A stretch of 64,000 nt of DNA from Streptomyces sp. BA2 (GTDB taxonomy: Bacteria > Actinomycetota > Actinomycetes > Streptomycetales > Streptomycetaceae). A model generated the notes under the pieces. That model had not been told where the DNA came from, did no database searches, and was given only the letters and a program-made list of their open reading frames with translations. The stretch is from positions 6,993,001 to 7,057,000 of the forward strand of contig NZ_WSRO01000002.1 in the NCBI RefSeq assembly GCF_009769735.1. The letters run 5' to 3'. Of the stretch, positions 1-64,000 are shown in pieces (position 1 is the first letter of the stretch; each line of letters begins with the position of its first letter). Position numbers and translations under genes: made by a program.

Positions 1-1008
<1,008 letters not shown>

Positions 1009-1027
1009 GCCTCAGCAGCCAGTAGTT

Positions 1028-1060
1028 GAGGGCCGCACCCCTGTTCGGGGTGCGGCCCTC
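1028..1060 (+). terminator. Intrinsic terminator after acnA
   Basis: Perfect 14-bp inverted repeat (arms 1028-1041 and 1047-1060) with a 5-nt loop TGTTC, 19 bases after the acnA stop. There is no long U-tract, as is usual in Streptomyces. Confidence 0.85.
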
Positions 1061-1180
1061 AGTCGTTCGCTGTAAGGGGAAGTTTCCCCGAATCACTGTG
1101 AACGTCCGTGTGTTGCGGGGATATTGGCCGCCGTCCGGAGTGCCACAACGGTGTGGTGCCCGCACGGAGGAGGCCGGCTG

Positions 1181-3190
1181 ATGCCGAGGGAGTGGGCGGG
1201 GGAGTCCGATCGTGACCGGTCGGTCCAGGCCTATGTGGAATCACTGATCGTGCCGGACCGGGGCGCCCGCACAGCCGCCCACCATCCCGTCACGCTCCTG
1301 CTCGGCCCGCGCGGCAGCGGAAAGACGACCCTGCTGCGGGCCATGGCCGCGTGGGCGGATTCCGCTCCGGTGGCCCGCCTCGACCTGGCCGATCTCGCTC
1401 GGGACGAGAAGAACCCCATCGACGTACTCAGTGAGCTCGCCTTCAAGCTGGAGCCCCGCAAGCAGAACGTGCCCCGCCTCTCCTTCCCCGCTTTCACGCT
1501 GGTGCGCACCGCACTCGGCATCGACGTCGACCCCGCCAACCGCGCCGCCGGCCGACGTCAGCTCGGCCAGGAGCTCGCCGGAACGCCCCGCCGGTGGCTG
1601 GACATCGTCAACCAGGTCGCCCAGATCGTCGCCTCGTTCCTCGGCCTGCCGTCCGGGGTGAGCAATGCCCTGCAACTCCTGCCGCTCGGTGAACAGGGCT
1701 GGCTGTGGGGCCGGGTGCGCTGGAAGCTGGCGAGCATCCGGCGGCGTTCCACCGCCATCAGCTCGGCCCTCGACTTCCTCATCGAGCTCAATCTCGCCTA
1801 CAACAGCGGCGCCGACGAGGACCGGGCCCGCACCGAGCGCATCGCCTGCGAGGTCTTCCTGCACGATCTGCGGCGCCGCTACGCCAAGCGGGCCTGGGCG
1901 GTCCGCTGCCTGATCCTCCTCGACAACGCGGACAACGCGCTCGGCGGCGAGGTCCTGCGGCTGCTCCTGGAGAAGCGGCACGCCGCCACCCCCGACCCGC
2001 TCGTCGTCCTTGCCACAGCGGGCAGCTACCCCGAAACGCTGCAGAACGTCGAGTACGGCTGGCAGCATCAGCCCGGCGGCGCCTATCCGGGCGTGTGGCC
2101 GCCCGGCACCACCGCCTTCACCCCGACCCAGGCGTACGAGGGGCTGCGCGTCGGGCAGCTGCGCGACCTCACCCGCGGCGAGGTGGAGCAGCAGGTCGCG
2201 GAGGTCCTGAAGTCCGCATCGCCACCCCCGCCCCGCGACGACTCGGGCGTACGCTGGCTCAGCTGGGCGGTGCACGAACTCACCCGCGGGCAGCCCGCGG
2301 GCACGGCACGGGTGCTCGCCGCGCTCTACGGGTTCGACGCCACGGTGCCGTGGGAAGAGCGGCTCGCCCGCATCTGGGACCCCTCCGGGGAACTGGTCCG
2401 GGGGCTGCTCGACAGGCTGCTGCCGATCGACACCCCGGAGGGACTGCGCGAGCTGCTCGCCTCGGCCGCCGCCGCGCCGGACCTCGCCCAGGCCCTGATC
2501 ACGCGCCGGGTGCAGGACGAGATCCCTGACTATCTGCGCACCCAGTTCTACGACTTCTCCCGCGACCGCATGTCCTCCATGCACGTGGACACCGGCGACC
2601 CGCACGCCGACGGGCGCCCGGAGACCCCGCACCCACTCCTGCGGCGCCTCCTGCTGTGCGAACTCCCCGATCCGGACGCGCTGCACGCCACGCTCCAGGC
2701 GGAAGCCGAGAGCCGCGGCGAGCCCGGCACGGCCGCCTACCACGCGCTCGCCCGAGGGGATCTGCCCACCGCCGCCGCCTACTTGGAGGGCATCTTCGAG
2801 CAGACGTCACCCGAGGAATGGTGCACGGAGCTGTGCCGGCTGCGCCGTGCCCCGCTGCCTCCGCCCGGGGACGGCAGCGTCGGCTCCTCCCAGTGGGGAC
2901 ACTACGAGCAGCTCGTCACCCACCTGCGGGACGACGCCGTCGGGCCCCGGCTGCGGACCATCACCCGGCTCCTCGCGGCCAGTTGGATCGCCCCGGAGCC
3001 CCGCGCGGCTCTCACCACCGACCTGGTCGGCGATCCGTACCGCGAACCCCTCGGCGATCCGCACGCCACCCTCTACCGGGAGATCAACGCACGCTTCCAC
3101 ACCCTGGCCGCCGCCCACGCCGCACGCGTCGCGTGGCCGCCCGTCCTCCTGGACAAGGCCCAACAGTACGAGATGGAGCCCTGGCGATGA
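1181..3190 (+). CDS. P-loop (AAA/STAND-like) ATPase of unknown role
   Basis: 669 residues from ATG 1181, chosen because a GGAGGAGG ribosome site ends 7 bases upstream; an in-frame start at 1124 lacks one. A Walker A motif GPRGSGKT lies at residues 42-49 and a Walker B-like CLILLDNAD ends with Asp248, so the N-terminal half is a nucleotide-binding domain. The rest is alpha-helical and Arg/Leu/Ala rich with no recognised domain. No signal peptide is seen, so it is probably cytosolic. The stop overlaps the start of the next gene (ATGA), which implies translational coupling to the membrane-anchored binding protein. It could be a signalling NTPase that works with that protein. The function is unknown. 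Confidence 0.8.
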   Translation: MPREWAGESDRDRSVQAYVESLIVPDRGARTAAHHPVTLLLGPRGSGKTTLLRAMAAWADSAPVARLDLADLARDEKNPIDVLSELAFKLEPRKQNVPRLSFPAFTLVRTALGIDVDPANRAAGRRQLGQELAGTPRRWLDIVNQVAQIVASFLGLPSGVSNALQLLPLGEQGWLWGRVRWKLASIRRRSTAISSALDFLIELNLAYNSGADEDRARTERIACEVFLHDLRRRYAKRAWAVRCLILLDNADNALGGEVLRLLLEKRHAATPDPLVVLATAGSYPETLQNVEYGWQHQPGGAYPGVWPPGTTAFTPTQAYEGLRVGQLRDLTRGEVEQQVAEVLKSASPPPPRDDSGVRWLSWAVHELTRGQPAGTARVLAALYGFDATVPWEERLARIWDPSGELVRGLLDRLLPIDTPEGLRELLASAAAAPDLAQALITRRVQDEIPDYLRTQFYDFSRDRMSSMHVDTGDPHADGRPETPHPLLRRLLLCELPDPDALHATLQAEAESRGEPGTAAYHALARGDLPTAAAYLEGIFEQTSPEEWCTELCRLRRAPLPPPGDGSVGSSQWGHYEQLVTHLRDDAVGPRLRTITRLLAASWIAPEPRAALTTDLVGDPYREPLGDPHATLYREINARFHTLAAAHAARVAWPPVLLDKAQQYEMEPWR

Positions 3191-4707
3191 CCCGACCGAC
3201 GCTCACCGTTCCCCGGCCCCCGGTCAACAAGGTGCTCGTCGGTCTGGTGACCCTTGTCGTGCTGGCCGCGCTCGGATACGCGGGTCATCGGGTCTTCATC
3301 GAGGTGACCGAGTGCGCGGACGGCATTTCCAAGGAGGCCGGAGGCGAGTGTGTCGGAGTGACCGACGGCCACTTCGCCTTCCCGGGCCTCGACGACATCA
3401 CCGGCAAGCTCCGTGAGGCGAACAGCCGGGTCGACGAGTCCGGCGAGCACACCGTGACCGTCGCCCACCTCGAATCGATGTCCGGCGGTACCGAGGACCG
3501 CGGCCCGGAGGGCATCCGGCAGGCCATCACCGGAGCGCACATCGCCCAGCTCTCCCTCAACTCCGAGCGCGGCACCGTCCCGCGCGTGCGCCTGCTCCTT
3601 GCCAACACCGGGAAGGGCGACAAGTACGCCGACCAAGTCGTCGACCAGCTCCTGGAGTTGAAGGACGAACAGCACCTGGTCGCGGTCACGGGCATCGGAC
3701 AGAGCAACGAGAACACCCTCGCGGCGGTGAAGAAGCTGCGCGAGGCGGGCGTGGCCACCGTCGGCGCGACGGTCGCAGCCGATGAGATGAGCTCCGTCGG
3801 GAAGCCGGGATTCTTCCGGGTCTCGTACCCCGCGAAGGCCCAATCCGCGGCGGCGGCACGGCACTTGAAGAAGCAGCAGGACGCGAAGGACGACTACCGG
3901 GTGGACGTGGTCCGGGACAGCAAGTCGGGCGACATCTACGACGCCTCGCTCTACACCGGCTTCCGGGCGGCCGCGGCACGCACCGGCCTCAAGGTCCGCC
4001 ACGTCATCCCGTTCACCTCCGGCGCCGCTTCGGGCGAGGGCAACGCCCTGCGCGTCGCGGCCCAGAAGGTCTGCGACGCGGGCGAGCGTCCGGACGCCGT
4101 GTACTTCGCGGGACGCCGCCGGGAGCTGCGCAGCTTCATCGAGGCCGTCGGCGAGACCAGGCGCAGCTGCCCGGTCACCGTCCTGTCCGGATCGAGCGCT
4201 GTGGGCGTGTACTTCGACACCAGCCACGGCGGCAGCGGGGAGGAGCTCGCCGAACTCGACCGGCGCTGGAAGGCGAGCGGCATGAAGGTCTCGTACACCG
4301 CCTATACGCACCCCGAGGCGTCGAAGGAGATCTACGGCGGCCCCAGGAACAACCCCTACACCGACTTCGAGCGCCGCTTCCTGGAGGTGAACGGTGGCGC
4401 ACCGGGCGCGCTCACCAACGGCCAGGCGATGGTCGGGCACGACGCGCTCTACGCGGCGGGCATCGCGGCCCGCAGGGCGGTCGACACCTACGGCGGCCGG
4501 CAGGTGACGGCACCGAAAGTGCTCGCCCTGCTCGGCCAGACCAATGACTCCTACCGGGTCCGTGGCGTCAGCGGCGAGATCGCCTTCGACCCGGATACCG
4601 GGGAGCCGGTGGGGCGCCCGATGGCGCTGGTGGAACTCCGCCCGCCGGGTCAGGACGGGGGTGCCGACGGAACGCGCTACCGCTTCGTCGAGACCCTCGC
4701 CCCTTGA
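3187..4707 (+). CDS. Membrane-anchored type 1 periplasmic-binding-like protein (receptor family ANF / branched-chain amino acid type)
   Basis: 506 residues starting at the ATG inside the stop of the ATPase gene (4-bp overlap). Residues 15-38 (KVLVGLVTLVVLAALGYAG) form one transmembrane segment without a lipobox, so the protein is tethered and faces outward. Downstream are type 1 binding-fold features: VTGIGQSNENTLAAVKKLREAGVATVGA, KPGFFRVSYPAKAQ, and a late VGHDALYAAGIAARRAV helix as in Leu/Ile/Val-binding proteins. No permease or ABC ATPase is adjacent, so a transport role is doubtful. Sensing coupled to the preceding P-loop protein is an inference. Confidence 0.8.
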   Translation: MTRPTLTVPRPPVNKVLVGLVTLVVLAALGYAGHRVFIEVTECADGISKEAGGECVGVTDGHFAFPGLDDITGKLREANSRVDESGEHTVTVAHLESMSGGTEDRGPEGIRQAITGAHIAQLSLNSERGTVPRVRLLLANTGKGDKYADQVVDQLLELKDEQHLVAVTGIGQSNENTLAAVKKLREAGVATVGATVAADEMSSVGKPGFFRVSYPAKAQSAAAARHLKKQQDAKDDYRVDVVRDSKSGDIYDASLYTGFRAAAARTGLKVRHVIPFTSGAASGEGNALRVAAQKVCDAGERPDAVYFAGRRRELRSFIEAVGETRRSCPVTVLSGSSAVGVYFDTSHGGSGEELAELDRRWKASGMKVSYTAYTHPEASKEIYGGPRNNPYTDFERRFLEVNGGAPGALTNGQAMVGHDALYAAGIAARRAVDTYGGRQVTAPKVLALLGQTNDSYRVRGVSGEIAFDPDTGEPVGRPMALVELRPPGQDGGADGTRYRFVETLAP

Positions 4708-4735
4708 GGCCGTACACCGGCCGTACGACTCCCGG

Positions 4736-5128
4736 CTACGACGCCGGGAATCCGCCGTACGGCACGGTGATGATCTCCATGGCGTGGCCCGCCGGATCCA
4801 GGAAGTAGACGCCCCGGCCGCCGTCGTTCGTGTTGAACTCACCCGGCAGCTTCTGCTGCGGATCGGCCCAGTGCTCGATGCCGCGCGCCTTGATCTTCTC
4901 GTACGCCGCGTCGAACTCCGCCTCGGAGATCAGAAAGGCGTAGTGCTGCGGGGTGATCTTGTCCGCGGGGATGCCGGCGAAGTCCAGGGTGACGGAGTTG
5001 CTCAGTTGCACCGCGATGAACGGGCCCCACTCCGAGGCGATTTCGAGCCCCAGAAGCTCCGAGAAGAACTCGGCGGACTCCCGGTTGTCCCGGGCGTGGA
5101 TGATCGTGTGGTTCAGCTCGACTGACAA
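4736..5128 (-). CDS. VOC family protein (glyoxalase/bleomycin resistance fold)
   Basis: 130 residues from a TTG start at 5128; GGAGG lies 6 bases upstream, and the family begins SVELNHTII. Upstream in-frame starts would add about 12 unconserved residues. One VOC module is present with paired beta-alpha-beta units: ELNHTIIHARDNRESAEFF, a middle HYAFLISEAEFDAAYEKI, and a terminal GGRGVYFLDPAGHAMEIIT. His and Glu positions (H6, E near the C-terminus) suit a metal site. The substrate cannot be told. It is convergent with the preceding gene, 28 bases apart. Confidence 0.85.
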   Translation of the reverse strand: MSVELNHTIIHARDNRESAEFFSELLGLEIASEWGPFIAVQLSNSVTLDFAGIPADKITPQHYAFLISEAEFDAAYEKIKARGIEHWADPQQKLPGEFNTNDGGRGVYFLDPAGHAMEIITVPYGGFPAS

Positions 5129-5254
5129 GGAATGCCTCCAGAAGGCATCTCCCGACACCTCCATGCCTCACCCAGCCGGTGACCGGCACGCGATGTCGCC
5201 GTGGATCTTAGGCACGGCGACATCACGCTGTCGAGTCATTACCGCTTACCGCTA

Positions 5255-5602
5255 TTACCCTTCTTCCCAGCCCACACTGCCGACGCCCGTGCCGCCGAAG
5301 CAGCGGGCGCTCGACACGTCGGAGGCGCCGGGCTTCAGGGTCTTCCAGTCTCCGGCGGTGTCCGGCCACTCCCCGCAGACCACCGTGACACGGAAGGCCG
5401 TCACGACCCCGGTGTTGTTGGTGCAGTGTGCGTGACCCCAGTAACCGTCGGTGTCCGTGGTGCAGCTGAGTGCGGCGGCGGCGCCGGCCGGTGCCTGCTC
5501 CGCCGCCGTCGCGCCCGTCGTGACGGCGAGCACCGGCAGGGTGGCGACCGCCAATCCGGCGAGCTTGAGGGCGAGGCCGGAAAAACCGCGAGGCTTGTTC
5601 AT
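5255..5602 (-). CDS. Small secreted cysteine-containing protein
   Basis: 115 residues; ATG 5602 is preceded by GAGGAG at 7 bases. The N-terminus is a Sec signal peptide: MNKPRGFSG, then a hydrophobic core LALKLAGLAVATLPVLAV, with probable cleavage after ATAA or near it. The mature part of about 75 residues has four cysteines (LSCTTD, AHCTNN, VVCGEW, ARCFGG), enough for two disulfides, and many Gly, Thr and Trp. I recognise no family. It is transcribed divergently from the AfsR/SARP regulator, and the 162-bp gap holds two clear repeat elements, so it is a likely regulatory target. Confidence 0.7.
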   Translation of the reverse strand: MNKPRGFSGLALKLAGLAVATLPVLAVTTGATAAEQAPAGAAAALSCTTDTDGYWGHAHCTNNTGVVTAFRVTVVCGEWPDTAGDWKTLKPGASDVSSARCFGGTGVGSVGWEEG

Positions 5603-5637
5603 GCGTAGGTCTCCTCTGAATCTCTTGGATCTCTGTC

Positions 5638-5660
5638 GCGGTGCACCGGATGTGCACCGC
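5638..5660. promoter_or_regulatory. Perfect inverted repeat upstream of the small secreted gene
   Basis: Arms GCGGTGCAC (5638-5646) and GTGCACCGC (5652-5660) with a 5-base spacer. It lies 36 bases before the ATG of the minus-strand secreted gene, so it could be an operator or a leader hairpin. Confidence 0.5.
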
Positions 5661-5704
5661 CGTCCCACTGCTCTGATGTTTCCGAGCGGCCCTCTCTCGC
5701 CGGT

Positions 5705-5722
5705 CACTCGATAGTCACTCGA
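5705..5722 (-). promoter_or_regulatory. Candidate SARP heptad direct repeats
   Basis: On the minus strand TCGAGTG occurs twice with a 4-base spacer (11-bp period; + strand CACTCGA at 5705-5711 and 5716-5722). SARP/AfsR proteins bind TCGAGxx heptads with exactly this period. The element lies between the SARP gene (start 5765) and the divergent small secreted gene (start 5602). Autoregulation or control of the small gene is an inference. Confidence 0.5.
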
Positions 5723-5764
5723 CACTCACCCCGCGTACTGGAAAGATGACGCTAGGTAACGGGG

Positions 5765-8644
5765 GTGAGGATCACGGAGTTCGAGTACAGGCTTCTGGGG
5801 CCGCTTGAAGTGCTGTTCGACGGCAGGCCCGTGGCGATGCGGGCAGCCAAACAGCGAGCCCTTCTGGCATCGCTCCTGGTGGACGCGAACAAGGTCGTCC
5901 CCACCGACACGCTGATCGACAGACTGTGGGACGAACCACCGGACGGCGCCCGCAACGCCCTGCAGAACTACGTCCTGCGGCTGCGCCGCACCCTGAGCGG
6001 TCCGTCCGGCGGACCGATCCGCACCTGCCCGCACGGCTATCTCATCGACGTGCCCGAAGACGCCCTGGACCTGCACCGATTCGACGCCCTGGTCTCCCGG
6101 GCCCGGACCGCGGGGGCGGCGCGGTCGACGGAGCGGGCTTCGGCCCTGCTGGGGGAGGCGCTCGCCCTGTGGCGAGGAGAGCCGTTCTCGGACGTGCCGT
6201 CGGAGCGGCTGCGCCTTGAGATCGCCCCCGCCCTGAACGAACGCCGCCTCGGCGCGCTGGAGTTGCGTACCGACGCGGACTTCCAGCTGGGACGGCACAC
6301 GGACGTACTGCCACGCCTGCGCGAACTCACCGCCGCCCACCCTCTGCAGGAGCGCTTCTGGGCACAGCGCATGCTGGCCCTCTACCGCTCGGGCCGCCAG
6401 GGCGAGGCCCTGGACTGCTACCGCACCATCAGCGCCCTGCTGCTCGACGAGTTGGGCGTCGACCCGGGAGCGGAGCTGTGGCAGCTCCATCAGCGGGTGC
6501 TCACCGCTGACCCCTCCCTGACCGCACCGGCGTCACCGGACGGCCCACGGGCCGCGGGAAACCTGCCCGCCGAGACGACGACATTCATCGGCCGGGAGAG
6601 CATGCTCCGCAAGACGCGGAAGCTGCTTGAGAGCGCCCGGCTCGTCACGCTCACCGGGCCTGGCGGAGTCGGCAAGACGCGCCTCGGATTGCGCGCCGCC
6701 GCCGAGGCCTCCTGGGCGTTCCCGCACGGAGCATGGCTCGCCGATCTCGCGCCGCTGACCGAGCCGCGGCTCCTGGACCGTGCGGTCGCCGAGGCGCTCG
6801 GCATCCCCGACCAGTCCCTGCGACCCGGTACGGCGGTGCTCGTCGAGCACTTGCGGGAACGGCAGTTGCTGCTGGTGCTCGACAACTGCGAGCACGTCGC
6901 CGAGGCGGCAGGCCACCTCCTGAGCACGCTGCTCGCCGCGGCCCCCGGCCTGCGTGTCCTGGCCACGAGCCGCCAGGGACTGCGCGTCCCGGGGGAGTAC
7001 CTGCTGCCCGTACCGCCGCTGGCCGTCCCCCAGGACCGGGGCGCGCCATCGGCGCTGACGCGCTGTGAAGCCGTGCGGCTGCTTGCCGACCGCGCCGAGG
7101 CCTGTGCCCCGCACTTCCGGATCACCGCACACAACGAAGAAGCCGTGGGCCGCCTGTGCCGTCGCCTGGACGGTATCCCCCTGGCGATCGAACTGGCCGC
7201 CGTGCGTCTCGGCACGCTCTCGGCCGAGGAGATCCTGGAGCGCCTCGACGACCGGTTCCGGCTCCTCTCCGACACCGGGGCGCGCACCGGCCCCCGGCAC
7301 CAGCGCACCCTGCGCGGCGTCGTCGACTGGAGCCACGACCTGTGCGACGAGCGCGAGAAGAGGCTGTGGGCAGGGGTGTCGGTGTTCGCCGGCGGCTTCG
7401 ACCTCGCGGCGGCCGAGGCGGTGTGCCCGGGCGAGGACACCACCCGTGAGGACATCGTGGACGTCCTTGCCGCTCTGGCCCACAAGTCGGTGCTCACCGT
7501 CGACACGACCGGACCCCGGGCCCGGTACAGAATGCTGGAGACCCTGCGCCAGTACGGGCAGTGCAGACTCCGGGAACTCGGCCTGGACACCTCGACGCGG
7601 CGGCGCCACTGCGTTCACTACACGGACATGACCGCGCGGGCGGCGGAGCGGTGGTTCGGTCCTGACGAGGTCGCGTGGCTCTCCCGGCTGCGCCTGGAGT
7701 CACCGAACCTGCGGGCGGCCCTGGACTTCTGCGTCAGCGGAGAGGGCGACGCCACGGCCGGCCTCGCGATCGCGGCCAGCCTCACCCGCACCCGGTACTG
7801 GTTCTTCAGCAGCTCGCTCGGGGAGGGCCGGCACTGGCTGACCCGCGCGCTCGACCTCGCCCCTCACGCGCCCGCCCCGCTGCGCGTCGGCTGTCTGGCA
7901 CTCGCCGCCTGGATCGCGCTGTGCCAGGGGGACCAGTCGGCAGGCGAGCGGTTCCTGGCGGAGGCCGTGCGGCTCGGTGACGCCACCCCGGACGGTGAAT
8001 CGCTGTGCGTGCTCTCGTACATGGAGGGAGCCTTCGCCTTCCTCGTCGACGCCGACGCACGGGCCATCGAGCTCCTGGCGCGGGCCAGGGAGCGCTTCCG
8101 GGCCGACGGCCAAGTGGGCGATGCCCATATGGCGACCATGCTCTGGGCCATGGCGATGGCCTTCTTCGGTGAGCGGGAGCCCGCCTTGGCGGCCGGGCGC
8201 GAGTACGTGACCGAGGCCGACACCCACGGCGCGGGCTGGGCACACTCCTGGAGCCTCTGGGGCATGGCACTCGCGGAGCTCCGGCACGGCGACCCGCACC
8301 GGGCGGCGGATCTGTTGCGTGACTCCCTGCGCCGGCAGCGGGCCATCGGTGACCGCTGGGGGCCCGTGTGGGGAGTGGAGGCCCTGGCCTGGGCGGTCGC
8401 CGCCACAGGTGATCACGGCCGAGCCGCCCGGCTGATAGGGGCGGCGGCCCGGCTCCTGCGCACGACGGGCGTCGCGCTGACGGGCCTGCGCCCGCTCCAC
8501 GAGGCCCACATCGAGACCGAACGCGTGGTGCGCCACACCCTCGGCGAGCGGGCCTACGCGACGGCGTTCGCGGAGGGAGCGCAGACCCGGGACCCTTTGC
8601 GGCTGGCACTGGGCGGGTCCACCCAGGCGCCACCCACCCGGTGA
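5765..8644 (+). CDS. AfsR/SARP-family transcriptional regulator with NB-ARC ATPase
   Basis: 959 residues from GTG 5765 (no strong ribosome site; chosen because the conserved FEYRLLGPLEV opening follows). Domains in order: winged-helix DNA-binding domain (about 5-98), bacterial transcriptional activator domain BTAD (about 100-248), linker, NB-ARC NTPase (about 265-520) with Walker A GPGGVGKTR near residue 298 and LLVLDNCEHV as Walker B, then helical TPR-like repeats to the C-terminus (RAARLIGAAARLLR). This is the layout of AfsR-like regulators of secondary metabolism and development. A SARP-type heptad repeat lies 43-60 bases upstream. No biosynthetic cluster is adjacent, so the target is unknown. 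Confidence 0.9.
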   Translation: MRITEFEYRLLGPLEVLFDGRPVAMRAAKQRALLASLLVDANKVVPTDTLIDRLWDEPPDGARNALQNYVLRLRRTLSGPSGGPIRTCPHGYLIDVPEDALDLHRFDALVSRARTAGAARSTERASALLGEALALWRGEPFSDVPSERLRLEIAPALNERRLGALELRTDADFQLGRHTDVLPRLRELTAAHPLQERFWAQRMLALYRSGRQGEALDCYRTISALLLDELGVDPGAELWQLHQRVLTADPSLTAPASPDGPRAAGNLPAETTTFIGRESMLRKTRKLLESARLVTLTGPGGVGKTRLGLRAAAEASWAFPHGAWLADLAPLTEPRLLDRAVAEALGIPDQSLRPGTAVLVEHLRERQLLLVLDNCEHVAEAAGHLLSTLLAAAPGLRVLATSRQGLRVPGEYLLPVPPLAVPQDRGAPSALTRCEAVRLLADRAEACAPHFRITAHNEEAVGRLCRRLDGIPLAIELAAVRLGTLSAEEILERLDDRFRLLSDTGARTGPRHQRTLRGVVDWSHDLCDEREKRLWAGVSVFAGGFDLAAAEAVCPGEDTTREDIVDVLAALAHKSVLTVDTTGPRARYRMLETLRQYGQCRLRELGLDTSTRRRHCVHYTDMTARAAERWFGPDEVAWLSRLRLESPNLRAALDFCVSGEGDATAGLAIAASLTRTRYWFFSSSLGEGRHWLTRALDLAPHAPAPLRVGCLALAAWIALCQGDQSAGERFLAEAVRLGDATPDGESLCVLSYMEGAFAFLVDADARAIELLARARERFRADGQVGDAHMATMLWAMAMAFFGEREPALAAGREYVTEADTHGAGWAHSWSLWGMALAELRHGDPHRAADLLRDSLRRQRAIGDRWGPVWGVEALAWAVAATGDHGRAARLIGAAARLLRTTGVALTGLRPLHEAHIETERVVRHTLGERAYATAFAEGAQTRDPLRLALGGSTQAPPTR

Positions 8645-8892
8645 CTGCCACGCGACGCCGCGCTACTTCCTGCGTACGGCCTTCGCCATGCCCGCACCGT
8701 GACGGTCACGCCGAGTGCGACTCACCCGACGGCGGTTCCGGGCCTACGCGGCGGCGTTCGCGCAGGGAGCGGGGAGGGGGCCCTTTCACGCGATGCCGCG
8801 CTACTTCCCGTCGACCGGCGGGGGCGGGGGGAGAACAGGACGCTTCCGTGCCTCGGACCCGCGGGGCGGGTGGGGCACCTGGAGTTACTTGG
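8645..8892. repeat. Non-coding gap holding a decayed copy of the SARP gene 3' end
   Basis: Bases 8741-8770 repeat 8551-8580 (190 bp apart) with few changes; read in frame they give RAYAAAFAQGAG against RAYATAFAEGAQ at the end of the regulator. A second stretch, CGCGCTACTTCC-like, at 8649-8671 recurs at 8787-8809. The copy is interrupted and has no usable start, so it looks like a remnant of a duplicated regulator terminus. No other gene is seen here. Confidence 0.45.
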
Positions 8893-10875
8893 TCACGGAC
8901 ACGGCGGCGACTGTAGTCGGCCGGAGGCCTGGGCGTACTCGATTTCCTGGCGGTCCGCGATGACGGTGAGGGCCGCACGCTGCGCCTCGCCGTCGTGGCC
9001 GGTCCTGCGGCAGTAGGCCAGCACGTACTCGTCGGCCTCCTCGGTGCCCAGCTCGGCGAGGGCCCGCACGGCGGCGTCACGGCTGGAGTACCGCCGGTCG
9101 TCGGCCAGCAGCGCCGCCAGGGGCCCGGCACTCTCCGGCGCGCGTCGCACACCCAGCGCCTCGGCCACCGCCACATGGGCGTCCTCCGGCAGGATCGCCC
9201 CGGTCAACTGGCAGAGCCCCGCGACCGCTTCGGCCCCGGGGCAGTGCGTGAGCGCGGCGATCAGTTCATCGGCGACGTCCCCCCGGAGCGGCCGCGCCAG
9301 GGATACGAGGACGGGTCCTGCCGGGGCGCCGACCCGGCCCAGGGCTTCGACGGCGGCCCGTGCGACATCGAGGTTCACGTCCAAAGCGGCGACCACCCCG
9401 AGCGCCTCGGCCGCCTCTGCCGCCCCGGCCGTCTCGGTCACGGGGAACTCGCCCAGAGCCCGCACCGCCTGTAGCCGCACCGGCTCCGACGGGTCCCGCA
9501 CAGCGGCCAGCACCACCGGCAGCGACTCCCGCGCCCCGATCAGCCCCAGTGCGCGCACGGCGCGGGCCCGGAGCGTGCCGGGCTGCTCCTCGTCCCCCGC
9601 CAGGGCCGCGAGGCGTTCGGCCGCCGGGCGGTGGCGCAGCGCGGCGAGCGCGTCGACGGCGGCGGTCCGCAGCCCCGGCGTACCGGTGTCGTCCAGGGCG
9701 GCAAGGAGCGCAGGAGCGGCCTCCGTGCAGCCCAGAAGCCCCAACGCCCGCGCCACACACCCCCGTTGGGCCGCATCGCCGCCTCCGGACAGCAGCGCGA
9801 ACAGCTCCTGTACGGGTGGCTCCGGCAGGCGGGTCATAGCCCGCGCGACCGCCTCCCCGATCCGTTCGTCGCCGAGCGCGGCGAGGAGCGCGCCGCCCGC
9901 CGCCGTGCCTCCCACGGCGCCGAGCGCGGAGGCCGCGGCCCTGCGCAGGGTCGGGTTCGCCTCGTCAAGGAGCTTGACCAGCGCCGGAACGTCCCGGTAG
10001 TCGTGTGCCTCGCCGAAGAGTTCGGGCCGGTCCTGGATGAGGGCGCAGACCGTGACGCCGGAACAGCTCGGAGCTCGGTAGGGCGCCCGGCGCCCCGGCG
10101 AGGCATCCCTGAGATGGCCCCGCAGTTCGTCCCGGCCTGTCTTGGTCCTGGAGAGGAGCTCCGCCGCGGGCCGTGCGGTCGCGGCATCCGGATCACGCAG
10201 CGCGCGCCGCAGCATGATCTCGGGGGTCCAGCCTGCCGGCGGGGGCCAGGACTCCTCCGGGAGTTCGGTGAGCGCCCGGACCGCCGCCCTGCGCAGTTCG
10301 GCAGAGGTTCCTTCCGAGGCCACGAGGAACAGCAGCGCCGCTCCCGTACGGGGATCGCGCATCGCACCGAGCGCCCGCACCGCGTGCACCTCGTCACCGG
10401 GCAGCAGCGTCCAGAGCGCGGCCAGCAACGCGGGCACGGCCTCCGGCGGGCGCAGCGCGGCCACCGCGTCGACCACCAGCTTCGAAGGGCGCGGCTCGGC
10501 CAGCCTGCCGATCAGTTCACTGACGACCTCGGGCCCGCCGATGGCGGCCAGGGCCCGGAACACCGCTTCTTCCTGGCCGTGGTTCTCCAGCCGCCCGTCG
10601 TGCAGCAGCCGCAGCAACAGCGGGACCGCGCGGCGCTCACGCAGCTTCCCCAGCGAGGCGAGGGCCCGCAGGTGGAGATAGCGCGGGTAGCTGTCAGGCC
10701 GCTCCAGACAGTCGAGGAGTGCGTCGGCTGCCGTCGGGCCACCGATGTCACCGAGCAGCGCGGCAGCCTGCCGTGCCATGGGGAACTCGCCGGACCGCAG
10801 GACCCGGCACAGGCCCTCGACATCCCCGGCCAGCCGCATCCGGCCCAGGTCGGCGCGTGCCGCTCCCTGCTCCAC
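8893..10875 (-). CDS. HEAT-repeat (PBS-lyase type) protein
   Basis: 660 residues from a GTG at 10875, placed directly after the TGA of the upstream gene (10876-10878), so translation is probably coupled. The whole chain is a solenoid of about 30-residue helical repeats with the pattern AVRALGxxG / VPALLAAL / DPxxxVRxAAxxALG, for example AVRALGALRDP-like and AASALGAVGGTAAGGALL. There is no signal peptide and no catalytic motif, so it is a cytosolic scaffold or protein-interaction partner. HEAT proteins of this kind often occur beside a small specific partner, here the DUF7019-like protein. Function unknown. Confidence 0.8.
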   Translation of the reverse strand: MEQGAARADLGRMRLAGDVEGLCRVLRSGEFPMARQAAALLGDIGGPTAADALLDCLERPDSYPRYLHLRALASLGKLRERRAVPLLLRLLHDGRLENHGQEEAVFRALAAIGGPEVVSELIGRLAEPRPSKLVVDAVAALRPPEAVPALLAALWTLLPGDEVHAVRALGAMRDPRTGAALLFLVASEGTSAELRRAAVRALTELPEESWPPPAGWTPEIMLRRALRDPDAATARPAAELLSRTKTGRDELRGHLRDASPGRRAPYRAPSCSGVTVCALIQDRPELFGEAHDYRDVPALVKLLDEANPTLRRAAASALGAVGGTAAGGALLAALGDERIGEAVARAMTRLPEPPVQELFALLSGGGDAAQRGCVARALGLLGCTEAAPALLAALDDTGTPGLRTAAVDALAALRHRPAAERLAALAGDEEQPGTLRARAVRALGLIGARESLPVVLAAVRDPSEPVRLQAVRALGEFPVTETAGAAEAAEALGVVAALDVNLDVARAAVEALGRVGAPAGPVLVSLARPLRGDVADELIAALTHCPGAEAVAGLCQLTGAILPEDAHVAVAEALGVRRAPESAGPLAALLADDRRYSSRDAAVRALAELGTEEADEYVLAYCRRTGHDGEAQRAALTVIADRQEIEYAQASGRLQSPPCP

Positions 10876-11523
10876 TCAGGCCCCCTGCTCCTGGTCCTCG
10901 TCCGCCATCGCCACGTACAGCGGCGTGCCGATGACGACCTCCAGTTCGCGCCCGTCCTCCCCGGTGACGGTGCCGTGCAGCAGGCGCCGCGCGAGGAACT
11001 CGCTGTAGACCGGCGGTACCGTCAACGACTTGGAGAAGTCCAGGACTTGGCGCAGCGGGGACTGCCTGTTCGCCTGGGGGCGGCCGTCCGGAGCGTCGTG
11101 CAGGAGCTGAAACAGCGACGGCAGGTTCGAGTAGGCCGCCTGGATCGTGTCGACAGCCGTCCGCTGCCCGATCAGATGGTGCGCCGACCCGATGAGCGCG
11201 ATGACGGTGTCACCCTCGCGTCCCGTCATGAACGTCGGCCGGTCGGCCGCCCCGTACCCCGCGATCCGCAGCCCCAGATCACCCCGGAACCAGGGCCTCG
11301 GCTCCGTCATCCAGCTGACGTCGAACTCCCGCTCCAGATACTTCTCGACGATGTCGAGCCGGTCGTACGTGCCGGCCTCCGCGCGCGGCGACGACTGCAC
11401 GGCGACGCTCAGCACCTTCAGGTCGACCTTCGCCTCGACGGCGAGCCGCTTGAGCAGCTTGGGCGGGATCTGCTCGTACAGCATGTCCAGCTTGGAGCCG
11501 GACACGTAGAGGTAGTAGCGCAC
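10876..11523 (-). CDS. DUF7019 / SAVMC3_10250-like protein
   Basis: 215 residues starting MRYYLYVSGSKLDML, an opening I associate (from memory) with the DUF7019 or SAVMC3_10250 family of streptomycetes. Seen features: KVDMLYEQIP-like start, a central RGDLGLRIAGY strand region, LIGSAHHLIGQ with a His pair, and C-terminal VYSEFLARRLL followed by the strand ELEVVIGTPLYVAMA. There is no signal peptide. Its stop abuts the start of the HEAT gene, suggesting a two-gene operon. Biochemical role unknown. Confidence 0.65.
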   Translation of the reverse strand: MRYYLYVSGSKLDMLYEQIPPKLLKRLAVEAKVDLKVLSVAVQSSPRAEAGTYDRLDIVEKYLEREFDVSWMTEPRPWFRGDLGLRIAGYGAADRPTFMTGREGDTVIALIGSAHHLIGQRTAVDTIQAAYSNLPSLFQLLHDAPDGRPQANRQSPLRQVLDFSKSLTVPPVYSEFLARRLLHGTVTGEDGRELEVVIGTPLYVAMADEDQEQGA

Positions 11524-11530
11524 GTGCCGG

Positions 11531-11779
11531 TCAGGCTGGGGCCTGGGGGAGGGCCAGGAAGGCGCTCCAGGCGTCCGGCGCCACGGTGAGCTGCGGGGCG
11601 TCTTCCGGGTTCTTGGAGTCGCGGATGTGTACGGCGGTGGGGTGGGCGGCGATTTCTAGGCATTCGCCGCCTTCGCTGCCGCTGTAGCTGGACTTGCGCC
11701 AGGCGTAGGCGACTTCGAGGCATTGGCCGCCTTGTTCGCTGCTGTAGCTGGACTTGAACCACTGCAATGCCGTGTTCAT
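11531..11779 (-). CDS. DUF397 protein with an internally duplicated motif
   Basis: 82 residues. DUF397 proteins are small partners of XRE-DUF5753 regulators in Streptomyces (WhiJ-type systems). The motif WFKSSYSSEQGGQCLEVA is followed directly by WRKSSYSGSEGGECLEIA, then the usual IRDSKNPxxxxLxxxPDAWSAFL end. Typical members of about 60-65 residues carry the motif once, so 20 residues were added by a tandem 60-bp duplication. The ATG overlaps the stop of the XRE gene (ATGA), showing translational coupling. It probably tunes the DNA-binding protein; no catalytic residues are seen. Confidence 0.88.
   Translation of the reverse strand: MNTALQWFKSSYSSEQGGQCLEVAYAWRKSSYSGSEGGECLEIAAHPTAVHIRDSKNPEDAPQLTVAPDAWSAFLALPQAPA
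11651..11760. repeat. 60-bp tandem duplication inside the DUF397 gene
   Basis: GCTGTAGCTGGACTTG occurs at 11681-11696 and 11741-11756, exactly 60 bases apart. The similarity extends left to GATTTCTAGG (11651) and GACTTCGAGG (11711). Confidence 0.8.
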
Positions 11780-12603
11780 TGCTCTCCTAGCAAACGGTCC
11801 AACAGGGCCCTCGTTTCCTCGGGGTTGAGGGCCTGTGACCGCAGCATCGCATACTTGCGCTCCAGAATGGACACCTCATCGGGGTCGGCGATGAGCTGGC
11901 TGCCTCGCTGGGCTTCGGTGTAGCCGAGTCGCTGGTGGTCCGGGGTCTCGATCAAGGTGAACGGCCCCGAAAGCCCCGCGTGAAAGCTGCGGCCGACCGG
12001 CATGACCTGAAGGGCAACACCCGGCAGAGCAGCCGACTCTCGCAGGCAGCGCAACTGCTCGATGTACACCTCATCGCCGCCGAGATGGTCCAGCAGGGTC
12101 ACCTCGGAGACGACGAAGCTGATCGTCGGCGGTTCCCGGCGGCTGAGGATCTCCCGACGCTCCATCCGGGCTGCCACACGCAATTCGATCTCATCCTCGG
12201 TGAGCGCAGGAACCTCGTTATGGAACACGCCCCGCGCGTAGTCCGGCGTCTGAAGCAGCCCAGGCAGGACCTGGTTGTCGTACCAGGACAGTGCGAGCGC
12301 CTCGCGCTCCAGGTCCATGTACTCCTCGGCCCACCGAGGAACCAGATCCACCTCCGGCATATTGTCGACGGCCGTCTCCAACGTCCGGTTGGTCCCCAGG
12401 AGTTCGTCCAGCTGGATCGCCAGGTCCATCTTGAGAGGCCGCCGCCCCTGCTCAATAGAAGCGATGGCCTCCTCGCCGACGACGAACCGCTCGGCCAGCG
12501 ACCTCTGCGTGTACCCCGCCGCCTCGCGGTGGACGGCGAGCAACGCTCCCACCATCCGCATGGCTGAGGCGTTCCTTCGTGACCGTCGCTTGGGACTGCT
12601 CAT
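11776..12603 (-). CDS. XRE-family helix-turn-helix regulator with DUF5753 domain
   Basis: 275 residues from ATG 12603 (GGGGAG about 9 bases upstream). A longer in-frame extension to 12951 would run through the promoter region and into the divergent gene, so it is rejected. Residues about 15-70 are the XRE helix-turn-helix (GYTQRSLAERFVVGEEAIASIEQGRR). From about 90 to the end is the DUF5753 sensor-like domain (LSWYDNQVLPGLLQTPDYAR, VAARMERREILSR). Such regulators pair with DUF397 proteins in developmental control in Streptomyces. The stop overlaps the DUF397 start. It is divergent from a RsbW-like kinase gene, with inverted repeats between. Confidence 0.92.
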   Translation of the reverse strand: MSSPKRRSRRNASAMRMVGALLAVHREAAGYTQRSLAERFVVGEEAIASIEQGRRPLKMDLAIQLDELLGTNRTLETAVDNMPEVDLVPRWAEEYMDLEREALALSWYDNQVLPGLLQTPDYARGVFHNEVPALTEDEIELRVAARMERREILSRREPPTISFVVSEVTLLDHLGGDEVYIEQLRCLRESAALPGVALQVMPVGRSFHAGLSGPFTLIETPDHQRLGYTEAQRGSQLIADPDEVSILERKYAMLRSQALNPEETRALLDRLLGEQ

Positions 12604-12633
12604 GCCGTCCAACTCCCCATCAGAAGCCCCGCA

Positions 12634-12674
12634 TTCACGCAGTGAACCCGTACAGCCCAGCCGTACGGGTTCAC
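12634..12674. promoter_or_regulatory. Nested inverted repeats in the XRE/HATPase divergent promoter
   Basis: GTGAACCCGTAC (12642-12653) and GTACGGGTTCAC (12663-12674) form a perfect 12-bp inverted repeat with a 9-base spacer. Overlapping it, TTCAC-GCA-GTGAA (12634-12646) is a second dyad, so GTGAA/TTCAC half-sites appear three times. It is a candidate operator for the adjacent XRE protein. Confidence 0.6.
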
Positions 12675-12684
12675 GTACTGCTTC

Positions 12685-13167
12685 ATGATGACCACGGAGC
12701 GTGACTCTCGTCACGTGAACGACGAAACTCCACGCGAACGCTTCTACCGGCGTGAACGCCAGTCCGTCCCCGCCGCCCGCGCCTTCGTGAGCGCCGCGCT
12801 GACTGACTGGGGGGTCGGTGAACGCGCGTACGACATCGCCCTCTGCGTCAGCGAGTTGACGACAAACGCCCTGCTGCACGGGGTCCCACCCGGGCGGGGG
12901 TTCCGGCTCCACCTCCGTTACGAGGGCGACGTACTGCGCGTGGAAGTGCACGACAGCGGCGGCGGGTGGCCCCGGCCGGGCGACGGCGGCGGTGACGGCG
13001 ACGCCGACGAGTCAGGGCGGGGTCTTCTGCTCGTGGCGACCCTGGCCGACAAGTGGGGGGTCGTGGAGCGCGATCCCGGAAAGACCGTCTGGTGCGAGTT
13101 CGTTCAGGCCGCCGCCGGTGCCCCGCTCACAGCTTCCTCTCGGCGTGGCTGCCCTGGTCCTCGCTGA
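12685..13167 (+). CDS. ATP-binding protein, RsbW-like serine kinase (HATPase_c)
   Basis: 160 residues from ATG 12685 (a second ATG follows; no clear ribosome site, so a short-leader mRNA is possible). One GHKL ATPase domain fills the protein: N-box LCVSELTTNALLHG with the Mg-binding Asn, G1 box VHDSGGGWP, and G2 box ESGRGLLLVATLADKWGV. Members are anti-sigma-factor-type kinases, abundant in Streptomyces next to XRE/DUF397 pairs. A Gly/Asp-rich loop (DGGGDGDADESG) sits before the G2 box. No cognate sigma factor or antagonist gene is in the window. Confidence 0.9.
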   Translation: MMTTERDSRHVNDETPRERFYRRERQSVPAARAFVSAALTDWGVGERAYDIALCVSELTTNALLHGVPPGRGFRLHLRYEGDVLRVEVHDSGGGWPRPGDGGGDGDADESGRGLLLVATLADKWGVVERDPGKTVWCEFVQAAAGAPLTASSRRGCPGPR

Positions 13168-13256
13168 TGGCATCGACGTTCTGCAGCAATTTCCGCCCCA
13201 ATCGACACATCATTCGATCTATGCGTAACGTACCTTCTCGATTGATCTGTACCAAT

Positions 13257-13286
13257 CGGGCCCCGGATGACCGGGGTCCGTTTTTT
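13257..13286 (+). terminator. Intrinsic terminator with U-tract
   Basis: CGGGCCCCGG / CCGGGGTCCG hairpin (one G-U pair, ATGA loop) followed by TTTTTT, between the HATPase gene and the M1 peptidase gene. Confidence 0.88.
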
Positions 13287-13320
13287 GTGGGGGAACACCA
13301 CCGTGACGGAAGACCACACC

Positions 13321-14958
13321 ATGAACCGCCCCGCCACGCTCCTGGCCGCGGCAGCTGTCTGCCTCGCCCTGTCGGCGTGCGACACGAAGCCCCCGGGCCC
13401 GGACGCCCCCGTACGCGAGACCCACCATCGCCTCCTGGAGCAGTTCCGCTCCTGGGCCCGTGATTCCGGTGAGTCCCGCACCGCACGCCACGCGCAGGCC
13501 CTGGACACGGTCGAAGTCACCGATTCTTCCTACGACGTAGAGGTGCGGACCGACCTTTCCGCGAGGTCCGCCGAGGCCGAGCAGTTCGCCGATCTCTTCC
13601 GCACCTGGTGGGACGGCGACGACGGCGACGGCACCGTGCGGGACTTCGTCCTGCGCGACGCACGCGGGAATCGCGTCGACGACCACCTGTTCCCGACCCT
13701 CGGCAACAGCGGCTACGACGTGGCGCACTACGGCCTGACCCTCGACTACACCCCGGACAGCAACCACCTGACCGGCACCGCGGTGATCACCGCACGGGCC
13801 ACCCGGGACCTCTCCCGCTTCAGCCTCGACCTCGCGGGCCTGCGCGTGCGCCATGCCGAAACCGACGGCTCCGAGGCACGCGTCAGCAGGGAGCGGAAGA
13901 ACAAGCTGACGCTCACGCCCGCCCGTCCCATCGGCAAGGGGAAGACCTTCAAGACCACCGTCCGGTACGCCGGTACGCCCCGGATGCTCACGGCGAGCGA
14001 CGGCGGCGACGAGGGCTGGATCGAGACGGACGACGGCGTGGCGGCGCTCGGCCAGCCAACGGGCTCCATGACCTGGTTCCCCGGCAACCACCACCCGTCA
14101 GACAAGGCGACGTACGACATCGACGTCACCGTGCCGTCCGACTACACCGCGGTCAGCAACGGAACCCTGCGCGAGACCCGGCAGCGCGGCAAGCGCACCA
14201 CCTTCCGCTGGCACAACCCCGAGCCCATGGCGAGCTACGCCGCGACCGTCGTCACCGGCGTCTTCGACGTCTCCACCAGCACGACGGACGACGGCCTGCC
14301 CGTCTACACGGCCGTCGACCCCGACGAGGCGGACGGCCCCGTCGACGTCCCCGACCTGGTGCCCGAGGTCGTCGACTGGGCCAGTGACCGCTTCGGCCCC
14401 TACCCCTTCTCCTCCACCGGCGCCGTCGTCGACCACCTCCCCGACCTCGGCTACGCCCTGGAGACGCAGACCAAGCCCTACTTCGAGGAAGCGCCGGACG
14501 CACGCCTTGTCGTCCACGAACTGGCCCACCAGTGGTTCGGCAACTCCGTCACGCCCCGCGCCTGGCAGGACATGTGGCTGAACGAGGGCTTCGCCACCTA
14601 CGCCGAGTGGCTGTGGGACGAGGAGCACGGCCGCCGCAGCGCCCAGGAGACCTTTGACTCCTTCTACGACGGCACGCATCCGGAGAGCGAGGGCATCTGG
14701 GACTTCCCGGCCGCCGACCCGCCGAACGCGACGCGGGTCTCCGACTCACCGGTGTACGGCAGGGGCGCCATGACGCTGCATCAGCTGCGCAAGGCGGTGG
14801 GCGACGACACCTTCTTCGCCGTCCTGCGCACCTGGACGCGCGAGCACCGGCACAAGAACGCCGACACCGAGCAGTTCATCGCGCTGTGCGAGAAGGAGTC
14901 GGGGCAGGACCTCTCGGACCTGTTCGATACGTGGCTCTTCTCGGCGGACAAGCCCTAG
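13321..14958 (+). CDS. M1-family zinc metallopeptidase, lipoprotein
   Basis: 545 residues from ATG 13321 (GGAAG about 9 bases upstream; GTG 13303 with GGGGGA upstream is an alternative). A lipoprotein signal ends in LSAC with Cys20. Residues about 30-135 are a charged segment not typical of M1 enzymes; the M1 N-terminal beta domain starts near GNSGYDVAHYGLTLDY. The catalytic thermolysin-like domain carries HELAHQWFGN (zinc ligands His399, His403; base Glu400) and NEGFATY (third ligand Glu422), the exact HExxH-x18-E spacing. The usual GAMEN motif is replaced by a DLGYALETQT-type sequence. It probably acts as an aminopeptidase outside the membrane. Its stop overlaps the convergent lipoprotein gene by 4 bp. 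Confidence 0.9.
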   Translation: MNRPATLLAAAAVCLALSACDTKPPGPDAPVRETHHRLLEQFRSWARDSGESRTARHAQALDTVEVTDSSYDVEVRTDLSARSAEAEQFADLFRTWWDGDDGDGTVRDFVLRDARGNRVDDHLFPTLGNSGYDVAHYGLTLDYTPDSNHLTGTAVITARATRDLSRFSLDLAGLRVRHAETDGSEARVSRERKNKLTLTPARPIGKGKTFKTTVRYAGTPRMLTASDGGDEGWIETDDGVAALGQPTGSMTWFPGNHHPSDKATYDIDVTVPSDYTAVSNGTLRETRQRGKRTTFRWHNPEPMASYAATVVTGVFDVSTSTTDDGLPVYTAVDPDEADGPVDVPDLVPEVVDWASDRFGPYPFSSTGAVVDHLPDLGYALETQTKPYFEEAPDARLVVHELAHQWFGNSVTPRAWQDMWLNEGFATYAEWLWDEEHGRRSAQETFDSFYDGTHPESEGIWDFPAADPPNATRVSDSPVYGRGAMTLHQLRKAVGDDTFFAVLRTWTREHRHKNADTEQFIALCEKESGQDLSDLFDTWLFSADKP

Positions 14959-15755
14959 GGGCGGTCGAGGTCCCGGCACGTGTGCTCGTCGGGGAGCAGG
15001 GGCCTGAACGCGACCGCGTAGAGCGTTCCTCCGCTGCTCCAGCGGGTGTTCTGCCGTGCCCCCAGGGCGAGTTGACGGGCGCGTACGAGATCCTCGCCCG
15101 TCACCACCTCGCAGCGGCCTGCAATCGGCCGCAGTGGCCACGGTCGCGCCGTGCTGTCGTCGGCGCCGACCCCGCCGGTGGCGAGAATCGCAAGGGCGGT
15201 CGGGCGGTAGGCGGTGGAACCCGGCGGGGGAGTGTCCGAAGGCGCGGGCGGGACCCGAGTGCGTACGAAGTCCAGGACGCGGCCCCGATCGCCGTCGCCC
15301 CCGGCTTCGGGCGCGGTGACGCGCGTGCCGCGCAGGCCGCCCGGCGTGCGGTAGGTGACCGTCAGGAGGGAGGCGTCCGTGGACGTGGAGTCCTCGTGGC
15401 GGCGGGCGCGGGCGAGCCCTGCCGCGTGGGCCGCGTCGGTGAGTTCGCGGTAACGGGTGGGCGTCATGCGGTACTTGACGGCTGTGCGCAGCGCGCCCGA
15501 GGTCCGGGCCGGGGCGATCACGTGGCCGCCGCCGTAGAGGGAGAAGCGGGGCAGGTCGCCGCGCTCCCAGGGGCGTGGGGCGCTGTGGAGCTCCTGGACG
15601 CGCAGGACGAGGGTCTTGGGGTCCTGGGGTGGGGCGGGTGCCGGTGGGGTGGCCGTCCCCGTGCCGCAGGCGGTCACCGTCACCAGCAGGAGCGGGAGCA
15701 GGAGGACGCGCATGCGGGTGGGACGAGGTGGTGTCCCCGCCGGTTCCACCCGCAC
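14955..15755 (-). CDS. Putative lipoprotein of unknown function
   Basis: 266 residues from GTG 15755, chosen because AAGGGAG lies 6 bases upstream; ATG 15713 would give a shorter n-region. The signal peptide core VLLLPLLLVTVTAC gives a lipobox with Cys30, so the protein is probably anchored on the outer face of the membrane. A Pro-rich linker follows, then a soluble domain with strands such as LPRFSLYGGGHVIAP, RELTDAAHAAGLARA and LLTVTYRTPGG, and a cysteine pair near the end. I recognise no family. The gene ends inside the stop codon region of the M1 peptidase gene (CTAG shared by both strands). Confidence 0.75.
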   Translation of the reverse strand: MRVEPAGTPPRPTRMRVLLLPLLLVTVTACGTGTATPPAPAPPQDPKTLVLRVQELHSAPRPWERGDLPRFSLYGGGHVIAPARTSGALRTAVKYRMTPTRYRELTDAAHAAGLARARRHEDSTSTDASLLTVTYRTPGGLRGTRVTAPEAGGDGDRGRVLDFVRTRVPPAPSDTPPPGSTAYRPTALAILATGGVGADDSTARPWPLRPIAGRCEVVTGEDLVRARQLALGARQNTRWSSGGTLYAVAFRPLLPDEHTCRDLDRP

Positions 15756-15800
15756 GAGCGGCTCCCTTCAGGCCGTGGCGTCAGACGTCGTGCCGTGGCG

Positions 15801-18200
15801 TCAGGACTCGGTCACGGTGTACGTGCCGGTCCCGGCCTTGTTGACGAGGACGACTCCGTAACAGCCGCCCTGCGAGGTGAACTTGAACGACTCGGCCTGG
15901 CCGGGGCCGTTCGCGGTCCCCGATGCGGTCGCCGCGTAGCGGCCGCGGACCGCGGTCTTGGCGTCGGCCGGGTCGGAGTCCATCAGGAACAGCTCCGCGT
16001 CCTGGCTCGCGTCGGACGGCGTCGCGGTGATGGTGACCTCGGTGCCGGCGGCCGGGCAGGTGTCCCAGACGGCGGTCACGTCGTCGGCGCCGTTCATCAC
16101 CTTGGTGTCGGAGCCGCTGAGCAGCTTGCCGCTGTCGGCGACCTCGATGCGGTAGTCGCCGGTGCCCGTGCCGCCGAGCGGCCGCTTGACGACGGGGTAG
16201 TAGTCGCCGGGGCCCCGCGCGTTGGAGTCGACGGCGATGAAGTCGACGGTGTCCCCGGTGGCAAGGCTGACGTCGAGCCGCTGCTGCAACGCCTGGTCGT
16301 CGTACAGGTCGAGGTCGTAGTCGACGCCCGCCGGTGGCCGCAGCGCCACGACCGACCAGAATCGGAAGGTGGTGTCGTAGCGGTAGTTGTGCTGCGGGTC
16401 CGGTGTGGGCAGCGTCTTGGACTGTCCGTCGGTGAGCTGGTTGCGGAAGCCGTAGTCGATGCCGTTCTGGTAGAGCGCGCCGCCGGGACCCGAGCCCACG
16501 TCGTGGCCCTCCTGGCCGCGGTGGGTCCAGAACTCCTGGAAGGTGTTCGACCGGCGGTCGAGCAGGGTGTCCCAGATGGCGTTCTTCGCGGACTCCTGGT
16601 GGTAGTCCCAGTAGCGCTCGCCGGACGGGTCCATGAGGTCCCACAGGGATCCGGTGACCCGGCCCTCGGTGTCGTCACCGCTGTCGTACGACGTGGTGTC
16701 CTCGACGTGCCAGCCCCGGTACTCGTCGTTGTTGAAGATCGCCATCGGGTAGAAGTTGGCGAAGCCCTCGACCCAGGCGCAGCCCTTCGAACTGCGGGTG
16801 TCCATCGCGTGCGGGCTGCAGTTGTCGATGGCGGGGGGCCTGTTGTCCTCGTACACGTCGGCCATCACCGCGTGGCCGTACTCGTGCACGGTGTCGGTAC
16901 GGTCGTCCGGCGCGGCGGCTTCCAGCCAGACGCTCTTGTCGCCCCACTGGTAGCGGCTGCCGTCGCCGTCGTCGTCATCGGGGTAGACGATCTCCATGCG
17001 GCGGCAGTCGCCGCTGTCCCGGGAGTCCCAGCACTCGCCCGGCGTCCAGTTCTTGGCCTGGTTCGCCAGGTCGTACGCGTGGAAGACCCGGTTCATCGTC
17101 TGGTCGCCGGGGGCGATGCGGCCGAAGTCCACCGTGCGGCCGTCGCCGATGTCGTCGCGCTGGCCGGAGCGGAACTCATAGACGTCACGGCCGAAGAAGT
17201 TGTCCTCGACGATTCGCCACAGACCGCTCTCGGTGCGGACCTTGACGTACACGTCCTGGCCGCCGGAGGTGTCGTTGTTGTCGAAGCACATCCGGAAGCC
17301 GCCGCTGCCGTCGGTCAGCGCGGAGTCGAGCCGGTCGTCGCCGCCGAAGGAGTCGTCGTCCCAGGCCTCGACCTGGATGTTCGGCGAGGGGTGCGCGCCG
17401 CCCGGCTCCGTGTAGCCGACCGTGCCGGTGACACAGGAGAGTGCCTTCGCCGACGGTTCGGTGGAGGGGGCGTCGTCGCTGTGCGGCTTGGGGAGCTTCG
17501 TCCTTGCGGCCACCGGCTCGAACGGCCGCTCGGGCTTGGCGGGGGTGAGCTCGACGCCGTCCGGGAGCTGGTGCAGCGCGGTGGAGTTGCGGCGCTGGTC
17601 GAGGCCCAGGTGCGAGGCGGTGGGCGTGGCGCCGACCGTGAGGAGCTGCATGTGCTCGTCGCGGTCGGTGGGCTCGGCCGATGTGCCGTCGACGCGGGCG
17701 CGCACGGAGGTGGCGGCGGCCTTGACTCCCTTGACCGGGAGCGAGAAGCGCAGGGTCTTCCCGGCCGCCAGGTCGATGGTGCGCTGGGCGCGGTGCACCG
17801 TGCCGCCGTCCTCCGGCAGCAGCTGGCCGATGTCCTTGAACTGCCATCCTGCGGGCGCGGAGGCCCAGTCGACGGCGGCGGGCAGATCGGCCTGGACGCG
17901 GGCGCCGGAGAGGTCGACGCGGGTGTCGACGGTGATGTCGAGGCGGGCCCGCTGTCCCACTGAAGGGGCCCGGTCGAGGCGGGTGGTCACCTGTACACAG
18001 CTCGACCAGTCCTTGGGCGCCGTACAACTGCCCTTCGGTGCCTTGCCGGACGCGGTGGGCGAGTGGTCCGCCGCGGAGGCGGGGCCGAGGAGGGTGAGCG
18101 GTGCGCCGATGGCGAGGGCGCCGATGACGGCGATGGCCTTGGAGCGGGTGCCGGGTCTTCTTCGCCGTAAGGCCGACGGGCTGGCTGATCTTCGTAACAC
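15801..18200 (-). CDS. Large secreted HEYGH zinc metallopeptidase
   Basis: 799 residues from GTG 18200 (GGGGA upstream). A long signal peptide (RRRRPGTRSKAIAVIGALAIGAPLTLL) ends near ASA. Then follow an N-terminal beta-rich domain (about 60-190), a transthyretin/carboxypeptidase-regulatory-like beta domain (about 255-340, GTVGYTEPGG to DVYVKVRTESG), and the catalytic region with HEYGH (His439, Glu440, His443) and a likely third ligand Glu478 in VEGFANF. A C-terminal PPC-like beta domain ends in GTGTYTVTES. Four or more cysteines flank the active site (DNCSPHAM, KGCAWVEG). It probably degrades extracellular protein. Its closest known peptidase family cannot be fixed by eye. Confidence 0.8.
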   Translation of the reverse strand: MLRRSASPSALRRRRPGTRSKAIAVIGALAIGAPLTLLGPASAADHSPTASGKAPKGSCTAPKDWSSCVQVTTRLDRAPSVGQRARLDITVDTRVDLSGARVQADLPAAVDWASAPAGWQFKDIGQLLPEDGGTVHRAQRTIDLAAGKTLRFSLPVKGVKAAATSVRARVDGTSAEPTDRDEHMQLLTVGATPTASHLGLDQRRNSTALHQLPDGVELTPAKPERPFEPVAARTKLPKPHSDDAPSTEPSAKALSCVTGTVGYTEPGGAHPSPNIQVEAWDDDSFGGDDRLDSALTDGSGGFRMCFDNNDTSGGQDVYVKVRTESGLWRIVEDNFFGRDVYEFRSGQRDDIGDGRTVDFGRIAPGDQTMNRVFHAYDLANQAKNWTPGECWDSRDSGDCRRMEIVYPDDDDGDGSRYQWGDKSVWLEAAAPDDRTDTVHEYGHAVMADVYEDNRPPAIDNCSPHAMDTRSSKGCAWVEGFANFYPMAIFNNDEYRGWHVEDTTSYDSGDDTEGRVTGSLWDLMDPSGERYWDYHQESAKNAIWDTLLDRRSNTFQEFWTHRGQEGHDVGSGPGGALYQNGIDYGFRNQLTDGQSKTLPTPDPQHNYRYDTTFRFWSVVALRPPAGVDYDLDLYDDQALQQRLDVSLATGDTVDFIAVDSNARGPGDYYPVVKRPLGGTGTGDYRIEVADSGKLLSGSDTKVMNGADDVTAVWDTCPAAGTEVTITATPSDASQDAELFLMDSDPADAKTAVRGRYAATASGTANGPGQAESFKFTSQGGCYGVVLVNKAGTGTYTVTES

Positions 18201-18338
18201 GAACGATCCCCAATCAGTGGCGTGATCATGACAAAAGGTGTGTTACGAGGTGAGTCTGCATCCCTGTGGAGAGTGAGGCCAGGGGTGTTCCGGCCAACGG
18301 CCCCGACGGCCCCGGCGGCTCCAGTGGCGAACACGAAG

Positions 18339-18373
18339 CGGGGGCGGGAGTGAACTCGCCACTCCCGCCCCCG
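18339..18373 (-). terminator. Intrinsic terminator after the GH92 gene
   Basis: GGGGGCGGGAGTG (18340-18352) pairs perfectly with CACTCCCGCCCCC (18360-18372), plus an outer C-G pair. It lies 25 bases after the GH92 stop on the minus strand. Confidence 0.85.
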
Positions 18374-18397
18374 TGTTGCACCGTGCCTCCCGATGGA

Positions 18398-21300
18398 TCA
18401 GCTCAGGAGCTCGACCTCCGCGAGCGTCGCCGACCCGTCCGGCACGAGCCGGTAGTGCCGGTACGTCCCCGGGTCGTCGACCGTGAACACCCGGGTCTGC
18501 TGGTCCCAGGCGAAGGACTCGCCGGACCGCTTGTCAAGATCCTTCCACTTCTCGCCGTCGGCGGAGCCCTGGAGCACCCAGCCGCGCGGCGCCTTCGCCT
18601 TGTCGGAGGACGACGTCAGCGTGTACTGCACGGCCTTCGTCTCCTTGGCGACCGGCAGGTCCACCGCAGACCCCGAAGTCGCGTCCGTAGCCGATGTGTT
18701 GTCGAAGAGCGCGCCGTCACCCTTGATCGCGTCACCGCGCGGCGACGGCACCTTGTCGTCCTGCGTGACCGACGTGGGCTGGGCGTTCTTGCCCGTGCCC
18801 CACGCCGAAGGCTTCGGGCCCATGTCGAACTCCAGGACGCCTCCGCGAGCGATCTCCTTGTGGGGGAGGGCCGTTGAGGTCCACTTCTTGCCGTTGACCT
18901 TCAGCCCCTGGACGTACACGTTCTTCGCGCTGTTCTTCGGCGCCTTGACGACCAGGTCGCGCCCGCCGTCCAGATGCACGGTCATCTTGGTGAACTGCGG
19001 GGAGCCGATGGCGTATTCGCCGCTTCCCATGACCAGCGGGTAGAAGCCGAGCGAGGAGAAGAGGTACCAGGCCGACTGCTCGCCGTTGTCCTCGTCGCCG
19101 TGGTAGCCCTGCCCGATCTCGCTGCCCGTGTAGAGGCGGGAGAGGACCTCGCGGACCTTCTCCTGCGTCTTGGACGGCTCACCGGCCGCGTCGTACATGT
19201 AGGCGGCGTGATGGGCGACCTGGTTGGAGTGCCCGTACATGCCCATGCGTACGTCGCGTGCCTCGGTCATCTCATGGATGACGCCTCCGTAGGAGCCCGC
19301 GAACTCCGCCGAGCCGGTCTCCGGAGTGGCGAAGTAGGTGTCCAGCTTGTCGCCGAGGCCCTTGCGGCCGCCGTACAGGTTCGCCAGACCGCGCGAGTCC
19401 TGCGGGGCGGTGAAGGCGTAGCCCCAGGCGTTCGTCTCCGTGTAGTCGTAACCCCACACGCGCGGGTCGAACTTGTCGGACGGGACCCGCCACTCGCCCT
19501 TCGTGTCCTTGCCCTGGAAGAACCCGGCCTTGTCGTCGAAGAGCTTCACGTAGTCACGGGCGCGGTTGAGGAAGTACTCCGACTCCTCCTTGTAGCGCTT
19601 CTCGCCCGTCTTCTTGTAGAGGGCCTCGCCCATGCGCGAGATGCCGTAGTCGTTGAGGTAGCCCTCCAGTGCCCAGGACAGGCCCTCGTGGGTCTCGCTG
19701 GGGGTGTAGCCGAGGAAGGGGGAGGTCTTCATGCCCTTGCGGCCGACGCCCGAACTCGGCGGCACCACGGTCGCGTTCTTCAGCGCCGCGTCGTACGCGC
19801 CCTTGGCGTCGAAGTCCACGCCCTTGACGTACGCGTCGGCGAACGCCACGTCCGACGAAGTGCCCGTCATCAGGTCCGCGTAGCCGGGCGACGACCAACG
19901 GGACGTCCAGCCACCGTCCTTGTACTGCTGTACGAAGCCGTCGACCAGCTCACCCGCCTTCTTCGGCGTGAGGAGCGAATAGGCGGGCCAGGTCGTGCGA
20001 TACGTGTCCCAGAAGCCGTTGTTGACGTACGGCTTGCCGTCGACGATCTTCGCGCCGGTGTGGGTCGGGGTGTCCGGCCCGGTCTGCGGCGAGAAGGGCG
20101 ACGCGTACTGGTACTTCGACTTGCCGTCCGCCGAAGTGACCTTCTCGAAGCCCGAGTTGGGGTAGAGGTACAAGCGGTACAGGCTGGAGTAGAGCGAGGT
20201 CCGCTGCCCCTCGCTCGCACCCTCGACCTCCACCTTGCCGAGGATGTCGTCCCAGCTCTTCTGCGCGCGGTTCTTCACGCGGTCGAAGGAGGTGCCGGAC
20301 GGGATCTCGCTGTTCAGGTTGGCCTTGGCCTGGTCGAGGCTGATGAGCGAGGTCGCGAGGCGCAGGTTGACCGTGCGGTCCTTGCCGGCCTTGAAGCGCA
20401 GATAGCCGGTGACATCACCGCCGCCCCCGCCGTCGAGCTTGCCGCCCGCGGTGACGGGCGCGTCGAAGGTCCCGTACACGAACAGGCGCGTCGCACCCGT
20501 CGAAAGACCCGACTTGACGTCCGAGAAGCCGCTCACGACGCCGTTCTCCTCGTCGAGGGTGAGGCCGCCCTTCTCGGAGACGTTGTCGAAGATGACGCTC
20601 GCGTCGTCACCGGGATAGGTGAACTTCATCATCGCCGCGTGATCGGTCGGGGCCATCTCGGCCTTGAGGCCGTTCTCGAAGGTCACGCCGTAGTAGTGCG
20701 GGCGTGCCGTCTCCTTCTCGTGCTTGAAGGGCAGCGCGCGCTTGGTGCGGGACGCGGACGGGGTGTCCTTGTCGACCGACGGCATCATCTGGAACGTCTG
20801 CCGGTCACCCATCCAGGGGCTCGGCTCGTGGCTCGCGCTGAACGCCTGGATCGTCGGCAGGTTGTCCGCGTTGTTGCCGCGCGCGTAGTCGTAGAGCCAG
20901 CTCAGCGAGCCCGCGTTGGTCACGGGCGTCCAGAAGTTGAAGCCGTGCGGGACGGCCGTCGCGGGGAAGGTGTTGCCGCGCGAGAAGGCGCCGCTGGAGT
21001 TGGTGCCGCGCGTGGTGTCCGCGTAGTCCGAAGGATGGGCCTTCGGCTTCGCCGGGGCCTTCTCCTTCAGGGAGACGTCGTCCACCCAGCCGCGGAACTT
21101 CGCCGGGCCCTTGGGGGAGTCGTACGCGACGAGCACCCGGTCGACGGTCTTACCGCGCGCGACCTGCCCGATCCGCGCCTCCACGTTGTTCCACTGGTTG
21201 ACGTAGAGGCCCTTCGCGGCGCCCTGCCCCTGCGGGTCCAGCGGGAAGCCGTGCTGGTCCATGGCCTTGAGGTCACTCAGATAGGTGCCGTCGGTGAAGG

Positions 21301-22252
21301 CCAGGTCCACGGACACGTTCGTGGCGTCGTAGTCGAGGTCACCCTCGGCCATGGAGGGGAAGATCCGGTACGAAAGCTCCGTGTCACGCCGCACCGAGAC
21401 GTTCACGTCGAAGACCTTGTTGTACGAGTAGCCGCGCCCGTCCACCTTGTGGGTGCCCGCATAGCGCAGCGCGCGCTTGCCGGTGAACCCGGCGCCCGAC
21501 TTCGCGGTCGGGGAGCCGCTGGGCCCGCGGTCCACGAGGGAGAGCATGTCCTCGGGGACGGGCGCCTCGCTGCCGCCGACGGAGAGCTGGACGTCGGAGA
21601 GCTGGAGGGCGTCGGACGCGCCGTTGTTGGCGGTGACCTCCAGGCGGTAGTGGGCGTACGCGGTGGAGTTCTGGAAGTCGTACTTCTTGGTCTGGTGGCG
21701 CTTGTCGAACGCCTCACCCTTCCGGGTGTCGAGGACCTTCCAGTCCTTGCCGTCCGTGGAGCCCTGGAGGGCCCAGTCCTTGGGGTCGCGCTCGGCGTGG
21801 TCGTTCGCCGACGTCAGCGCGTACGTCACGGCCTTGGCGGGCTCGTCGAGGTCGAACTCGACCCACCCGGTGGGCGCGAAGGTGAGCCACTTGCTGGTGG
21901 GCTCCCCGTCGATCAGGTTCTCCTTGACCTCGCCGCTCCCGGAGTTCTCGCCGCTGGCGCGGACCTCCGTGACGTGGTCGTTCACACTGCCGGGGATCCC
22001 CGAACTGAACGCGCCGTTGACACCGGCGGTCCGCTTCTTGCCGTCGGGGCCGGTCTCCACGGTGTTCAGCCAGTCGGGCTGGGCCTCGCCCTCCTCGAAC
22101 GAGGAGACGAACTCCTTGGCCGCCCTGGGCGGTTCCTCCGGTTTGGCGACGGCGGCGCCCTGCCCTGTCGCGACGAGCGTGAACGCGGCCGCTCCCAGGA
22201 CCGCGGCCGAACGATGGTGTCTGAAGCGAGGTCTGCGTGATCTGTGCGGCAT
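18398..22252 (-). CDS. Secreted GH92 alpha-mannosidase with two F5/8-type C (CBM32-like) domains
   Basis: 1284 residues; ATG 22252 has AGGGAGG upstream. A signal peptide (RHHRSAAVLGAAAFTLVATG) is followed by a discoidin-like module (about 90-225, GEPTSKWLTFAPTGWVEFDL), a second beta module (about 240-400), then the GH92 N-terminal and (alpha/alpha)6 catalytic domains (about 415-1110). Family signs include RGNTFPATAVPHGFNFWTP, NGFWDTYRTTWP and the active-site GDEDNGEQSAWY near residue 1050. A final discoidin-like module (about 1150-1284) repeats the GWVLQGSADGEKW pattern. GH92 enzymes are calcium-dependent exo-alpha-mannosidases, mostly alpha-1,2, acting on mannoproteins or N-glycans. The gene is divergent from ngcEFG, suggesting joint glycan use. 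Confidence 0.94.
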   Translation of the reverse strand: MPHRSRRPRFRHHRSAAVLGAAAFTLVATGQGAAVAKPEEPPRAAKEFVSSFEEGEAQPDWLNTVETGPDGKKRTAGVNGAFSSGIPGSVNDHVTEVRASGENSGSGEVKENLIDGEPTSKWLTFAPTGWVEFDLDEPAKAVTYALTSANDHAERDPKDWALQGSTDGKDWKVLDTRKGEAFDKRHQTKKYDFQNSTAYAHYRLEVTANNGASDALQLSDVQLSVGGSEAPVPEDMLSLVDRGPSGSPTAKSGAGFTGKRALRYAGTHKVDGRGYSYNKVFDVNVSVRRDTELSYRIFPSMAEGDLDYDATNVSVDLAFTDGTYLSDLKAMDQHGFPLDPQGQGAAKGLYVNQWNNVEARIGQVARGKTVDRVLVAYDSPKGPAKFRGWVDDVSLKEKAPAKPKAHPSDYADTTRGTNSSGAFSRGNTFPATAVPHGFNFWTPVTNAGSLSWLYDYARGNNADNLPTIQAFSASHEPSPWMGDRQTFQMMPSVDKDTPSASRTKRALPFKHEKETARPHYYGVTFENGLKAEMAPTDHAAMMKFTYPGDDASVIFDNVSEKGGLTLDEENGVVSGFSDVKSGLSTGATRLFVYGTFDAPVTAGGKLDGGGGGDVTGYLRFKAGKDRTVNLRLATSLISLDQAKANLNSEIPSGTSFDRVKNRAQKSWDDILGKVEVEGASEGQRTSLYSSLYRLYLYPNSGFEKVTSADGKSKYQYASPFSPQTGPDTPTHTGAKIVDGKPYVNNGFWDTYRTTWPAYSLLTPKKAGELVDGFVQQYKDGGWTSRWSSPGYADLMTGTSSDVAFADAYVKGVDFDAKGAYDAALKNATVVPPSSGVGRKGMKTSPFLGYTPSETHEGLSWALEGYLNDYGISRMGEALYKKTGEKRYKEESEYFLNRARDYVKLFDDKAGFFQGKDTKGEWRVPSDKFDPRVWGYDYTETNAWGYAFTAPQDSRGLANLYGGRKGLGDKLDTYFATPETGSAEFAGSYGGVIHEMTEARDVRMGMYGHSNQVAHHAAYMYDAAGEPSKTQEKVREVLSRLYTGSEIGQGYHGDEDNGEQSAWYLFSSLGFYPLVMGSGEYAIGSPQFTKMTVHLDGGRDLVVKAPKNSAKNVYVQGLKVNGKKWTSTALPHKEIARGGVLEFDMGPKPSAWGTGKNAQPTSVTQDDKVPSPRGDAIKGDGALFDNTSATDATSGSAVDLPVAKETKAVQYTLTSSSDKAKAPRGWVLQGSADGEKWKDLDKRSGESFAWDQQTRVFTVDDPGTYRHYRLVPDGSATLAEVELLS

Positions 22253-22276
22253 CCCCGAGCCCCTCCCTGCGAGTTG

Positions 22277-22288
22277 GACAACGTTGTC
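22277..22288. promoter_or_regulatory. Perfect palindrome GACAACGTTGTC, candidate operator
   Basis: A 12-bp dyad with central CG, typical of LacI-family operators, 25-36 bases upstream of the GH92 start. A degenerate relative, GGCACCGTTGTCAT, lies at 30959-30972 upstream of xylF. No LacI gene is in the window. Confidence 0.55.
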
Positions 22289-22385
22289 ACATCGCTGCGC
22301 AGGGTCCAGTAGGGCGGCAAGTGGTGGGTGGTGTCAAGGCTGTTGGAAGCGTCGGAGGGGACGAGAGGGGCGACGGCGGCCGGGG

Positions 22386-22417
22386 GAAAGTCCAAGGGGA
22401 TCCAGGAGAAAGTCCAA
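22386..22417. repeat. Direct repeat GAAAGTCCAA, 22-bp spacing
   Basis: The 10-mer occurs at 22386-22395 and 22408-22417. The 22-bp period (two helical turns) on one face of the DNA suggests a protein-binding site; no regulator is identified. Confidence 0.4.
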
Positions 22418-22599
22418 TGAGGTGCAAGTGAGCGCCAGGGAAGATCAATGGAGGGGAGTGAAGGCGCGTACACGTTGCGGTCGATTCGTTCGGCTGAATT
22501 TGCTCACGCCGTGAACGAACCAGGCCGTATCTCCGCGAGGTCTCAACTCGGGAAAGACTGCTGGCCCAAGCTGCGTTCGATCTTGCTCTGCTGCCGAGA

Positions 22600-22615
22600 A
22601 GTGGACTATACCTAT
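22600..22615. promoter_or_regulatory. GntR/DasR-like element upstream of ngcE
   Basis: AGTGGACTATACCTAT matches 12 of 16 positions of the DasR-responsive element as I recall it (A-G/C-TGGTCTAGACCA-G/C-T) and 12 of 16 of the element at 26271-26286. It lies about 160 bases before ngcE. Confidence 0.4.
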
Positions 22616-22773
22616 CGGCACCCTGAGTGGCGGGTGCGAGCCCTTGCCATGTAGTTGTCGCACGTAACGCACCACTGAAGCTTCAACTGACCCGCGGTGT
22701 CGGGCCCTTCGCCACTGGCGAGCTGTCGGGAGCCCCGTACGCCGCCTGAGTCCTGGAAGGCGAGGACTTGAGC

Positions 22774-24207
22774 ATGGGATCCACCAGCATCAACCGTCGT
22801 GACGTGATGAAGAGGGCCGCGGCCACCAGCCTTCTCGCAGTGCCGGCCGTGGGCGCCCTGAGCTCCTGCGCGAGCGGCGGCGGGGACGAGAACAAGGCGG
22901 AGAAGGGCGAGAAGTCCAAGAAGAACCCGCTCGGCGTGAAGACGGACGCCGGTCTCGGGGTCTACATCTTCAACGGCGGATACGGCGACAAGTACGCCCA
23001 GTTCGTCACCGACATGTACAAGGAGAAGTACCCCAAGGCCGACGCCGACCAGAAGGCCACGGCGAAGATCGCCACCCAGCTTCAGCCGAAGATCGTGCGC
23101 GGCAAGCCGACGGCGGACGTGGTCAACAACTCCGGTGCCGACCAGATGAACCCCGGCAAGCTCGTGCACAACAAGCAGGTCGCCGACCTCTCGGAGCTGC
23201 TCGACGCCCCCTCGTGGGACGACCCGAGCGTCACGGTGCGCGAGACCCTCGTGCCGGTGGTCGAGCAGATGGGCACCTTCGGCGGCAAAGAGGTCTACCA
23301 GCTCAACATCGCGCTGACGGTGTACGGCAACTGGTACTCCAAGAAGCTGCTCGAAGAGGGCCTCGACTCCGAGTACCCGAAGACGTGGGACGAGATGCTC
23401 GCGGTCTGCAAGAAGGCCAAGGACAAGGGCATCCACGGCTGGAGCTACCCGGGCGGCCACCCCCGCTACATGTTCTTCAGCATGTACGCGATGTTCGCCC
23501 AGCGCGGCGGGCGCGACGTCATCACCGCCATGGACTACCTGGAGCCGGACGCCTGGAAGCACGAGGCGGTCAAGGACGTCTTCGAGGCCTGGGAAGAGCT
23601 CGTCGCCAAGAAGTACGTCCTCACCGGCTTCGACGGCACCGAGGCCCACACGGAGATGCAGACCGCCTGGACCAAGGGCGGCAAGTGCCTCTTCGTGCCC
23701 AACGGCTCCTGGGTGGAGAACGAGGCCAAGGACACCACGCCCAAGGACTTCCAGATGACGGTCGGCGCGACCCCCTCCCTGGACTCCAGCGACAAGATGC
23801 CGTTCGGCACGCTCTACGCCCCGGCAGGTGAGCCGTTCATCGTCCCCGCCAAGGCGCAGAACGTGCAGGGCGGCATGGAGTGGCTGCGGATGATGTACAG
23901 CAAGGAGGCCGCCCTGAACCTGTTCAAGGAGGTCGGCTCGATGCCCGTGGTCAAGGGCGCCATCGACGGCCAGAAGCTGCCGTCCGGCACGGCGAGCGCA
24001 CAGGCGGCCATCGAGGCGGCCGGCGAGAACGTCGTCATCCCGAAGTTCTTCGACTGGTACAACGAGCTGTTCCGCGAGGACTTCAACAACATGATCGCCA
24101 AGTTCATGCTGGGCCAGATCGGCACCAAGCAGGCGATGGACACGATGCAGAAGGCGTCCGACCGCATTCTGAAGGACCCCGACATCAGCAAGATCAAGAA
24201 GTCTTGA
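22774..24207 (+). CDS. ngcE: GlcNAc/N,N'-diacetylchitobiose-binding lipoprotein NgcE
   Basis: 477 residues; ATG 22774 is preceded by GAGGA at 7 bases (an in-frame TTG at 22768 is too close). The signal has twin arginines (INRRDVMKRAAA) and a lipobox LSSC with Cys32, so it may be a Tat-exported lipoprotein. The mature part is a family 1 solute-binding protein (MalE type) with the NgcE-type sequence GVYIFNGGYGDKYAQ and GTLYAPAGEPFIVPAKAQN. NgcEFG imports GlcNAc and chitobiose in Streptomyces; in S. coelicolor SCO6005 was reported to bind diacetylchitobiose. It is first in the operon ngcEFG. The ABC ATPase is absent and is presumably MsiK. Confidence 0.9.
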   Translation: MGSTSINRRDVMKRAAATSLLAVPAVGALSSCASGGGDENKAEKGEKSKKNPLGVKTDAGLGVYIFNGGYGDKYAQFVTDMYKEKYPKADADQKATAKIATQLQPKIVRGKPTADVVNNSGADQMNPGKLVHNKQVADLSELLDAPSWDDPSVTVRETLVPVVEQMGTFGGKEVYQLNIALTVYGNWYSKKLLEEGLDSEYPKTWDEMLAVCKKAKDKGIHGWSYPGGHPRYMFFSMYAMFAQRGGRDVITAMDYLEPDAWKHEAVKDVFEAWEELVAKKYVLTGFDGTEAHTEMQTAWTKGGKCLFVPNGSWVENEAKDTTPKDFQMTVGATPSLDSSDKMPFGTLYAPAGEPFIVPAKAQNVQGGMEWLRMMYSKEAALNLFKEVGSMPVVKGAIDGQKLPSGTASAQAAIEAAGENVVIPKFFDWYNELFREDFNNMIAKFMLGQIGTKQAMDTMQKASDRILKDPDISKIKKS

Positions 24208-24247
24208 GTACCACCGGAATCAGCACCGGAACCGAGAACGCGGGCAC

Positions 24248-25321
24248 GTGAGCGAGGCGGGGCGGAGTGGCGTGAAGAGTGACACCCGGGTGGACGATTC
24301 CCCACCTTCGAAGAAGGCACCGGACCGGCCAGGCCCACGCAAGGCGCCGAACCGGCTGTTGTTCCTCCTGGCGGTGCTGCTGCCGCCCCGCTTCACCCCG
24401 CAGAGCGTGCGCTACGACCGGCGCTACCGGACCCTCGACAAGTACCGCTTCATCGCGGGGTTCCTGGCGCTGCCGCTCGCGTTCTACGCCCTGTTCGTCA
24501 TCTCACCCTTCGTCCAGGCGATCTACTACTCGTTCACCGACTGGTCCGGCGGGCCGGTGGCGAACTTCATCGGCTTCGGCAACTTCACGAAGATGTGGAA
24601 CGACGAGCGCTTCTGGGAGTCCCTGGAAGTGAGCGTCGTCCTCGCGGTCGTCGCCCCACTGATCACGCTCGTGCTCGGCATGTTCTTCGCGTACATGATC
24701 ACCTCGGGCGGCCGGCACCGTAAGGGCCAGGCCATCGCCGGTGTCGCGGGCTCGTCGTTCTACAAGGTCGTCTACTTCTTCCCCCAGGTCCTGTCCGTCG
24801 CGATCATCGCCGTCGTCTGGGGCCGCGTCTTCAACACCAACAGCGGCCTGATCAACGGCGGGCTCGACAAGGTGGGCATCGACGGCCCCGCCTGGCTGGG
24901 CGGCGACCGCGGTCTCGCCCTCATCGCGGTGATGGCCGTGCTCTCCTGGAGCTTCGTCGGCTTCTACGTGGTGCTGTTCTCCGCCGCGATGGGCGCGATC
25001 CCCAGGGACATCTACGAGGCCGCGCTGCTCGACGGCGCGGGCCGGGGGCGGACCTTCTTCAGCGTGACGCTCCCGCTGATCTGGGACACCGTACGGACCG
25101 GCTGGATCTACATGGGCATCCAGGCGCTCGACTCGTTCGCGATCGTGCTCGTCATGGTGCCCGAGCACGTCCTGAAGGTCACTCCGGTCTTCCTCTACGA
25201 ACGATTCCGTGACGGTCAATACGGCTATGCCACCTCCATCGGCGTCGTCCTCCTCGTCCTCAGCATGGCGTTCTCGCTGATCGTCATGAGGATCGGGAAT
25301 CGCGACCGGATCGAATACTGA
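24248..25321 (+). CDS. ngcF: CUT1 sugar ABC transporter permease NgcF (MalF type)
   Basis: 357 residues from GTG 24248; GTG 24272 with a nearer GGAG is an alternative that would trim 8 residues. The N-terminal 55 residues are hydrophilic, then about six transmembrane helices begin at KYRFIAGFLALPLAFYALFVISP. The permease signature EAALLDGAGRGRTFFSVTLPLI (EAA loop, contact site for the ATPase) lies near residue 255. It is encoded 40 bases after ngcE and 21 bases before ngcG, one operon. It acts in the cytoplasmic membrane as half of the translocation pore for GlcNAc-type sugars. Confidence 0.88.
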   Translation: MSEAGRSGVKSDTRVDDSPPSKKAPDRPGPRKAPNRLLFLLAVLLPPRFTPQSVRYDRRYRTLDKYRFIAGFLALPLAFYALFVISPFVQAIYYSFTDWSGGPVANFIGFGNFTKMWNDERFWESLEVSVVLAVVAPLITLVLGMFFAYMITSGGRHRKGQAIAGVAGSSFYKVVYFFPQVLSVAIIAVVWGRVFNTNSGLINGGLDKVGIDGPAWLGGDRGLALIAVMAVLSWSFVGFYVVLFSAAMGAIPRDIYEAALLDGAGRGRTFFSVTLPLIWDTVRTGWIYMGIQALDSFAIVLVMVPEHVLKVTPVFLYERFRDGQYGYATSIGVVLLVLSMAFSLIVMRIGNRDRIEY

Positions 25322-25342
25322 GACCGCGGGAGCCACTGCATC

Positions 25343-26236
25343 ATGACCACGACCACCGCGCCCCGCACCGATGCCGCCGACGCACCCCGCCGTGAGTCCG
25401 AATCGGTGGGCGGAGCGACCCTGAACGTCTTCTCGCACGCCTTCCTCGTCCTGTGGGTGATCCTCGCGGCGGGGCCCCTCGTCTGGGTCGCGCTCACCGC
25501 GTTCCGTCCCTCGACCGAGATCCTCAGCGATCCGATGGGCTGGCCGGCCTCCTTCCACTGGGAGAACTTCACCAACGCGTGGACGACGGCCAACATCGGG
25601 CAGTACGCCCTCAACTCGCTGATCATCCTGGCGGGTTCGCTGACCGGCACGATGCTGCTCGGTTCGATGGCGGCGTACGTGATCGCCCGCTTCACCTTCC
25701 CGGGCAACCGGCTGATCTTCATGCTCTTCGCGGGCGGAATGATGTTCCCCGTCATCCTCGCCCTCGTCCCGCTCTTCGCGGTCATGGAGAACTTCGGTCT
25801 CCTGGACACCCGTCCAGGCCTGATGATCGCCTACATCGCGTACTCGCTGCCCTTCACCGTCTTCTTCCTCACCTCCTTCTTCCGTACGCTGCCCACCGGC
25901 GTCCAGGAGGCGGCGATGGTCGACGGGGCCTCGCACACCCGCACGTTCTTCCAGATCATGATGCCGATGGCCAAGCCGGGCCTGGTGAGCATCGGCATCT
26001 TCAACTTCCTCGGGCAGTGGAACCAGTACCTGCTTCCGCTGCTGCTCAACAACGAGGAGGAGAGCCGGTACGTGCTGCCGCAGGGACTCGCGTCGCTCGC
26101 GGTCTCGCAGGGCTACCGGGGCGACTGGGGAGCGCTCTTCGCGGGCCTGACGATCGCGATGCTTCCGGTGCTCGTCGTGTACGCGGTCTTCCAGCGTCAG
26201 GTGCAGGCCGGTCTCACCGCGGGAGCTCTCAAGTGA
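25343..26236 (+). CDS. ngcG: CUT1 sugar ABC transporter permease NgcG (MalG type)
   Basis: 297 residues; ATG 25343 with GGGAG about 10 bases upstream. Six hydrophobic helices start at AFLVLWVILAAGPLVWVAL, and the EAA loop EAAMVDGASHTRTFFQIMMP lies near residue 195. The C-terminus QVQAGLTAGALK is typical of MalG-like permeases. It pairs with NgcF. The transport substrate is inferred from NgcE and gene order rather than from the permease itself. Confidence 0.88.
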   Translation: MTTTTAPRTDAADAPRRESESVGGATLNVFSHAFLVLWVILAAGPLVWVALTAFRPSTEILSDPMGWPASFHWENFTNAWTTANIGQYALNSLIILAGSLTGTMLLGSMAAYVIARFTFPGNRLIFMLFAGGMMFPVILALVPLFAVMENFGLLDTRPGLMIAYIAYSLPFTVFFLTSFFRTLPTGVQEAAMVDGASHTRTFFQIMMPMAKPGLVSIGIFNFLGQWNQYLLPLLLNNEEESRYVLPQGLASLAVSQGYRGDWGALFAGLTIAMLPVLVVYAVFQRQVQAGLTAGALK

Positions 26237-26270
26237 CCCTGTCCGCCGGTGATTTCAGCTTGGCCACGAA

Positions 26271-26286
26271 AGTGGTCTAGGCCTGT
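26271..26286. promoter_or_regulatory. DasR (dre)-like element upstream of the second sugar cassette
   Basis: AGTGGTCTAGGCCTGT shares the core GTGGTCTAG and 12 of 16 positions with the DasR-responsive element as I recall it. It lies 100 bases before the binding-protein gene. It overlaps a small GGCCAC-GAAA-GTGGTC hairpin. Confidence 0.45.
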
Positions 26287-26356
26287 TGTGCCAATTCCGG
26301 CCGTGAGTAATGTCGGCCCCACGGCGCCGCGGGGGGAACCTTTGCCCGCGTTCAAG

Positions 26357-26372
26357 TCGACACCGATGTCGA
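26357..26372. promoter_or_regulatory. Inverted repeat abutting the ribosome site of the second binding-protein gene
   Basis: TCGACA-CCGA-TGTCGA, perfect 6-bp arms, partly overlapping GAAGGG (26371-26376), the likely ribosome site of the gene starting at 26386. It could be an operator. Confidence 0.35.
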
Positions 26373-26385
26373 AGGGTTGAACAGC

Positions 26386-27648
26386 ATGAGGAACCGAGTA
26401 ATCGCCACCGGTGCGGCAACGCTCGCGATGGCCATGGGGCTCACCGCGTGCGGCGGTGACAGCGACAGCGGCGACGGCAAGACCATCAAGCTCGTCGCCG
26501 CCGACTACGGCGACAAGGCCTCCAACGCCTCCAAGAAGTACTGGGACGGCGTGAAGAAGGAGTTCGAGAAGGAGAACAAGGGCTACAAGGTCGAGGTCCA
26601 GGTCATCAACTGGAACGAGATCGACAAGTCCGTCAAGAACATGATCCAGGCGGGCAACCAGCCCGACCTCCTGCAGACCGGCGGCTACGCCGACAAGGTC
26701 GCCGACGACCTGCTCTACAAGGCCGACGAGGTCCTCTCGCCCAAGACGCAGGAGAACCTCATACCGACCTTCGCCAAGGCCGGCGAGGTCAAGGGCACCC
26801 AGTACGGCATCCCGTGGGTCTCATCGAGCCGCGTCATGTTCTACAACAAGGACGTCCTGAAGAAGGCGGGCGTGAAGACGCCGCCCAAGACCTGGGACGA
26901 CATCGCCGCGGCCGCCAAGAAGATCAAGTCCTCCAAGGCCGCCGAGACCCCGTACGCCCTGCCGCTCGGCCCCGAGGAGACCCAGGGCGAGACGATGATG
27001 TGGGAGCTCGGCAACGGCGGTGGCTACACCGAAACGAGCGGCAAGTACACGCTCGACAGCGCCCAGAACGTCGAGACGTTCGACTGGCTGCAGAAGAACC
27101 TCGTCAAGCCCGGCCTCACGTACTCCAACCCGGCCTCCACCGACCGCAAGACGGCCTTCGCGGACTTCGCGGCCGGCAAGGTCGGCATGCTCAACGGCCA
27201 CCCGAGCCTCATCCAGATGGCCAAGGACGGCAAGGTCGACTACGGCGTCGCGCCGATCCCCGGCAAGGACGGCCCGCTGGAGTCCACCCTCGGCGTGGCC
27301 GACTGGATGATGGCGTTCAAGGACGGCGGCGCCGAGAAGGAAGGCGTCAAGAAGTTCCTGGACTTCACGTACTCCAAGAAGATGCTGGAGTTCGACGAGA
27401 TGTACAACCTGATGCCCGTCACCCAGGACGCGCTCAAGGAGATGCAGACCAACGGCAAGCACAAGGACCTGGAGCCGTTCTTCGAGGTCCTGCCGAACGC
27501 CAAGTTCTACCCCCTTGGCGACACCGCCTGGGACGTCATCTCCGCCGAGATGAAGAAGACCGGTGGCAAGGCCGTCAGCGACGACCCGAAGACGGTCCTC
27601 GGTGACCTGCAGAAGAAGGCGGAAGCGGCGGCAGCCGAGGCCAAGTAG
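26386..27648 (+). CDS. Sugar ABC transporter substrate-binding lipoprotein (second CUT1 cassette)
   Basis: 420 residues; ATG 26386 with GAAGGG 9 bases upstream, preferred over an in-frame TTG at 26377. Lipoprotein signal: GAATLAMAMGLTAC, Cys22. The mature protein is a MalE-type family 1 solute-binding protein (LVAADYGDKASNASKKYWDGVKKEF, GIPWVSSSRVMFYNKDVLKKAG, DFAAGKVGMLNGHPSLIQMAKDG). It differs clearly from NgcE, so this is not a simple duplicate. It is followed by two permease genes and then rok7B7. The ATPase is missing; MsiK is the likely partner. The sugar is unknown: the context (GH92, ngc genes, DasR-like site) suggests an amino sugar or mannose-containing oligosaccharide. Confidence 0.88.
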   Translation: MRNRVIATGAATLAMAMGLTACGGDSDSGDGKTIKLVAADYGDKASNASKKYWDGVKKEFEKENKGYKVEVQVINWNEIDKSVKNMIQAGNQPDLLQTGGYADKVADDLLYKADEVLSPKTQENLIPTFAKAGEVKGTQYGIPWVSSSRVMFYNKDVLKKAGVKTPPKTWDDIAAAAKKIKSSKAAETPYALPLGPEETQGETMMWELGNGGGYTETSGKYTLDSAQNVETFDWLQKNLVKPGLTYSNPASTDRKTAFADFAAGKVGMLNGHPSLIQMAKDGKVDYGVAPIPGKDGPLESTLGVADWMMAFKDGGAEKEGVKKFLDFTYSKKMLEFDEMYNLMPVTQDALKEMQTNGKHKDLEPFFEVLPNAKFYPLGDTAWDVISAEMKKTGGKAVSDDPKTVLGDLQKKAEAAAAEAK

Positions 27649-27708
27649 CGGGCAGCCCTCGCCAGTTCGCCCCCGTACGCCCCGTACGCCCGTACGCAAG
27701 GAGTCCTT

Positions 27709-28656
27709 GTGTCACTGAAGGCCCCTCCGCCCCCGGCCGACACCGGCCGGGGACGGAGCGGGCGCGCACCCAGGCCGGTGAGCCGCCGCAGCGGCATCGC
27801 CCGGCTCGGCCCGCTGCCCTGGATAGCGCCCGTCATCCTGCTGATCCTCGCCGTGGTCATCTGGCCGGTCGTCGAGCTGATCCGCACCTCGTTCCTCAAC
27901 ATCTCCATCGCCGGCATCGTGCGCGGCAGCGCGGGGACCGACAAGTACAAGAAGCTCTTCGAGGAGACCGACTTCGGGGCGGTCCTGCTCTGGACGGTCG
28001 TGTGGACCGTCGTCGTCGTGTCCGTGACGATGCTGCTCTCGCTGGCCCTCGCCCAGCTCTTCAACCAGAAGTTCCCCGGCCGCACCGTCACCCGCTGGGC
28101 GCTCATCGCGCCCTGGGCGGCGTCCGTCCTGATGACCGCCATCGGCTTCAAGTGGATGCTCAACCAGACCGCGGGCGTGCTCAACACCGTGATGCTGGAC
28201 CTCGGCCTGATCGACAACTCCAAGGACTGGCTGGGCAAACCGGAGACGGCCTGGCCCTGGATGATGGCCGTCGCGATCTTCGTGTCGCTGCCCTTCACCA
28301 CGTACACGCTGCTCGCCGGTCTGCAGACCATCCCCGGCGAGGTCTACGAGGCGTCGCGCATCGACGGGGCGAGTCCCTGGCAGACGTACCGGCACATCAC
28401 GCTGCCGATGCTGCGGCCCGCGTTCCTCGTCGGCGTCGTCATCAACCTCATCAACGTCTTCAACTCCTTCCCGATCATCTGGGCCATGACGCAGGGCGGT
28501 CCCGGCTATGACACCTCCACGACCATGGTGTTCATGTACAAGCTGAAGGAGACCGACATCGGCGAATCCGCCGCCATGTCCGTGGTCAACTTCGCGATGG
28601 TCGTCGTGCTCGTGCTGATCTTCCTGAAGGTCAGCCGGTGGAACGAGGAGGACTGA
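27709..28656 (+). CDS. Sugar ABC transporter permease, MalF type (second cassette)
   Basis: 315 residues from GTG 27709 with AAGGAG 5 bases upstream. A Pro/Arg-rich cytoplasmic N-terminus of about 32 residues precedes six transmembrane helices from LPWIAPVILLILAVVIWPVVEL. The EAA loop reads EASRIDGASPWQTYRHITLP near residue 220, so the usual EAA is EAS. GGPGYDTSTTMVFMYK near the C-terminus is typical of MalF-like proteins. The stop overlaps the next start by one base (TGATG), showing coupling with the MalG-type partner. Confidence 0.88.
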   Translation: MSLKAPPPPADTGRGRSGRAPRPVSRRSGIARLGPLPWIAPVILLILAVVIWPVVELIRTSFLNISIAGIVRGSAGTDKYKKLFEETDFGAVLLWTVVWTVVVVSVTMLLSLALAQLFNQKFPGRTVTRWALIAPWAASVLMTAIGFKWMLNQTAGVLNTVMLDLGLIDNSKDWLGKPETAWPWMMAVAIFVSLPFTTYTLLAGLQTIPGEVYEASRIDGASPWQTYRHITLPMLRPAFLVGVVINLINVFNSFPIIWAMTQGGPGYDTSTTMVFMYKLKETDIGESAAMSVVNFAMVVVLVLIFLKVSRWNEED

Positions 28657-29540
28657 TGGCCACCGCGACGGCGCCCCGCACGGGGTCCCCGAAGGGGCCC
28701 GCGCCCCAGCGCAAGCCCAAGCGCACGTTCCGGCCGCGCACGCTGGTCATCACGGTGGTCGCCTGGGCGCTCGCGGCGATCTTCCTGGCTCCGTACCTGG
28801 AGATGGTGATCACCGCGCTGCGTCCCAAGGACGAGCTGCGGGACCGGACGTATCTGCCGCAGAACCTGGAGTGGTCGAACTTCATCGAGGTGTGGAGGGA
28901 GTCGGAGCTCGGCCAGAACTTGCAGGTGACCCTCCTCGTCGCGGGCGGGGCGACGCTCCTGGTGCTCCTGGTCTCGCTGCCCGCCGCGTACTACACGGCG
29001 CGCATGCGCTACCGCGGACGCAAGATCTTCCTGCTCCTCGTCCTGGTCACCCAGATGTTCCAGCCCACCGCACTGCTCGTCGGCCTCTACCGCGAGTTCC
29101 ACCAGCTGGACATGCTCAACTCGGTCTGGACGCTGATCATCACGAACGCGGCGTTCAACCTCGCGTTCGCCGTGTGGATCCTGACGGCCTACATCAGCTC
29201 CATCCCGCCGGAGCTGGAGGAGGCCGCCATGGTGGACGGCACCAGCCGCTTCGGCGCCATGGTGAAGGTGACCCTGCCCCTTGCGCTGCCGGGCGTGGTC
29301 ACCGCGGTGATCTTCACCTTCATCACCTCGTGGAACGAGTTCGTGATGGGCCTCACGCTCACCACCGAGCCCGACAAGCAGCCGCTGACCGTCGGCATCA
29401 ACAACTTCATCGGCGCCTACACCGTGGAGTGGAACTACCTCTTCGCGGCCTCCGTGGTGGCGATCGTGCCGGTCATCGTGCTCTTCGCCTTCATCGAGCG
29501 GCACGTGGTCTCGGGTCTCACCGCGGGATCGGTCAAGTAA
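28656..29540 (+). CDS. Sugar ABC transporter permease, MalG type (second cassette)
   Basis: 294 residues; the ATG shares its A with the stop of the preceding gene and has GAGGAG upstream. Six helices begin at LVITVVAWALAAIFLAPYL. The EAA loop EAAMVDGTSRFGAMVKVTLP lies near residue 193, and ITSWNEFVMGLTLT and ERHVVSGLTAGSVK are standard MalG features. It completes the heterodimeric pore of the second cassette. A long inverted repeat follows it. Confidence 0.88.
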   Translation: MATATAPRTGSPKGPAPQRKPKRTFRPRTLVITVVAWALAAIFLAPYLEMVITALRPKDELRDRTYLPQNLEWSNFIEVWRESELGQNLQVTLLVAGGATLLVLLVSLPAAYYTARMRYRGRKIFLLLVLVTQMFQPTALLVGLYREFHQLDMLNSVWTLIITNAAFNLAFAVWILTAYISSIPPELEEAAMVDGTSRFGAMVKVTLPLALPGVVTAVIFTFITSWNEFVMGLTLTTEPDKQPLTVGINNFIGAYTVEWNYLFAASVVAIVPVIVLFAFIERHVVSGLTAGSVK

Positions 29541-29553
29541 CGGATCGGCCCTC

Positions 29554-29608
29554 ACAGGCCGGGTCTGGGTGGTTTGGGGTGCATCCTCGCCGCTTGGACC
29601 CGGCCTGT
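29554..29608 (+). terminator. Long-loop inverted repeat after the second sugar cassette
   Basis: ACAGGCCGGGTC (29554-29565) pairs perfectly with GACCCGGCCTGT (29597-29608) across a 31-base loop, between the permease stop and the rok7B7 promoter region. Confidence 0.6.
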
Positions 29609-29749
29609 CCCGCTGTTCGGGAGCGTGGATTTCCGTCAAGGACTTGACTGCGCCAACCCGTTCAGCAGAGCTTGGAGTTCACAACTTGTACGGGCGGCGA
29701 AGTCGCTGCTTGTTCATTTACGTCATACGAAAAAAGGGTGGCTGAGTCA

Positions 29750-30949
29750 ATGGAGACTCCGGGGTCGCAGTCGTCGCTGCACCGGGCCAATCTCGAGCGG
29801 GTCGTACGTGCCGTACGGCTCGCCGGATCGCTCACTCAGGCGGAGATCGCCAGGACGACGGGTCTGTCCGCGGCCACGGTCTCCAACATCGTCCGGGAGC
29901 TCAAGGACGGCGGAACGGTCGAGGTCACGCCCACCTCGGCAGGCGGGCGCAGGGCCCGCAGCGTCTCGCTCAGCGGCGACGCGGGCATCGTCATCGGCGT
30001 GGACTTCGGCCATACGCACCTGCGCGTGGCGGTGGGCAACCTCGCCCACCAGGTGCTCGCCGAGGAGTCCGAGCCGCTGGACGTGGACGCGTCGGCCGCG
30101 CAGGGCTTCGACCGGGCCGAGCAGCTGGTCAGCAGGCTGATCGCGGCGACCGGCGTGGACCGCGCGAAGATCGCGGGCGTCGGCCTCGGCGTGCCCGGGC
30201 CCATCGACGTGGAGTCCGGGACGCTCGGCTCGACCTCGATCCTGCCGGGCTGGACCGGCACCAAGCCCGCCGAGGAGCTGGGGGGCCGCCTCGGCGTCCC
30301 CGTGCACGTCGACAACGACGCCAACCTCGGCGCGCTCGGCGAGCTGGTCTGGGGGAGCGGCCGCGGGGTCAAGGACCTCGCGTACATCAAGGTCGCGAGC
30401 GGTGTCGGCGCCGGGCTCGTGATCGACGGGCGGATCTACCGCGGGCCCGGCGGCACCGCGGGCGAGATCGGGCACATCACCCTGGACGAGTCGGGCCCGG
30501 TCTGCCGCTGCGGCAACCGCGGCTGCCTGGAGACCTTCACGGCGGCCCGCTACGTACTGCCCCTGCTCCAGTCGAGCCACGGCACCGAGCTGACCATGGA
30601 GCGCGTGGTCGCCCTCGCGCGCGACGGGGACCCCGGCTGCCGCCGCGTGATCGCCGACGTCGGCCGGCACATCGGCAGCGGTGTGGCCAACCTCTGCAAC
30701 CTCCTGAACCCCAGCCGGGTCGTCCTCGGCGGTGACCTCGCGGAGGCCGGTGAGCTGGTCCTCGGGCCCATCAGGGAGTCCGTGGGGCGCTATGCGATCC
30801 CCAGCGCGGCGCGTCAGCTGTCGGTCCTTCCCGGGGCGCTGGGCGGCCGTGCCGAGGTCCTCGGCGCCCTGGCTCTCGCACTCAGCGAAATGGGCGATTC
30901 GACCCTTTTGGACGGCTCGCTCCCTGCGTCCGCACCTGCCTTCACTTAG
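29750..30949 (+). CDS. rok7B7: ROK-family transcriptional regulator Rok7B7
   Basis: 399 residues; ATG 29750 lies after a GGGTGG sequence. An upstream in-frame start at 29672 lacks a ribosome site and would add 26 unconserved residues. The N-terminal winged helix-turn-helix (about 28-52, LTQAEIARTTGLSAATVSNIV) is followed by the ROK actin-like fold with GVDFGHTHLRVAVGN, PGPIDVESG and DNDANLGALGE, and the zinc motif CRCGNRGCLE (Cys252, Cys254, Cys259). In S. coelicolor the orthologue at this position (SCO6008, Rok7B7) controls xylose transport, carbon catabolite repression and antibiotic output. It sits just upstream of xylFGH, as here. Confidence 0.9.
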   Translation: METPGSQSSLHRANLERVVRAVRLAGSLTQAEIARTTGLSAATVSNIVRELKDGGTVEVTPTSAGGRRARSVSLSGDAGIVIGVDFGHTHLRVAVGNLAHQVLAEESEPLDVDASAAQGFDRAEQLVSRLIAATGVDRAKIAGVGLGVPGPIDVESGTLGSTSILPGWTGTKPAEELGGRLGVPVHVDNDANLGALGELVWGSGRGVKDLAYIKVASGVGAGLVIDGRIYRGPGGTAGEIGHITLDESGPVCRCGNRGCLETFTAARYVLPLLQSSHGTELTMERVVALARDGDPGCRRVIADVGRHIGSGVANLCNLLNPSRVVLGGDLAEAGELVLGPIRESVGRYAIPSAARQLSVLPGALGGRAEVLGALALALSEMGDSTLLDGSLPASAPAFT

Positions 30950-30983
30950 ATAACGCATGGCACCGTTGTCATCTCGTTAAGGA

Positions 30984-30996
30984 TTTACTCCTTGAC
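30984..30996 (+). promoter_or_regulatory. Candidate Rok7B7-binding site upstream of xylF
   Basis: TTTACTCCTTGAC fits at all 13 positions the consensus TTKAMKHSTTSAV that I recall for S. avermitilis Rok7B7 (recalled, not checked). It is 74 bases before the xylF start and contains a TTGAC promoter-like hexamer. Confidence 0.5.
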
Positions 30997-31069
30997 GCTG
31001 GTGTGGCGGCCGAGTTGACTTCGAGCCACCTCGGCCGCAACGACGCGGCCACGTCAGGGAGGTTCCCAA

Positions 31070-32188
31070 ATGAACACGCGTATGCGTCGTGCCGCCGTTG
31101 CCGTTGCCGCCACCACCATGGCCGTCACCCTTGCCGCATGTGGCAGTGCCAAGGAGTCCGGCGGTGACAAGGATGAAGCGGGCTCGGGCTCGAAGAAGGG
31201 CAACGCGCTGAACATAGGTCTGCTCCTGCCGGAGAACCAGACCGCGCGTTACGAGAAGTTCGACAAGCCGCTCATCGAGAAGCACGTCAAGGAGCTGACC
31301 GACGGCAAGGCCAAGGTCACCTACGCCAACGCCAAGCAGGACGCGAACACCCAGAACCAGCAGGCCGACACCATGATCACCAACAAGGTGGACGTGCTGA
31401 TCGTGGACGCGGTGGACTCCAAGGCCATCGCCGGTTCGGTCAAGAAGGCCAAGGACGCGGGTATCCCTGTCGTGGCGTACGACCGCCTTGCCGAGGGCCC
31501 CATCGACGCGTACACCTCCTTCGACAACGAAGAGGTCGGCCGCGTCCAGGGCAAGGCCCTCCTCGAGGCCCTCGGCGACAAGGCCAAGGGCGGCACGATC
31601 GTGATGATGAACGGCGCGATCACCGACCCGAACGCCAAGCTCTTCAAGAAGGGCGCCGAGGGCGAGCTCAAGGGCAAGGTCAAGATCGGCAAGTCGTACG
31701 ACACCAAGGAGTGGAAGCCGGAGAACGCCAACGCCAACATGGAGGGCGCGATCTCGGCGCTCGGCAAGGACAAGATCGACGGCGTCTACTCCGCGAACGA
31801 CGGCATGGCGGGCGGCATCATCACCGCCCTCAAGGCCGCGGGCGTCAGCAAGCTTCCCCCGGTCACCGGACAGGACGCCGAACTCGCCGGTGTGCAGCGC
31901 ATCGTCGCGGGCGAGCAGTTCATGAGCGTCTACAAGTCCTACCCGCAGGAAGCCGAGATCGCCGCGCAGATGGCCGTCGCGCTCGGCAAGGGCGAGAAGC
32001 TCGACTCGATCGCCAAGACGACCGTCGACAGCCCCACCGCCAAGGACGTTCCCACCGTGCTCGTGCCGGTCGTCTCGCTGACCGACAAGAACATCAAGGA
32101 GACCGTCATCAAGGACGGCATCTACACGGTCGACGAGATCTGCACGGCCAAGTACAAGGCCGACTGCGGCAAGGTCGGCCTGAAGTAA
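31070..32188 (+). CDS. xylF: Xylose/ribose-type sugar-binding lipoprotein XylF
   Basis: 372 residues; ATG 31070 with GGGAGG upstream. A lipobox LAAC gives Cys24. The mature part is a type 1 periplasmic-binding fold of the pentose/xylose class: LNIGLLLPENQTARYEKFDKP, NKVDVLIVDAVDSKAIA, GIPVVAYDRLAEG, DGVYSANDGMAGGIITALKAAG and PPVTGQDAELAGVQRIVAGEQ. It collects xylose outside the membrane for XylGH. It is first gene of xylFGH, with a 202-base gap before xylG that holds an inverted repeat. This fits higher expression of the binding protein than of the other subunits. Confidence 0.9.
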   Translation: MNTRMRRAAVAVAATTMAVTLAACGSAKESGGDKDEAGSGSKKGNALNIGLLLPENQTARYEKFDKPLIEKHVKELTDGKAKVTYANAKQDANTQNQQADTMITNKVDVLIVDAVDSKAIAGSVKKAKDAGIPVVAYDRLAEGPIDAYTSFDNEEVGRVQGKALLEALGDKAKGGTIVMMNGAITDPNAKLFKKGAEGELKGKVKIGKSYDTKEWKPENANANMEGAISALGKDKIDGVYSANDGMAGGIITALKAAGVSKLPPVTGQDAELAGVQRIVAGEQFMSVYKSYPQEAEIAAQMAVALGKGEKLDSIAKTTVDSPTAKDVPTVLVPVVSLTDKNIKETVIKDGIYTVDEICTAKYKADCGKVGLK

Positions 32189-32226
32189 GTCCCCCTTTCT
32201 CTACGGGACTTCACCACCATTGAGCC

Positions 32227-32280
32227 CTGTCCGGCGCCCCGTTCCAACAGCCCCGCAGCTCTAGGCGAGGCGCCGGACAG
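32227..32280 (+). terminator. Inverted repeat between xylF and xylG
   Basis: CTGTCCGGCGCC (32227-32238) and GGCGCCGGACAG (32269-32280), perfect 12-bp arms, 30-base loop. It may act as a partial terminator or as a 3' stabiliser of the xylF message. Confidence 0.55.
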
Positions 32281-32390
32281 AAACGCGCTCCGGTCGCTCC
32301 GCGGCGAGCTCTCGTTCTTCTGGCTTCTGGTTCTTCTCGTTCTCTTCTGTTCAACCTCCCGCCGGTCAGGCGGCGAAGGAGATGGTTCAC

Positions 32391-33170
32391 GTGTCCGCTA
32401 CGCCCGTGTTGGCGTTGCGCGGGGTCTCCAAGCGATTCGGTGCCGTCCAGGCGCTCACCGACGTCGAGCTTGAGGTCCACGCCGGTGAGGTGGTCGCCCT
32501 GGTCGGCGACAACGGCGCAGGAAAGTCCACGCTGGTCAAAACGATCGCCGGCGTGCATCCCATCGATGACGGCGTCATCGAGTGGGACGGCAAGACCGTA
32601 TCGATCAACAAGCCGCACGACGCCCAGAACCTGGGCATCGCGACCGTCTACCAGGACCTCGCGCTGTGCGACAACATCGACGTCGTAGGCAATCTCTACC
32701 TCGGTCGTGAGCTGCGCAGGCGCGGCGTGCTCAACGAGGTCGAGATGGAGCGCCGCGCCCGCGAGCTCCTCACCACGCTGTCGATCCGCATACCCAGCGT
32801 CCGCATCCCGATCGCCTCGCTCTCCGGCGGTCAGCGCCAGACCGTGGCGATCGCCCGCTCGATGCTCGGCGAGCCCAAGCTCGTCATCCTCGACGAGCCC
32901 ACCGCCGCACTCGGCGTCGAGCAGACCGCCCAGGTCCTCGACCTGGTGGAGCGGCTGCGCGAGCGTGGCCACGCGGTCATTCTCATCAGCCACAACATGG
33001 CGGACGTCAAGGCCGTCGCGGACAAGGTGGCGGTGCTCCGGCTCGGCCGGAACAACGGAGTCTTCGACGTGAAGGCCACCTCGCAGGAAGAGATCATCTC
33101 CGCCATCACGGGCGCCACGGACAACGCCGTGACCCGTCGCGCGGCGCGCAACGTGGAGGCCCAGAAGTGA
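32391..33170 (+). CDS. xylG: Sugar ABC transporter ATP-binding protein XylG (single ABC domain)
   Basis: 259 residues from GTG 32391: AAGGAG at 32376-32381 is 9 bases before it but directly touches the alternative ATG 32382, so the GTG is preferred. One ABC domain: Walker A GDNGAGKST, Q-loop VYQDLAL, signature LSGGQRQT, Walker B LVILDEP, H-loop LISHNMAD. E. coli XylG has two ABC domains; this half-size form resembles FrcA-type ATPases and would act as a homodimer at the XylH pore. The stop overlaps the xylH start (GTGA). Confidence 0.9.
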   Translation: MSATPVLALRGVSKRFGAVQALTDVELEVHAGEVVALVGDNGAGKSTLVKTIAGVHPIDDGVIEWDGKTVSINKPHDAQNLGIATVYQDLALCDNIDVVGNLYLGRELRRRGVLNEVEMERRARELLTTLSIRIPSVRIPIASLSGGQRQTVAIARSMLGEPKLVILDEPTAALGVEQTAQVLDLVERLRERGHAVILISHNMADVKAVADKVAVLRLGRNNGVFDVKATSQEEIISAITGATDNAVTRRAARNVEAQK

Positions 33171-34459
33171 GCAGCATCGACAAGACCTCCACGCCCGGCG
33201 ACGCGCCCGTCGACGCCCCCGCGGCCGCCGCCGACGCCGTCACCGCGGTCGACCCGCGCCTGCTCGTGCGCGAGCAGGGCTTCGCGGGCTACATCACCGA
33301 GTTCAAGCGGAAGATGCGCGCCGGTGACCTCGGCTCCATCCCGGTCGTCGCGGGCCTCATCATCATCTGGGCGATCTTCGCCTCGATGAACTCGCGCTTC
33401 ATGACCGCGGAGAACCTCAGCAACATCTCCGTCGCCATGGTCGGCACCGGCATGATCGCCGTCGGCATCGTCTTCGTGCTGCTGCTCGGCGAGATCGACC
33501 TGTCGGTCGGCTCGGTCAGCGGTGTCGCGGGCGCGGTCGCCGCCGTGCTCGCCGTCACGCACGGCGCGCCCGAGTGGATCGCCCTGATCGTCGCCGTCCT
33601 CTCCGGCACGGTGATCGGCACCATCCACGGCTTCTTCTTCGCGCGCATCGGCGCACCGGCGTTCGCCGTCACCCTGGCAGGCCTGCTGTTCTGGCAGGGC
33701 TTCATGCTCCAGATCCTGGGCGACAACGGCACCATCAACCTCGACTCCGAGGGCCTGATCGCCAAGCTGACCTCGTACTACTTCACGGACGTCGCCGCGG
33801 CCTACGGCCTGGCGATCGTGGCGGTCGCGGCCTTCTTCCTCTCCTCCTTCCTGGACAGCCGCCGCCGCGAGGCCGCCGGTGTCCCGTCAAGGCCGCTGAG
33901 CGAGATCATCGTGCGCACCGCGGTCCTCGCCGTGGTGGCCTTCGCCGCCGCGATCATGTTCAACCAGTACAAGGGCCTGCCCCTGGCCCTGGTGATCTTC
34001 CTGGTGGTCCTGGTCGGCACCGACTTCGTCCTTCGCCGCACCGGCTACGGCCGCAAGGTCTTCGCCCTCGGCGGCAGCGTCGAGGCGTCCCGCCGAGCCG
34101 GCATCAACGTCACCCTGATCCGTACGTCGGTCTACGCGATCGCCGGTACGTTCGCGGCGGCGGGCGGCCTCTTCATGGCCTCCAAGATCGCCGCCGCCAA
34201 CCAGGGCGCCGGCACCGGTGACCTCCTGATGAACGCCATCGCGGCGGCCGTCATCGGCGGCACCAGCCTCTTCGGCGGCCGGGGCCGCACCTGGAACGCC
34301 CTCCTGGGTGTCATGGTCATCACGTCGATCCAGTACGGCCTGGCGCTCGAAGGCATCGCCACGCCGGTCCAGTACATGATCACCGGTGGCGTACTGCTCG
34401 CCACGGTCGTCATCGACTCCGTGACGCGCAAGACGCAGAAGACGGCAGGCCGCGCCTGA
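33167..34459 (+). CDS. xylH: Sugar ABC transporter permease XylH
   Basis: 430 residues from the GTG that overlaps the xylG stop. An Ala/Pro/Asp-rich cytoplasmic tail of about 55 residues precedes about ten transmembrane helices of the CUT2 (RbsC/XylH) family: IPVVAGLIIIWAIFASMN, VFVLLLGEIDLSVGSVSG (family hallmark), IGAPAFAVTLAGLLFWQG, INVTLIRTSVYAIAGTFAA and AAVIGGTSLFGGRG. It forms the xylose channel. A strong terminator follows 21 bases later. Confidence 0.92.
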   Translation: MSSIDKTSTPGDAPVDAPAAAADAVTAVDPRLLVREQGFAGYITEFKRKMRAGDLGSIPVVAGLIIIWAIFASMNSRFMTAENLSNISVAMVGTGMIAVGIVFVLLLGEIDLSVGSVSGVAGAVAAVLAVTHGAPEWIALIVAVLSGTVIGTIHGFFFARIGAPAFAVTLAGLLFWQGFMLQILGDNGTINLDSEGLIAKLTSYYFTDVAAAYGLAIVAVAAFFLSSFLDSRRREAAGVPSRPLSEIIVRTAVLAVVAFAAAIMFNQYKGLPLALVIFLVVLVGTDFVLRRTGYGRKVFALGGSVEASRRAGINVTLIRTSVYAIAGTFAAAGGLFMASKIAAANQGAGTGDLLMNAIAAAVIGGTSLFGGRGRTWNALLGVMVITSIQYGLALEGIATPVQYMITGGVLLATVVIDSVTRKTQKTAGRA

Positions 34460-34480
34460 CCTGCCAGAACCCCGAGCAGG

Positions 34481-34516
34481 GCTGCCCGGCACCGCAATGG
34501 CGCGGTGCCGGGCAGC
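34481..34516 (+). terminator. Intrinsic terminator after xylFGH
   Basis: Perfect 15-bp stem (34481-34495 with 34502-34516) and 6-base loop AATGGC. Confidence 0.88.
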
Positions 34517-34671
34517 TCTCTGTCCGGCGCCTGTCGACGGCCTGTGTACCGCCGATCGCGTGACGCGGAACTCACGGCCCGGACGCCGTCGTCAACGGCG
34601 GAACATTAGACTCAACAGGCCCGGCAACATTCCGGTCAACGCTCGAACAGCTCTACTGCAAGGAGGCACGG

Positions 34672-36606
34672 GTGCCGCTGCTGACCCGCATCAGGGGACC
34701 GCGCGATCTGGACCGGCTCAGCCCGGAGGAGCTGAACCAGCTGGCCGGCGAGATCCGCGCCTTCCTCGTCGACGCAGTGTCCAAGACAGGCGGCCACCTC
34801 GGCCCCAACCTCGGCGTGGTCGAGCTCACGATCGCCATGCACCGCGTCTTCGACTCGCCGCAGGACAAGGTGCTCTTCGACACCGGCCACCAGAGCTACG
34901 TGCACAAGCTGCTCACCGGCCGCCAGGACTTCGCCAAGCTGCGCACCAAGGGCGGCATCTCCGGCTACCCCTCGCGCGCCGAGTCCGACCACGACGTGAT
35001 CGAGAACTCGCACGCCTCGACGGTCCTCGGCTGGGCGGACGGCCTCGCCAAGGCCAACGAGGTGCGGGGCAAGGACGACCACGTCGTCGCCGTCATCGGT
35101 GACGGCGCCCTCACAGGCGGCATGGCCTGGGAGGCGCTGAACAACATCGCCGCCGCCAAGGACCGCCCCCTGGTGATCGTCGTCAACGACAACGAGCGTT
35201 CGTACGCCCCCACCATCGGCGGCCTCGCGAACCACCTGGCGACCCTGCGCACCACGGACGGCTACGAGCGCTTCCTGGCCCGCGGCAAGGACCTCCTGGA
35301 GCGCACCCCGGTCGTCGGCAAGCCCCTCTACGAGACGCTGCACGGCGCGAAGAAGGGCCTCAAGGACTTCATCGCCCCGCAGGGCATGTTCGAGGACCTC
35401 GGCCTGAAGTACGTCGGCCCGATCGACGGCCACGACATCGAGGCCCTGGAGTCCGCCCTGGTGCGCGCCAAGCGCTTCGGCGGCCCGGTCATCGTGCACT
35501 GCATCACCGAGAAGGGCCGCGGCTACAAGCCCGCCGAGGAGGACGAGGCCGACCACTTCCACGGCATCGGCCCGATCCACCCCGACACGGGCCTGCCGAT
35601 CGCCGCGGGCGGCATGGACTGGACGTCCGTCTTCGGCGAGGAGATGGTCAAGCTCGGCCACGAGCGCGAGGACATCGTCGCGATCACCGCCGCCATGCTC
35701 CAGCCGGTCGGCCTGCAGAAGTTCGCCAAGGCGTTCCCCGACCGGGTGTACGACGTGGGCATCGCCGAGCAGCACGCGGCCGTCTCGGCGGCGGGCCTTG
35801 CCACCGGCGGCCTGCACCCCGTCTTCGCCGTGTACGCGACGTTCCTCAACCGCGCCTTCGACCAGCTCCTGATGGACGTGGCCCTGCACAAGTGCGGCGT
35901 CACCTTCGTCCTGGACCGGGCGGGCGTCACCGGCACGGACGGCGCCTCGCACAACGGCATGTGGGACATGTCGATCCTGCAGTGCGTGCCGACCCTGCGG
36001 ATCGCCGCCCCGCGCGACGCCGACCAGGTCCGCCTCCAGCTGCGCGAGGCCGTCGAGGTGGACGACGCCCCGACCGTCGTGCGCTACTCGAAGGGCGCGG
36101 TCGGCCCCGCGGTCAAGGCCGTCGGCAAGGTCGGCGGCATGGACGTCCTGCGCAAGGCGGGCACCAGCCACCCCGACGTCCTCCTGGTCTCCGTGGGCGC
36201 CCTCGCTCCCATGTGCCTGGAGATCGCGGACCTCCTGAACAAGCAGGGCATCACCACGACGGTCGTCGACCCCCGCTGGGTCAAGCCCGTCGACGAGGCG
36301 CTCGCCCCGCTCGCCGAGAAGCACCGCGTCGTCGTCACCGTCGAGGACAACTCCCGCGCGGGCGGCGTCGGTTCGGCCATCTCCCAGGCCCTGCGCGACG
36401 CGGGCGTCGACGTGCCGCTGCGCGACTTCGGCATCCCGCCGCGCTTCCTGGACCACGCGTCGCGCAAGGAGATCATGGCCGAGATCGGCCTGACCGCCCC
36501 GGACATCGCACGCCAGGTGACCGGCCTCGTCGCCAAGCTGGACGGCCGGTTCGAGCGCACGGCGGCCGTGGACTCCGTCGAGGCGGGGGAGCCCGCGCGC
36601 GACTGA
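34672..36606 (+). CDS. dxs: 1-deoxy-D-xylulose-5-phosphate synthase
   Basis: 644 residues; GTG 34672 with AAGGAGG upstream. Dxs joins pyruvate and glyceraldehyde 3-phosphate to DXP, the first step of the MEP isoprenoid pathway, in the cytosol with thiamine diphosphate. Seen: [32 protein letters not shown], the ThDP-binding [16 protein letters not shown] to NDNERS, and in the second domain [17 protein letters not shown] with the catalytic Glu, then the C-terminal transketolase domain [12 protein letters not shown]. Length is normal. It is a stand-alone gene between two terminators. Confidence 0.97.
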
Positions 36607-36636
36607 CACACCACCGGCGTCAACCACGCGGTCTTG

Positions 36637-36679
36637 TGGGCCGGTCCCAGCACCCTGTACGGGTGGTGGGACCGGCCCA
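36637..36679 (+). terminator. Intrinsic terminator after dxs
   Basis: GGGCCGGTCCCA (36638-36649) pairs with TGGGACCGGCCC (36667-36678), extended by a T-A pair outside and an inner CACCC/GGGTG pair around TGTAC. Confidence 0.88.
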
Positions 36680-36763
36680 TTCGCGTGAATCCACCCGTGC
36701 CTGGGCTTGCGAAGTACCGCCTGTCTCGATCATGTCCAGGATGACAAGCGTGGAGGTACGCCC

Positions 36764-38266
36764 GTGACAAGCACCCTTTTCAGAACGAAGACCGTCGAGC
36801 AGTCCATCCAGGACACCGAAGAGCCCGAGCATGCGCTCAAGAAGTCGCTCTCCGCCCTCGACCTCACGGTCTTCGGCGTCGGCGTCATCATCGGCACCGG
36901 CATCTTCGTCCTGACCGGCAAGGTGGCCAAGGAGAACGCGGGACCTTCGACCGCGCTGGCGTTCGTCGCCGCCGGCATCGTCTGCGCCCTTGCGGCCCTG
37001 TGCTACGCCGAGTTCGCCTCGACCGTCCCGGTGGCCGGGTCGGCGTACACCTTCGCCTACGCCTCCATCGGTGAGCTGCCCGCCTGGATCATCGGCTGGG
37101 ACCTCGTCCTCGAATTCGCCCTGGGTACGGCCGTCGTCGCGGTCGGCTGGTCGGGATATGTGCGCTCCCTGATGGACAACGCGAACTGGCATCTCCCGAG
37201 TGTGCTGGAAGGCCCCGACGTGCCGGGCGGCACGTTCGACATCCTGGCCTTCGTGCTGGTCCTGGTGCTGACCGCGATCCTGGTGGTCGGCATGAAGCTG
37301 TCCGCCAACATCACCGCGGTCGTCGTGGCCATCAAGGTGACGGTGGTCATGATCGTGATCGTCGCGGGTCTCTTCTTCATCGTGGGTGACAACTACTCGC
37401 CGTTCATCCCCGACGCGGTGACCCCGGAGGTCGGGGTGGGCTGGGAAGACGCCCCCATGGCTCAGCTGCTCTTCGGCTACGAACCCACCAACTTCGGTGT
37501 CATGGGCATCTTCACCGCGGCCTCCGTCGTCTTCTTCGCCTTCATCGGCTTCGACGTGGTGGCCACCGCCGCCGAGGAGACCAAGAACCCGCAGCGCGAC
37601 ATGCCGCGCGGCATCCTCGGCTCGCTCCTCATCTGCACGGTCCTGTACGTGGCCGTCTCGCTCGTGGTCACCGGCATGCAGCACTACACCAAACTGTCCG
37701 TCAGCGCGCCCCTCGCCGACGCCTTCAAGTCCACCGGTCACCCCTGGTACGCCGGCGCCATCAGCTTCGGTGCCGCCGTCGGCCTGACCACCGTGTGTCT
37801 GATCCTGCTGCTCGGGCAGACGCGTGTGTTCTTCGCGATGAGCCGCGACGGGCTGCTGCCACGCTTCTTCTCCATCACGCACCCGCGCTTCAAGACCCCC
37901 TACCGCCCGACCATCCTCCTTGGCGTCCTCATCGCCGTCATCGCGGGCTTCACCAGCATCAACGAGCTCGCGACCCTGGTGAACATCGGCACCCTCTTCG
38001 CATTCGTCGTCGTGGCCATCGGCGTGCTTGTCATGCGCCGGACCCGCCCCGAACTGCATCGCGCCTTCCGCACCCCGCTGGTGCCGCTCGTGCCCATCCT
38101 CTCGGTGGCCGCCTCGGTGTGGCTGATGCTGAATCTGCCGGGCGAGACGTGGCTGCGGTTCGGCATCTGGATGGTGCTCGGCTTCATCGTCTACTTCGTG
38201 TACGGGCGCTCGCACAGCCGGTTGGGCAAGCGCGGGGGCGAACTCAAGGCCGACGGCAGTCTGTAG
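36764..38266 (+). CDS. APC-family amino acid permease (cationic amino acid transporter type)
   Basis: 500 residues from GTG 36764, with GGAGG 7 bases upstream; the in-frame start at 36707 has none. About twelve transmembrane helices. The N-terminus carries LTVFGVGVIIGTGIFVLTGKVA, the APC substrate-binding glycine motif in helix 1. FASTVPVAGSAYTFAYASIGELPAW and FFAFIGFDVVATAAEETKNPQRDMPRGI are typical of the CAT branch (arginine/lysine-type transporters). The C-terminal region has the extra helices of that branch. The exact amino acid is unknown. It stands alone after the dxs terminator. Confidence 0.93.
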   Translation: MTSTLFRTKTVEQSIQDTEEPEHALKKSLSALDLTVFGVGVIIGTGIFVLTGKVAKENAGPSTALAFVAAGIVCALAALCYAEFASTVPVAGSAYTFAYASIGELPAWIIGWDLVLEFALGTAVVAVGWSGYVRSLMDNANWHLPSVLEGPDVPGGTFDILAFVLVLVLTAILVVGMKLSANITAVVVAIKVTVVMIVIVAGLFFIVGDNYSPFIPDAVTPEVGVGWEDAPMAQLLFGYEPTNFGVMGIFTAASVVFFAFIGFDVVATAAEETKNPQRDMPRGILGSLLICTVLYVAVSLVVTGMQHYTKLSVSAPLADAFKSTGHPWYAGAISFGAAVGLTTVCLILLLGQTRVFFAMSRDGLLPRFFSITHPRFKTPYRPTILLGVLIAVIAGFTSINELATLVNIGTLFAFVVVAIGVLVMRRTRPELHRAFRTPLVPLVPILSVAASVWLMLNLPGETWLRFGIWMVLGFIVYFVYGRSHSRLGKRGGELKADGSL

Positions 38267-38349
38267 CCGCCGCTGTCTCCTGCCGTCAATCGACCGGCCC
38301 CGTATGTCCCACCCTGATGGGGACTGCGGGGCCGGATAGCGTGCTCACC

Positions 38350-39828
38350 ATGCTCGCCGAGCCCCCCGCCTCACTACGCTCCGTACGCGGGCTCCGGCCG
38401 CCGCGCCCGCGTACGGAGCGAACGTCCGCGCCGTACTGGCCGCGCCTGCTCCCCCTGCTCGCCGCCCTGGCCTGCGTCACCCGGATCCCGTCCTTCCGGT
38501 GGCCGCTCTGGAGCCCGGACGAGGGATATCTCGCCGTCCAGGCAAGGATGCTGGCCGACGGGGGAGAGCTCTACGAAACGGTCGTCGACCGCAAGCCGCC
38601 GCTTGTCCCCTGGCTGTACGAGGGGACGTTCGCGCTCTTCGGCGACGCGACGCTGCTGCCGCTGAAGGTGCTCGCGGTGGCGGCCCAGCTCCTGACGGCC
38701 GTCCTCCTCGTCTGCGTCGCCAGGCGCCGCTGGGGCGACGGCGCGGGCCGCACGGCGGGCGTGCTCTACCTCCTCATCTCGGTCGGCCTGAACCCCGAGG
38801 ACGCCCAGGCGGCCACCTTCGAGGTCTTCATGCTGCCGTGCACGGCGGCCGCCCTCTGGTGCGCCGACCGGCGCCGCTGGGGGGCGGCAGGAGCCGCGGT
38901 GGCCTGCGCGTTCCTGGTCAAGCAGACCGGGGGAGCGGTTCTGGTGCCGGTGGCGTGGCTGCTGTGGCAGTCGGGCGGCGCCCGAAGGGGCGTACTGCGC
39001 CTGGGAGTTGGCCTGTCCGCCCCGGTCCTCGCGGCGGCGGCGCTCACGCATCCCGCGGGGTTCCTGTTCTGGACGGTCACGGGCTCGGGGGCGTACGCCT
39101 CCTTCACCGGCTCCGAACTCCACGTGCTCTTCCGGGGCCTGACGAACACGGCCGTCCTCGCGGCGGCCTGCGTGGGGATCATCCCGCCTGTCGTACGGGT
39201 CCTGCGCATCGCCCGCACCGGCTCGGCCGAGCTGTGGCTCTGGCTCGCCTCATCGGCGGCAGCGGTCCTGGTCGGCTTCCACTTCTTCGGCCACTACTTC
39301 CTCCAACTGACCCCGCCCCTGGCCCTGTTGGGCACAGCGGCACTCCAGATCCTGCCCAGGGTCCGCACATGGACGGCGGTGTCGGTATCGGCCGGGACCT
39401 GCGCGCTGTTCCTGACCTGGGGAATGCTGGCACCGCGCCCCGAACTGGCGCACGCCACGCGCCTCGCGGAGACCGCTCGCGTGCTGACGGCACCCCAGGA
39501 CAAGGTGCTGTTCTGGGGGATACACCCGGAGACGTACTGGCTGTCCGACCGAACCCCCGCGAGCCGCTACCTCACGGCAGGACTCCTGACCAACTACAGC
39601 GGAGGCAGGAACGGCCCGCAGGTGGGCGAGAGATACGCGGTAGAGGGCTCCTGGAGGGTCTTCCGCCGGGAACTGAGGGAACACCCGCCGACGATCGTCG
39701 TGGACGACTCCCGAGGCAAACTATTCACCCCGAACCGGCTACCGACCCTGCGACGGCTCCTCACGGTCGGGTACGAGCCGGTGGCGCGGGTGGGGGGAGC
39801 GGTGGTGTACGCAAGAGTCCAGCGATGA
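38350..39828 (+). CDS. Polytopic glycosyltransferase, GT39/ArnT-like
   Basis: 492 residues from ATG 38350 (GTG 38341 is possible; no strong ribosome site). After an Arg/Pro-rich N-terminus there are about nine hydrophobic helices. The first outer loop has WSPDEGYLAVQARMLADGG, with the Asp-Glu pair that is catalytic in ArnT/PMT-type enzymes, then YETVVDRKPPLVPWLYEG, which matches the family's D-x-KPP motif. Such enzymes use polyprenyl-phosphate sugars at the outer face of the membrane. The C-terminal part is a soluble domain with ETYWLSDRTPASRYL. Donor and acceptor are unknown; no partner glycan genes are adjacent. Confidence 0.85.
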   Translation: MLAEPPASLRSVRGLRPPRPRTERTSAPYWPRLLPLLAALACVTRIPSFRWPLWSPDEGYLAVQARMLADGGELYETVVDRKPPLVPWLYEGTFALFGDATLLPLKVLAVAAQLLTAVLLVCVARRRWGDGAGRTAGVLYLLISVGLNPEDAQAATFEVFMLPCTAAALWCADRRRWGAAGAAVACAFLVKQTGGAVLVPVAWLLWQSGGARRGVLRLGVGLSAPVLAAAALTHPAGFLFWTVTGSGAYASFTGSELHVLFRGLTNTAVLAAACVGIIPPVVRVLRIARTGSAELWLWLASSAAAVLVGFHFFGHYFLQLTPPLALLGTAALQILPRVRTWTAVSVSAGTCALFLTWGMLAPRPELAHATRLAETARVLTAPQDKVLFWGIHPETYWLSDRTPASRYLTAGLLTNYSGGRNGPQVGERYAVEGSWRVFRRELREHPPTIVVDDSRGKLFTPNRLPTLRRLLTVGYEPVARVGGAVVYARVQR

Positions 39829-39904
39829 GGCGAGCGCGGGCCTTCCGCCCAGCTCCAAGGCCCGCGACACCGGCCTCGCGCGCAATGCCGACCTTGCACT
39901 GCGC

Positions 39905-40076
39905 GCCACGGCGGGCGATGCCCCGCCTTGAACTGCGTGCCACGCGCGCGATGTCCGTCGCGGCGCCGTCGGCACGTGCGCGAGGCCCGTCTCGCGTTTC
40001 GCGCCACGCGCGCGAAACCCGCCGTCACGTGCGCGACGCCCGTCCCGGGTTTCGTGCCACGCGCGCGACGTCCGCC
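39905..40076. repeat. Imperfect tandem repeats in the convergent gap 39829-40193
   Basis: CACG(C/T)GCGCGA recurs at 39939, 39971, 40003, 40024 and 40056 (spacings 32, 32, 21, 32), so 39971-40023 and 40024-40076 are two adjacent 53-bp units. A more diverged unit starts at 39905. The 365-base gap between the GT39-like gene and the convergent NYN gene holds this array and no convincing gene. Confidence 0.7.
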
Positions 40077-40193
40077 GCCGCGCCGAGCGGCGTGACAGGT
40101 GTCCTGGCCCGCTCTCGCCGCGCGTCCGCGAGGGCGGGTGTCCCGGCGGGGATCTCGTGCCGCCCGGTCGCGCCCCCCCGCGCCGCGAAGGGG

Positions 40194-40568
40194 TCAGGCG
40201 TCGTTTCGTACCGTTCGGGGGCCCACGGACTCCGCTCCCGACTCGCCGACCCTGCGGCGCAGTTCGCGGTCGGCCGTGACGACGACGCACGGGCGGTCCG
40301 TGGCCTCGGCGGCCAGTTCCACGATGCGGTCGTCGCCGCTGCCGGGTGCGGAGACGACCCGTACGCCCTCGATGGACTCGACGGCCCGCGCCGCGCCCTC
40401 GACGACCAGTACGACCTCCAGCGGCCCTGGGTGCCCGGCGATGCCCTCGGCGGCGTACGCGACGAGCCGGTCCCGCAGCCGCTCGGCGGCCCCGTGCCGG
40501 TCCCGCCACCAGCCGTCGGGCACCGAGCCGACGACGTTGGCGGCGTCCACGACAAGGAGAGTTCTCAT
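40194..40568 (-). CDS. NYN-domain (PIN-like) putative RNase
   Basis: 124 residues from ATG 40568. The compact PIN-like fold keeps the acidic residues expected of a metal-dependent nuclease: LLVVDAANVVGS with an early Asp, GSGDDRIVELA with an Asp pair, and VVTADRELRRRV with a late Asp. YacP/NYN proteins of this kind are thought to process RNA. It is short but complete. No antitoxin-like gene is next to it. The next gene upstream is divergent. Confidence 0.82.
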   Translation of the reverse strand: MRTLLVVDAANVVGSVPDGWWRDRHGAAERLRDRLVAYAAEGIAGHPGPLEVVLVVEGAARAVESIEGVRVVSAPGSGDDRIVELAAEATDRPCVVVTADRELRRRVGESGAESVGPRTVRNDA

Positions 40569-40685
40569 GGCGTCACCCTGGCACACCGGCGGCCGGGCCC
40601 CGGCCGGAAGTCGACTGCGTCAAACGTAGACTTATGCCCCAGTAGACGAGCAGACGACCACTTGCAAGAAGGGCGGCGCCGACTC

Positions 40686-41798
<1,113 letters not shown>

Positions 41799-41814
41799 AG
41801 GGCTGAGAACGGCC

Positions 41815-41848
41815 GATGCCCGGCCGGCCTCTCGGCCGGCCGGGCATC
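41815..41848. terminator. Bidirectional terminator
   Basis: Perfect 15-bp stem GATGCCCGGCCGGCC / GGCCGGCCGGGCATC with TCTC loop, between the convergent propeller gene (+) and fadB (-). Confidence 0.88.
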
Positions 41849-41865
41849 ACCCGTATGCGGAGGTG

Positions 41866-44007
41866 CTATGCGGGAACGCTGGCCACGCCCTGCGCCAGGA
41901 ACCGCTTGCCGTTGACCCGCTCGCTGACACCGGCCCGGTCCAGGTACGGCGTGACGCCGCCCAGGTGGAAGGGCCAGCCCGCGCCGGTGATCAGGCACAG
42001 GTCGATGTCCTGCGCCTCGGCGACGACACCCTCGTCGAGCATCAGACCGATCTCCTGCGCCACGGCGTCGAGCACGCGGTCGCGGGTCTGCTCCTCGGTC
42101 AGGACGGTGTCGCCCTGCTTGAGGAGAGCGGCGACCTCGGGGTCCAGCTCCGGCTCGCCGGAGTCGTAGACGTAGAAGCCGCGCTTGCCGGCCTTGACGA
42201 CCGCCGCGAGGTTCGGCGAGACCGTGAAGCGCTCCGGGAAGGCGCGGTTCAGGGTCTCCGACACGTGCAGACCGATGGCGGGACCGACCAGCTCAAGGAG
42301 CACCAGCGGCGACATCGGCAGCCCCAGCGGCTCGACGGCCTTCTCGGCCACCTCGACCGGGGTGCCCTCGTCGATGACGTTCTGGATCTCGCCCATGAAG
42401 CGGGTGAGGATGCGGTTCACGACGAACGCCGGGGCGTCCTTGACCAGGACCGCGGTCTTCTTCAGCTTCTTGGCGACACCGAAGGCCGTGGCCAGCGAGG
42501 CATCGTCCGTCTGCTCGCCGCGCACGATCTCCAGGAGCGGCAGGATCGCGACGGGGTTGAAGAAGTGGAAGCCGACGACCCGCTCGGGGTGCTTCAGCTT
42601 CGACGCCATCTCGGAGACCGAGAGCGAGGAGGTGTTGGTGGCGAGGATGGCGTGCGCCGGAGCGACGGCTTCCACCTCGGCGAACACCTGCTGCTTGACG
42701 CCGATCTCCTCGAAGACGGCCTCGATGATGAAGTCGGCGTCGGAGAAGCCCTCGGCCTTGTCGAGCACGCCGGAGACGAGCCCCTTCAGACGGTTCGCCT
42801 TGTCCTGGTTGACGCGGCCCTTGAGGAGGAGCTTGTCGATCTCCTCGTGGACGTAACCGACACCCTTGTCGACGCGCGCCTGGTCGATGTCGGTCAGGAC
42901 GACCGGCACCTCAAGACGGCGCAGGAAGAGCAGCGCGAGCTGCGAGGCCATCAGACCGGCACCGACGACGCCGACCTTCGTGACCGGGCGCGCCAGGTTC
43001 TTGTCCGGGGCACCCGCCGGGCGCTTGGCGCGCTTCTGGACGAGGTTGAACGCGTAGATGCCACTGCGCAGTTCGCCACCCATGATGAGGTCGGCGAGCG
43101 CGACGTCCTCCGCGTCGAAGCCCTTCTGCAGGTCGCCGTCCTTGGCGGCCGCGATGATCTCCAGGGCGCGGTAGGCGGCCGGGGCGGCGCCGTGCACCTT
43201 GGAGTCCGCGATGCCACGGCCACGCGCGACGGCGGCGTCCCAGGCCTCGCCACGGTCGATCTCGGGACGGACGACCTCGACCGAGCCGTTGAGGACGGAG
43301 GCGGTCCAGATCAGCGACTGCTCAAGGAAGTCGGCACCCTCGAAGAGCGCGTCGGCGATGCCGAGCTCGAAGACCTGCTTGCCCTTGAGCTGGCGGTTCT
43401 GGTTCAGCGAGTTCTCGATGATGACCGAGACCGCGCGGTCCGCGCCGATCAGGTTCGGCAGCAGCGCGCAGCCGCCCCAGCCCGGTACGAGACCGAGGAA
43501 GACCTCGGGCAGCGAGAAGGCCGGAAGCGCCTTGGAGACGGTGCGGTACGAGCAGTGCAGACCGACCTCGACGCCGCCGCCCATCGCGGCACCGTTGTAG
43601 TACGCGAAGGAGGGAACAGCGAGGCCGGAGAGCCGCTTGAAGACCTCATGCCCACCCTTACCGATGGCGAGGGCATCCTCATGACGCTTCAGGATCTCGA
43701 CGCCCTTGAGGTCGGCGCCGACGGCGAAGATGAACGGCTTGCCGGTGACACCGACACCGACGATCGTGCCCTCGGCCGCCTCCTTCTCGACCTGGTCGAT
43801 CGCGGCGTTCAGGTTCGCGAGCGAGCCGGGACCGAAGGTGGTCGGCTTGGTGTGGTCGAAGCCGTTGTCGAGCGTGATGAGCGCGAAGCGCCCGGCGCCG
43901 GCCGGCAGGTCGAGGTGGCGTACGTGCGCCTGCGTGACGACCTCGTCCGGGAACAGCTCGGCCGCGCCCTTCAGAAGCTCCGTGGTGGAGCTGGTGGAGC
44001 TGCTCAC
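41866..44007 (-). CDS. fadB: Fatty-acid oxidation complex alpha subunit (enoyl-CoA hydratase / 3-hydroxyacyl-CoA dehydrogenase)
   Basis: 713 residues from GTG 44007 (GGAGG 6 bases upstream, GTGA overlap with the thiolase stop). The N-terminal crotonase domain keeps AAMGGGVEVGLHCSYR and LPEVFLGLVPGWGG with both catalytic Glu positions. A linker leads to the NAD-binding domain VGVVGAGLMASQLAL; the second Gly of the usual GAGxMGxG is Ala-Ser here. The dehydrogenase His is in VGFHFFNP. Two 3HCDH C-terminal domains follow. It performs hydration and oxidation of acyl-CoA in beta-oxidation, with the thiolase encoded just upstream. Confidence 0.94.
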   Translation of the reverse strand: MSSSTSSTTELLKGAAELFPDEVVTQAHVRHLDLPAGAGRFALITLDNGFDHTKPTTFGPGSLANLNAAIDQVEKEAAEGTIVGVGVTGKPFIFAVGADLKGVEILKRHEDALAIGKGGHEVFKRLSGLAVPSFAYYNGAAMGGGVEVGLHCSYRTVSKALPAFSLPEVFLGLVPGWGGCALLPNLIGADRAVSVIIENSLNQNRQLKGKQVFELGIADALFEGADFLEQSLIWTASVLNGSVEVVRPEIDRGEAWDAAVARGRGIADSKVHGAAPAAYRALEIIAAAKDGDLQKGFDAEDVALADLIMGGELRSGIYAFNLVQKRAKRPAGAPDKNLARPVTKVGVVGAGLMASQLALLFLRRLEVPVVLTDIDQARVDKGVGYVHEEIDKLLLKGRVNQDKANRLKGLVSGVLDKAEGFSDADFIIEAVFEEIGVKQQVFAEVEAVAPAHAILATNTSSLSVSEMASKLKHPERVVGFHFFNPVAILPLLEIVRGEQTDDASLATAFGVAKKLKKTAVLVKDAPAFVVNRILTRFMGEIQNVIDEGTPVEVAEKAVEPLGLPMSPLVLLELVGPAIGLHVSETLNRAFPERFTVSPNLAAVVKAGKRGFYVYDSGEPELDPEVAALLKQGDTVLTEEQTRDRVLDAVAQEIGLMLDEGVVAEAQDIDLCLITGAGWPFHLGGVTPYLDRAGVSERVNGKRFLAQGVASVPA

Positions 44008-45230
44008 TTGTCGCCTCCGGCGTCCTTGTGGTTCGGGTTCTCCCAGATGACCGTGGCACCCATGCCGAAGCCGACGCACATCGTCGTCAGGCCGTAGCGG
44101 ACGTCCGGCTGCTCCTCGAACTGCCGCGCCAGCTGCGTCATCAGACGCACGCCGGAGGAGGCGAGGGGGTGGCCGTACGCGATGGCGCCGCCGTACTGGT
44201 TCACGCGCGTGTCGTCGTCGGCGATGCCGTAGTGCTCGAGGAAGGCGAGCACCTGCACCGCGAAGGCCTCATTGATCTCGAAGAGACCGATGTCGGAGAT
44301 GGAGAGCCCCGCCTGAGCGAGGGCCTTCTCCGTGGCCGGGATCGGGCCATAGCCCATGACCTCGGGCTCAACACCGGCGAAGGAGTACGAGACGAGCCGC
44401 ATCTTGACGGGCAGGTTGTTCTCGCGGGCGAAGTCCTCGGAGGCGATGATCGACGCCGTGGCGCCGTCGTTGAGGCCCGCGGCGTTGCCGGCGGTGACGC
44501 GACCGTGCGTACGGAACGGCGTCTTCAGCCCGGCGAGGTTCTCCAGCGTCGTCCCCGGCCGCATCGGCTCATCGGCGGTGGCAAGCCCCCAACCGGTCTC
44601 GCCCGCCTCCTCGTTGGTCCGCCGTACGGAGACGGGCACCAGGTCCTGCTGGATCTTGCCGTTGGCGTACGCCTTGGCGGCCTTCTCCTGCGAGCGCACG
44701 GCGTACTCATCGGCACGCTGCTTGGTGATCGTGGGATACCGGTCGTGCAGGTTCTCGGCAGTCATACCCATGAAGAGGGCCGACTCGTCCACGAGCTTCT
44801 CGCTCACGAACCGCGGGTTCGGGTCGACGCCCTCGCCCATGGGGTGGCGGCCCATGTGCTCGACGCCACCGGCGATGACGGCGTCGTACGCGCCGAACGC
44901 GATGGAGCCGGCGGTGGCGGTGACGGCGGTCAGCGCGCCCGCACACATGCGGTCGATGGAGTATCCGGGCACGGACTGCGGAAGCCCCGCCAGGATGCCG
45001 GCGGTACGGCCCAGCGTCAGCCCCTGGTCGCCGATCTGCGTGGTCGCGGCGATGGCGACCTCATCGATCTTGGCGGGGTCGAGGGCCGGGTTGCGGCGAA
45101 GGAGCTCCCGGATGGCCTTCACGATGAGGTCATCGGCACGGGTCTCGTGGTAGATGCCCTTCGGGCCCGCCTTGCCGAACGGGGTGCGGACGCCATCAAC
45201 GAAGACGACGTCCCTGACGGTACGAGGCAC
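44004..45230 (-). CDS. fadA: Acetyl-CoA acyltransferase (3-ketoacyl-CoA thiolase)
   Basis: 408 residues from GTG 45230 with GGAGGAG upstream. Catalytic residues of the thiolase fold are all present: Cys96 in DRMCAGAL, His354 in YGHPLASSG and Cys385 in CVGFGMGAT. It cleaves 3-ketoacyl-CoA to acetyl-CoA plus a shortened acyl-CoA. It is first gene of the fadA-fadB operon (minus strand, 4-bp overlap), so the two products probably form the trifunctional beta-oxidation complex. Confidence 0.95.
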   Translation of the reverse strand: MPRTVRDVVFVDGVRTPFGKAGPKGIYHETRADDLIVKAIRELLRRNPALDPAKIDEVAIAATTQIGDQGLTLGRTAGILAGLPQSVPGYSIDRMCAGALTAVTATAGSIAFGAYDAVIAGGVEHMGRHPMGEGVDPNPRFVSEKLVDESALFMGMTAENLHDRYPTITKQRADEYAVRSQEKAAKAYANGKIQQDLVPVSVRRTNEEAGETGWGLATADEPMRPGTTLENLAGLKTPFRTHGRVTAGNAAGLNDGATASIIASEDFARENNLPVKMRLVSYSFAGVEPEVMGYGPIPATEKALAQAGLSISDIGLFEINEAFAVQVLAFLEHYGIADDDTRVNQYGGAIAYGHPLASSGVRLMTQLARQFEEQPDVRYGLTTMCVGFGMGATVIWENPNHKDAGGDK

Positions 45231-45383
45231 GATGGCTCTCCTCCAGGGTGCGGGTGCGCCTGCGGCGCGCTTCCGGTCCCCATGCTACTTGCCGGTAACT
45301 ATGCGGCCAAGGGCTGCCCAGTCCCGGCTCGGGGAGGCGAAGGTCACACTTGGGGGTGGGGTGGCCGCGTGGGGCGGGGGCTT

Positions 45384-45448
45384 TGCTGGGCCGGGGGCGT
45401 TGATGGTGACCGGGCGGCCCCGGTACGTACACCACCCCCGGCCCAGCA
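45384..45448 (-). terminator. Large inverted repeat after the RNase D gene
   Basis: TGCTGGGCCGGGGG (45384-45397) and CCCCCGGCCCAGCA (45435-45448), perfect 14-bp arms; the 37-base loop contains its own ACCGGG/CCCGGT hairpin. It lies between the rnd stop (45480) and the fadA start (45230), both minus strand. Confidence 0.7.
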
Positions 45449-45479
45449 GGGCTCCCCTTCTCGGCACCCACCCCGCCGA

Positions 45480-46751
45480 TCAGCTAACCGTAAGTGCCGT
45501 AACCAGCGCCGGAGTGACCTGCGAGATCTGCCACCGCCTTGCCCCGTGCGAGGCGAGCGCGGCCGTTACGGAATCCGCGTCCACCTGAGCCGGCGGCTCC
45601 CAGCAGACCCTTCGTACCGTGTCCGGAGTGATCAGGTTCTCCTGCGGCATGTTCAGCTCCTCGGCCAGTGCCGAGACCGCCGCCCGCGCTGCGGAGAGGC
45701 GCGCCGCCGCTGCCGGGTCGCGGTCTGCCCAGGAGCGGGGCGGCGGCGGGCCGGAAACGGCCTGGCCCGGCTGCGGGAGCTCGGAGTCGGGCAGGGCCTT
45801 GGCCCTGTCCACCGCGGCCTGCCACTGCTCGAGTTGGCGTCGCCCCATGCGGTGCCCGAAGCCGGGGAGGGCGGCCAGAGCGTGCACGTTCGGGGGTAGT
45901 CCCAGCGCCGCCTCGACGATCGCGCTGTCACTGAGCACCTTGCCGGGCGACACGTCACGCCGTTGCGCGACGCGGTCACGCGCGGTCCACAGCTCGCGTA
46001 CGACCGCCATCTGACGGCGGCGCCGCACCTTGTGCATGCCGGACGTGCGCCGCCAGGGGTCCACGCGGGGCGGCGGAGGCGGTGCGGAGGAGATCGCGTC
46101 GAACTCCTCGCGGGCCCACTCCAGTTTGCCCTGCCGGTCGAGCTCCTTCTCAAGCGCGTCCCGCAGGTCCACGAGCAGCTCGACGTCGAGCGCCGCGTAC
46201 CGCAGCCAGGGGTCGGGCAGCGGGCGCGTCGACCAGTCGACCGCCGAGTGGCCCTTCTCCAGGACGAAGCCGAGCACGCCCTCGACCATCGCGCCGAGGC
46301 CGACGCGGGGGAAACCCGCGAGGCGCCCCGCGAGCTCCGTGTCGAAGATGCTGGTGGGGATCATGCCTATTTCGCGGAGGCAGGGGAGGTCCTGCGTGGC
46401 TGCGTGGAGGACCCACTCCGCTCCGGAGATCGCCTCGCCGAGCCCGGACAGGTCGGGGCAGGCGACGGGGTCGATGAGGGTGCTGCCCGCGCCTTCGCGG
46501 CGCAGCTGTACGAGGTAGGCACGCTGGCCGTACCGATAGCCGGACGCACGCTCGGCGTCCACGGCCACGGGGCCACTGCCTGCCGCGAACGCGGCGGTCA
46601 CCTCGGCGAGGGCGGTCTCGTCGGCGACCACCGGGGGGATGCCATCACGCGGCTCGTCCAAAGGGATCGGCGCCGTTTCGACGTCGTCCGGAGGGCCGCC
46701 TCCGGTGGTTCGCAGTGAGCTGTCTGCTGCGGTCTCTTGGGCGTCGGTCAC
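45480..46751 (-). CDS. rnd: Ribonuclease D-like 3'-5' exonuclease with HRDC domain
   Basis: 423 residues from GTG 46751 (no clear ribosome site). The exonuclease domain has all DEDDy residues: Asp65 and Glu67 in VAVDAERA, Asp121 in ATQDLPCL, and Tyr185 with Asp189 in YAALDVELL. An HRDC helical domain follows (about 240-320), with LWTARDRVAQRRDVSPGKVL. The Pro-rich linker PPPPPR and a further C-terminal domain of about 100 residues are usual in actinobacterial members. It trims RNA 3' ends in the cytosol. Only 78 bases separate it from the response regulator gene downstream. Confidence 0.93.
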   Translation of the reverse strand: MTDAQETAADSSLRTTGGGPPDDVETAPIPLDEPRDGIPPVVADETALAEVTAAFAAGSGPVAVDAERASGYRYGQRAYLVQLRREGAGSTLIDPVACPDLSGLGEAISGAEWVLHAATQDLPCLREIGMIPTSIFDTELAGRLAGFPRVGLGAMVEGVLGFVLEKGHSAVDWSTRPLPDPWLRYAALDVELLVDLRDALEKELDRQGKLEWAREEFDAISSAPPPPPRVDPWRRTSGMHKVRRRRQMAVVRELWTARDRVAQRRDVSPGKVLSDSAIVEAALGLPPNVHALAALPGFGHRMGRRQLEQWQAAVDRAKALPDSELPQPGQAVSGPPPPRSWADRDPAAAARLSAARAAVSALAEELNMPQENLITPDTVRRVCWEPPAQVDADSVTAALASHGARRWQISQVTPALVTALTVS

Positions 46752-46777
46752 CTGTCAAGGGTATCTGTGTATGCACA

Positions 46778-46811
46778 GCGCCCGTCGACGGAACGTTCCG
46801 TCGACGGGCGC
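46778..46811. terminator. 34-bp perfect palindrome, terminator
   Basis: GCGCCCGTCGACGGAAC immediately followed by its exact reverse complement, between the RNase D start and the response-regulator stop, so it probably ends the response-regulator transcript. Confidence 0.85.
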
Positions 46812-46829
46812 GCGAGGGGTGCAAATGAG

Positions 46830-47492
46830 TCAGTGGATGATTCCGGTGCGCAGGGCCACCGCCACCATCCCGGCGCGGTCACCCGTGCCGAGCTTGCGTG
46901 CGATGCGGGCGAGGTGGCTCTTCACGGTCAGGGCGGAGAGCCCCATCGAGACACCGATGGCCTTGTTCGACTGACCCTCCGCGACGAGGCGGAGAACCTC
47001 CACCTCGCGGCCGGACAGCTCGCGGTAGCCACCGGGGTGGCTGGGCGCGCCCGGCGGGCGGCGGTGCATTCGGGCGGCGGCCGAGCCGATGGGCGCGGCG
47101 CCGGGGCGGGTGGGGAGACCGACGTTGTTGCGGGTGCCGGTGACGACGTAGCCCTTGACGCCGCCCGCGAGGGCGTTGCGTACGGCACCGATGTCATCGG
47201 CGGCGGAGAGGGCGAGGCCGTTCGGCCAGCCCGCCGCGCGGGTTTCTGAGAGGAGCGTCAGGCCGGAGCCGTCGGGGAGGTGGACGTCTGCGACGCAGAT
47301 GTCACGGGGGTTGCCGATGCGGGGACGAGCCTCCGCGATCGAAGAGGCCTCGATCACGTCGCGTACACCGAGGGCCCACAGGTGGCGGGTGACGGTGGAG
47401 CGGACGCGTGGGTCGGCCACGACGACCATGGCGGTCGGCTTGTTCGGGCGGTAGGCGACCAGGCTTGCGGGCTGCTCGAGGAGAACGGACAC
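46830..47492 (-). CDS. Orphan NarL/FixJ-type response regulator
   Basis: 220 residues from GTG 47492 (AGGAGG 4-5 bases upstream). The receiver domain (about 20-130) has the phosphoacceptor Asp in CVADVHLPDGSG and Lys in GVKGYVV, but the first acidic pair is reduced to one Asp (VVVADPR), so phosphorylation may be weak. The C-terminal LuxR helix-turn-helix (about 150-215) reads LSGREVEVLRLVAEGQSNKAIGVSMGLSALTVKSHL. No histidine kinase is adjacent. A low-GC region of 285 bases upstream carries its promoter. Target genes unknown. Confidence 0.9.
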   Translation of the reverse strand: MSVLLEQPASLVAYRPNKPTAMVVVADPRVRSTVTRHLWALGVRDVIEASSIAEARPRIGNPRDICVADVHLPDGSGLTLLSETRAAGWPNGLALSAADDIGAVRNALAGGVKGYVVTGTRNNVGLPTRPGAAPIGSAAARMHRRPPGAPSHPGGYRELSGREVEVLRLVAEGQSNKAIGVSMGLSALTVKSHLARIARKLGTGDRAGMVAVALRTGIIH

Positions 47493-47777
47493 CAGGCCTC
47501 CTGGGGTGCGGGACTGAACCGGCTCGGGGATGAAGCCGGAGCGAACCGTGCTTTCAAGGTCACCAACCTCTTCGGCACCAAACCCGCCCGCCTTTAGAGA
47601 ATGATCACGATTTGGTGAGTAACAATTCGGGCGATTCGGACATGCGATCGATCATCCGAAGATCAACCCGAATCGCAGTCGTTCAGAATCGCTCATCCGC
47701 GTGATCGTTCGGTCCAGCGGACCCGCCGCCCCGTTTCAGCCCCGCCTCCCGCCCCTGCCTCCCGCCCCCGCCGTCCG

Positions 47778-48446
47778 TCACGGCGTCTGCGGCCCCCGCC
47801 GCTGCGGCAGCGACACCACGGACCCGTCGCCGCCGTGCCCCTGGTTCGCCGGTGGCAGCCCCGCCACCTGGCAGAGCAGATCGCACCACGACGCGAGATG
47901 CGCCGCCGTGTCCGGCGCCCCGCCGGGCCCCTCGCGCGGTGTCCACGACGCCCGGATCTCGATCTGCGACGCGGGCGGCCGCTCGGCGAGCCCGCCGAAG
48001 TAGTGCGAGCCGGCGCGCGTGACGGTGCCGCTCGGCTCCCCGCAGGCCAGGCCGCGCGCCTGCAGCGCGCCCGTCAGCCAGGACCAGCAGACCTCGGGCA
48101 GCAGTGGGTCCGCGGCCATCTCCGGCTCCAGCTCCGCCCGTACGAGCGTGACCAGGCGGAAGGTGCCCTGCCAGGCGTCGTGCCCCGCCGGATCGTGCAG
48201 CAGGACGAGCCGTCCGTCCGCGAGGTCCTCGTCGCCTTCGACCACCGCTGCCTCCAGGGCGTACGCGTGCGGGGCCAGGCGCTGTGGCGGCCGCGTCGGG
48301 TCGATCTCGATCTCAGGCCGAAGCCGTGCCCCGCGCAGCGCCTCGACCGCCGCGCGAAAGGGCAACGGAGTCGAATCCGCCACCTTCCCCTCCGTACTTT
48401 CCATCTCGCCAGCGCCGTCCGACCGTTGTCCTTGAGCCGCAGCCAT
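47778..48446 (-). CDS. DUF3000 protein
   Basis: 222 residues from ATG 48446; MAAAQGQRSDG is the opening I expect for this actinobacterial family. A longer frame would cross the hemE promoter. Seen: PLPFRAAVEALRGARLRPE, PHAYALEAAV, GRLVLLHDPAGHDAWQGTFRLV, CWSWLTGALQARGL and RAGSHYFGGLAERPPASQIEIRASWTP, matching DUF3000 as conserved next to hemE in streptomycetes. No catalytic motif is known. It is divergent from hemE with a 133-base gap. Confidence 0.88.
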   Translation of the reverse strand: MAAAQGQRSDGAGEMESTEGKVADSTPLPFRAAVEALRGARLRPEIEIDPTRPPQRLAPHAYALEAAVVEGDEDLADGRLVLLHDPAGHDAWQGTFRLVTLVRAELEPEMAADPLLPEVCWSWLTGALQARGLACGEPSGTVTRAGSHYFGGLAERPPASQIEIRASWTPREGPGGAPDTAAHLASWCDLLCQVAGLPPANQGHGGDGSVVSLPQRRGPQTP

Positions 48447-48579
48447 GCGGGGAAGATTAAGGGGAACGGCGGCTTCGCGCAGGGAGAGACACCCGTGAGA
48501 GGGGCCCCGGTCAAGGCAGCGTGTCCCTCTGGGCGGGGGTCGGGCGGGGGCCGGGCGGGCGCGTGCGAGACTTTCCCGC

Positions 48580-49653
48580 GTGAGTGCCAACAACAGCCAG
48601 AGCCCCGCGGGCCGGCAGAACGCAGCGACGTACGACTCCGCTTTCATGAAGGCGTGCAGGCGCGAGCCCGTGCCGCACACGCCGGTCTGGTTCATGCGGC
48701 AGGCCGGGCGCTCACTCCCCGAGTACCGCAAGGTGCGTGAGGGCACGGCCATGCTGGAGTCGTGCATGATGCCGGAGCTGGTCACGGAGATCACGCTGCA
48801 GCCGGTGCGCCGCCACAAGGTCGACGCCGCGATCTACTTCAGCGACATCGTCGTCCCCCTCAAGGCCATCGGCATCGACCTCGACATCAAGCCGGGCATC
48901 GGCCCGGTCGTCGCCAACCCCATCCGCTCGCGCGCCGACCTCGCCCAGCTGCGGGATCTGACGCCGGACGACGTGGGTTACGTGACGCAGGCGATCGGCA
49001 TGCTGACGGCCGAGCTGGGGTCGACCCCCCTCATCGGATTCGCCGGCGCACCTTTCACCCTCGCGAGTTACCTGGTCGAGGGCGGCCCGAGCCGTAACCA
49101 CGAGCACACCAAGGCGCTCATGTACGGCGACCCGCAGCTGTGGGCGGATCTGCTCGACCGGCTCGCGGAGATCACCGGCGCCTTCCTCAAGGTGCAGATC
49201 GAGGCGGGCGCGAGCGCCGTGCAGCTCTTCGACTCGTGGGTGGGCGCGCTGGCCCCCGCCGACTACCGGCGCTCCGTGATGCCCGCGTCGCAGAAGGTCT
49301 TCGACGCCGTGTCCTCGTACGGCGTTCCGCGCATCCACTTCGGCGTCGGCACGGGCGAGCTGCTCGGTCTGATGGGCGAGGCGGGCGCCGACGTGATGGG
49401 CGTCGACTGGCGCGTCCCGATGGACGAGGCGGTACGCCGGGTCGGTCCCGGCAAGGCGCTGCAGGGGAACCTCGACCCGGCGGTCCTCTTCTCCACGCGC
49501 GAGGCGATCGAGGCCAAGACGGACGAGGTCCTGGACGCCGCGGCCGGGCTCGACGGCCACATCTTCAACCTCGGCCACGGCGTCCTGCCGTCCACGGACC
49601 CCGACGCTCTGACGCGCCTCGTGGAGCACGTCCACACGCGGACCGCGCGCTGA
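48580..49653 (+). CDS. hemE: Uroporphyrinogen decarboxylase
   Basis: 357 residues from GTG 48580. HemE removes four acetate carboxylates of uroporphyrinogen III to give coproporphyrinogen III in the cytosol. Hallmarks: PVWFMRQAGRSLPEYRKVR (substrate-binding Arg pair), FSDIVVPLKAIGIDLD (catalytic Asp), GFAGAPFTLASYLVEGG, and HIFNLGHGVLP with the conserved His near the C-terminus. Length is normal. Downstream are a decamer repeat and a convergent flavoprotein gene; the other haem genes hemY-hemQ start 2.6 kb further on. Confidence 0.97.
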   Translation: MSANNSQSPAGRQNAATYDSAFMKACRREPVPHTPVWFMRQAGRSLPEYRKVREGTAMLESCMMPELVTEITLQPVRRHKVDAAIYFSDIVVPLKAIGIDLDIKPGIGPVVANPIRSRADLAQLRDLTPDDVGYVTQAIGMLTAELGSTPLIGFAGAPFTLASYLVEGGPSRNHEHTKALMYGDPQLWADLLDRLAEITGAFLKVQIEAGASAVQLFDSWVGALAPADYRRSVMPASQKVFDAVSSYGVPRIHFGVGTGELLGLMGEAGADVMGVDWRVPMDEAVRRVGPGKALQGNLDPAVLFSTREAIEAKTDEVLDAAAGLDGHIFNLGHGVLPSTDPDALTRLVEHVHTRTAR

Positions 49654-49660
49654 CGGACGG

Positions 49661-49710
49661 GTCGGAGCCGACCGGAGCCGACCGGAGCCGGCCGGAGCCG
49701 GTCGGGACCG
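49661..49710. repeat. Five-copy decamer repeat after hemE
   Basis: Period-10 array (G/A)(T/C)CGGAGCCG from 49661 to 49700 with a diverged fifth copy; GACCGG/CCGGTC ends allow a hairpin. It may serve as the hemE transcription end. Confidence 0.6.
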
Positions 49711-49766
49711 GTTCGTAGTTGGCTGAAAATCTCGCCTGAATGTGATGGGCGAGGAGGGGCGGGGGC

Positions 49767-51149
49767 CTAGCCGGGTGCCCGCACCGCCGCCACCGCCTTG
49801 CGCGCCGCCACCAGGACCGGGTCCCACACCGGCGAGAACGGCGGTGCGTAGCCGAGGTCGAGCGCCGTCATCTGGTCCACCGTCATCCGGGCCGTCAGGG
49901 CCACGGCGGCGATGTCGACGCGCTTGCCCGCGCCCTCGCGGCCGACGATCTGGACGCCGAGCAGCCGTCCCGTGAGGCGCTCGGCGAGCATCTTCACGGT
50001 CATCACGGCCGCGCCGGGGTAGTAGCCGGCGCGGCTCGTCGACTCGATGGTCACCGAGACGAACTGCAGTCCTGCCGCCCGCGCCTCCTTCTCGCGCAGG
50101 CCCGTGCGGGCGATCTCCAGGTCGCAGACCTTGCTGACGGCCGTGCCGACGACACCGGGGAAGGTCGCGTAACTCCCGCCCACGTTCGAGCCGATGACCT
50201 GGCCGTGCTTGTTGGCGTGGGTGCCGAGCGCGATGTGGCGCTCGCGGCCCGAGACCAGGTCGAGGACCTCGACGCAGTCGCCGCCCGCCCAGATGTTCTC
50301 GTGGCCCCGCACCCGCATCGCGAGATCCGTGAGCAGCCCGCCGTGCTCGCCGAGCGGAAGACCCGCCGCACGGGCGAGCTCCGTCTCGGGGCGCACGCCG
50401 ATGCCGAGCACCACCACGTCCGCCGGATACTCCGCGTCCTCGGTGGCCACCGCCCTGACCCGGCCGTCGTCACCGGTGAGGATCTTGGTGACCTCGGCGC
50501 CGTTCACCATCTCGATGCCCATGCCGGACATCGCGTCATGGACGAGGCGGCCCATGTCCGGGTCGAGCGTCGACATCGGCTCCGAGCCGCGGTTGACGAC
50601 CGTGACCTCGTAGCGGCGCTGGATCAGGGCCTCGGCCATCTCGACGCCGATGTAACCGGCGCCGATGACGACCGCCCTGCGGCCCGGCGTGCGGGCCAGC
50701 GTGTCCAGGAGCGCCTGGCCGTCGTCCAGGGTCTGCACGCCGTGCACGCCGGGGGCGTCGATGCCGGGCAGGGCGGGACGGACCGGACGGGCACCGGTGC
50801 CGATCACGAGCTTGTCGTACGCCGTCCAGTCCTCCGCGCCGGACTCCAGGTCCCGGGTGCGGACCCGGCCGCCCTCGACGTCGATCTCCATGACCTCCGT
50901 ACGCATCCGCAGGTCGATGTCGCGGGCCCGGTGCTCCTCGGGCGTACGCGCGATCAGCTCGTCCCGTGAAGGGACGTCGCCGCCGACCCAGTAGGGGATG
51001 CCGCAGGCCGAGTACGAGGTGAAGTGGCTGCGCTCGAACGCGACGATCTCCAGTTCCCCAGGGCCCTTGAGCCTGCGTGCCTGCGACGCGGCGGACATGC
51101 CCGCCGCGTCGCCCCCGATGACCACCAGTCGTTCCTTCGCGATCCTCAT
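49767..51149 (-). CDS. FAD-dependent pyridine nucleotide-disulfide oxidoreductase (CoA-disulfide reductase/NADH oxidase type)
   Basis: 460 residues from ATG 51149 (no ribosome site; possibly a leaderless transcript). FAD-binding motif VVIGGDAAGMSAASQARR at the N-terminus, redox-active Cys49 in SYSACGIPYW (a single cysteine, as in CoA-disulfide reductase and water-forming NADH oxidase), NAD-binding VVIGAGYIGVEMAEAL near residue 165, and ENIWAGGDCVEV for the FAD ribityl site. The C-terminal dimerisation domain is present. In actinobacteria, which lack glutathione, a thiol or persulfide substrate is plausible, but the exact one is unknown. Confidence 0.9.
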   Translation of the reverse strand: MRIAKERLVVIGGDAAGMSAASQARRLKGPGELEIVAFERSHFTSYSACGIPYWVGGDVPSRDELIARTPEEHRARDIDLRMRTEVMEIDVEGGRVRTRDLESGAEDWTAYDKLVIGTGARPVRPALPGIDAPGVHGVQTLDDGQALLDTLARTPGRRAVVIGAGYIGVEMAEALIQRRYEVTVVNRGSEPMSTLDPDMGRLVHDAMSGMGIEMVNGAEVTKILTGDDGRVRAVATEDAEYPADVVVLGIGVRPETELARAAGLPLGEHGGLLTDLAMRVRGHENIWAGGDCVEVLDLVSGRERHIALGTHANKHGQVIGSNVGGSYATFPGVVGTAVSKVCDLEIARTGLREKEARAAGLQFVSVTIESTSRAGYYPGAAVMTVKMLAERLTGRLLGVQIVGREGAGKRVDIAAVALTARMTVDQMTALDLGYAPPFSPVWDPVLVAARKAVAAVRAPG

Positions 51150-51207
51150 ACGGACACGCTACGACGCGGCGGCAGTTGACGGCCCTCTAGCCATGTCCAG
51201 TCGTCGT

Positions 51208-52158
51208 CTAGTCGTCGTCGCCCTCGCGCGCCGCCGCCACAGCAGGCCGCCGCGGCAGCCGGGGCCGCACCAGGCGCTGCCACAGCAGGAACAGCAGCGC
51301 CGCCACCGCCGCGAACGGCAGGATCGCGCCGAGGGCGACCGCGAGCCACCGCAGCATCGTCACGAAAGCGCTCCAGCCGCCGGACAGCGCGTCCACGAAC
51401 GTCGGGTCGTCGTCGTCCGCGTCCGCCTTCTTCACGGCCGTCTCGCTGAGCGAGAGAGTGATGGTGGACATGCTCGTACGGTCCTTGAGCGAGGACTGCT
51501 GAGCGAGCAGCGCCTCCAGTTCGGACTGACGGGTGCTCAACTCCCCTTCCAGGGTGACGACATCACTCAGCTTCGTCGCCTTGTCCATCAGCTCCCGCAC
51601 CCGCGCCACGCTCGCCCGCTGCGACTTGATGCGGCTCTCGACGTCGACGACCTGCTCGGTGACGTCCTGCGCCTTGGCCTTGCGCTCGATCAACTTGCCG
51701 GTTCCTTCGAGCGATGTGAGGACCTCCTCGTACCGGTCCTGCGGGACGCGCAGCACGATGCGGGAGCGGTCGTGGCCGCGGCCGTCGCGGTCCGTGGTCT
51801 CGTCGCCGACGACGCCGCCCGCGTCCGTGGCCACCGCGCGCGCCTCGTCCAGGGCCTTCGGTACGTCCTTGACGCGGACGGTCAGGGTGGCGGTACGGAT
51901 GATGTGTGTGTCGGCGAGCTTGGGCGGCTTCTTCCGGCCGGACTTGTCCGCCTGGCCGCCGCCCACCCCCTTGTCGTCCTTGTTGCCGGACGCGTACGCG
52001 TCCTCGCGCGCGGCGCCCGCCGCCTTGTCGCTGTCGCCGCCGCTGTCGCTGCCGCCGCCCGCGCTGCACCCGGTGAGCGCGAGGGCGACCGCGAGCAGGA
52101 CGGCCGGGAGTGCCTGGACGGTGCGGTGCCTTGACGTGCTCTTGCTGGACGCGTGCAT
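51208..52158 (-). CDS. DUF4349 membrane-anchored lipoprotein
   Basis: 316 residues from ATG 52158. A lipoprotein signal ends in ALTGC (about Cys31). A low-complexity Gly/Asp/Lys linker leads to the DUF4349 domain (about 85-260): IIRTATLTVRVKDVPKALDEA, SRIVLRVPQDRYEEVLTSL, and a coiled-coil stretch with VVDVESRIKSQRASVARVRELM and LEGELSTRQSELEALLAQQ. A C-terminal transmembrane helix (LAVALGAILPFAAVAALLFLLW) and a basic tail follow. With both a lipid anchor and a helix it lies on the outer face of the membrane. Function unknown; it is divergent from hemY. Confidence 0.88.
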   Translation of the reverse strand: MHASSKSTSRHRTVQALPAVLLAVALALTGCSAGGGSDSGGDSDKAAGAAREDAYASGNKDDKGVGGGQADKSGRKKPPKLADTHIIRTATLTVRVKDVPKALDEARAVATDAGGVVGDETTDRDGRGHDRSRIVLRVPQDRYEEVLTSLEGTGKLIERKAKAQDVTEQVVDVESRIKSQRASVARVRELMDKATKLSDVVTLEGELSTRQSELEALLAQQSSLKDRTSMSTITLSLSETAVKKADADDDDPTFVDALSGGWSAFVTMLRWLAVALGAILPFAAVAALLFLLWQRLVRPRLPRRPAVAAAREGDDD

Positions 52159-52299
52159 CTCGACGTACCCCCGAGGGTCGTGGTGACTGATGCTCCTATG
52201 ACGCCGGGGAGGTGCGGAACGATGGTTGCTGACCGGTCCCGATGGGGTCACGGTCGGGACTCGCGCGGCTCGTGAAGTGACGGCTCGTAGAGTGGAGGC

Positions 52300-53751
52300 A
52301 TGCGCGAAACGGACACACGTACGGGCCATGTCGTTGTCATCGGTGGCGGGATCGCCGGACTGGCCGCCGCCCACCGATTGCTCACCACCGGGGCCCGCGT
52401 GACCGTCCTGGAAGCCTCCGACCGGCTCGGCGGCAAGCTGCTCCCCGGCGAGATCGAGGGCGTCCGCGTCGACCTCGGCGCCGAGTCGATGCTGGCCCGC
52501 CGCCCGGAGGCCGTCGCACTCGCCCGCGAGGTGGGCCTCGCCGGCCGGCTGCAGCCCCCCGCCACGGCGACCGCCGCGATCTGGACCCGCGGGGCCCTGC
52601 GTCCGATGCCCAAGGGCCACGTCATGGGCGTACCCGGTGACGCTTCGGCCCTGGCGGGAGTGCTCTCCGACGACGGGCTGAGGCGCATCGAGCGGGACCG
52701 TGAGCTGCCGCCCACCGAGGTCGGGGACGACGTCGCGGTCGGTGAGTACGTGGCCGCGCGCCTCGGCCGCGAGGTCGTCGACCGTCTCGTGGAGCCGCTG
52801 CTCGGCGGGGTGTACGCGGGCGACGCGTACCGCATCTCGATGCGCTCGGCCGTCCCGCAGCTCTTCGAGGCCGCCCGCACGCACGCCTCGCTCACCGAGG
52901 GCGTCCGCGCCATCCAGGCCCGCGCCGCCAAGAACCAGCAGACCGGTCCCGTCTTCATGGGCATCGAGGGCGGCGTCGGGCAACTGCCGCTCGCGGTCGC
53001 GGATTCGGTACGCGCGCGGGGCGGTGAGATCGTGCTCAAGAGTCCTGTGCACGGCCTGCGCCACACGCCCGACGGCTGGGAAGTACGCGTCGACGACTAC
53101 TTCCTGGAGGCCGACGCCGTAGTCCTGGCAACCCCCGCCCGCGAGACTTCCTGGCTCCTCAAGGCCGAGGCGCCCGCCGCCGCGGCCGAGCTCGCAGGCG
53201 TGGAGTACGCCTCCATGGCCCTGATGACCCTCGCCTACCGCCGCAGCGAGACCGACCTCCCCGAAGGCAGCGGTTTTCTCGTGCCGCCCGTCGACGGGCA
53301 CACCATCAAGGCGTCCACCTTCGCGTCGCGCAAGTGGGGCTGGATCGCCGAGGAGGACCCTGACCTGCTGGTTCTGCGTACGTCAGTGGGGCGGTACGGC
53401 GAGACGGAGATCCTGGAGCGTGACGACGCCGACCTCATCGAACTCTCCCGGCGCGACCTGCGCGCGGCCACCGGCCTCGACGCCGAACCCGTCGCCACCC
53501 GCGTCACCCGCTGGCACGACGGCCTCCCGCAGTACCCCGTCGGCCACCACGCGCGCGTGGCCCGCGTCCGCGAGCACGTGAGCAAGCTGCCCGGCCTCGC
53601 CGTGTGCGGAGCGGCGTACGACGGAGTGGGCATCCCCGCGTGCATCGCGAGCGCCTACGCCGCCGTCGACCAGCTCGGCGGTGACCTCGCCGGTGTGCAG
53701 GAGCTCACCGCCAACCCGGTGCAGAGTCTGCACGGCGGCGGAGGAGAATAG
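52300..53751 (+). CDS. hemY: Protoporphyrinogen/coproporphyrinogen III oxidase
   Basis: 483 residues from ATG 52300. A flavin oxidase of the HemY/CgoX class: FAD motif [71 protein letters not shown], and C-terminal [24 protein letters not shown]. In actinobacteria this enzyme oxidises coproporphyrinogen III to coproporphyrin III in the coproporphyrin-dependent haem route, and hemQ follows at 4 bases, which supports that role (so cgoX is the alternative symbol). Confidence 0.95.
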
Positions 53752-53755
53752 GGGC

Positions 53756-54475
53756 ATGAGTGACGACGCCCCCGCCAAGAGCCCGAACGCGGGCAAGAAG
53801 GCCAAGGACCTCAACGAGGTCATCCGCTACACCCTGTGGTCCGTCTTCAAGCTGCGCGAGCTGCTTCCGGAGGACCGCGCCGGTTACGCCGACGAGGTCC
53901 AGGAGCTGTTCGACCAGCTCGCCGCCAAGGACATCACCGTCCGCGGCACGTACGACGTGTCGGGGCTCCGCGCCGACGCCGACGTCATGATCTGGTGGCA
54001 CGCCGAGACCTCCGACGAGCTGCAGGAGGCCTACAACCTCTTCCGCCGCACCAAGCTGGGCCGCGCGCTCGAACCGGTCTGGTCGAACATGGCGCTGCAC
54101 CGCCCCGCCGAGTTCAACAAGTCGCACATCCCGGCCTTCCTGGCCGACGAGACGCCGCGCAACTACGTCAGCGTCTACCCCTTCGTGCGCTCCTACGACT
54201 GGTACCTGCTGCCCGACGAGGACCGCCGCCGCATGCTCAAGGACCACGGCATGATGGCCCGCGGCTACCCCGACGTGCGCGCCAACACGGTCGCCTCGTT
54301 CTCCCTCGGCGACTACGAGTGGATGCTCGCCTTCGAGGCGGACGAGCTGTACCGCATCGTCGACCTCATGCGGCACCTGCGCGCCTCCGAGGCCCGCATG
54401 CACGTCCGTGAAGAGGTGCCGTTCTACACCGGCCGCCGCAAGTCGGTGGCCGAGCTCGTGGCGGGCCTCGCCTAG
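53756..54475 (+). CDS. hemQ: HemQ, coprohaem decarboxylase (chlorite dismutase-like)
   Basis: 239 residues from ATG 53756, just after GGAGGAG and GGGG sequences. HemQ makes haem b from iron-coproporphyrin III by two peroxide-dependent decarboxylations, the last step of the actinobacterial/firmicute route. Features: [81 protein letters not shown] and [18 protein letters not shown]. The proximal His is expected within the ARGYP region or just before it. It is transcribed with hemY. Confidence 0.96.
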
Positions 54476-54631
54476 TTAATTCGGTTGCCGCGCCCGCCGG
54501 GTGCGCGTTTCATCGAGAGGTCGTAGCAGAGAAGGCGTAGCCGAGAACGAAAGATGGTGCGTGTATGCCCAGGGCCCCGCGGATCAGCTCGAAGCCAGCC
54601 CATTCCGCGACGCACTGGAGTCCACCCCACC

Positions 54632-55006
54632 ATGTCCCGCAACACCTCTCGGCGGGCCCGCACTGAGGCGCGCGCCCAGTCCTTCCGCTGCCTGCAGTGC
54701 GGTCTCGACGTATCGATGACCGCCCCCGGCACCGACCACCGCAACCACTGCCCCAACTGCCTGTGGAGCCGTCACCTCGACGACACCCCCGGCGACCGGG
54801 ACGCGGACTGCGGAGCCCGGATGGAACCCCTCGCCATCTCCGTACGCGGAGACGGCGAGTGGGTCCTCGTCCACCGCTGCACCCACTGCGGCGTCCTGCA
54901 TGCCAACCGCACGGCGGGCGACGACAACGCCCTGCCGCTGACCCGGCTCGCGGTGCGCCCGCTGGCACAGCCGCCGTTCCCGCTGGAACGGCTCGGCGCG
55001 CTGTGA
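54632..55006 (+). CDS. RNHCP-domain zinc-ribbon protein
   Basis: 124 residues from ATG 54632 (GGAG about 11 bases upstream; an in-frame start at 54554 would add 26 unrelated residues). The family name motif is present in HRNHCPNCLWSRHLD. Zinc-binding pairs are CLQCG, HCPNC and CTHCG, two zinc ribbons. An Arg-rich N-terminus (SRRARTEARAQSF) suggests nucleic acid contact. RNHCP proteins are small and uncharacterised. It is 156 bases downstream of hemQ and convergent with the hydrolase gene at 4 bases. Confidence 0.85.
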   Translation: MSRNTSRRARTEARAQSFRCLQCGLDVSMTAPGTDHRNHCPNCLWSRHLDDTPGDRDADCGARMEPLAISVRGDGEWVLVHRCTHCGVLHANRTAGDDNALPLTRLAVRPLAQPPFPLERLGAL

Positions 55007-55010
55007 CCGG

Positions 55011-56648
55011 CTAGTGCTTCTTGGGAAGAGCCGCCGCCCGCGCGCCGGACAGCGGCTCGGGCTCCTTGTGCGGTGCGCACGCCGCGCGCCGCACGGGGAG
55101 CCTGCCCTCAAGGAGGTACGCCTCCATGTGGCCGTTGACGCACTTGTTGGGTCCTGCCCCGATGCCGTGGGTGCCAGCGTCCCGCTCGGTCACCAGGACC
55201 GAACCCGCCAGCCTGCGGTTCAGCTCCTTGGCGCCCGCGTACGGGGTCGCCGCGTCCCGCTCGGCGGCCAGGATCAGCGTCGGGGCGAGCTCGCCCTCAT
55301 CGGTGCGGACGTCCAGGGGCTGCTGCCGGGCCTCGGGCCAGTAGGCGCACGGCAGGTTCATCCAGGCGTTGTCCCAGGTCTCGAAGGGTGCGGTGCGCGC
55401 GAGGAGTGAGTTGTCGCGGTTCCAGGTCTTGAAGTCCGTCGGCCAGGGCGCGTCATTGCACTCGACCGCGGTGTAGACCGCGTTGCCGTTCTCCTGCTCC
55501 TTGGCCGCCTTCGGCTCGGGCGCCGCCTGCTCGATCAGCGGCTTCGGATTGCCCTTCACGTACGCCGAGAGCGCCGACGCGCGCGCCGGCCAGTAGTCGT
55601 CGTAGTACCCGGCCTGGAGGTACGCCGACTGCAGCTGGCCGGGGCCGACCTTGCCGCCCGCGGGCTTGGCCGCCAGCTCGTCGCGCACCTTCTCGTAGCT
55701 GCGCCGCACCGCCTCTGGCGTCTTGCCCAGGTGGTACGTCTTGTCGTGCTTGGCCACCCACGTGCGGAAGTCGCTCCAGCGCCGCTCGAAGGCCGCGGAC
55801 TGGTCGAGGTTGTTGCGGTACCAGATCTGCGCGGGGTCGGGGTTGACCGCCGAGTCGAAGACCATGCGGCGCACGTGCGAGGGGAAGAGCGAGGCGTACA
55901 CGGCGCCGAAGTACGTGCCGTACGAGGCGCCCATGAAGGTCAGCTTCTTCTCGCCGAGCGCGGCCCGCAGCACATCCAGGTCACGGGCGTTGTTCAGGCT
56001 CGTGTAGTGCCGCACGGCCTTCCCGGAGCGCTTGACGCAGCCCTCCGCGTACGCCTTCGCCTGCGCGACGCGCTTCAGCTTGTACGCGGTGTCGGGGTGG
56101 GTCGGCGCCTGCGTCGGGGCCTTGGCGAACTCCTTGGGGTCCTGGCAGGAGATCGGCGCCGAGCGGCCGACACCGCGCGGTGCGTAGCCCACGAGGTCGT
56201 ACGCCGCCGCGATGCGCTTCCACTCGGGGATCATGCCGGCCATCGGGAAGTACATGCCGGACCCGCCGGGACCGCCGGGGTTGAACACGAGGGCGCCCTG
56301 CCGCTTGACGGCCTTGCCGCGCCGCGGTTCGGCCCGCTCCGTGGCCTTGGTGCGGCTGACGGTCAGTCTGATCTGCTTGCCGTCCGGGTGCGCGTAGTCG
56401 AGCGGCACCGAGACCGTGCCGCACTTGATCGAGGGGGGCAGGCTCTCCACCTTGGGGCAGGCGCCGAAGCGGATACCGGCCGCCTGCGCGCGCTGGGCCG
56501 CGACCTGGGTGCCGTGGGCTTCCGCTTCCGCGTAGAGGGAGGGGTAGGGGTAGGTGTCGGCCGCGGACGCGCTTCCCGTGGGGGCGGCGACGAGTGCGGT
56601 CAGGACCAAGGATCCGGCGGTTCCGTAGAGGGCGGCTGCTGCTCTCAT
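55011..56648 (-). CDS. Secreted alpha/beta hydrolase with TAP-like C-terminal domain
   Basis: 545 residues from ATG 56648. A signal peptide (LYGTAGSLVLTALVAAPTGSASA) sends it out. The alpha/beta fold has the oxyanion loop NPGGPGGSG, APRGVGRSAP and the nucleophile Ser242 in GASYGTYFG. The TAP-like C-terminal domain supplies the Asp (LAAERDAATPYAGA) and His (DAGTHGIG) of the triad. The relatives are Streptomyces tripeptidyl aminopeptidases and SlpD/SlpE-type mycelial proteinases, so peptide cleavage outside the cell is likely. Length fits. Cysteines suggest disulfides. Confidence 0.93.
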   Translation of the reverse strand: MRAAAALYGTAGSLVLTALVAAPTGSASAADTYPYPSLYAEAEAHGTQVAAQRAQAAGIRFGACPKVESLPPSIKCGTVSVPLDYAHPDGKQIRLTVSRTKATERAEPRRGKAVKRQGALVFNPGGPGGSGMYFPMAGMIPEWKRIAAAYDLVGYAPRGVGRSAPISCQDPKEFAKAPTQAPTHPDTAYKLKRVAQAKAYAEGCVKRSGKAVRHYTSLNNARDLDVLRAALGEKKLTFMGASYGTYFGAVYASLFPSHVRRMVFDSAVNPDPAQIWYRNNLDQSAAFERRWSDFRTWVAKHDKTYHLGKTPEAVRRSYEKVRDELAAKPAGGKVGPGQLQSAYLQAGYYDDYWPARASALSAYVKGNPKPLIEQAAPEPKAAKEQENGNAVYTAVECNDAPWPTDFKTWNRDNSLLARTAPFETWDNAWMNLPCAYWPEARQQPLDVRTDEGELAPTLILAAERDAATPYAGAKELNRRLAGSVLVTERDAGTHGIGAGPNKCVNGHMEAYLLEGRLPVRRAACAPHKEPEPLSGARAAALPKKH

Positions 56649-56755
56649 CGCTCTTCATCCCTTCATTCGGCCGTGCGTTGCTCGAACAAAAGGGATGATT
56701 CGTTTGGTAATAGGCGAAGTAAAGCACCGCCCCGCCGGTGTCCGGCGTGTCGGGC

Positions 56756-57517
56756 TCAATGACCCCGATGCGCCGTGTCCCGGTGCGCGAAAGCCGCCCG
56801 CAGCTCCGGATCGGCGAGGGCACGGGCGCCGCGTACGGCCACGGCGGTGAGGTCGGAGCCCCCGCGCGCGGGGAGTGCGCTCAGGAGGAGCTGGCCCGCG
56901 GGCGAGGCCCAGCGGGGGTAGGGGTGGATCTCGAAGCGGGCCACGGCCAGGCAGCTCGCGTTCAGGACGAGGGGCAGCGCGAACCAGAGCGCCACGGGCA
57001 CCTGTCCCGGCGGCTCCTGGGCGGGCATCAGGAGTGCGACGGCCCCGAGGGCGACCACCGCGGCCGCGGCGGCCCGCACCTGCCGGACCGCTCCCGCGAC
57101 CCCCGACCAGCTGCCTTCCGGCAGGGCGAGCCCCGCCGCGACGAGACGGTCGGCGAGGGCCCGCATCGCGTCGGTACCGGCCGCCGCCCGGCGCACCGGC
57201 GCTATCGGCGACTGTCCGCCGGGCCCTATCGCGCCGATCACGGAGCGCTCCATGTCGTCGCCGCCCACCGGGTCGACGACCGTCGCCCAGCCGGTGTGCG
57301 CGAGCAGCAGGCGCCGGGCGCGGGCCATCGACACCAGGGTGAGGTCGGCGACGCGCGCGGGACCGCCGGAGAGGAACGCGGCTTCGTAGAGCGTCAGTTC
57401 ATGGCGGTGCCCCGGGGCCGCGCCGTGCGGGGCGGCGCGGTACGCGGTGAGGCAGAGCCGGGCACAGGACAGGCCCGTCACGACCCAGCCCACGAGAAGG
57501 AGCGGAAGCCAGAACAT
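56756..57517 (-). CDS. TIGR04222-type membrane protein, without Cys-rich tail
   Basis: 253 residues from ATG 57517 (MFWLPLLLVGW opening; ATG 57568 would overlap the upstream gene). An N-terminal helix is followed by the TIGR04222 signature YEAAFLSGGPARVADLTLVSMARARRLLLAH, then a region ending in two hydrophobic helices (AAAAVVALGAVALLM, VALWFALPLVLNASCLAV) and the C-terminus ADPELRAAFAHRD. It matches its paralogue at 58573-59538 (LEAAFLAGGPGRVADAAIAAL, LDPELRAQLQAAH) but has no Gly/Cys tail. It is last of a minus-strand cluster. Confidence 0.78.
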   Translation of the reverse strand: MFWLPLLLVGWVVTGLSCARLCLTAYRAAPHGAAPGHRHELTLYEAAFLSGGPARVADLTLVSMARARRLLLAHTGWATVVDPVGGDDMERSVIGAIGPGGQSPIAPVRRAAAGTDAMRALADRLVAAGLALPEGSWSGVAGAVRQVRAAAAAVVALGAVALLMPAQEPPGQVPVALWFALPLVLNASCLAVARFEIHPYPRWASPAGQLLLSALPARGGSDLTAVAVRGARALADPELRAAFAHRDTAHRGH

Positions 57518-57557
57518 GCCGGTGTTGTATGCGAGGGGGCGGGGGCTGCGCCACGGG

Positions 57558-58400
57558 CTATTCAGCATGCGGACGCGGGATCGCGGGTACGTAACGTTCC
57601 GCTTTGCCGCGGGGCTTTTCCTTGCCCCTGCCCCTGTCCTTCTCCTTATCCCTCTCCTCGTCCGTGGGCTTGGGGCGGGAGGCCGGCGGGGGCAGCGAGA
57701 AGGTGGGGGAGGGGGAGACCGGGGTTGCCGGGGACGGCGAGCGGGTCGGGCCCGGTGGGGCGGGGGAGCGGGTCACCGGGACGGGGCCCGCCGACGCCGC
57801 GTCGCGCGCCAGATCGTCGAAGTCGACGAGGCCCGTGCCTTCGAGGACCGTGATGTGGTCGAGGACCGTCGTGTTCGCGTCGTCCGCGAGCGTGCGCACC
57901 AGCGAGTTGCGGGTGGTCGCGCGGACCTCGGCGACCACCGAGAAGACCTTGCCGTGGGCGGCGCGCAGGATGTTGGCGAACTTCTCGTCGTACGCGTCGC
58001 CGTGCGCGTCGCTCATCTCGTCGAGCCAGCCCCGCTGTTGGGCGGTCGGCTGATTGGGCAGTTCCAGGTTGAGCTGTGTCGCCACCTCGCGCACCCGCGC
58101 GTCCAGGAACGTATGCCCCTCGACGAGATGCTCGCCCGCCGTCTGGACCGCCTTGGTGGTGCCGCGCGCCTCGGCCTGCTGTCCGGCGGGGAGTTCCCAG
58201 AGGCCCGCCAGCCGCACCTTGGTGATGAAGTCCCGGTCGAGCGCGGAGAGCGGGCCGAACTCCGTCGACACGGTCTCCGCGTCGAGTCTGTCCACGCCGG
58301 TTCCCGACCTGTCCTCGTACGACCAGACGGGAAAGAGCAGCGCGGCCAGTGTCGCGACGAGCCCAGCGACGATGAGGCCGGTGCCGTTGATGGATCGCAT
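57558..58400 (-). CDS. DUF4142 protein, paralogue A
   Basis: 280 residues; ATG 58400 with AGGAGG 4-5 bases upstream. An N-terminal membrane anchor (LIVAGLVATLAALLFPVW) precedes a four-helix DUF4142 (ferritin-like) domain of about 150 residues with LDRDFITKVRLAGLWELPAGQQA, TFLDARVREVATQL and LANILRAAHGKVF-like helices. The C-terminal 75 residues are Pro/Ser then Lys/Glu/Arg-rich (DEERDKEKDRGRGKEKPRG) and look disordered. It is very similar to 60965-61732 in its domain, so the two come from a duplication. It is 40 bases from a TIGR04222 gene. Role unknown. Confidence 0.85.
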   Translation of the reverse strand: MRSINGTGLIVAGLVATLAALLFPVWSYEDRSGTGVDRLDAETVSTEFGPLSALDRDFITKVRLAGLWELPAGQQAEARGTTKAVQTAGEHLVEGHTFLDARVREVATQLNLELPNQPTAQQRGWLDEMSDAHGDAYDEKFANILRAAHGKVFSVVAEVRATTRNSLVRTLADDANTTVLDHITVLEGTGLVDFDDLARDAASAGPVPVTRSPAPPGPTRSPSPATPVSPSPTFSLPPPASRPKPTDEERDKEKDRGRGKEKPRGKAERYVPAIPRPHAE

Positions 58401-58572
58401 GGCGCCTCCTGTTGCGGCACCGCACGTTAGTGCGCCACGGGGAGACGCCTGCCGGTTACCGCCCGGAGTACGTCAACTGCCGTACGGGTAAGGGGCATGG
58501 GATGCGGGGCGGGCGCTGTTCGCGCGGGGGTGCGGGCCGGGTGCCGTTCGCACGCCGAGGGGCCGGGGAGGC

Positions 58573-59538
58573 CTAGGAGCTGCCCCCGCCCCCTCCTCCG
58601 CAGCCGCCACCGCCTCCGCCACCGCCTCCACCGCAGGAGGACGAAGAGCCCCCGCCGCCGGAACTCCCGCAGCTGGAGCCGCCGCACGCGGAGCTGCCCC
58701 CGCTGCCTCCGCACCACGCGATGGTGCCAGTGCTGGAGCTCGCGTACGACGAGGACGTCGCCGCCGTACGTCCCGGCCGGATGCGGTGCGCGGCCTGCAA
58801 CTGTGCGCGCAGTTCGGGGTCGAGGACGCCGACCAGGCCCTCCACCGCCACGCGGTGCGCCGCGCCGGACACGTGCGCGCCCGCGGCGCGGTACTCCGCG
58901 AGAGCGGTCCGGCCCGTGGGGGTCACCCGGGTGCGGGTGGCGCGGCTGCAGAGCTGGCCGATCAGGGCGCCGAGCACCCAGGCCACGATCAACAGGATGG
59001 TCGACGTGCTCACGGGGTCCCAGGAGGGGCCGTCGCCGTCCTCGACGGCGATGACGCCGATGACGAGGAAGAACCCGGTGAAGCTAAGGGCGTTGTGCCG
59101 GATCTTCCGGCGCCGCAGGCGGTCCAGGGCCTCGGGGCGCACCATCAGGCCGCGCCGGGCCAGCGCGTCACCGATCGCCTGTACGGCGGGGCTGCGCATC
59201 ACGCCGGTGCGCAGCCAGTGCAGGGCGCCGCTCGGCGCGGCGGCGTGGGCCTGGAGCACCGCGCCCTCGACGGGGTTGCGGGCCTCGGGCGACTGGATCG
59301 CGACGATGCCGGGGAAAGCGACCACCAGGCGCCCGTCCTCGTGCAGGGCCGCGATCGCGGCGTCGGCGACTCGGCCGGGGCCGCCGGCGAGGAAGGCGGC
59401 CTCCAGGGGGTCGAACACGGCTCCGTGCTGTGCGTCGGGCTGCGGAGGCGCGGCCTGCCGTATGCGGGAGACGCCGACGAGGAGACCGGCCGTCGAGGCC
59501 GCGAGGAGAAAGGCGAAACAGACGGACAGGATCTCCAC
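58573..59538 (-). CDS. TIGR04222-type membrane protein with Gly/Ser/Cys-only C-terminal tail (candidate MNIO substrate)
   Basis: 321 residues from GTG 59538. An N-terminal helix (SVCFAFLLAASTAGLLVGV) is followed by the TIGR04222 motif LEAAFLAGGPGRVADAAIAAL, then two hydrophobic helices (LSFTGFFLVIGVIAV, ILLIVAWVLGALIGQL). The last 47 residues (275-321) are almost only Gly and Ser with five Cys (276, 285, 290, 302, 313), including runs of ten and six glycines. The gene lies 12 bases downstream of a DUF692 (MNIO) gene on the same strand. MNIO enzymes modify Cys of ribosomal peptides, so this tail is a plausible substrate (inference). The tail faces the cytoplasm or the exterior; topology is not certain. 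Confidence 0.82.
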   Translation of the reverse strand: MEILSVCFAFLLAASTAGLLVGVSRIRQAAPPQPDAQHGAVFDPLEAAFLAGGPGRVADAAIAALHEDGRLVVAFPGIVAIQSPEARNPVEGAVLQAHAAAPSGALHWLRTGVMRSPAVQAIGDALARRGLMVRPEALDRLRRRKIRHNALSFTGFFLVIGVIAVEDGDGPSWDPVSTSTILLIVAWVLGALIGQLCSRATRTRVTPTGRTALAEYRAAGAHVSGAAHRVAVEGLVGVLDPELRAQLQAAHRIRPGRTAATSSSYASSSTGTIAWCGGSGGSSACGGSSCGSSGGGGSSSSCGGGGGGGGGGCGGGGGGSS

Positions 59539-59550
59539 GGCTGCCGCCCC

Positions 59551-60855
59551 CTATCCCCGTCGCAGCGCGAACCGCGCCGCCCGCAGCCACCGTGTGACCG
59601 GCCGCGCGTCCAGCGGCGCGGGCCCGGACCGTTCGAGCCACCACCGGGTCAGCTCGCCGCGCGCCTCCGCGTCCTCGGGCCGCCCGGCGAGCAGCAGCCG
59701 CTCGGCGAAGTCCAGCGCGTCACGCCGGTATCCGCCGGACATCGGCCGCGACTGCGCGTACGCGATGAACTCCGGGCGATAGCTGTCGCCGAGGATCTCC
59801 GGCAGCTCGGGCGCCACCTTCGCCACGACGTCCGCCCGCTTGCCGGTCAACGCCCTGCTCTGCACGGTCAGCCGGGCCCGGTCGAACCCTTCGGGCGCGG
59901 GCGTCCCGGCCACCAGGGCGGAGAGGAGCGCGGTCTGCGAGAGGGCGAGGCGCTGACGGGTGGCGTCCGGCACGGCGGCGGGGGCCGCGGCGGCCCGTGC
60001 GGTCCCGGTGGCGCACTCACCGGAGGCGGGCGCCTTCGTCCGCACGGTCTCCCGTATCGCGTCCAGCTCGCGCTCGAGCTCCTGGGGCGCCGGGAAGTTC
60101 TCATCCCGTTCCAGCAGGACGCCCGGCGGGCTCACCCGCGCGGCCAGGTCCGAAAGGATCGCGAGGACCGGCTCCGGGACCGGGTGGGCGTGGCTGTCGT
60201 GCCAGACGCCGTCCCGCTCGAAGCCGCCCGCGACATGGACGTACGCGATGGCCTCGACCGGCAGCTCGTCCAGGGCCTTCGACGGGTCCTCGCCGCGGTT
60301 GACGTGGTTCGTGTGGAGGTTGGCGACATCGATGAGGAGGCGTACGCCCGTGCGCTCGACGAGCTCGTAGAGGAACTGCCCCTCCGTCATCTCCTCGCCG
60401 GGCCAGGAGATCAGCGCCGCGATGTTCTCCACGGCGAGCGGCACCGGCAGCGCGTCCTGCGCGATGCGCACGTTCTCGCACAGCACGTCGAGGGCGTCGC
60501 GGGTGCGCGGCACCGGAAGCAGGTGGCCCGCCTCCAGCGGCTGCGAAGCCGTCAGCGGGCCCCCGGCGCGTACGAACGCGATGTGCTCGGTGACCAGCGG
60601 CGAGCCGAGTGCCTGCGCGCGCTCGGCGAGCGCGGCGATGCGCGTCTCGTCGGGGCGGTCGGCTCCGCCGAGGCCGAGCGAGACGCCGTGCGGCACCACC
60701 GTGACGCCCCGCTCGCGCAGCCGGAGGAGGGAGTCGGGGATGTGCCCGGGGCACAGGTTCTCCGCGACAGCCTCGACCCAGTCGATGCCGGGCATCCGTT
60801 CCACGGCGTTCGCGATCTCCGGACGCCACCCGATTCCGGTCCCCAGGTGCTTCAT
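59551..60855 (-). CDS. DUF692 (MNIO) iron-dependent oxidase with fused C-terminal partner-like domain
   Basis: 434 residues from ATG 60855. Residues 1-285 form the DUF692 TIM barrel with the expected metal ligands: GTGIGWRPE (5-13), His56 in [11 protein letters not shown], His91 in TEHIAF, Glu143 in LAVENIAAL, Asp176 and Asn179/His181 in [13 protein letters not shown], His207 in YVHVAGG, Asp220/His222 in WHDSHAHP, Glu249 in LLERDENFP. This family (MbnB, TglH, ChrH) uses two or three irons to oxidise Cys-rich peptides. Residues about 300-434 form a separate helical domain ([50 protein letters not shown]) resembling DUF2063/MbnC-type partner proteins. It is 12 bases upstream of the Gly/Cys-tail membrane protein. 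Confidence 0.88.
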
Positions 60856-60964
60856 GTTCCCCCTCCTCCGCCAAGACCCCGCGTCGTGCTCGTGTCTTGT
60901 GAACGTGTGCAGGGGTCATGGCCCCGACAGACGCGGCCGAACCCCTGAGGAGGGACGTTCAGAG

Positions 60965-61732
60965 CTACATTTGAGGTTCCGGCCGGTCCGTGTTGACCTC
61001 CCCCGGAGGTGCGGGCGAGGGCCGCGACGTCGTGGACACATCACCGGTCGGGCCGGCCGGCGGGGGCTCCGGGGGAGCGACGCCTGAGGGCGGCGGAGGC
61101 CCGGTGGGGCTGGCCGTGGCGGTGGCGGCGCCGCCGTTCGCGATGTCGTCGAAGTCGACGAGGCCGGTGGCCTCCAGCATCGTGATGTGGTCGAGGACCG
61201 TCTGGTTGGAGTCGCTGGCCAGCTGCCGTATCAGCGTGTTGCGGGTGCTGTCCCGCACCTGTGCGATCACGCTGAACACCTTGCCGTGCGCGACCCGCAG
61301 CAGATTCGCGAACTTCCGCTGGTACTCCATGCCTTCGGCCTCGGTCAACTCCTGGAGCCAGCCCTGCTGCTGGGCGGTGGGCTGGTTCGGCAGCTCCACG
61401 CCGAGCTGCGCCGCGACCGCGCGGGCCCGCTTGTCGAGGTCCGTGTGGCCGACGATCAGATGGTCACCCGCCTCCTTGATCGCCTCGGTCGGTGCGCGCT
61501 CGACGGCTTGCTGGCCCGCGGGCAGCTCCCACAGCCCGGCGAGGCGCACCTTCACGAGCAGATCGCGGTCGGCTGCCGAGAGCGGACCCCACTGGGTGGC
61601 CACCGACCCGGCGGCCAGATTGGCGGGCCCCGTGCCCGAACGGTCGGCGTAGGACCACATGGGGAACGCGAGCGCGCCCAGTGTGGCCACGAGTGCCGCG
61701 ATGATCAGAGCCGTGCCGTTGATGCGCCGCAA
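60965..61732 (-). CDS. DUF4142 protein, paralogue B
   Basis: 255 residues from TTG 61732, chosen for AGGGAGG 9 bases upstream and the opening RRINGTALIIAAL shared with paralogue A (RSINGTGLIVAGL). A membrane anchor (IIAALVATLGALAFPMWSY) and a DUF4142 helical domain (VKVRLAGLWELPAGQQAVERA, TDLDKRARAVAAQLGVELPNQ, LDHITMLEATGLVDFDD) are followed by a Pro/Gly/Thr-rich disordered tail. It is first of the minus-strand cluster that contains DUF692 and two TIGR04222 genes. Ferritin-like folds often bind metal, but obvious Glu/His carboxylate ligand pairs are not seen, so a structural or redox role remains open. Confidence 0.85.
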   Translation of the reverse strand: MRRINGTALIIAALVATLGALAFPMWSYADRSGTGPANLAAGSVATQWGPLSAADRDLLVKVRLAGLWELPAGQQAVERAPTEAIKEAGDHLIVGHTDLDKRARAVAAQLGVELPNQPTAQQQGWLQELTEAEGMEYQRKFANLLRVAHGKVFSVIAQVRDSTRNTLIRQLASDSNQTVLDHITMLEATGLVDFDDIANGGAATATASPTGPPPPSGVAPPEPPPAGPTGDVSTTSRPSPAPPGEVNTDRPEPQM

Positions 61733-61745
61733 TGTGCTGTGCCTC

Positions 61746-61769
61746 CCTGCCCGTCAACCTGCCCGTCAA
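61746..61769. repeat. Two tandem copies of a 12-bp unit upstream of DUF4142-B
   Basis: CCTGCCCGTCAA at 61746-61757 and 61758-61769, partial third copy at 61770. On the minus strand each unit gives TTGACGGGCAGG, with a -35-like TTGACG, 14-37 bases upstream of the start; it may be part of the cluster promoter. Confidence 0.5.
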
Positions 61770-61829
61770 CCTGCCGTGAGGCAAGCTACTTCCTGGTACC
61801 GGGAGATACGGAAGAGGCGTGCGTGATGT

Positions 61830-62492
61830 TCAACGCTTTGCGTGGTCGATGTGGGGCTCCGGTGTCCGCCCCAGGAGAGCCAGCACCTCCTCCAGCGGTG
61901 ACGCGTCCTCCGGTGTGGGCAGTACGGGCGCGAACGCGGCGCCGGGGCCGCGGCGTTCGGGATCCTTCGGCACCCGGCGGGCGATGTCGAGCGCGGCGTC
62001 GACGACCGGCCGGGGGAGGTCGAGGCCGACTCCGACGGTGGTCGCCACGTCCCAGGAGTGCACCACGTAGTCCAGGAAGTGGAAGCCGACCGCGATCCGT
62101 CCCGTGAACGTCCCGCCGATCTCGGGAAGCGTGAACCCCCGCTCCACGACGCCCTCTTCGGCGAACGCGGCCAGCACGTGACGCACCGACTCGTCGTAGA
62201 CCTTGAACGGGTCGCGGCCGAGCTCCGGCGCGATCCAGTACGTACGGTCGGCACCCGAGCCCCGAGCCGCCGCCGCGAACCCGTGGTGCTGCGCGGTCAT
62301 GTGCGCCACCAGGTCGCGCAGCGTCCAGCCGGCGCAGGGGGAGGGGCGCTCCCAGTCGGTGCCGCGGGCCGCGCGCAGGACGCGGAGGGATTCGTGGACG
62401 GCGGTGCGGTCGAGGGCGATGAGGTCGGGGGCGGTGAGGTCGGTGAGGTCGGGTGCGGTGGTGAGGTCGGGTGCGTTGGTGAGGTCGGGCAT
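61830..62492 (-). CDS. TIGR03086-type metal-binding protein (mycothiol-dependent/DinB fold)
   Basis: 220 residues from ATG 62492, 6 bases after the upstream gene. The N-terminal DinB-like fold has WTLRDLVAHMTAQHHGFAAA (metal-binding His pair), FHFLDYVVHSWDVATTVG with another His, and a C-terminal RRVPKDPERRGPGAAFAP region, as in mycothiol-dependent isomerases and related TIGR03086 proteins. The first 28 residues are four PDLT-type repeats (NAPDLTTAPDLTDLTAPDL) encoded by repeated GAGGTCGGG units, an unusual start. The true start could be the Met/Leu after them, but no other ribosome site is obvious. Confidence 0.85.
   Translation of the reverse strand: MPDLTNAPDLTTAPDLTDLTAPDLIALDRTAVHESLRVLRAARGTDWERPSPCAGWTLRDLVAHMTAQHHGFAAAARGSGADRTYWIAPELGRDPFKVYDESVRHVLAAFAEEGVVERGFTLPEIGGTFTGRIAVGFHFLDYVVHSWDVATTVGVGLDLPRPVVDAALDIARRVPKDPERRGPGAAFAPVLPTPEDASPLEEVLALLGRTPEPHIDHAKR
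62421..62490. repeat. GAGGTCGGG-type repeats at the start of the TIGR03086 gene
   Basis: Five near-copies of GAGGTCGG(G/T) at 62421, 62436, 62444, 62463 and 62481 with irregular spacing; they encode PDLT repeats on the minus strand. Confidence 0.6.
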
Positions 62493-62498
62493 GAGGTC

Positions 62499-62972
62499 TC
62501 AGGGTCCTTCCGCGGAGTGAACAGCTGGGCTCGGCCAGGGACTTGAGCCGGTGAGCAACGCGCTCGCAGCCGCCCAGGCGGCGTGGGGATCGAATGGCCC
62601 CGTCGTCCAGGTGGTGGCGCGCATCGCGCCCCGGTCCCGGTGCGCGCGGACGGTCCGTAGGTGGTCGGGGCGGCCGACAAACGCGTGCAGAGGCCTCTCG
62701 CCGGTCCAGACCGAGACGGATCCCGAGCGCTTACGCCACGGGTCGATCCAGAGCCACATGCCGACGGCGCCGGGCGTCTTCGGCCAGCTCCGGCGCAGCC
62801 GAAGTCCTGACAGGGTGATCGGCACGGTCTGGGTGTGGCGGTGGGCGGTGAACTCCATGAGGCTCACGAGGAGTTGACCTGGCGCATGCGCCTCGGGGCC
62901 GGCTTGCCAGGGCGTACGCGTGATCGGTCGCGGGACCGATCGCAGGATCAGTCGCGGGATCAGTGAAGGCAT
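62499..62972 (-). CDS. Hypothetical protein, possible DUF3291/monooxygenase-like fold
   Basis: 157 residues from ATG 62972 (no clear ribosome site). No signal peptide. The middle has LLVSLMEFTAHRHTQTV, GMWLWIDPWRKRSGSVSVW, RPLHAFVGRPDHLRTVRAHRDRGAMRATTW, which suggests a ferredoxin-like (antibiotic-biosynthesis-monooxygenase) fold such as DUF3291, but I am not sure. It is followed within 6 bases by the TIGR03086 gene, so they form an operon, and it lies just downstream of the TetR regulator gene with a TetR-type dyad in the gap. It may be the regulated gene. Confidence 0.6.
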   Translation of the reverse strand: MPSLIPRLILRSVPRPITRTPWQAGPEAHAPGQLLVSLMEFTAHRHTQTVPITLSGLRLRRSWPKTPGAVGMWLWIDPWRKRSGSVSVWTGERPLHAFVGRPDHLRTVRAHRDRGAMRATTWTTGPFDPHAAWAAASALLTGSSPWPSPAVHSAEGP

Positions 62973-62991
62973 GCGATGAGCTTAAATCTAA

Positions 62992-63003
62992 ACGAACGGT
63001 CGT
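62992..63003. promoter_or_regulatory. TetR-type dyad ACGAACGGTCGT
   Basis: A 12-bp imperfect palindrome (10 of 12 symmetrical) in the low-GC gap between the TetR gene and the gene at 62499-62972. TetR regulators commonly bind ACGA/TCGT half-sites next to their own genes. Confidence 0.45.
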
Positions 63004-63082
63004 GCTACTTGTTTCGCGGAGTCGGTCGTCGGGCCCCGATCTGCGGGTGCTGAGGGGGCGGGTTGCTGAGGGGGCGGTTTGC

Positions 63083-64000
63083 TTAGGGCAGCCCCGGTGA
63101 GGCGCTGGCGCTCAGGGAGGAGTTGAGCTGAGGCACCAGCGACGGGTCCGTCGCCGCCGCGCGCAGTCGTGCCGTGATGGCGACGCCCGCCCTGCGGTAG
63201 ATGGCCGGCTCGTCGTGCAGCACCGAGTGCGCGTTCGCCGTCTCCATCAGCGCGATGAGTTCGAAGGCGACCTGGGGTACGTCGGTATCCGGGTGCAGTT
63301 CGCCGGTGTCGCGGGCCTCGGCGACGCAGCGCTCCACCTGGCCGGTCCAGTCACGGTCGGCGCGGACCAGCGCGTCGTGCACCGCGCCCTCGCGGGCGTC
63401 GAACTCGGCGATCACCCCGTAGAAGAAGCAGCCGCCGGGAAAGACGCGCTGTTCCGAGTAGTCGAGCCAGCGCGCGCACAGCTGCCAGACGCGGCCGAGG
63501 CCGGGCGGGGACTGCGTGGCCGGTTCCACCACCGCGTCGAGGAAGATGCGGCCGGCCGCGCGGATGGTCGCGAGCTGCAGCTCCTCCTTGGAGCCGAAGA
63601 GCGCGAAGACCCCGCTCTTGCTGAGCTTCAGCTCGGTGGCGATCCGCCCGACGGAAAGCGCGTCCAGACCCTCGACCGAGGCGATGTCAACCGTGCGGCG
63701 CAGGACGAGACGCCGGGTCTGGTTACCACGCTCGACGCGCCCGTCGAGCTTGGTTCCGCTGGGGCTGGAGCCCGAGCCGGAGCCGGAGCTGGAGCCCCCG
63801 CCTGTACCTGAGCCGGAGCCTGAGCCCGAGCGAGAGCCTGAAACCGAGCCCGAGCGAGAGCCGGAGCCTGTACCTGAGCGAGAGTCGGAGCCCGAACCCG
63901 AGTGCGAGCCCGAGTCAGAGCCCGAGCCGGAGCGGGAGTCAGAGCCGGAGCCTGTACCTGAGCGAGAGCCGGAGCCTGAGCCCGAACCCGAACCCGAGCC
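63083..64000 (-). CDS. TetR-family regulator with long Ser-Gly N-terminal extension (start outside window)
   Basis: The minus-strand frame is open from the right edge to the stop at 63083, 305 residues visible. No ATG, GTG or TTG occurs in frame between 63533 and 64000, so the start lies outside. The first about 85 residues are alternating Ser-Gly with a few Asp, Arg, His and Thr. A TetR helix-turn-helix follows ([34 protein letters not shown], with [17 protein letters not shown] before it), then the C-terminal ligand domain ([17 protein letters not shown]). Such an extension is not typical of TetR proteins. It probably controls the operon downstream. Confidence 0.85.
63766..64000. repeat. 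GAGCC(G/T/C) hexanucleotide repeat array at the right edge
   Basis: Bases 63766-64000 consist of GAGCCG, GAGCCT, GAGCCC, GAGTC and CCGGAG variants. GCCTGTACCTGAG recurs at 63800, 63868 and 63951. On the minus strand it encodes the Ser-Gly run of the TetR protein and continues beyond the window. Confidence 0.75.

Follow-up and report, generated by a model that had tools for sequence, protein, structure and literature searches.

Previous work by Antoine et al. (2025; PMC12452194) has described clusters that combine an MNIO enzyme with a TIGR04222 protein bearing a Ser/Gly-rich tail with Cys, and has proposed subsets of these proteins as MNIO substrates. In the passages of that paper on signal-less proteins, TIGR04222 makes up 40% of a set of over 1,000 Cys proteins that lack a signal and whose genes precede an MNIO gene, signal-less precursors are linked with PME-type 2 partners, and at least 10% of the TIGR04222 clusters encode PME-type 2; its Table 2 includes the arrangement peptidyl-tRNA hydrolase - MNIO - TIGR04222. 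Bufferin precursors are reported by the same source to possess Sec signal peptides. For another subfamily, Chen et al. (2025 preprint; PMC12636315) have shown by experiment that a 34 kDa protein is altered at its C-terminus in an MNIO-dependent way; there, MelH with MelHc carries out the C-terminal modification, the required partner being the counterpart of the ChrH C-terminal domain.

In the window, a stretch of 64,000 nucleotides from Streptomyces sp. BA2, the locus described here occupies the minus strand and has the adjacent genes and the Ser/Gly/Cys C-terminus by which Antoine et al. define their clusters. As in the TIGR04222-MNIO clusters set out in PMC12452194, the same two families are adjacent, the same C-terminal region is concerned and the same modification is proposed for it. 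The earlier note on this DNA had presented both the pairing with its substrate idea and the action of an MNIO on a large protein as new; because PMC12452194, published in 2025, already holds the former, and PMC12636315 the modified C-terminus of a 34 kDa protein, neither is new. Compared with the clusters as given in PMC12452194, tails are here also found on other scaffolds, and a partner-like domain occurs in most sampled loci. The ChrH/MelH-type enzymes of PMC12636315 are similar in that the C-terminus of a large protein is involved, the C-terminal enzyme domain is fused or separate and the N-terminal parts vary; in those systems, as that preprint describes them, the motif is a defined one of CPACGMG type and the chemistry is proven, whereas the window has a Gly/Ser/Cys tail and a predicted modification. 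With the bufferins (BufA/BufB/BufC) the locus shares several Cys per substrate and BufB (NF050167) as the top-scoring NCBIfam model for its MNIO, but the score of 179 bits falls short of the 310 bits set as the curated cut-off, a Sec signal peptide is not apparent when the sequence is read by eye, and no DUF2063 match is found at the locus.

The features of the locus are listed in the table below. As the earlier note had said, the MNIO gene precedes the TIGR04222 gene by 12 bases, which separate the MNIO stop codon (59551-59553) from a GTG start (59536-59538). Three features are absent from that note, namely a tail-less TIGR04222 gene, two DUF4142 genes and a C-terminal domain of ~140 residues in the enzyme. 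The order of transcription is DUF4142, MNIO, tailed TIGR04222, second DUF4142 and tail-less TIGR04222, with the second DUF4142 ORF, as called, running 11 bases into the beginning of the ORF for the tail-less TIGR04222 protein. There is one DUF4142 gene per TIGR04222 unit, which looks like a duplicated module. In a profile search of the 10.04 Mb host genome, one MNIO and two TIGR04222 matches were found, all at this locus. The named protein relatives of the pair are nearly all from Streptomyces, among the matches listed. An ORF at the window edge (63083-64000) starts with a Gly/Ser/Arg/Asp repeat stretch.

Table. Features of the MNIO-TIGR04222 locus, in window coordinates
Feature	Position	Strand	Basis
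DUF4142 gene, 5' of enzyme	60965-61732	-	PF13628 E 3e-18
MNIO (DUF692/PF05114) enzyme, 434 aa	60855-59551	-	PF05114 E 7e-78
Tailed TIGR04222 membrane protein, 321 aa	59538-58573	-	TIGR04222 E 8.6e-35, 120.4 bits
Gly/Ser/Cys tail, residues 276-321, five Cys, W275 before	58576-58713	-	Residue composition
Second DUF4142 gene	58400-57558	-	PF13628 E 2e-19
Second TIGR04222 gene, tail-less (internal contrast)	57568-56756	-	TIGR04222 E 5e-38, 131 bits
TAP-like protein gene	56648-55011		PF08386

The catalytic domain of the MNIO extends from about residue 6 to 270 and scores 262 bits against PF05114 (cut-off 25), a match at the level of the superfamily; the ChrH model gives 42 bits against a cut-off of 600, which indicates a different MNIO subgroup. 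No signal peptide is evident in the sequence. The metal ligands that the earlier note expected of a DUF692 protein are represented by ligand-type residues at H56, E90, H91, E127, E143, D176, N179, H181, H207, D220, H222 and E249, and none of the 12 varies across 37 aligned close relatives of 80-94% identity. Particular residues among them are presumably those that bind metal.

Residues ~297-434 of the enzyme form a fused helical domain, for which a significant PDB sequence or Pfam match was sought and none was found. PF26136 is precomputed on 120 of 120 MNIO relatives among the matches listed and, judging by the names, is taken to be this domain. With a home-made profile applied to 61 MNIO loci, the domain was found fused in 30, encoded by a separate adjacent gene in 16 and missing in 15, six of which have matching ORFs in longer overlapping frames; a partner-like domain is thus present in at least 46 of the 61. 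Alignment to DUF2063, the PME-type 2 partner, covers 87 collinear columns with a weak score of 28.3 (E 0.0019, probability 14%), while the highest score among 60 column shuffles is 23.7 and two controls score 21.4 and 18.3, which suggests a weak resemblance between the two domains. DUF2063 itself (PF09836) is above cut-off in three of 30 chosen genomes (G211, G230 and G311), each time adjoining another, BufB-like MNIO; at the window's locus no match to it was found, and the best in the same genome (E 0.53) lies elsewhere. In three genomes (L091, L130 and L184), the BufB-like MNIO and DUF2063-type genes have upstream of them an ORF in which several Cys are spaced apart, in motifs such as HVCMGLN and HVCHG.

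Both TIGR04222 proteins of the locus exceed the curated cut-off of 43 bits. The tail, described in the earlier note as 47 pure Gly/Ser residues with five Cys, does have its five Cys, at positions 276, 285, 290, 302 and 313, and the rest of the description was nearly right: the tail is of 46 residues, with 27 Gly, 13 Ser and one Ala. In a structure model of the protein (mean pLDDT 81.5) the tail is of low confidence; it is also low in complexity, and its length differs between relatives. Among the best 120 of 981 relatives, the protein itself included, the final 70 residues contain 4-9 Cys in 116, which argues that the Cys-bearing tail is more than chance; the other four have one Cys each, one of them being named partial and another only 177 residues long. 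W275, the residue that immediately precedes the first Cys of the tail, does not vary in a selected subset of 57 relatives.

The distribution of such tails was followed across 246 genomes sampled from the class, of which 91 have a TIGR04222 match at E 0.001 and 58 an MNIO, and in which the f1/g1 group was taken as Streptomyces, the genus of the window. In 120 genomic regions, TIGR04222 and MNIO ORFs were located by profiles made from the window's genes, and a Cys tail was defined as a 25-residue stretch inside the last 60 residues with at least three Cys and at least 15 Gly/Ser. The earlier note had suggested asking whether Cys/Gly tails and MNIO co-occur across genomes, and such co-occurrence was found: among 73 TIGR04222 genomes, 34 have a Cys tail and an MNIO, one a Cys tail alone, 15 an MNIO alone and 23 neither (Fisher p 5e-8, or 3e-9 with the contig-end genome reassigned, kinship being ignored). 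In the single genome with a Cys tail alone, the contig stops inside an MNIO start. Within family f15 the corresponding counts are 6, 0, 1 and 9, the one MNIO-only genome (G211) having a BufB-like enzyme. The 37 Cys-tailed TIGR04222 proteins span 18 genera of the sample; 32 are encoded in the same fetched region as an MNIO, four have the MNIO elsewhere in the genome and one lies at a contig edge. In a tree of 91 TIGR04222 rows, the tail label requires nine changes, eight of them forced by well-supported branches, as against 30 for shuffled labels; one of the nine depends on a doubtful row from G111. The two proteins of the window fall in separate clades of the genus, one of eight rows that are all Cys-tailed and one of 15 rows that all lack the tail.

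A number of scoring decisions bear on these counts. The 18 of the 91 genomes outside the 73-row table have weak TIGR04222 matches only; eight of them were fetched and ten were not, and the scan of the eight yielded no Cys tail. Proteins of 606-733 residues with Gly/Ser-rich, Cys-free ends occur in four of these eight, and these we take to resemble DUF2207 proteins. G006 (51.8 bits) was left out and G047 (49.9 bits) kept; including the former would make the last cell 24 instead of 23. G034 was scored as having no Cys tail in the table, its three tail Cys preceding a 39-residue run-on and its MNIO match being partial, and carries the Cys-tail label in the tree. The label of the G111 row (L113, 5935-7077) is doubtful in that it is tail-less in the tree, yet a Cys tail directly follows in another frame. 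In G067 a short MNIO start is truncated at the contig end. The tail of G162 was excluded by the tail rule, and the stretch looks misread; flagged stretches in L064, L147 (1747-1875) and L164 were dropped as short or antisense readings. Upstream of the MNIO in L113 of G111 (5028-7268) there are seemingly several TIGR04222 pieces in series, with the domain and the Cys tail in different frames once.

An all-frame scan for Gly/Ser/Cys tails near MNIO genes revealed similar tails on four types of scaffold: the three-TM TIGR04222 protein, a seemingly TM-less TIGR04222 protein, a single-TM mini-protein and another soluble protein. Tailed single-TM mini-proteins of 83-119 residues, counted from a chosen Met, are encoded beside the MNIO in G066, G095, G105, G177 and G237, with further examples in G577 and G578, and may overlap the adjamnio-I family of Antoine et al. 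(PMC12452194). A soluble-looking protein of ~450 residues with a Gly/Cys tail adjoins the MNIO in G245 and G576 (L140, 5851-7206; L205, 17-1444), and no Pfam match was found for it. The TIGR04222 relatives in G059, G067 and G080 seem to be TM-less, any hydrophobic peaks coinciding with helices of the soluble part. A tail on any scaffold is present in 38 of the 58 MNIO genomes (8/22 in the window's genus, 30/36 elsewhere) and, in five further MNIO genomes of family f16, within 1.5 kb of the enzyme in all five. As read from these sequences, the tail is the part common to the MNIO-adjacent carriers across the four scaffold types, and since similar tails beside MNIO genes sit on proteins that seem TM-less, the membrane part of the tailed protein is probably not essential. 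An Arg-rich flank and His within the Gly/Cys tail mark the small, MNIO-adjacent single-TM proteins of L110 (to 6142), L126 (to 4829), L112 (to 4809), L139 (to 6374), L102 (to 4034), L207 and L215, none of which has a TIGR04222 domain.

By hydropathy, the tailed protein has hydrophobic segments at residues ~3-21, 150-168 and 179-197, and three segments are found in 113 of 120 relatives (best 120 of 981). In these relatives the 15-residue stretch leading into TM2 contains on average 4.1 Lys and Arg and the one following TM3 contains 3.2, compared with 0.3 in the loop that joins the two helices, the flanks being richer than the loop in 115 of 119 listed relatives and poorer in four. The trend is weaker in the sampled, more diverse set of Cys-tailed proteins, with richer flanks in 28/36 and poorer flanks in 8/36; when the diverse set is compared by alignment, the flanks average a higher net charge than the loop in 33/38, and each of the two flanks does so in 27/38. 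An extra hydrophobic peak before the tail, present in 11/40, falls near residues 221-243, where the model of the window's protein has short helices C-terminal to TM3. Read from the sequence, positive charge in the tailed protein follows TM1, with none ahead of it, five of the mini-proteins have a net charge of +5 to +7 over the 25 residues after the TM and either 0 or no residue before it, and the TM-less and single-TM carriers have no signal-peptide-like start. Because of these charge patterns and of carriers that are TM-less and start without a signal-like segment, a cytosolic rather than periplasmic tail is suggested, although the 8/36 with poorer flanks and the 11/40 with an extra peak count against it. 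In their account of these clusters, Antoine et al. (PMC12452194) place the tail in the periplasm, so that one prediction stands against another.

It is probable that the pair consists of an enzyme and its protein substrate, the tail Cys being oxidised and the tail being retained on the cytosolic side as a metal or redox brush. The MNIO, without a signal peptide and with a partner-like domain fused at its C-terminus, would oxidise Cys of the Gly/Ser/Cys tail, and the modified tail would not be released from the protein. Three TM helices would hold it at the cytosolic face, within reach of the enzyme, where it would most likely act either as a membrane-tethered, bufferin-like brush that binds copper or some other soft metal or as a redox buffer based on thiols. 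The interpretation offered in the earlier note is in this respect plausible, partly supported and on firmer ground than before. A wider form of the proposal, in which a dedicated MNIO modifies a portable tail on at least four scaffolds in situ, the tail being kept in the cytosol or at the inner face as an intracellular metal/redox brush instead of leaving as a peptide, is put forward tentatively.

The tail could instead be an unmodified thiol or metal ligand, with the MNIO serving another peptide and the genes kept together by shared metal/redox homeostasis. This is rather unlikely, and it has points in its favour: 14 of the 22 MNIO genomes of the window's genus have the enzyme with its extra domain and no Cys-tailed gene in the fetched region, or 13 of 21 once G187, in which the contig continues for just 155 bases past the enzyme, is set aside as uninformative, and in G160 the MNIO adjoins a Cys-free tail. 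A profile search (at most 119 candidates per genome, which mini-proteins may escape) found no Cys-tailed gene elsewhere in those genomes of the genus. In G085, no tail gene lies within ~5 kb of the MNIO and a Cys-tailed protein is encoded elsewhere in the genome. These cases fit the preferred reading poorly: the enzymes concerned would act on other substrates, or on the tail as a secondary one. Against an unmodified tail, however, Cys that satisfy the tail rule were found, in the sample, only in genomes with an MNIO (once with a contig-cut MNIO), even when the genes are unlinked, and similar MNIO-adjacent tails are borne by all four scaffold types. Short, apparently TM-less TIGR04222 relatives whose brief Gly-rich end has just one Cys were seen in L068, L070, L073 and L075, whose four genomes lack a local Cys-tailed gene; these ends are a possible alternative substrate.

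That TIGR04222 is a membrane-held leader from which the tail is cleaved and exported, or that the tail lies outside as Antoine et al. predicted, is doubtful. The Sec signal peptides that PMC12452194 reports on bufferin precursors would agree with export, as would the TAP-like gene and the similar-looking ORFs that, by eye, occupy the corresponding position in several of the genus's loci, but the charge bias favours a tail on the inside, and no signal-peptide-like start can be read in the sequences of the TM-less and single-TM carriers. Drift in an expanding GGC/AGC repeat, with TGC one base away, could also have scattered meaningless Cys over a tail whose low complexity and variable length in relatives suit such an origin; this is very improbable, given the 4-9 Cys kept in nearly all of the listed relatives and the 12 Gly/Ser-rich tails in MNIO-free genomes, ten of which are Cys-free in the last 40 residues, one having two Cys and one four in a stretch that looks misread. 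Oxidation of a retained, cytosolic tail by the adjacent MNIO is the reading preferred here.

A lead on function comes from S. coelicolor, where SCO6045 is listed as induced 3-fold by H2O2 alongside cysteine-synthesis genes (PMC4991794, Table 1) and, in the same source, as not induced in an HbpS-SenS-SenR mutant. The name SCO6045 labels a C-terminal domain in MNIO relatives, among the matches listed, and from the name SCO6045 would be the orthologue of the window's MNIO. As far as the literature search shows, three points are new: the genome-level dependence of the Cys tail on MNIO, its occurrence on multiple scaffolds and the arguments for placing it in the cytosol. The locus is suited to a clean test, with one enzyme, one Cys-tailed TIGR04222 protein and, as an adjacent control, a tail-less paralogue. 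If the proposal is true, MNIO chemistry extends beyond exported peptides, and actinobacteria would decorate resident proteins with modified Cys at the inner side of the membrane, in a metal or redox role unlike that of the bufferins.
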